Origin: Aquabacterium sp.
GTDB lineage: Bacteria > Pseudomonadota > Gammaproteobacteria > Burkholderiales > Burkholderiaceae_C
Length of the DNA stretch: 13,273 bases
Direction of reading: 5' to 3'
NCBI GenBank assembly: GCA_017989885.1
Contig: JAGNPA010000014.1
Span: forward strand, 1 to 13,273
The notes beneath the pieces are model-generated. The model worked only from the letters and a program-made list of their open reading frames with translations, searched no databases and was not told the DNA's origin. The position numbers and the translations under genes are program-made. Positions 1-13,273 of this stretch are shown one piece after another. Every line of letters starts with the position of its first letter. The stretch's first letter is position 1.

Positions 1-220
1 TGGCCGTTTCGTACTCGACGTGAGCGGTGTTGATCGTGATGCCGCGGGCCTTTTCTTCAGGCGCAGCGTCGATCATGTCGTAGCCCTTGGCTTCGCCGCC
101 GAACTTCTTGGACAGAACGGTGGTGATTGCAGCCGTCAGCGTGGTCTTGCCGTGGTCAACGTGACCGATGGTGCCGACGTTGACGTGCGGCTTGGTCCGC
201 TCAAACTTACCTTTTGCCAT
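1..220 (-). CDS. tuf: Elongation factor Tu, N-terminal part (runs off the left edge)
   Basis: EF-Tu is the GTPase that carries aminoacyl-tRNA to the ribosomal A site in the cytoplasm. Only the first 73 codons are in the window. They show the G1/P-loop GHVDHGKT at residues 19-26 and the switch I motif RGITIN at 59-64, both diagnostic of translational GTPases of the EF-Tu type. The start is the ATG at 218-220, with a purine-rich GGGGCGAG stretch just upstream as a possible ribosome site. The gene lies 54 bases downstream of tRNA-Thr and follows a tRNA-Tyr/Gly/Thr cluster, the same general arrangement as the thrU-tyrU-glyT-thrT-tufB operon of Escherichia coli. This copy is therefore the tufB-type locus and is probably cotranscribed with the tRNAs. 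Whether a second tuf copy exists cannot be seen here. Confidence 0.97.
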
Positions 221-274
221 GATTCTCGCCCCTAGCGATTCTGAAGTGAGTCGAAAGAAAGAAGATGGGAGGTG

Positions 275-349
275 TGGTGCCCATGGGCAGGATCGAACTG
301 CCGACCTCCCCCTTACCAAGGGGGTGCTCTACCACTGAGCCACATGGGC
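275..349 (-). tRNA. tRNA-Thr (anticodon GGT)
   Basis: This is a 75-nt cloverleaf with encoded CCA (275-277). The acceptor strands GCCCATG (343-349) and CATGGGC pair perfectly. The anticodon loop TTGGTAA (313-319) carries GGT (315-317), so it reads ACC/ACU threonine codons. The T arm contains GTTCGATC. It is the last tRNA before tuf and is probably released from a common tRNA-tuf precursor. Confidence 0.97.
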
Positions 350-350
350 A

Positions 351-394
351 TCGACACAGGTCTGGACTTGGGATGAAACCCAAACCTGTGTCGA
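351..394 (-). repeat. Stem-loop between tRNA-Gly and tRNA-Thr, next to the tRNA-Thr 5' end
   Basis: The arms TCGACACAGGT (351-361) and ACCTGTGTCGA (384-394) form a perfect 11-bp stem. Inside it TTGGG (368-372) pairs with CCCAA (379-383) around the loop ATGAAA. The six bases CTGGAC (362-367) form a one-sided bulge. In the precursor transcript this structure would sit one base before the mature 5' end of tRNA-Thr. A role in RNase III, RNase E or RNase P processing is inferred. It has no T-run on either side, so it does not look like an intrinsic terminator. Confidence 0.75.
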
Positions 395-465
395 CTTGAC
401 ACTGCGACCTCCGCATCAACGAAGACCGCGACTTTACCACGCCTAAATTGACAGAACCGTGACCT

Positions 466-539
466 TGGAGCGGGAGACGGGAATCGAACCCGCGTCATTA
501 GCTTGGAAGGCTAAGGTTCTACCATTGAACTACTCCCGC
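466..539 (-). tRNA. tRNA-Gly (anticodon TCC)
   Basis: This is a 74-nt cloverleaf with encoded CCA (466-468). The acceptor GCGGGAG (533-539) pairs with CTCCCGC, and the discriminator base is T. The anticodon loop CTTCCAA carries TCC, which reads GGA/GGG glycine codons. The T arm contains GTTCGATTCC. It is the middle tRNA of the Tyr-Gly-Thr cluster, followed by a 116-base spacer that holds a long stem-loop. Confidence 0.97.
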
Positions 540-568
540 TCGGGAGTGATTCTCAAATTAGGTTTCCC

Positions 569-654
569 TGGTGGAGGAGGCTGGATTCGAACCAGCGTAG
601 GCGTAAGCCAACAGATTTACAGTCTGCCCCCTTTAGCCACTCGGGCACCCCTCC
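569..654 (-). tRNA. tRNA-Tyr (anticodon GTA)
   Basis: This is an 86-nt class II tRNA with a long variable arm and encoded CCA (569-571). The acceptor GGAGGGG (648-654) pairs with CTCCTCC, including one G-T wobble. The anticodon loop CTGTAAA carries GTA, which reads UAU/UAC tyrosine codons. The T arm contains GGTTCGAATCC. It is the first gene of the tRNA-tuf operon, starting 13 bases after the -10 box of a strong promoter. Confidence 0.97.
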
Positions 655-667
655 AGGGAAGACCGCA

Positions 668-697
668 ACTATAGCAGAGCTTTTTTGCGACTCGCAA
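668..697 (-). promoter_or_regulatory. Promoter of the tRNA-Tyr/Gly/Thr-tuf operon
   Basis: Read on the minus strand, TTGCGA (692-697) and TATAGT (668-673) are separated by 18 bases, a good sigma-70 match. The bases after the -10 (TTGCGGTC) form a GC-rich discriminator of the kind seen at stringently controlled stable-RNA promoters. The -35 box is one arm of the short palindrome TTGCGA-C-TCGCAA (685-697). The promoter lies in the 55-base gap between the glycosyltransferase stop and tRNA-Tyr. Confidence 0.75.
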
Positions 698-709
698 GCC
701 CTGCGGTGA

Positions 710-1921
710 TTATTTTGTGGCGGCGCGTGTCGATCGCGCCACCGCCTGTTGGAAAAAGCCGACGTAGCGGGCGCTCATCTGCGGCCATTGACGGCTCGTG
801 GCCTGGCGGCGCGCCTGGGTCGCCCAGTCGGAGAGGCGGTCCGGATCGGTCAGCAGGTCTTGCAGCACCGCGAGCAAGGTGGCGTGGTCACCCACCGTGT
901 AGGTGGCGCCGTTGCCCGAGGTGACCTGCTCGGCCTGCCCGCTTTGCTGCGCCACCAGCAAGGGGCGCCCGACGGCCAAGGCCAGATCGCAGGCACCCTG
1001 GGGCGCGGTCGGGCCGGGCTCGGCCTCGCCCAGCCCCCAGGGCTGGGGCCGCTCGGGCAGCACCAGGAGGTGGTGGGCGGCCATCAAGGCGGGCAGGTCC
1101 TGAGGGTCCGGATCGAGCTGCCAGGCGATGCGATCGCCCAGTGCTTTCAGGCGGGGATCGGCCTGCAAGCGGGTGAGCGGGTCGTGGCGGGGCGGCTCGA
1201 AGCAGGAGGCCGCGGTGGCACCGGCCAGGGTGAGTTGCCACGGGGGCAGATCGTCGCCGCCCTGCGCCACCAGCTGGCCCAAGGCTGCCACGAGGTCTTG
1301 CAGCGGACGCAAGGCCTGGCCGGGGCCGCTCAGGCAGAGGAGCTTGAGCGGGCCGGGGGGCAAGGGCGGGCACGCCAGCTCGGGCAACCCCTGGGGCAGG
1401 ACGGTGATGCGCTCGCGCGGCAGGCCCAGGCGGCGGGCCAGGCGGGTTGCGCTGGCGTCGCTCGTGCACAGGACACCAGCGAGGCGACGGGCGAGACGGC
1501 GGTCACTGTGGCGGGTGAAGGGCTTCGCCAGCCAGGCACTGGCCTGACGCGTCAGACGCGGCAACCAGCGAGCGTGGTAGACGCCGGCAAACGGGGCGTG
1601 GAGGGGCTGACCCAGCAGGCCGGGCGGCGCGTGGACGGTGGCCGTGAGTGCAGGGCCATGGGGCAGGCGAGCCAAGGCCTGCAGGACCCAGTACACGGTG
1701 CGCTGGCCGGGCGCCAGTTCGGCATGCACGACATCGACACCGCGCCAGTCGCGCTCGGCTACCCACGCGCGCGCAGCCTCCAGGCTCTCGAGCGGACGCT
1801 GCCCGACCAACGGTGTCAGGACGTCGATGCCGCCGAGGTTGAGGGCTCGGCGGAACTGCGCGGCATGGTGCGCCAGGCGAGAGGGATCAGGCGGCAGAGG
1901 GGACAGCAGCGCCAGGCGCAT
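710..1921 (-). CDS. GT-B fold glycosyltransferase, family 4-like
   Basis: This is probably a cytoplasmic sugar transferase acting on an envelope or exopolysaccharide acceptor; donor and acceptor cannot be named. The 403-aa product opens with the beta-strand and loop MRLALLSPLPPDPS typical of the N-terminal half of GT4 enzymes. It has an inter-domain segment ERITVLPQGL (about 170-179) and a C-terminal Rossmann half. The EX7E-type donor site, usually followed by a gly-rich helix, appears only in weak form around 300-324 (AEPGPTAPQG, then DLALAVGRPLLVA), so activity is uncertain. I chose the ATG at 1921, with AAGG about 10 bases upstream, over the in-frame TTG at 1945 because it matches the family N-terminus. 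It lies 84 bases downstream of ung on the same strand and just before the tRNA promoter. No intrinsic terminator is visible after it. Confidence 0.7.
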   Translation of the reverse strand: MRLALLSPLPPDPSRLAHHAAQFRRALNLGGIDVLTPLVGQRPLESLEAARAWVAERDWRGVDVVHAELAPGQRTVYWVLQALARLPHGPALTATVHAPPGLLGQPLHAPFAGVYHARWLPRLTRQASAWLAKPFTRHSDRRLARRLAGVLCTSDASATRLARRLGLPRERITVLPQGLPELACPPLPPGPLKLLCLSGPGQALRPLQDLVAALGQLVAQGGDDLPPWQLTLAGATAASCFEPPRHDPLTRLQADPRLKALGDRIAWQLDPDPQDLPALMAAHHLLVLPERPQPWGLGEAEPGPTAPQGACDLALAVGRPLLVAQQSGQAEQVTSGNGATYTVGDHATLLAVLQDLLTDPDRLSDWATQARRQATSRQWPQMSARYVGFFQQAVARSTRAATK

Positions 1922-2005
1922 GGACAACAACCTTGAGGAAAGCAAACGGCAACGGAGGCCGCATTGTCCACGAGGTCAGGCGTGGCGGCGTCCCCTTGAT
2001 GCGGG

Positions 2006-2755
2006 TCAGGCCAGAGCCCAGTCGAGGGTGTGCCCCTGGGCGCGCCAGAAGGCCTGCGCCTGCCCAAAATGGCCGCAGCCGATGAAGGGGGTCGGCCCCC
2101 GCGTGGCGGACAAGGGCGAGGGGTGGTTGGCCTGCAGGATGAGGTGCGTCGCCCGAGCCTCGCTGTGCGACATTGCCTGCTCGATCAAGGCCCGCTTGCG
2201 CTGGGCGTGCGCCCCCCAGAGCAGGAAGACGCAGGGGTGGGCATCGGCGGCCACGGCGGCGATCAGGGCATCGGTGAGGGCCTCCCAGCCCCAACCGGCA
2301 TGGCTGGCGGCCTGCGCGGCTTCGACCGTGAGGACCGTGTTGAGCAGGAGCACGCCGCGTTCGGCCCAGGCTTGCAGGCAGCCGTGGCCCGGCGGGGTCA
2401 GGCCGAGGTCGCGCGCGAGCTCCTTGCGGATGTTGCGCAGGCTGGGGGGTATGGCTTGCCCAGGGGGTACCGAGAAGGCCAAGCCGTGGGCCTGGCCCGG
2501 GCCGTGGTACGGGTCCTGGCCCAGGATGACGACCTTGACCAGGCTGCGGCGGGTGTGGCGCAAGGCCGCGAACACGTCGGCGGGGTAGACGGTGGTGCCT
2601 TGGCGGCAGGCGGCATCGACGCGGGCGATCAGCGCCTGGCCGACGGGACGGGTGCGAAAGGGCTCGGTGACCTCACGCCAGTCGGGCGGCACGGCATCGA
2701 AGAGGTCGGACAGGGGCTGGGCCAAGCCCCCCGGCGCAGGGGTGGACGCGGGCAC
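2006..2755 (-). CDS. ung: Uracil-DNA glycosylase, family 1
   Basis: This enzyme removes uracil from DNA to start base-excision repair of deaminated cytosine or misincorporated dUTP. The 249-aa protein has all family-1 signatures: the water-activating loop GQDPYHG at 79-85 (catalytic Asp81), the uracil-binding LLLNTVLTVE at 136-145, and the DNA-intercalation loop HPSPLS at 211-216 with catalytic His211. Length is slightly above the roughly 225-aa E. coli enzyme because of a Pro/Ala-rich N-terminal extension. The start is a GTG at 2753-2755, only 8 bases after the trpC stop, so translation is probably coupled to trpC. The weak ribosome site and GTG start make the exact N-terminus uncertain. Confidence 0.96.
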   Translation of the reverse strand: MPASTPAPGGLAQPLSDLFDAVPPDWREVTEPFRTRPVGQALIARVDAACRQGTTVYPADVFAALRHTRRSLVKVVILGQDPYHGPGQAHGLAFSVPPGQAIPPSLRNIRKELARDLGLTPPGHGCLQAWAERGVLLLNTVLTVEAAQAASHAGWGWEALTDALIAAVAADAHPCVFLLWGAHAQRKRALIEQAMSHSEARATHLILQANHPSPLSATRGPTPFIGCGHFGQAQAFWRAQGHTLDWALA

Positions 2756-2763
2756 GAGCGCGC

Positions 2764-3564
2764 TCAGGCGAACAGCGTGGCCAGGGCCTGGCCCGGATCT
2801 GGCTGGCGCATGAAGGCCTCGCCGATCAGGAAGGCGTGGACGTGGGCGGCGCGCATGCGCTGCACATCGGCCGCGCTGAGGATGCCGGACTCGGTGACGA
2901 GCAGGCGATCGGCGGGGATGCGGGGCAGCAGGCCGAGCGTGGTGTCGAGCGTGACCTCGAAGGTGCGCAGGTTGCGGTTGTTGATGCCAACCAGCGGGGT
3001 GCGCAGCTTGAGCGCACGGTCGAGTTCGGCGCCGTCGTGGACTTCGACGAGCACGGCCATGCCGAGCTCTTGGGCGCAGGCTTCGAGGTCGGCCATCTGG
3101 GCGTCGTCCAGGCAGGCGGCGATCAGCAGGATGCAGTCAGCCCCCATGGCGCGGGCCTCGTAGACCTGGTAGGCGTCGACCATGAAGTCCTTGCGCAGCA
3201 CGGGCAGGTCGCAGGCGGCGCGGGCCTGCTGCAGGTAGGCAGCGCTGCCCTGGAAGAACGGGGCGTCGGTGAGCACGCTCAGGCAGGCGGCGCCGTGGCG
3301 CGCGTAGCTGGCGGCGATCTCGGCGGGGACGAAGTGCTCGCGCAGCACGCCCTTGCTGGGGCTGGCTTTCTTGACCTCGGCGATGACGCCGGCCTGGCCT
3401 GCGTCGATCTTGCGGCGCAGCGCTCCGACGAAATCACGCACATCGGCCAGGTCGCGGTTGCGGGCCTCGGCTTCGGCCCGCACGGTGGCGAGGGACCGAA
3501 GCGGCAAGGCGGCGGCGATTTCCTGGTGTTTGACGGCGACGATTTTCTGAAGGATGTCGGACAT
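2764..3564 (-). CDS. trpC: Indole-3-glycerol-phosphate synthase
   Basis: TrpC closes the ring of the carboxyphenylamino-deoxyribulose phosphate made by TrpD and TrpF, giving indole-3-glycerol phosphate. The 266-aa protein is a single (beta/alpha)8 barrel, not fused to TrpF. Visible active-site residues are Glu63 and Lys65 in [11 protein letters not shown], Lys125 in LRKDF, Glu174 in VLVEVH, Asn195 in INNRNL and Ser226 in TESG, matching the catalytic set known from the Sulfolobus enzyme. The start is the ATG at 3562-3564; no clear Shine-Dalgarno precedes it. In most relatives trpC directly follows trpD. Here an oppositely oriented diguanylate cyclase gene lies between them, so trpC needs its own promoter (candidate -10 at 3594-3599). 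ung follows after 8 bases. Confidence 0.97.
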
Positions 3565-3593
3565 GAGCGGGCACTTTGCGAGGAGTTGTCGAC

Positions 3594-3599
3594 ATTATC
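3594..3599 (-). promoter_or_regulatory. Candidate -10 element for trpC-ung
   Basis: On the minus strand the hexamer GATAAT lies 29 bases upstream of the trpC ATG, leaving a leader of roughly 20-25 bases. No convincing -35 box is found 15-19 bases further upstream. The case is mainly positional: the upstream neighbour is transcribed the other way, so some promoter must lie in this 125-base divergent gap. Confidence 0.35.
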
Positions 3600-3689
3600 G
3601 GTGTTTGCCTGCGGTGCACAGCACGCGAGGCAAAAGGGCTTTTCCGGGCTGGCAAGCCTGTGACAGACGGTGACAATGTGTCCACACGG

Positions 3690-5573
3690 ATGCAGGAGAG
3701 CAATTTGGGGCGGATCGGATGGCGCGGCTGGCTGATGGCGTGGTGGCTGTGCGCGCTGCTGTGCGGTGGCGGAGCGCGGGCCGAGCCGCTGGTGCTGGAC
3801 ACCCTGGGCGCCACGCAACCCCGCGGCGCCCAGGTGCAGGTGCTGGAAGATGCGGGCGGCAGCTGGACCCTGGCGCAGGTGCAGGCTGCTGCCCGCGCCG
3901 GGGCCTGGCAGCCTCTGACGTCGGACCAGCCGAGCTTCGGCTACAGCCGCTCGGCCTTCTGGCTCAAGGTGGACCTGCTCAATCGCCATCCGACGCAGGC
4001 GGCCTGGCAGTTCGGCGTGCTCTACCCCTTGCTCGACGAGGTCGACCTGTATGTGGTCGATGCCCAGGGCCGGGTGCGGCAGCACCATGCGACCGGAGAC
4101 CAGCGCCGCTTTGACACGCGTCCGATCCCGCATCCGCATTTTTACGTGGACGTGCCTTTGCGCACGGGGGAAGCCGGGGCGGTGTATGTGCGGCTGCGCA
4201 GCCAGGGCTCGCTGCAGGCGCCGCTGGTGGTGACCACCCCCACGGCTCGGCTGGAGCTCGCCCGCCAGGAGTTCGGGTGGATGGGCCTGTATGGCGGTGC
4301 GCTGCTGGCCATGCTGCTCTACAACCTGATGCTGTTCCTGTCACTGCGCGATCGCAGCCACCTGTACTACGTCGGCTATCTGACGGTGTTCGGCGTGGCG
4401 CAGTTGACCCTCAATGGCATGGCGTTTCAGTACCTGTGGCCGACGCATCCGGACTGGGGCAACTGGGCCTTGCCGGTGTGCATGAGCGCCGCCGGCCTGC
4501 TGTTGTCGCTGTTCACCCGGGATTTTCTGGGACTGCGCACCCATGCGCCCGGCGCCGATCGGGTCATGCAGGCGCTGCAAGGGCTGTTTCTGTTGATCAT
4601 GCCGGTGATGTGGCTGGGGCACTACGCGCCGGCGGTGAAGATGGGCACGGTGCTGACCGTGGTGGCGCCCGTCGTGTTGCTGGGCATCACGGCGGTGATG
4701 CTGCGGCGCGGCCATCACCAGGCGCGCTACTTCCTGGCGGCGTTCGGAGGCTTGCTGATCGGGCTGATTGCCGCGTCACTGAGCATGTTCGATCTGGTCA
4801 AGCCCAATTGGCTGACGGCCTATGGCCTGCAGATCGGCTCGGTGCTGGAGTTCGTGCTGTTGTCATTGGCGCTGGCCCACCGCCTCAAGCTGGCGCAGGA
4901 AAGCCATGTCCAGTTGCAGGCGGCTCACGCGGCCGAGCTGGAGGCCCGCGTGCTGGCCCGCACGCAGGACCTGGACAAGGCGCTGGGCGAGCTGACGGCG
5001 GCCAATGGCCGCTTGCAGGAGCTGTCGCAGCGCGATGCCCTGACCAGTTTGCACAACCGGCAGTTCCTGGCCGAACGGATGCCCGAGATCTGGGGCATGG
5101 CGGTGCGCTGGAAGCAGCCGCTGGCCATGCTGATGATCGACATCGATCACTTCAAGCAGGTGAACGACCAGCATGGCCACGCCGCCGGGGATGAAGCCCT
5201 GAAGGCCGTGGCCGAGGTGATCTTGCGCATCATGCGCCGCCCGGGGGACCATGCGATGCGCTATGGCGGCGAGGAGTTTCTGGTGGTGCTGCCGCAGACC
5301 CATGCAGCCGGCGCGATGCACATTGCCGAGCGCATTCGCCAGGAGGTCGCCGCCCTGACGGTGACGCACGGGGGCCAGCTGATCCCCTTGACGGTGAGCA
5401 TCGGGGTGGCCTGTGCAACGCCGGGGCCGCGCACGGCCATGGCGCTGATGCTGCAACTGGCGGACCGCCTGCTCTATCAGGCCAAGGCCGAGGGGCGCAA
5501 CCGCTGTGTGCTGCAGCCCCACGCCCTGTCGCAGCTCAGGCCGCCAGAGCCTGCGTCGTCTGAACAAACTTGA
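3690..5573 (+). CDS. Membrane diguanylate cyclase: 7TMR-DISM extracellular domain, 7 TM helices, GGDEF
   Basis: This protein likely makes cyclic di-GMP from two GTP in response to a periplasmic ligand. Numbering from the ATG at 3690 (627 aa): a signal peptide ends near residue 31 (cleavage after ARA), then a 7TMR-DISMED2-type beta-rich periplasmic domain (about 34-185). Seven hydrophobic helices follow (about 199-396), then a coiled-coil linker (about 400-445). The GGDEF domain has DALTSLHNR at 449, the metal/GTP loop [10 protein letters not shown] at 484 and the active-site variant GGEEF at 526-530. An inhibitory RxxD site (RPGD, 517-520) lies exactly five residues before it, so product feedback is expected. 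A TTG at 3705 has a better ribosome site (GGAGAG at 3695-3700) and is a plausible alternative start. The gene is inserted opposite to its neighbours between trpC and trpD. Its last 38 bases overlap the end of trpD. Confidence 0.92.
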
Positions 5574-6570
5574 GCAGGCGCTCGGCAGCGCGGCCGCTGC
5601 TCAGGGCCTCACGGGCTCGCTCGACGCCGTCGGCCAGGGAGTCCGCCACGTTGGCGGCGTAAATGGCCGCCCCCGCGTTGAGCAGCACGATGTCACGGGC
5701 CGGGCCGCTCTGGTTGTCGAGCACGGCGCGCATGATGGCGATGGACACCTCACGGTTGCTGGCTTTGAGCAAGGTGCCGTCGTGCTCGGCCAGGCCGAAC
5801 TGGGACGGGTTCACGGTGTACTCGCTGACCTGACCGTTCTTGAGTTCGGCCACCAGAGTGTCGCCGCTCAGGGTCATCTCGTCGAGGCCATCGCTGCCAT
5901 GCACGACCAGCACATGGTCGGAGCCCAGGCGCTGCAGCACGCGGGCCATGATGCCCACCAGGTCGGCGTGGAAGACGCCCATGAGCTGGTTGGGGGCGCT
6001 GGCCGGGTTGGTGAGCGGGCCCAGGATGTTGAAGAGGGTGCGCACGCCGAGTTCCTTGCGGACGGGGGCGGCGTGCTTCATGGCGCCATGGAAGCTGGGG
6101 GCGAACATGAAGCCGACGCCGGTGTCGGCCAGGCATTGGGCGACCTGCTCGGCGTTGAGCATGATGGCCGCGCCCAGGGCTTCGAGCGCGTCAGCGCTGC
6201 CGGTGGACGAGGACACGCTGCGCCCGCCATGCTTGGCGATGCGGGCACCGGCGGCGGCGGCCACGAACATGGCGGTGGTGGAGATGTTGAAGGTGTGGGC
6301 GCCGTCGCCCCCGGTGCCGCACAGGTCGACGAGGTTCGCCGTGTCCGCCACCTTCACCGGCGTGGCGAACTCGCGCATGACCTGGGCGGCGGCGGTGATC
6401 TCGCCGACGGTTTCCTTCTTGACGCGCAGGCCGGTGATGAGGGCGGCCATGACGACGGGCGACATCTCGCCGGTCATGATGCGGCGCATGAGGCCAAGCA
6501 TCTCGTCGTGGAAGATTTCGCGGTGCTCGATGACGCGCTGCAGGGCTTGGGGGTCGGTCAACTGGCTCAT
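5536..6570 (-). CDS. trpD: Anthranilate phosphoribosyltransferase
   Basis: TrpD transfers phosphoribosyl from PRPP to anthranilate, the second step from chorismate to tryptophan. The 344-aa protein is the standalone, unfused form. It shows the PRPP-binding GTGGDG (85-90), the KHGGRSVSS segment (113-121), a conserved anthranilate-site Arg171, the hinge NILGPLTNP (181-189) and the metal-binding DGLDE (227-231, with Asp230 and Glu231). The ATG at 6568-6570 lies 10 bases after the trpG stop, so the two are probably translated as a coupled pair. The stop at 5536-5538 lies inside the convergent diguanylate cyclase gene (38-base overlap). No terminator is visible. The usual KHGN motif reads KHGG here; I do not take this as inactivating. 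Confidence 0.97.
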
Positions 6571-6580
6571 GTCACGCGCC

Positions 6581-7165
6581 TCACATCTTCAGGAAGTTGG
6601 CCAGCATGGCATGGCCGTGCTCGCTCAGGATGGACTCGGGGTGGAACTGCACGCCTTCCAGCGGGGCGAAGTTCGGGTCGGTCTGCGGGCCTTTGTGACG
6701 CACGCCCATGATCTCGCCGTCGTCGGTCCAGGCCGTGATGGCCAGGCAGTCGGGCAGCGAGGCGCGCTCGATGGCCAGGGAGTGGTAGCGGATCACGGTG
6801 AACTGCTGGGGCAGGCCGGCGTAGACGCCTTGCTCGTCGGTGGTGATGACGCTGGTCTTGCCGTGCATCTGCTCCTTGGCGCGCACGATGCGCCCACCCA
6901 TGGCCGCACCGATGCTCTGGTGGCCCAGGCAGACGCCGAGGATGGGCAGCTGGCCGGCGAAGCGCTTGAGCGCGGGCACGCAGATGCCGGCTTCGTCGGG
7001 GGAGCAGGGGCCGGGAGAGAGCACCAGACGGTCGGCCTGGAAGGCGGCGATCTCGTCGAGGGTGACTTCGTCGTTGCGGACGACCTTGACCTCTTCACCC
7101 AGTTCGCAGAAATACTGCACCAGGTTGAAGGTGAAACTGTCGTAGTTGTCGATCATGAGCAGCAT
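6581..7165 (-). CDS. trpG: Anthranilate synthase component II, glutamine amidotransferase
   Basis: TrpG hydrolyses glutamine and channels ammonia to TrpE for anthranilate formation; in many bacteria the same subunit also serves folate (PabB) synthesis. The 194-aa class I amidotransferase has the DNYDSFTFN start (6-14), the oxyanion region [11 protein letters not shown] (50-60), the nucleophile Cys79 in GVCLGHQ (77-83), and the triad partners His175 and Glu177 in FHPES. I chose the ATG at 7163-7165, with AGGA 8 bases upstream, over an in-frame GTG at 7171 that would sit too close to that site. trpD follows after 10 bases. The 226 bases upstream hold a Trp-rich leader ORF, a -10 element and a stem-loop, so trpGD appears to be its own regulated unit, separate from trpE. 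Confidence 0.97.
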
Positions 7166-7301
7166 GGGCACGATCCTGTATCGGGATGTGGTTCATGGAA
7201 TGGCCTTGCACCATCCCTCAGTGTGTCCCCCTCGGAGACCCTTTGGAGGCGTCAGCTGCGGTGGGGTGCCGCGCGCGCAGGGTCATGCAGTGTGGCTGGC
7301 G
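7166..7301 (-). promoter_or_regulatory. trpG leader RNA between the leader stop and trpG
   Basis: This 136-base stretch follows the leader ORF. It contains the second arm of the Trp-codon stem-loop, an inverted pair CTGCG/CGCAG around a C-rich loop, a GACCC (from the CATGACCC run) that could pair with the later GGGTC, and a small hairpin GTCTCC-GAG-GGGGAC. No run of three or more T occurs, so a textbook intrinsic terminator is absent. Any attenuation would have to be Rho-dependent or act on trpG translation; this is inference from reading, not from folding. Confidence 0.45.
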
Positions 7302-7313
7302 TCACCGCCACCA
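7293..7313 (-). repeat. Stem-loop containing the tandem Trp codons of the trpG leader
   Basis: On the minus strand TGGTGGCG pairs with CGCCAGCCA around a GTGA loop of the GNRA type: eight base pairs with one bulged G. The 5' arm is the two adjacent Trp codons plus the next bases, and the loop contains the leader stop codon. This is the geometry of the 1:2 pause hairpin of amino-acid attenuators, in which a ribosome stalled at Trp would melt the structure. Confidence 0.65.
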
Positions 7314-7352
7314 ACGGGCATTCAGGCGAAAGAGATCCGAGGGTTGCTGCAT
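7302..7352 (-). CDS. trpL: Putative Trp leader peptide upstream of trpG (16 aa)
   Basis: The ORF reads MQQPSDLFRLNARWWR and stops with TGA. Two adjacent Trp codons sit next to last in a 16-residue peptide, the hallmark of a ribosome-stalling leader for tryptophan genes. It starts 137 bases upstream of the trpG start, the normal distance for an attenuator. A stem-loop with a GTGA loop uses the Trp codons as its 5' arm. The ATG has no Shine-Dalgarno and lies 7 bases after the -10-like TAGAAT (7360-7365), so transcription may begin at or next to the ATG (leaderless translation). Chance occurrence in a GC-rich gap cannot be excluded, since the ORF is short, but position, Trp pair and structure agree. 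The peptide itself is expected to have no function beyond sensing charged tRNA-Trp. Confidence 0.68.
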   Translation of the reverse strand: MQQPSDLFRLNARWWR

Positions 7353-7359
7353 GCAGACC

Positions 7360-7365
7360 ATTCTA
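7360..7365 (-). promoter_or_regulatory. Candidate -10 element of the trpGD unit
   Basis: TAGAAT on the minus strand (5 of 6 bases of TATAAT) lies just after the stop of the GGDEF-EAL gene (7392) and 7 bases before the leader ATG. No good -35 hexamer is seen at 16-18 bases, so the promoter may be weak or need an activator. The placement predicts a transcript starting at or beside the leader ATG. Confidence 0.45.
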
Positions 7366-7391
7366 CATGGGCGCCAAGGCGGCTGCAGGCC

Positions 7392-9752
7392 TCAGGCGTG
7401 GGCCTGCAGCCACTGTGTGGCGTCCGGAACGTCAAGAGGACGGGCGAAGTGGTAGCCCTGCAGGGCATGACAGCCGGCAGCGCGGGCGGCCTCGGCGTGG
7501 GCGGCGGTTTCGACGCCTTCGGCCACGACGTCGAGGTCGAGCACGGCGGCCAGGTCGCAGATGGCCTTGACCACGGCCACCGCGTGTGACTCGGGCATGG
7601 GGTCGATGAGGCTGCGGTCGATCTTGACGGTGTGCAGCGGCAGGCTGCGCAGCATGTTGAGCGAAGAGAACCCGGTACCGAAGTCGTCGAGGGCCACTTC
7701 CACGCCTTGCTGGCGCAGCTGGCTGATCTGCTCGCGGGCCTGGTCCATGTGGGCGACGGCGGCGGTTTCGGTGATCTCCAGGGTCAACCACTGCGGTGGC
7801 AGCTGGAACTGCGCCAGGGTGTTCATGACGGCGGACGGGAACTGGGCGTCGAGCAGTTGCAGGGGCGAGACGTTGACGGCCACGGGCACCAGCGGCAGGC
7901 CGTGCTCACGCCATTGCGCCATCTGGCGGCAGGCCTGGGTGAGGATGAGGGCACCGAGGGGCACGATGAGGCCGTTGCGCTCGGCGGCCGGGATGAAGTC
8001 GAGCGGGCTGATGCGGCCGATGCCCGGGCGGTCCCAGCGCACCAGGGCCTCGAAGCCGATGAGGCGGTGGCCGTCGGCGGCCACCTTGGGCTGGTAGACC
8101 AGGATGAACTCGTCGTTCTCGAAGCCGGCATGCAGCGCCTGCTCGGCCTCGAAGAAGGCGGCCAGGCCATTGCGCGGCACTTCGGTGGCCCATTGCACCG
8201 AGGTGCCGGGCAGACGCTTGGCTTCGAGCATGGCGGCGTTGGCGGCCTGCAGCAGGGCGTAGGGGCTGGTGGCGGGGCCGGGGTGCAGTGCGGCGCCCAT
8301 GGACACGTCGAGGAAGAAGCGGTGCGCGCTGAGCGTGAGCGGCTGGGTCAGCACGGTCTGGATGTCGTCGGTGAGCTGGTGCGCCGCAACCTGGGTGTCC
8401 GGGGCGACCAGCAAGATGGCGAACTCGTCCTCGCCCAGGCGCATCAGGTCGGCGCGCTCGCCCAGGGTCTGCAGTAGCTGCGCTGACAGGGCCTTGAGGA
8501 CCTCGTCGCCCACGGCCGGGCCATGGGCGTCGTTGAAGAGCTTGAAGCGGTCGACATCGAGCAGGATGAGGGCAAAGGCGGGCTGCTGCGGGTCGTCGAA
8601 CAGCTCGCGCAGGCGCTGCAGCAGGGCGCTGCGGTTGTGCAGGCCGGTGAGCTCGTCGTGGGTGGCGTGCCACATGAGGGCGCGGGCCGCCTCGTGCTGG
8701 GCGGTGTCGTCGGAGACCACCACCTGCAGGCCAGGCTCGCCATCCCATTCCACATTCCAGGCTTTGTAGCGCAGGTAGAGGCGGCGTCCGTCGAGAGAGG
8801 TGCGCTCGCCCTCCCACTCGGCCAGCGGCAGAGAGCCATTGTTCACCTGCGAGAGCAACTGCTGGATCGGTTTGCGTGCGGCCAGGGGCGTGGTGAGGTT
8901 CAGCCACTCGGGCGAGAACACCCGTGGCGCCTGCTCGACCCGGTTCATGCCGTAGATGCCCTGGAAGGCGGGGTTGATGTAGACCACATGCTGGTCCCGC
9001 ACCACGGCCACGCCCTGCGGAGACCGGTCGGTGAGCTGGAAGAAGCGGTCACGCACCCGCCGACCGGCTTCGGCCGAGCGGGTCAGGGCCGCGTACATCA
9101 GGGACATGGCCAGCATCAGCCGCAGCACGGTGGCCACGGCGGCCTGGGTCATGGCACCGGCATCGCCCGGGTGCACAACGAAGTTGAACTGATTGATGCC
9201 CGCCAACACCAGCAGGATGCCGGTGAAGCGCTCGCCAGGGCCTTGTTTGCGCAGCCAGCTGGCCACGATGAGGCTGATGGTGATGTTGATGGTGGCCGAG
9301 CCGGCTTGAGCCCACCTCATGTCGTGCCCCATGAGGGCACCGTGGGCCAGCAGCAGCACCACGAACAGGACCTGCAGGTGGCGACGCGAAACATGGCGTC
9401 CGGAAAACAGGCCGATGCCCTTGACCATCAGGATCAGGCACAGGGAGGGCACCACCGACAGCCCCATCAAACCGATCACCTTCAAGGCGACATCGGGCTG
9501 ACGGGCGACCAGGTAGGAAAGCGGGTAAGCCGTCCAGATCAGGTGGGACAGGCCCAGCAGCGCGGTGAACGATTGTTTGCGGTCGTGACGCCACACCAGC
9601 AGCAGAGCCAGGCCGGTGGCCACGGTGACAGCGATGTAAACGGAAAAGACGTGAAGCACGACCGATGCAGTGCGCTGCCAGACAGGCAAGCCAAGGGAAT
9701 GAGATCCCCATCCTGCCACACGCCAGCGCGGGCCGCCTCCCCCGACTTTCAC
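7392..9752 (-). CDS. Membrane PAS-GGDEF-EAL protein, probable c-di-GMP phosphodiesterase
   Basis: This 786-aa inner-membrane signalling protein probably hydrolyses cyclic di-GMP to pGpG. About seven hydrophobic segments fill residues 33-222, followed by a PAS domain (about 236-350), a GGDEF domain (about 365-520) and an EAL domain (about 535-785). The GGDEF core is degenerate (GEDEF, 440-444), so cyclase activity is doubtful and a GTP-sensing role is possible. The EAL domain keeps its known metal and catalytic residues: Glu568 in FEALVRW, Asn627, Glu659, Asp689-Asp690 in DDFGTG, Lys710, Glu745 in AEGVET and Gln765. The start is taken as the GTG at 9752 without a clear ribosome site; a shorter N-terminus is possible. 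The gene begins 44 bases after the trpE stop on the same strand, so trpE transcription probably reads into it. It separates trpE from trpG, which are adjacent in most relatives. Confidence 0.9.
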   Translation of the reverse strand: MKVGGGGPRWRVAGWGSHSLGLPVWQRTASVVLHVFSVYIAVTVATGLALLLVWRHDRKQSFTALLGLSHLIWTAYPLSYLVARQPDVALKVIGLMGLSVVPSLCLILMVKGIGLFSGRHVSRRHLQVLFVVLLLAHGALMGHDMRWAQAGSATINITISLIVASWLRKQGPGERFTGILLVLAGINQFNFVVHPGDAGAMTQAAVATVLRLMLAMSLMYAALTRSAEAGRRVRDRFFQLTDRSPQGVAVVRDQHVVYINPAFQGIYGMNRVEQAPRVFSPEWLNLTTPLAARKPIQQLLSQVNNGSLPLAEWEGERTSLDGRRLYLRYKAWNVEWDGEPGLQVVVSDDTAQHEAARALMWHATHDELTGLHNRSALLQRLRELFDDPQQPAFALILLDVDRFKLFNDAHGPAVGDEVLKALSAQLLQTLGERADLMRLGEDEFAILLVAPDTQVAAHQLTDDIQTVLTQPLTLSAHRFFLDVSMGAALHPGPATSPYALLQAANAAMLEAKRLPGTSVQWATEVPRNGLAAFFEAEQALHAGFENDEFILVYQPKVAADGHRLIGFEALVRWDRPGIGRISPLDFIPAAERNGLIVPLGALILTQACRQMAQWREHGLPLVPVAVNVSPLQLLDAQFPSAVMNTLAQFQLPPQWLTLEITETAAVAHMDQAREQISQLRQQGVEVALDDFGTGFSSLNMLRSLPLHTVKIDRSLIDPMPESHAVAVVKAICDLAAVLDLDVVAEGVETAAHAEAARAAGCHALQGYHFARPLDVPDATQWLQAHA

Positions 9753-9796
9753 TGAGGCGAGACGGCCACACAGGCCCCTGAATCAGGGCATTGTGC

Positions 9797-11275
<1,479 letters not shown>

Positions 11276-11392
11276 GGGGGTGATCTCGGTGAGGCCCCTG
11301 GCTCACCGCGCTTGGCGGCTTGAGGCAGGGGACAGGCAAACAGCGGTCAGCAGCACCCGAAGGGCCCGGTCTGGGCGGCGGGGTGCGCGGGT
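11276..11392 (-). promoter_or_regulatory. trpE leader RNA with competing inverted repeats
   Basis: Just before the trpE start, GGTGAG and CTCACC form a 6-bp stem around an 8-base loop (11288-11307). The segment GCCAGGGGCC (11293-11302) overlapping that loop can instead pair with CCCCTG (11326-11331), or with GGCCCTGGC (11416-11424), which contains the second Trp codon of the leader ORF; the last pairing has one bulged G. These choices exclude each other, as expected of a switch. The only T-run is three bases, so no intrinsic terminator is evident. The small inverted set around the leader stop (CCA/TGG plus GGGCC/GGCCC, 11363-11374 with 11417-11424) may act as a pause hairpin. Confidence 0.45.
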
Positions 11393-11473
11393 TCAGGCAG
11401 GCGCAGCGCAGCGACGCCAGGGCCAGGCTCCCCGGTCGTGCGGACCTTTGGTCTGTTTGCGTGAGATGAACAT
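11393..11473 (-). CDS. trpL: Putative Trp leader peptide upstream of trpE (26 aa)
   Basis: The ORF starts MFISRKQTKG and contains AWPWRR at residues 16-21, so Trp17 and Trp19 are one codon apart (codons at 11423-11425 and 11417-11419); it ends at TGA 11393-11395. A short Trp-bearing ORF just upstream of trpE, with complementary segments between it and trpE, is the standard layout of transcription attenuation by tRNA-Trp charging. The ATG (11471-11473) has no Shine-Dalgarno and lies 6 bases after the -10-like TACACT, so the mRNA may be leaderless, as reported for the Sinorhizobium meliloti trp leader. A longer reading frame in the same phase runs upstream, but it would need translation from before the promoter. 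Confidence 0.65.
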   Translation of the reverse strand: MFISRKQTKGPHDRGAWPWRRCAAPA

Positions 11474-11479
11474 CGAATC

Positions 11480-11485
11480 AGTGTA
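11480..11485 (-). promoter_or_regulatory. Candidate -10 element of the trpE unit
   Basis: TACACT on the minus strand is a good -10 match, 6 bases before the leader ATG. The -35 region at 16-17 bases (ACTTCGG) is poor. It overlaps two alternative hairpins, GGGG-CGAG-CCCC (11491-11502) and CCCCC-GAAGTGA-GGGGG (11499-11515), which could be an operator or could only reflect GC bias. Confidence 0.5.
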
Positions 11486-11573
11486 GCAGCGGGGCGAGCC
11501 CCCGAAGTGAGGGGGTGCAAGCGGCCTCCCCCTGACTTGCGGCAAGGGCAAACCACCTTTCCTCTGTTACGCC

Positions 11574-11602
11574 TTGAGATCAACAATTGTCACGTCTTTA
11601 AC
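11574..11602 (+). promoter_or_regulatory. Candidate promoter of the chalcone-isomerase-like gene
   Basis: TTGAGA (11574-11579) and TTTAAC (11597-11602) are 17 bases apart, with 5 of 6 and 4 of 6 consensus matches. This would start transcription about 8 bases before the ATG at 11617, in a locally AT-rich patch that stands out from the surrounding GC-rich DNA. Confidence 0.45.
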
Positions 11603-11616
11603 TTTGTTGTACCGCC

Positions 11617-12270
11617 ATGTCACTGCCTGCCAATGTTGGTCAACGCCTGGGTGCCGCCCTGATGCGGGGCTGCGCCGGCGCCTGCGTGACGATGGCCCTG
11701 CTGAGCGCCCCCGCCGTGCATGCCCAGTCGGCCGAAGCGTTCGGGGTGCACTATGCGCCCACCGTTGACGTGGAGGGCCGCGAGCTGGCCCTCAATGGCA
11801 CGGGCGTGGCCTACCGCGCCCTGGTCAAGCTGTACACCGTGGGCTTGTACCTGCCCGCCAAGGCTCACCAGACCCCGGAGGTGCTGGGCCAGAGCGGCCC
11901 GATGCAACTGCGTTTTGTGCTGTTGCGCAGCATGCGGGTGGACGAGCTGGGCAAGCTGATCACCCGTGGCATCGAACACAACTGCAGTCGCCCGGAGTTC
12001 TTTGGGCTGATTCCGGCCATCCGTGCGATGGGCGAGCAGTTTTCGCGGATGAAGCGACTCCATGCGCAGGACGTGTTCACGATCGCCTACATGCCCGAAC
12101 GGGGCACGGTCTTCCTGGTCAACGACGAGCCGGTGGGCGCTGCGATCCGGGATCCGAAGTTCTTTCCGGCCATCCTCAAGGTGTGGCTGGGAGATCAGCC
12201 CGCGACAACCGACCTGAAGAACGCCCTGCTCGACCACAAGGCGCAGCCGGTGCTCAGCGCGCTGGAGTGA
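11617..12270 (+). CDS. Secreted chalcone-isomerase-like domain protein
   Basis: The 217-aa product begins with a signal peptide: a hydrophobic stretch near residues 17-33 and probable cleavage after VHA at 36, so it is likely periplasmic. The mature part has the pattern of the bacterial chalcone isomerase-like family (Pfam CHALCONE_3 type): LNGTGVAYRALVKLYTVGLYLP at about 59-80, followed by FVLLRSMRVDELGKLI. Flavonoid isomerase activity should not be assumed; the role of the bacterial family is not settled. The ATG at 11617 has no ribosome site and lies very close to the predicted transcription start. The gene is divergent from the trpE leader and convergent with gph, 28 bases from its stop. 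It sits between gph and trpE, which are adjacent in many Burkholderiales. Confidence 0.8.
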   Translation: MSLPANVGQRLGAALMRGCAGACVTMALLSAPAVHAQSAEAFGVHYAPTVDVEGRELALNGTGVAYRALVKLYTVGLYLPAKAHQTPEVLGQSGPMQLRFVLLRSMRVDELGKLITRGIEHNCSRPEFFGLIPAIRAMGEQFSRMKRLHAQDVFTIAYMPERGTVFLVNDEPVGAAIRDPKFFPAILKVWLGDQPATTDLKNALLDHKAQPVLSALE

Positions 12271-12277
12271 GCCCTCT

Positions 12278-12290
12278 GGGCCTCAGGCCC
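12278..12290. terminator. Short inverted repeat between two convergent genes
   Basis: GGGCC-TCA-GGCCC lies in the 28-base gap between the chalcone-isomerase-like stop and the gph stop. Its position suggests a shared terminator, but the stem is only 5 bp and no proper T-run follows on either strand. Confidence 0.3.
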
Positions 12291-12298
12291 TGTTCGCT

Positions 12299-13021
12299 TC
12301 AAGCCCGCCAGCGGGACCAGGGGACGGCGTCGAGCCGGTCCACATGCGCGAGCGCAGGCACCTCGGCGATGGGGTGGCCGTGGTTGTAGCCATAGGTGAC
12401 GAGGATGATGGGGCAGCCGGCCGCGTTCGCGGCCTGCGCGTCGTTGCTGGAGTCGCCCACCATGACGGTGTGCGCGGGTGACGTGCCCAGGGCTTCGCAG
12501 GTTTTGAGCAGGGGCAGCGGGTCGGGCTTCTTGCGTGCGAACGCGTCACCCCCGAACACATGCTGGAAGTGCGCGCGCAGGCCCTTGCGTTCGAGCAGTT
12601 GCTCGGCAAACGCGGTGGGCTTGTTGGTGAGGCAGGCCAGGGGCAGGCCGAGGGCGCTCAGTTGCGCCAGGCCTTCGGGCACGCCGGGGTAGACGTCGGA
12701 ATGCAGGCCGTTGAGCCGGGTGTAGTGGCCCTGGTAGTGCTGCCAGGCCTGCGGCACGGCGGCTGCGGCCTCGGGGTCGTCATCGGGCAGGCCCCAGGCG
12801 TGGGCCAGGGTGCGGCGCAGCAGGTCTTCGGTGCCTTTGCCCACGGTGAGTTCGACGAAGGCGCGATCGACCCGGGCGATCTCGATGGGGTGGCAACCCA
12901 GGTCGGCCAGGGTGTGGTGCAGGACGACGACGAAGTCGCCCAGGGTGTCGACCATCGTGCCGTCGAGGTCGATGATGGCGGCTTGGAAGGACGACGTGGC
13001 GGAAGGGGCGGACAGGGTCAT
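12299..13021 (-). CDS. gph: HAD-family phosphoglycolate phosphatase-like protein
   Basis: The 240-aa protein is a haloacid-dehalogenase-type phosphatase, probably acting on 2-phosphoglycolate released in DNA repair or by Rubisco. Motif I is DLDGT (18-22, nucleophile Asp18 and acid Asp20), motif II LTNKP (131-135), motif III Lys165 in KKPDP and motif IV GDSSND (189-194). A helical cap separates motif I from II, as in Gph. The substrate is inferred from family and context: gph directly upstream of trpE is common in Burkholderiales and other betaproteobacteria. Its ATG (13019-13021) overlaps the stop of the upstream OmpA-domain gene as ATGA, which suggests translational coupling. Unlike the common arrangement, a plus-strand gene separates it from trpE here. 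Confidence 0.88.
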   Translation of the reverse strand: MTLSAPSATSSFQAAIIDLDGTMVDTLGDFVVVLHHTLADLGCHPIEIARVDRAFVELTVGKGTEDLLRRTLAHAWGLPDDDPEAAAAVPQAWQHYQGHYTRLNGLHSDVYPGVPEGLAQLSALGLPLACLTNKPTAFAEQLLERKGLRAHFQHVFGGDAFARKKPDPLPLLKTCEALGTSPAHTVMVGDSSNDAQAANAAGCPIILVTYGYNHGHPIAEVPALAHVDRLDAVPWSRWRA

Positions 13022-13273
13022 TTCGGGGCGGGGGTCACGGTTTCCAGCACCAGCTCCACGCGCCGGTTGGCGGCGCGGTGGGCCTCGCTGTCGTTGGGCT
13101 GCAGCGGCCGGGTGTCGGCAAAGCCGGTGGCGCGGATGCGCTGCGGCGCCACGCCCAGGTCGATGAGCTGACGCACCACGCTGCCGGCACGGCCGCCCGA
13201 GAGCTCCCAGTTGGAAGGGTAGCGCTCGTTGCGGATGGGCACGTCGTCGGTGTGCCCTTCGACAACGATGCGC
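13018..13273 (-). CDS. OmpA/MotB-type peptidoglycan-binding C-terminal domain (partial)
   Basis: Only the last 84 codons are in the window; the gene continues past the right edge. The fragment has the OmpA-like fold signature: VEGHTDDVPI at its start, then NWELSGGRAGSVV, a GFADTRP turn and the closing NRRVEL. The wording PSNWELS is typical of the flagellar stator MotB/MotD group, so the full protein may anchor a motor or an ExbD-like complex to peptidoglycan. Without the N-terminal half (one TM helix with a proton-carrying Asp in MotB) the subfamily is not proven. Its stop overlaps the gph start by 4 bases. Confidence 0.85.
   Translation of the reverse strand, partial: RIVVEGHTDDVPIRNERYPSNWELSGGRAGSVVRQLIDLGVAPQRIRATGFADTRPLQPNDSEAHRAANRRVELVLETVTPAPK

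Follow-up and report, generated by a model that had tools for sequence, protein, structure and literature searches.

A candidate tryptophan leader before trpG in Aquabacterium, and integrative elements that appear to carry such leaders

A short ORF upstream of trpG in an Aquabacterium genome is probably a Trp-sensing leader serving trpGDC, one half of a trp operon that has been split, and at the same time what survives of the trpG-facing end of an integrative element, a reading to which we assign a probability of about 0.7. A little more tentatively, we regard it as likely that a family of elements interrupting trpG carries its own amino-acid-sensing leader, and that hosts have retained some of these leaders once the element had decayed, which leaves a trp cluster with two independent Trp sensors. 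The window analysed, by which we mean the whole stretch of DNA, comprises 13,273 nucleotides (contig JAGNPA010000014.1 of assembly GCA_017989885.1, here genome G000) and contains the following trp features:

6581..7165, minus strand: trpG, anthranilate synthase component II
7148..7165, minus strand: trpG codons 1-6, ATGCTGCTCATGATCGAC, the insertion core of elements in relatives
7302..7352, minus strand: type A Trp leader ORF, MQQPSDLFRLNARWWR and a stop, a type present in 23 of the 41 same-genus genomes with trpG
7360..7365, minus strand: -10 box TAGAAT, 7 bases before the leader ATG
7392..9752, minus strand: GGDEF+EAL gene between trpE and trpG (Pfam EAL, 9.6e-72; GGDEF, 3.7e-32)
9797..11275, minus strand: trpE
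11393..11473, minus strand: trpE leader ORF, MFISRKQTKGPHDRGAWPWRRCAAPA and a stop (W-P-W), with an AWPWR core in the genus
11485-11480, minus strand: -10 box TACACT of the trpE leader

The codons of the trpG leader, on the minus strand from 7352 to 7302, are ATG CAG CAA CCC TCG GAT CTC TTT CGC CTG AAT GCC CGT TGG TGG CGG TGA. Its Trp codons lie at 7313-7308, and the trpG ATG (7165-7163) is 137 positions below the last base of the leader stop. A sequence-only reading of the window had described precisely this 16-residue ORF, ending Arg-Trp-Trp-Arg-stop 137 bases before trpG, and the sequence agrees. The same reading held that a c-di-GMP protein gene cuts trpG off from trpE, and that the trpG leader is separate from the one at trpE; both statements are borne out, by the GGDEF+EAL gene at 9752-7392 and by the second, different W-P-W ORF at 11473-11393. 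It thus recognised the split and the separate leader, while the cause of the split and the origin of the leader escaped it. Among 41 genus regions, several of them ending at contig ends, 11 have a GGDEF+EAL homologue upstream of trpG. The AWPWR leader precedes trpE in 29 of 32 genus regions, the other three being G015 and G019 (both cut off) and G021 (without leader). The window also contains consecutive genes for tRNA-Thr, tRNA-Gly and tRNA-Tyr (275-654, minus strand).

The distribution of the leader was assessed with a rule requiring an ATG- or GTG-started ORF of 10-32 amino acids that ends in WWR-stop, WR(K/Q/T)P-x(1-3)-stop or WRWR(x)-stop. This rule was drawn up once leaders had been seen, and the weight therefore rests on the controls and not on the match rate. 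trpG was present in 41 of 42 same-genus genomes at E values up to 1e-70. Before trpG, the rule matches in 33 of the 35 same-genus genomes in which trpE and trpG are apart, compared with none of the six in which they are adjacent. The family set consisted of 107 other genomes with an upstream trpG span of 0.9-1.5 kb, one of which was dropped for having only 5 upstream bases. In these other genera, matches were found in 10 of 17 genomes without trpE upstream, and in none of the 89 with it. Altogether, none of the 95 genomes in which trpE lies shortly before trpG (6 from the genus and 89 from the family) has the leader. Seven of the 17 family genomes without trpE upstream yielded no rule match, and hand inspection adds looser candidates. 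Applied to the antisense strand, the rule gave no matches, and it gave 0 among 2,080 mononucleotide-shuffled windows. The short Trp-rich ORF before trpG looks like a genuine tryptophan sensor. As for the independent Trp sensing at trpG suggested earlier, comparison favours it (an own leader, a -10-like box and the pattern in split genomes), the support being comparative throughout.

Type A leaders, of the form MQ(Q/H)...WWR-stop, occur in 23 genus genomes with 16, 17, 18 or 19 codons. These 23 ORFs share the MQ(Q/H) start and the WWR-stop and differ in between. Type B leaders, ending WR(K/Q)Pxx-stop, are found in nine genus genomes and in G041; seven of the nine tabulated in the genus have a single Trp codon. 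Outside the rule fall G004, with a variant leader, and G035, whose leader is truncated on a contig starting 185 bases before trpG. No leader was found in G033, G029, G027, G028, G021 and G014, where trpE lies 24-93 bases from trpG. In G033 (L151), the trpE-trpG gap of 90 bases retains the TAGAAT box and the ribosome-site region of type A and the leader ORF is absent, which looks like secondary loss of the leader. In G095 (L232), a trpE-type leader ending DRGAWPWRQPHCAAC and a stop, with a TACACT box, stands before trpG instead of trpE. The leader types are scattered on a trpG-trpD tree, requiring 12 changes for four states where the least possible is 3, on a topology with long branches for one outgroup row and for G021 and with the outgroup not on one side. 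On this tree, G011 (type B) sits inside the type A group of G000, G023 and G030.

Elements with a tyrosine integrase were detected in trpG codons 1-6 in seven genomes of four genera, some of them fragmented or incomplete. Four belong to the genus of the window (G011, G008, G001 and G007) and the other three (G093, G410 and G250) to three other genera. All seven have a left junction in which the core ATGCTGCT(G/C)ATGATCGAC is followed by CAGCCCC or CAACTTC. To the left of the core lies a type A leader in G011, G008 and G001, a type B-like leader in G007, G093 and G250, and trpE itself in G410. The right end comprises, in order, a -10-like box, a Trp-leader ORF, a ribosome site, six trpG codons and the intact trpG, and the leader there is of type B in all seven. 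Both ends are on one contig in G011, G008, G093 and G410, with core-to-core distances of about 21.6, 21.0, 18.9 and 20.6 kb, respectively; in G001, G007 and G250 they are on different contigs. The first four have an integrase, a core duplicated on one contig and an intact target, the features by which 5'-end integrative elements are defined. Elements in which a core base has changed escape the exact-core pattern; G250, whose right-end core differs by one base, gave one match. Second core matches in G311, G277 and G433 were rejected as elements, being unrelated sequence or an overlapping contig end. The right end L280:4130-4401 had no plasmid match.

G011 and G008 show the arrangement in full, with trpE and trpG on one contig more than 20 kb apart. 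From the left, the type A leader and trpG codons 1-6 give way to foreign sequence, after which come tandem GGGTATC repeats and an integrase frame of 408 aa; the right side has a second repeat pair, then the type B leader, ribosome site, the same six codons and intact trpG. Tandem GGGTATC repeats occur at both ends in G011, G008, G001, G007 and G410, and in G093 and G250 they were observed at a single end. In G410, the truncated trpG start follows the trpE stop by two bases, which indicates that the insertion itself split an adjacent trpE-trpG pair. In these relatives, insertion of the element cuts trpG from its upstream region and supplies a replacement Trp leader.

The left flanks were compared with the native trpG upstream region of sister genomes, and identity was 92.9-97.3% in seven of nine comparisons. 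That of G011 is 97.3% identical to the window (G000), 93.6% to G030 and 94.5% to G023; that of G008 is 96.4% identical to G002 and that of G001 is 97.3% identical to G036 (184 columns) and 92.9% to G026. For G007, the value is 93.6% against G015 (141 columns). The two low comparisons are G008 with G004 (67.4%) and G007 with G034 (65.3%). Against the right end of their own genome, the left flanks of G011, G008, G001 and G007 reach 73.3, 66.8, 62.9 and 76.9%. The right ends of these four genomes are 91.6-97.6% alike, compared with 84.1-90.6% for their trpG codons, in a comparison that covers 6 of the 28 computed pairs; in pairs with G015, and in most pairs with G032, right-end identity is below trpG identity.

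The integrase contains the domains Arm-DNA-bind_3, Phage_int_M and Phage_integrase. At E values up to 1e-110, close relatives were retrieved from 4 of 42 genus genomes, which are the four with left junctions. With the best four candidates per genome considered, at least 3 of 399 family genomes carry it at 1e-130, each with a trpG core 2.9-3.4 kb away, and at least 8 of 399 order genomes at 1e-110. The left trpG core is present in all seven integrase genomes of the genus and family. Among the eight order genomes, which include G692 and G546, a trpG-start core precedes the integrase exactly or nearly in G517, G460, G749, G798 and G751 and in decayed form in G677; by eye, the end of trpE lies directly before the core in G517, G460, G749 and G798. 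None of the right ends of G798, G749, G677 and G751, all from other families, has a rule-fitting leader: that of G798 lacks a Trp ORF, and the other three have Trp-containing ORFs of other kinds. The leader is therefore not a general part of trpG-targeting elements, and on these sequences it characterises those in the window's family and not all those seen. A second G517 integrase (L390), with 47% identity to the query, adjoins a different gene end, which by eye we take to be the 3' end of ychF. No integrase relatives were found in the examined flanks of 80 named-genome loci.

The window itself contains what may be the decayed counterpart of such an end. Its leader occupies an equal place relative to the core, with an equal layout of -10 box, leader and hairpin, and a further stretch lies where elements have their repeats:

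7223..7241, minus strand: GGGTCTCCGAGGGGGACAC, where elements have tandem GGGTATC repeats

This stretch is possibly a decayed form of the tandem repeats, a homology judged by eye; GGGGGTATCCGAGGGGGTATC occupies the corresponding place in G035, and the intact tandem is found at element right ends. No left trpG remnant was found in the region left of the window's trpG, and no close integrase in its genome, which is 75% complete. Lacking the integrase and left remnant that mark an integrative element, the window holds at most a decayed end, and the case for an element origin of type A is accordingly one of resemblance. With that basis, it is probable that the type A leader of the window descends from an older element of this sort, whose integrase and left end have since been lost.

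TAGAAT or TACAAT stands 6-7 bases before the ATG in all 23 type A genomes, and in all 32 tabulated leaders of types A and B a -10 box is found 6-8 bases before it (counting from the second ATG for G015 and G032). The -10 boxes of the trpE leaders are at about equal distance from the start. Such a position points to transcription beginning at the leader AUG or close to it. Between 7100 and 7450 of the window, a sigma-70 scan gave no -35/-10 pair, and Rfam covariance models gave no match up to an E value of 5. At gathering score, Rfam identified only seven tRNAs and one cobalamin riboswitch in 17 loci, and no leader family; the riboswitch (L189:340-577) is close to the trpG leader in G159. As in leaders of the trpL kind, a short uORF precedes a trp gene and contains Trp codons that are adjacent or nearly so. 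We found no intrinsic terminator with a U-tract in 7100-7450, and therefore describe the region as attenuator-like and do not class it as an attenuator. The RNA elements considered are:

7297..7310, minus strand: hairpin UGGCG-GUGA-CGCCA, with the second Trp codon in the 5' arm and the stop codon in the loop
7237..7284, minus strand: hairpin closed by GACC (7284-7281) and GGTC (7240-7237), with covarying closing pairs
7337..7343, minus strand: leader codons CCCTCGG, complementary to CCGAGGG at 7235-7229

In type A, the first hairpin is UGGCG-GUGA (or GUAA)-CGCCA and begins with the last Trp codon; it is invariant in type A1, so that covariation provides no test of its pairing. At the matching place, UGGC-GNAA-GCCA is present in all nine genus type B leaders, with a G(U/C/G)AA loop, and in 12 of 20 other tabulated leaders. 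For the GACC/GGUC hairpin, two of the four closing pairs change on both sides among 15 rows (AU to CG in five, CG to UA in three). The CCCUCGG/CCGAGGG complementarity is retained in 15 of 15 distinct rows and never varies, and thus shows no covariation. Compared with 500 shuffles, the whole structure, which was derived from the same alignment on which it was scored, exceeds all 500 in its share of paired cells, cells changed on both sides and covariation score, and does not stand out in pairs changed on both sides (83/500) or pair types (226/500). Folds of the alignment show the start of the leader pairing with the start of trpG, often no better than in shuffles (P from 0.000 to 0.84), and for the window region taken by itself the fold does not beat shuffles (z -0.92, with 29 of 200 shuffles as good).

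We propose that translation of the leader would begin at a start codon that lies at the 5' end of the transcript or close to it. When charged tRNA-Trp is scarce, ribosomes would stall at the Trp codons in the 5' arm of the hairpin with the GNRA-type loop, and stalling would alter the fold between leader and trpG such that trpG is expressed. With enough Trp, a closed fold would keep trpG low, the output being either Rho-dependent termination or masking of the trpG start.

Elements could have acquired the leader from their hosts. If it originated in a host whose trp operon had come apart for other reasons, and elements at the start of trpG later picked it up by recombination, type A leaders would be expected in genomes without the integrase, as is common in the genus, and the elements of other families without a rule-fitting leader would fit too, as they imply that the leader is not intrinsic to elements. 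We nevertheless think this rather unlikely. The G410 insertion splits an adjacent trpE-trpG pair and has the leader only on the element's right end; the right ends of G011, G008, G007 and G001 are more alike than their trpG codons in the six of 28 pairs given above, pairs with G015 and most with G032 differing; and leader types change repeatedly on the trpG-trpD tree. It is more doubtful still that the ORF belongs to a plain Trp attenuator such as Pseudomonas has before its separate trpGDC operon, with the neighbouring mobile elements being incidental. Two Pseudomonas loci do share the layout, with no trpE within 1.5 kb upstream of trpG and an ORF ending RWRWR(G/A), and attenuation of P. putida trpGDC is reported (Olekhnovich and Gussin 2001, cited in PMC8297930); yet such an attenuator accounts poorly for a leader found at the right end of all seven family elements with a left junction and in none of the 95 genomes whose trpE lies shortly before trpG.

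The remaining alternatives deny the ORF a role. The inverted repeat UGGC-GNAA-GCCA might be a DNA site for an integrase or regulator, with the ORF as a by-product; a short inverted repeat does lie at the element end, and its 16-base form occurs in 67 viral contigs. In none of these 67 was the insertion core or tandem repeat found within 320 bases of the hairpin motif, so the motif alone proves nothing. We hold the DNA-site explanation to be very improbable, since in G011 and G008 the inverted repeat is not beside the left-end tandem repeats, and since type A has a different repeat while the Trp codons and open frame are kept at four lengths. That the ORF is an untranslated chance frame with two Trp codons agrees with the unremarkable folding of the window region, and was already disfavoured by the conservation, the controls and the constant position of the -10 box; it is scarcely credible.

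We know of no mobile-element origin for the attenuation of trpE and trpGDC in Pseudomonas putida. That attenuation was described by Olekhnovich and Gussin (2001), as cited in the accessible text of PMC8297930, and it resembles the present case in having two separate trp transcription units, each with attenuation there and with candidate leaders here. The earlier supposition that two Trp leaders in one trp cluster were undescribed is not supported, given this report of two attenuated Pseudomonas units. For the P. aeruginosa trpGDC leader, a legend in the same source mentions premature 3' ends next to a GTG uORF, whereas the window's leader is known from sequence alone. Before trpG in the Pseudomonas loci L133 and L137, we observed a GTG-started ORF ending ARWRWR(G/A)-stop, which may be that uORF. 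In Sinorhizobium meliloti, the trpL transcript starts at the leader ATG (PMC7298713, in the portion available); like the window's leader, trpL has Trp codons and serves one part of a split trp pathway, the ATG start being reported there and inferred here. According to the same portion, only trpE(G) of the three S. meliloti trp operons is attenuated and a terminator is described. The window differs in having leaders at both halves and no U-tract terminator found before trpG. The part of PMC4833913 available contains nothing on Burkholderiales.

For the elements, the closest parallel is provided by the dusA-specific islands, including IMEVchUSA3, integrase elements that insert in the 5' end of a housekeeping gene, leave the old 5' end behind and supply a new promoter and start (PMC8409611 and PMC4482086, in the parts available). 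The trpG elements resemble them in inserting there and in leaving the old 5' end behind, and would likewise supply a promoter and start; they differ in their target, in a supplied 5' region that holds an ORF with Trp codons, and in that their ends were read from sequence and not from excision. As the supplied region contains a Trp leader, the replacement appears to extend from expression to regulation. SXT, a conjugative element in the 5' end of prfC, is covered by the same excerpt of PMC8409611, which mentions no amino-acid leader for it; the trpG elements, by comparison, keep six core codons, or nearly so. Neither an element at trpG nor one carrying an amino-acid leader was found in the searched open-licence PubMed Central literature. 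In Pseudomonas, attenuation of both halves of a split trp pathway is already known; an element-borne amino-acid leader was not found in print. Where known repair islands supply a promoter and start, the part supplied here appears to include a nutrient sensor, so that the element would restore the gene's regulation along with its expression. Such repair could account for the use of a biosynthetic gene as an integration site, for trp operons becoming split yet staying controlled, and for the horizontal spread of leader peptides.

The trpE-trpG gap also emerges as an island site, with restriction genes and other genes of defence type. The G011 element encodes type I restriction genes, a Schlafen/AlbA protein and a SIR2-nSTAND protein, and type I restriction genes are also present in the elements of G008, G093 and G410. 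Defence-type genes were observed in the trpE-trpG gap at L279, L280, L281, L287 and L362. The elements additionally carry a protein matching Pfam Integrase_1 and a small RelA/SpoT-domain protein (L281:6108-8372, L371:3128-3754). According to the accessible part of PMC4686621, Xanthomonas arboricola has either a T3SS cluster or an hsd island next to trpG, which hints that island sites bordered by trpG also exist outside Burkholderiales.
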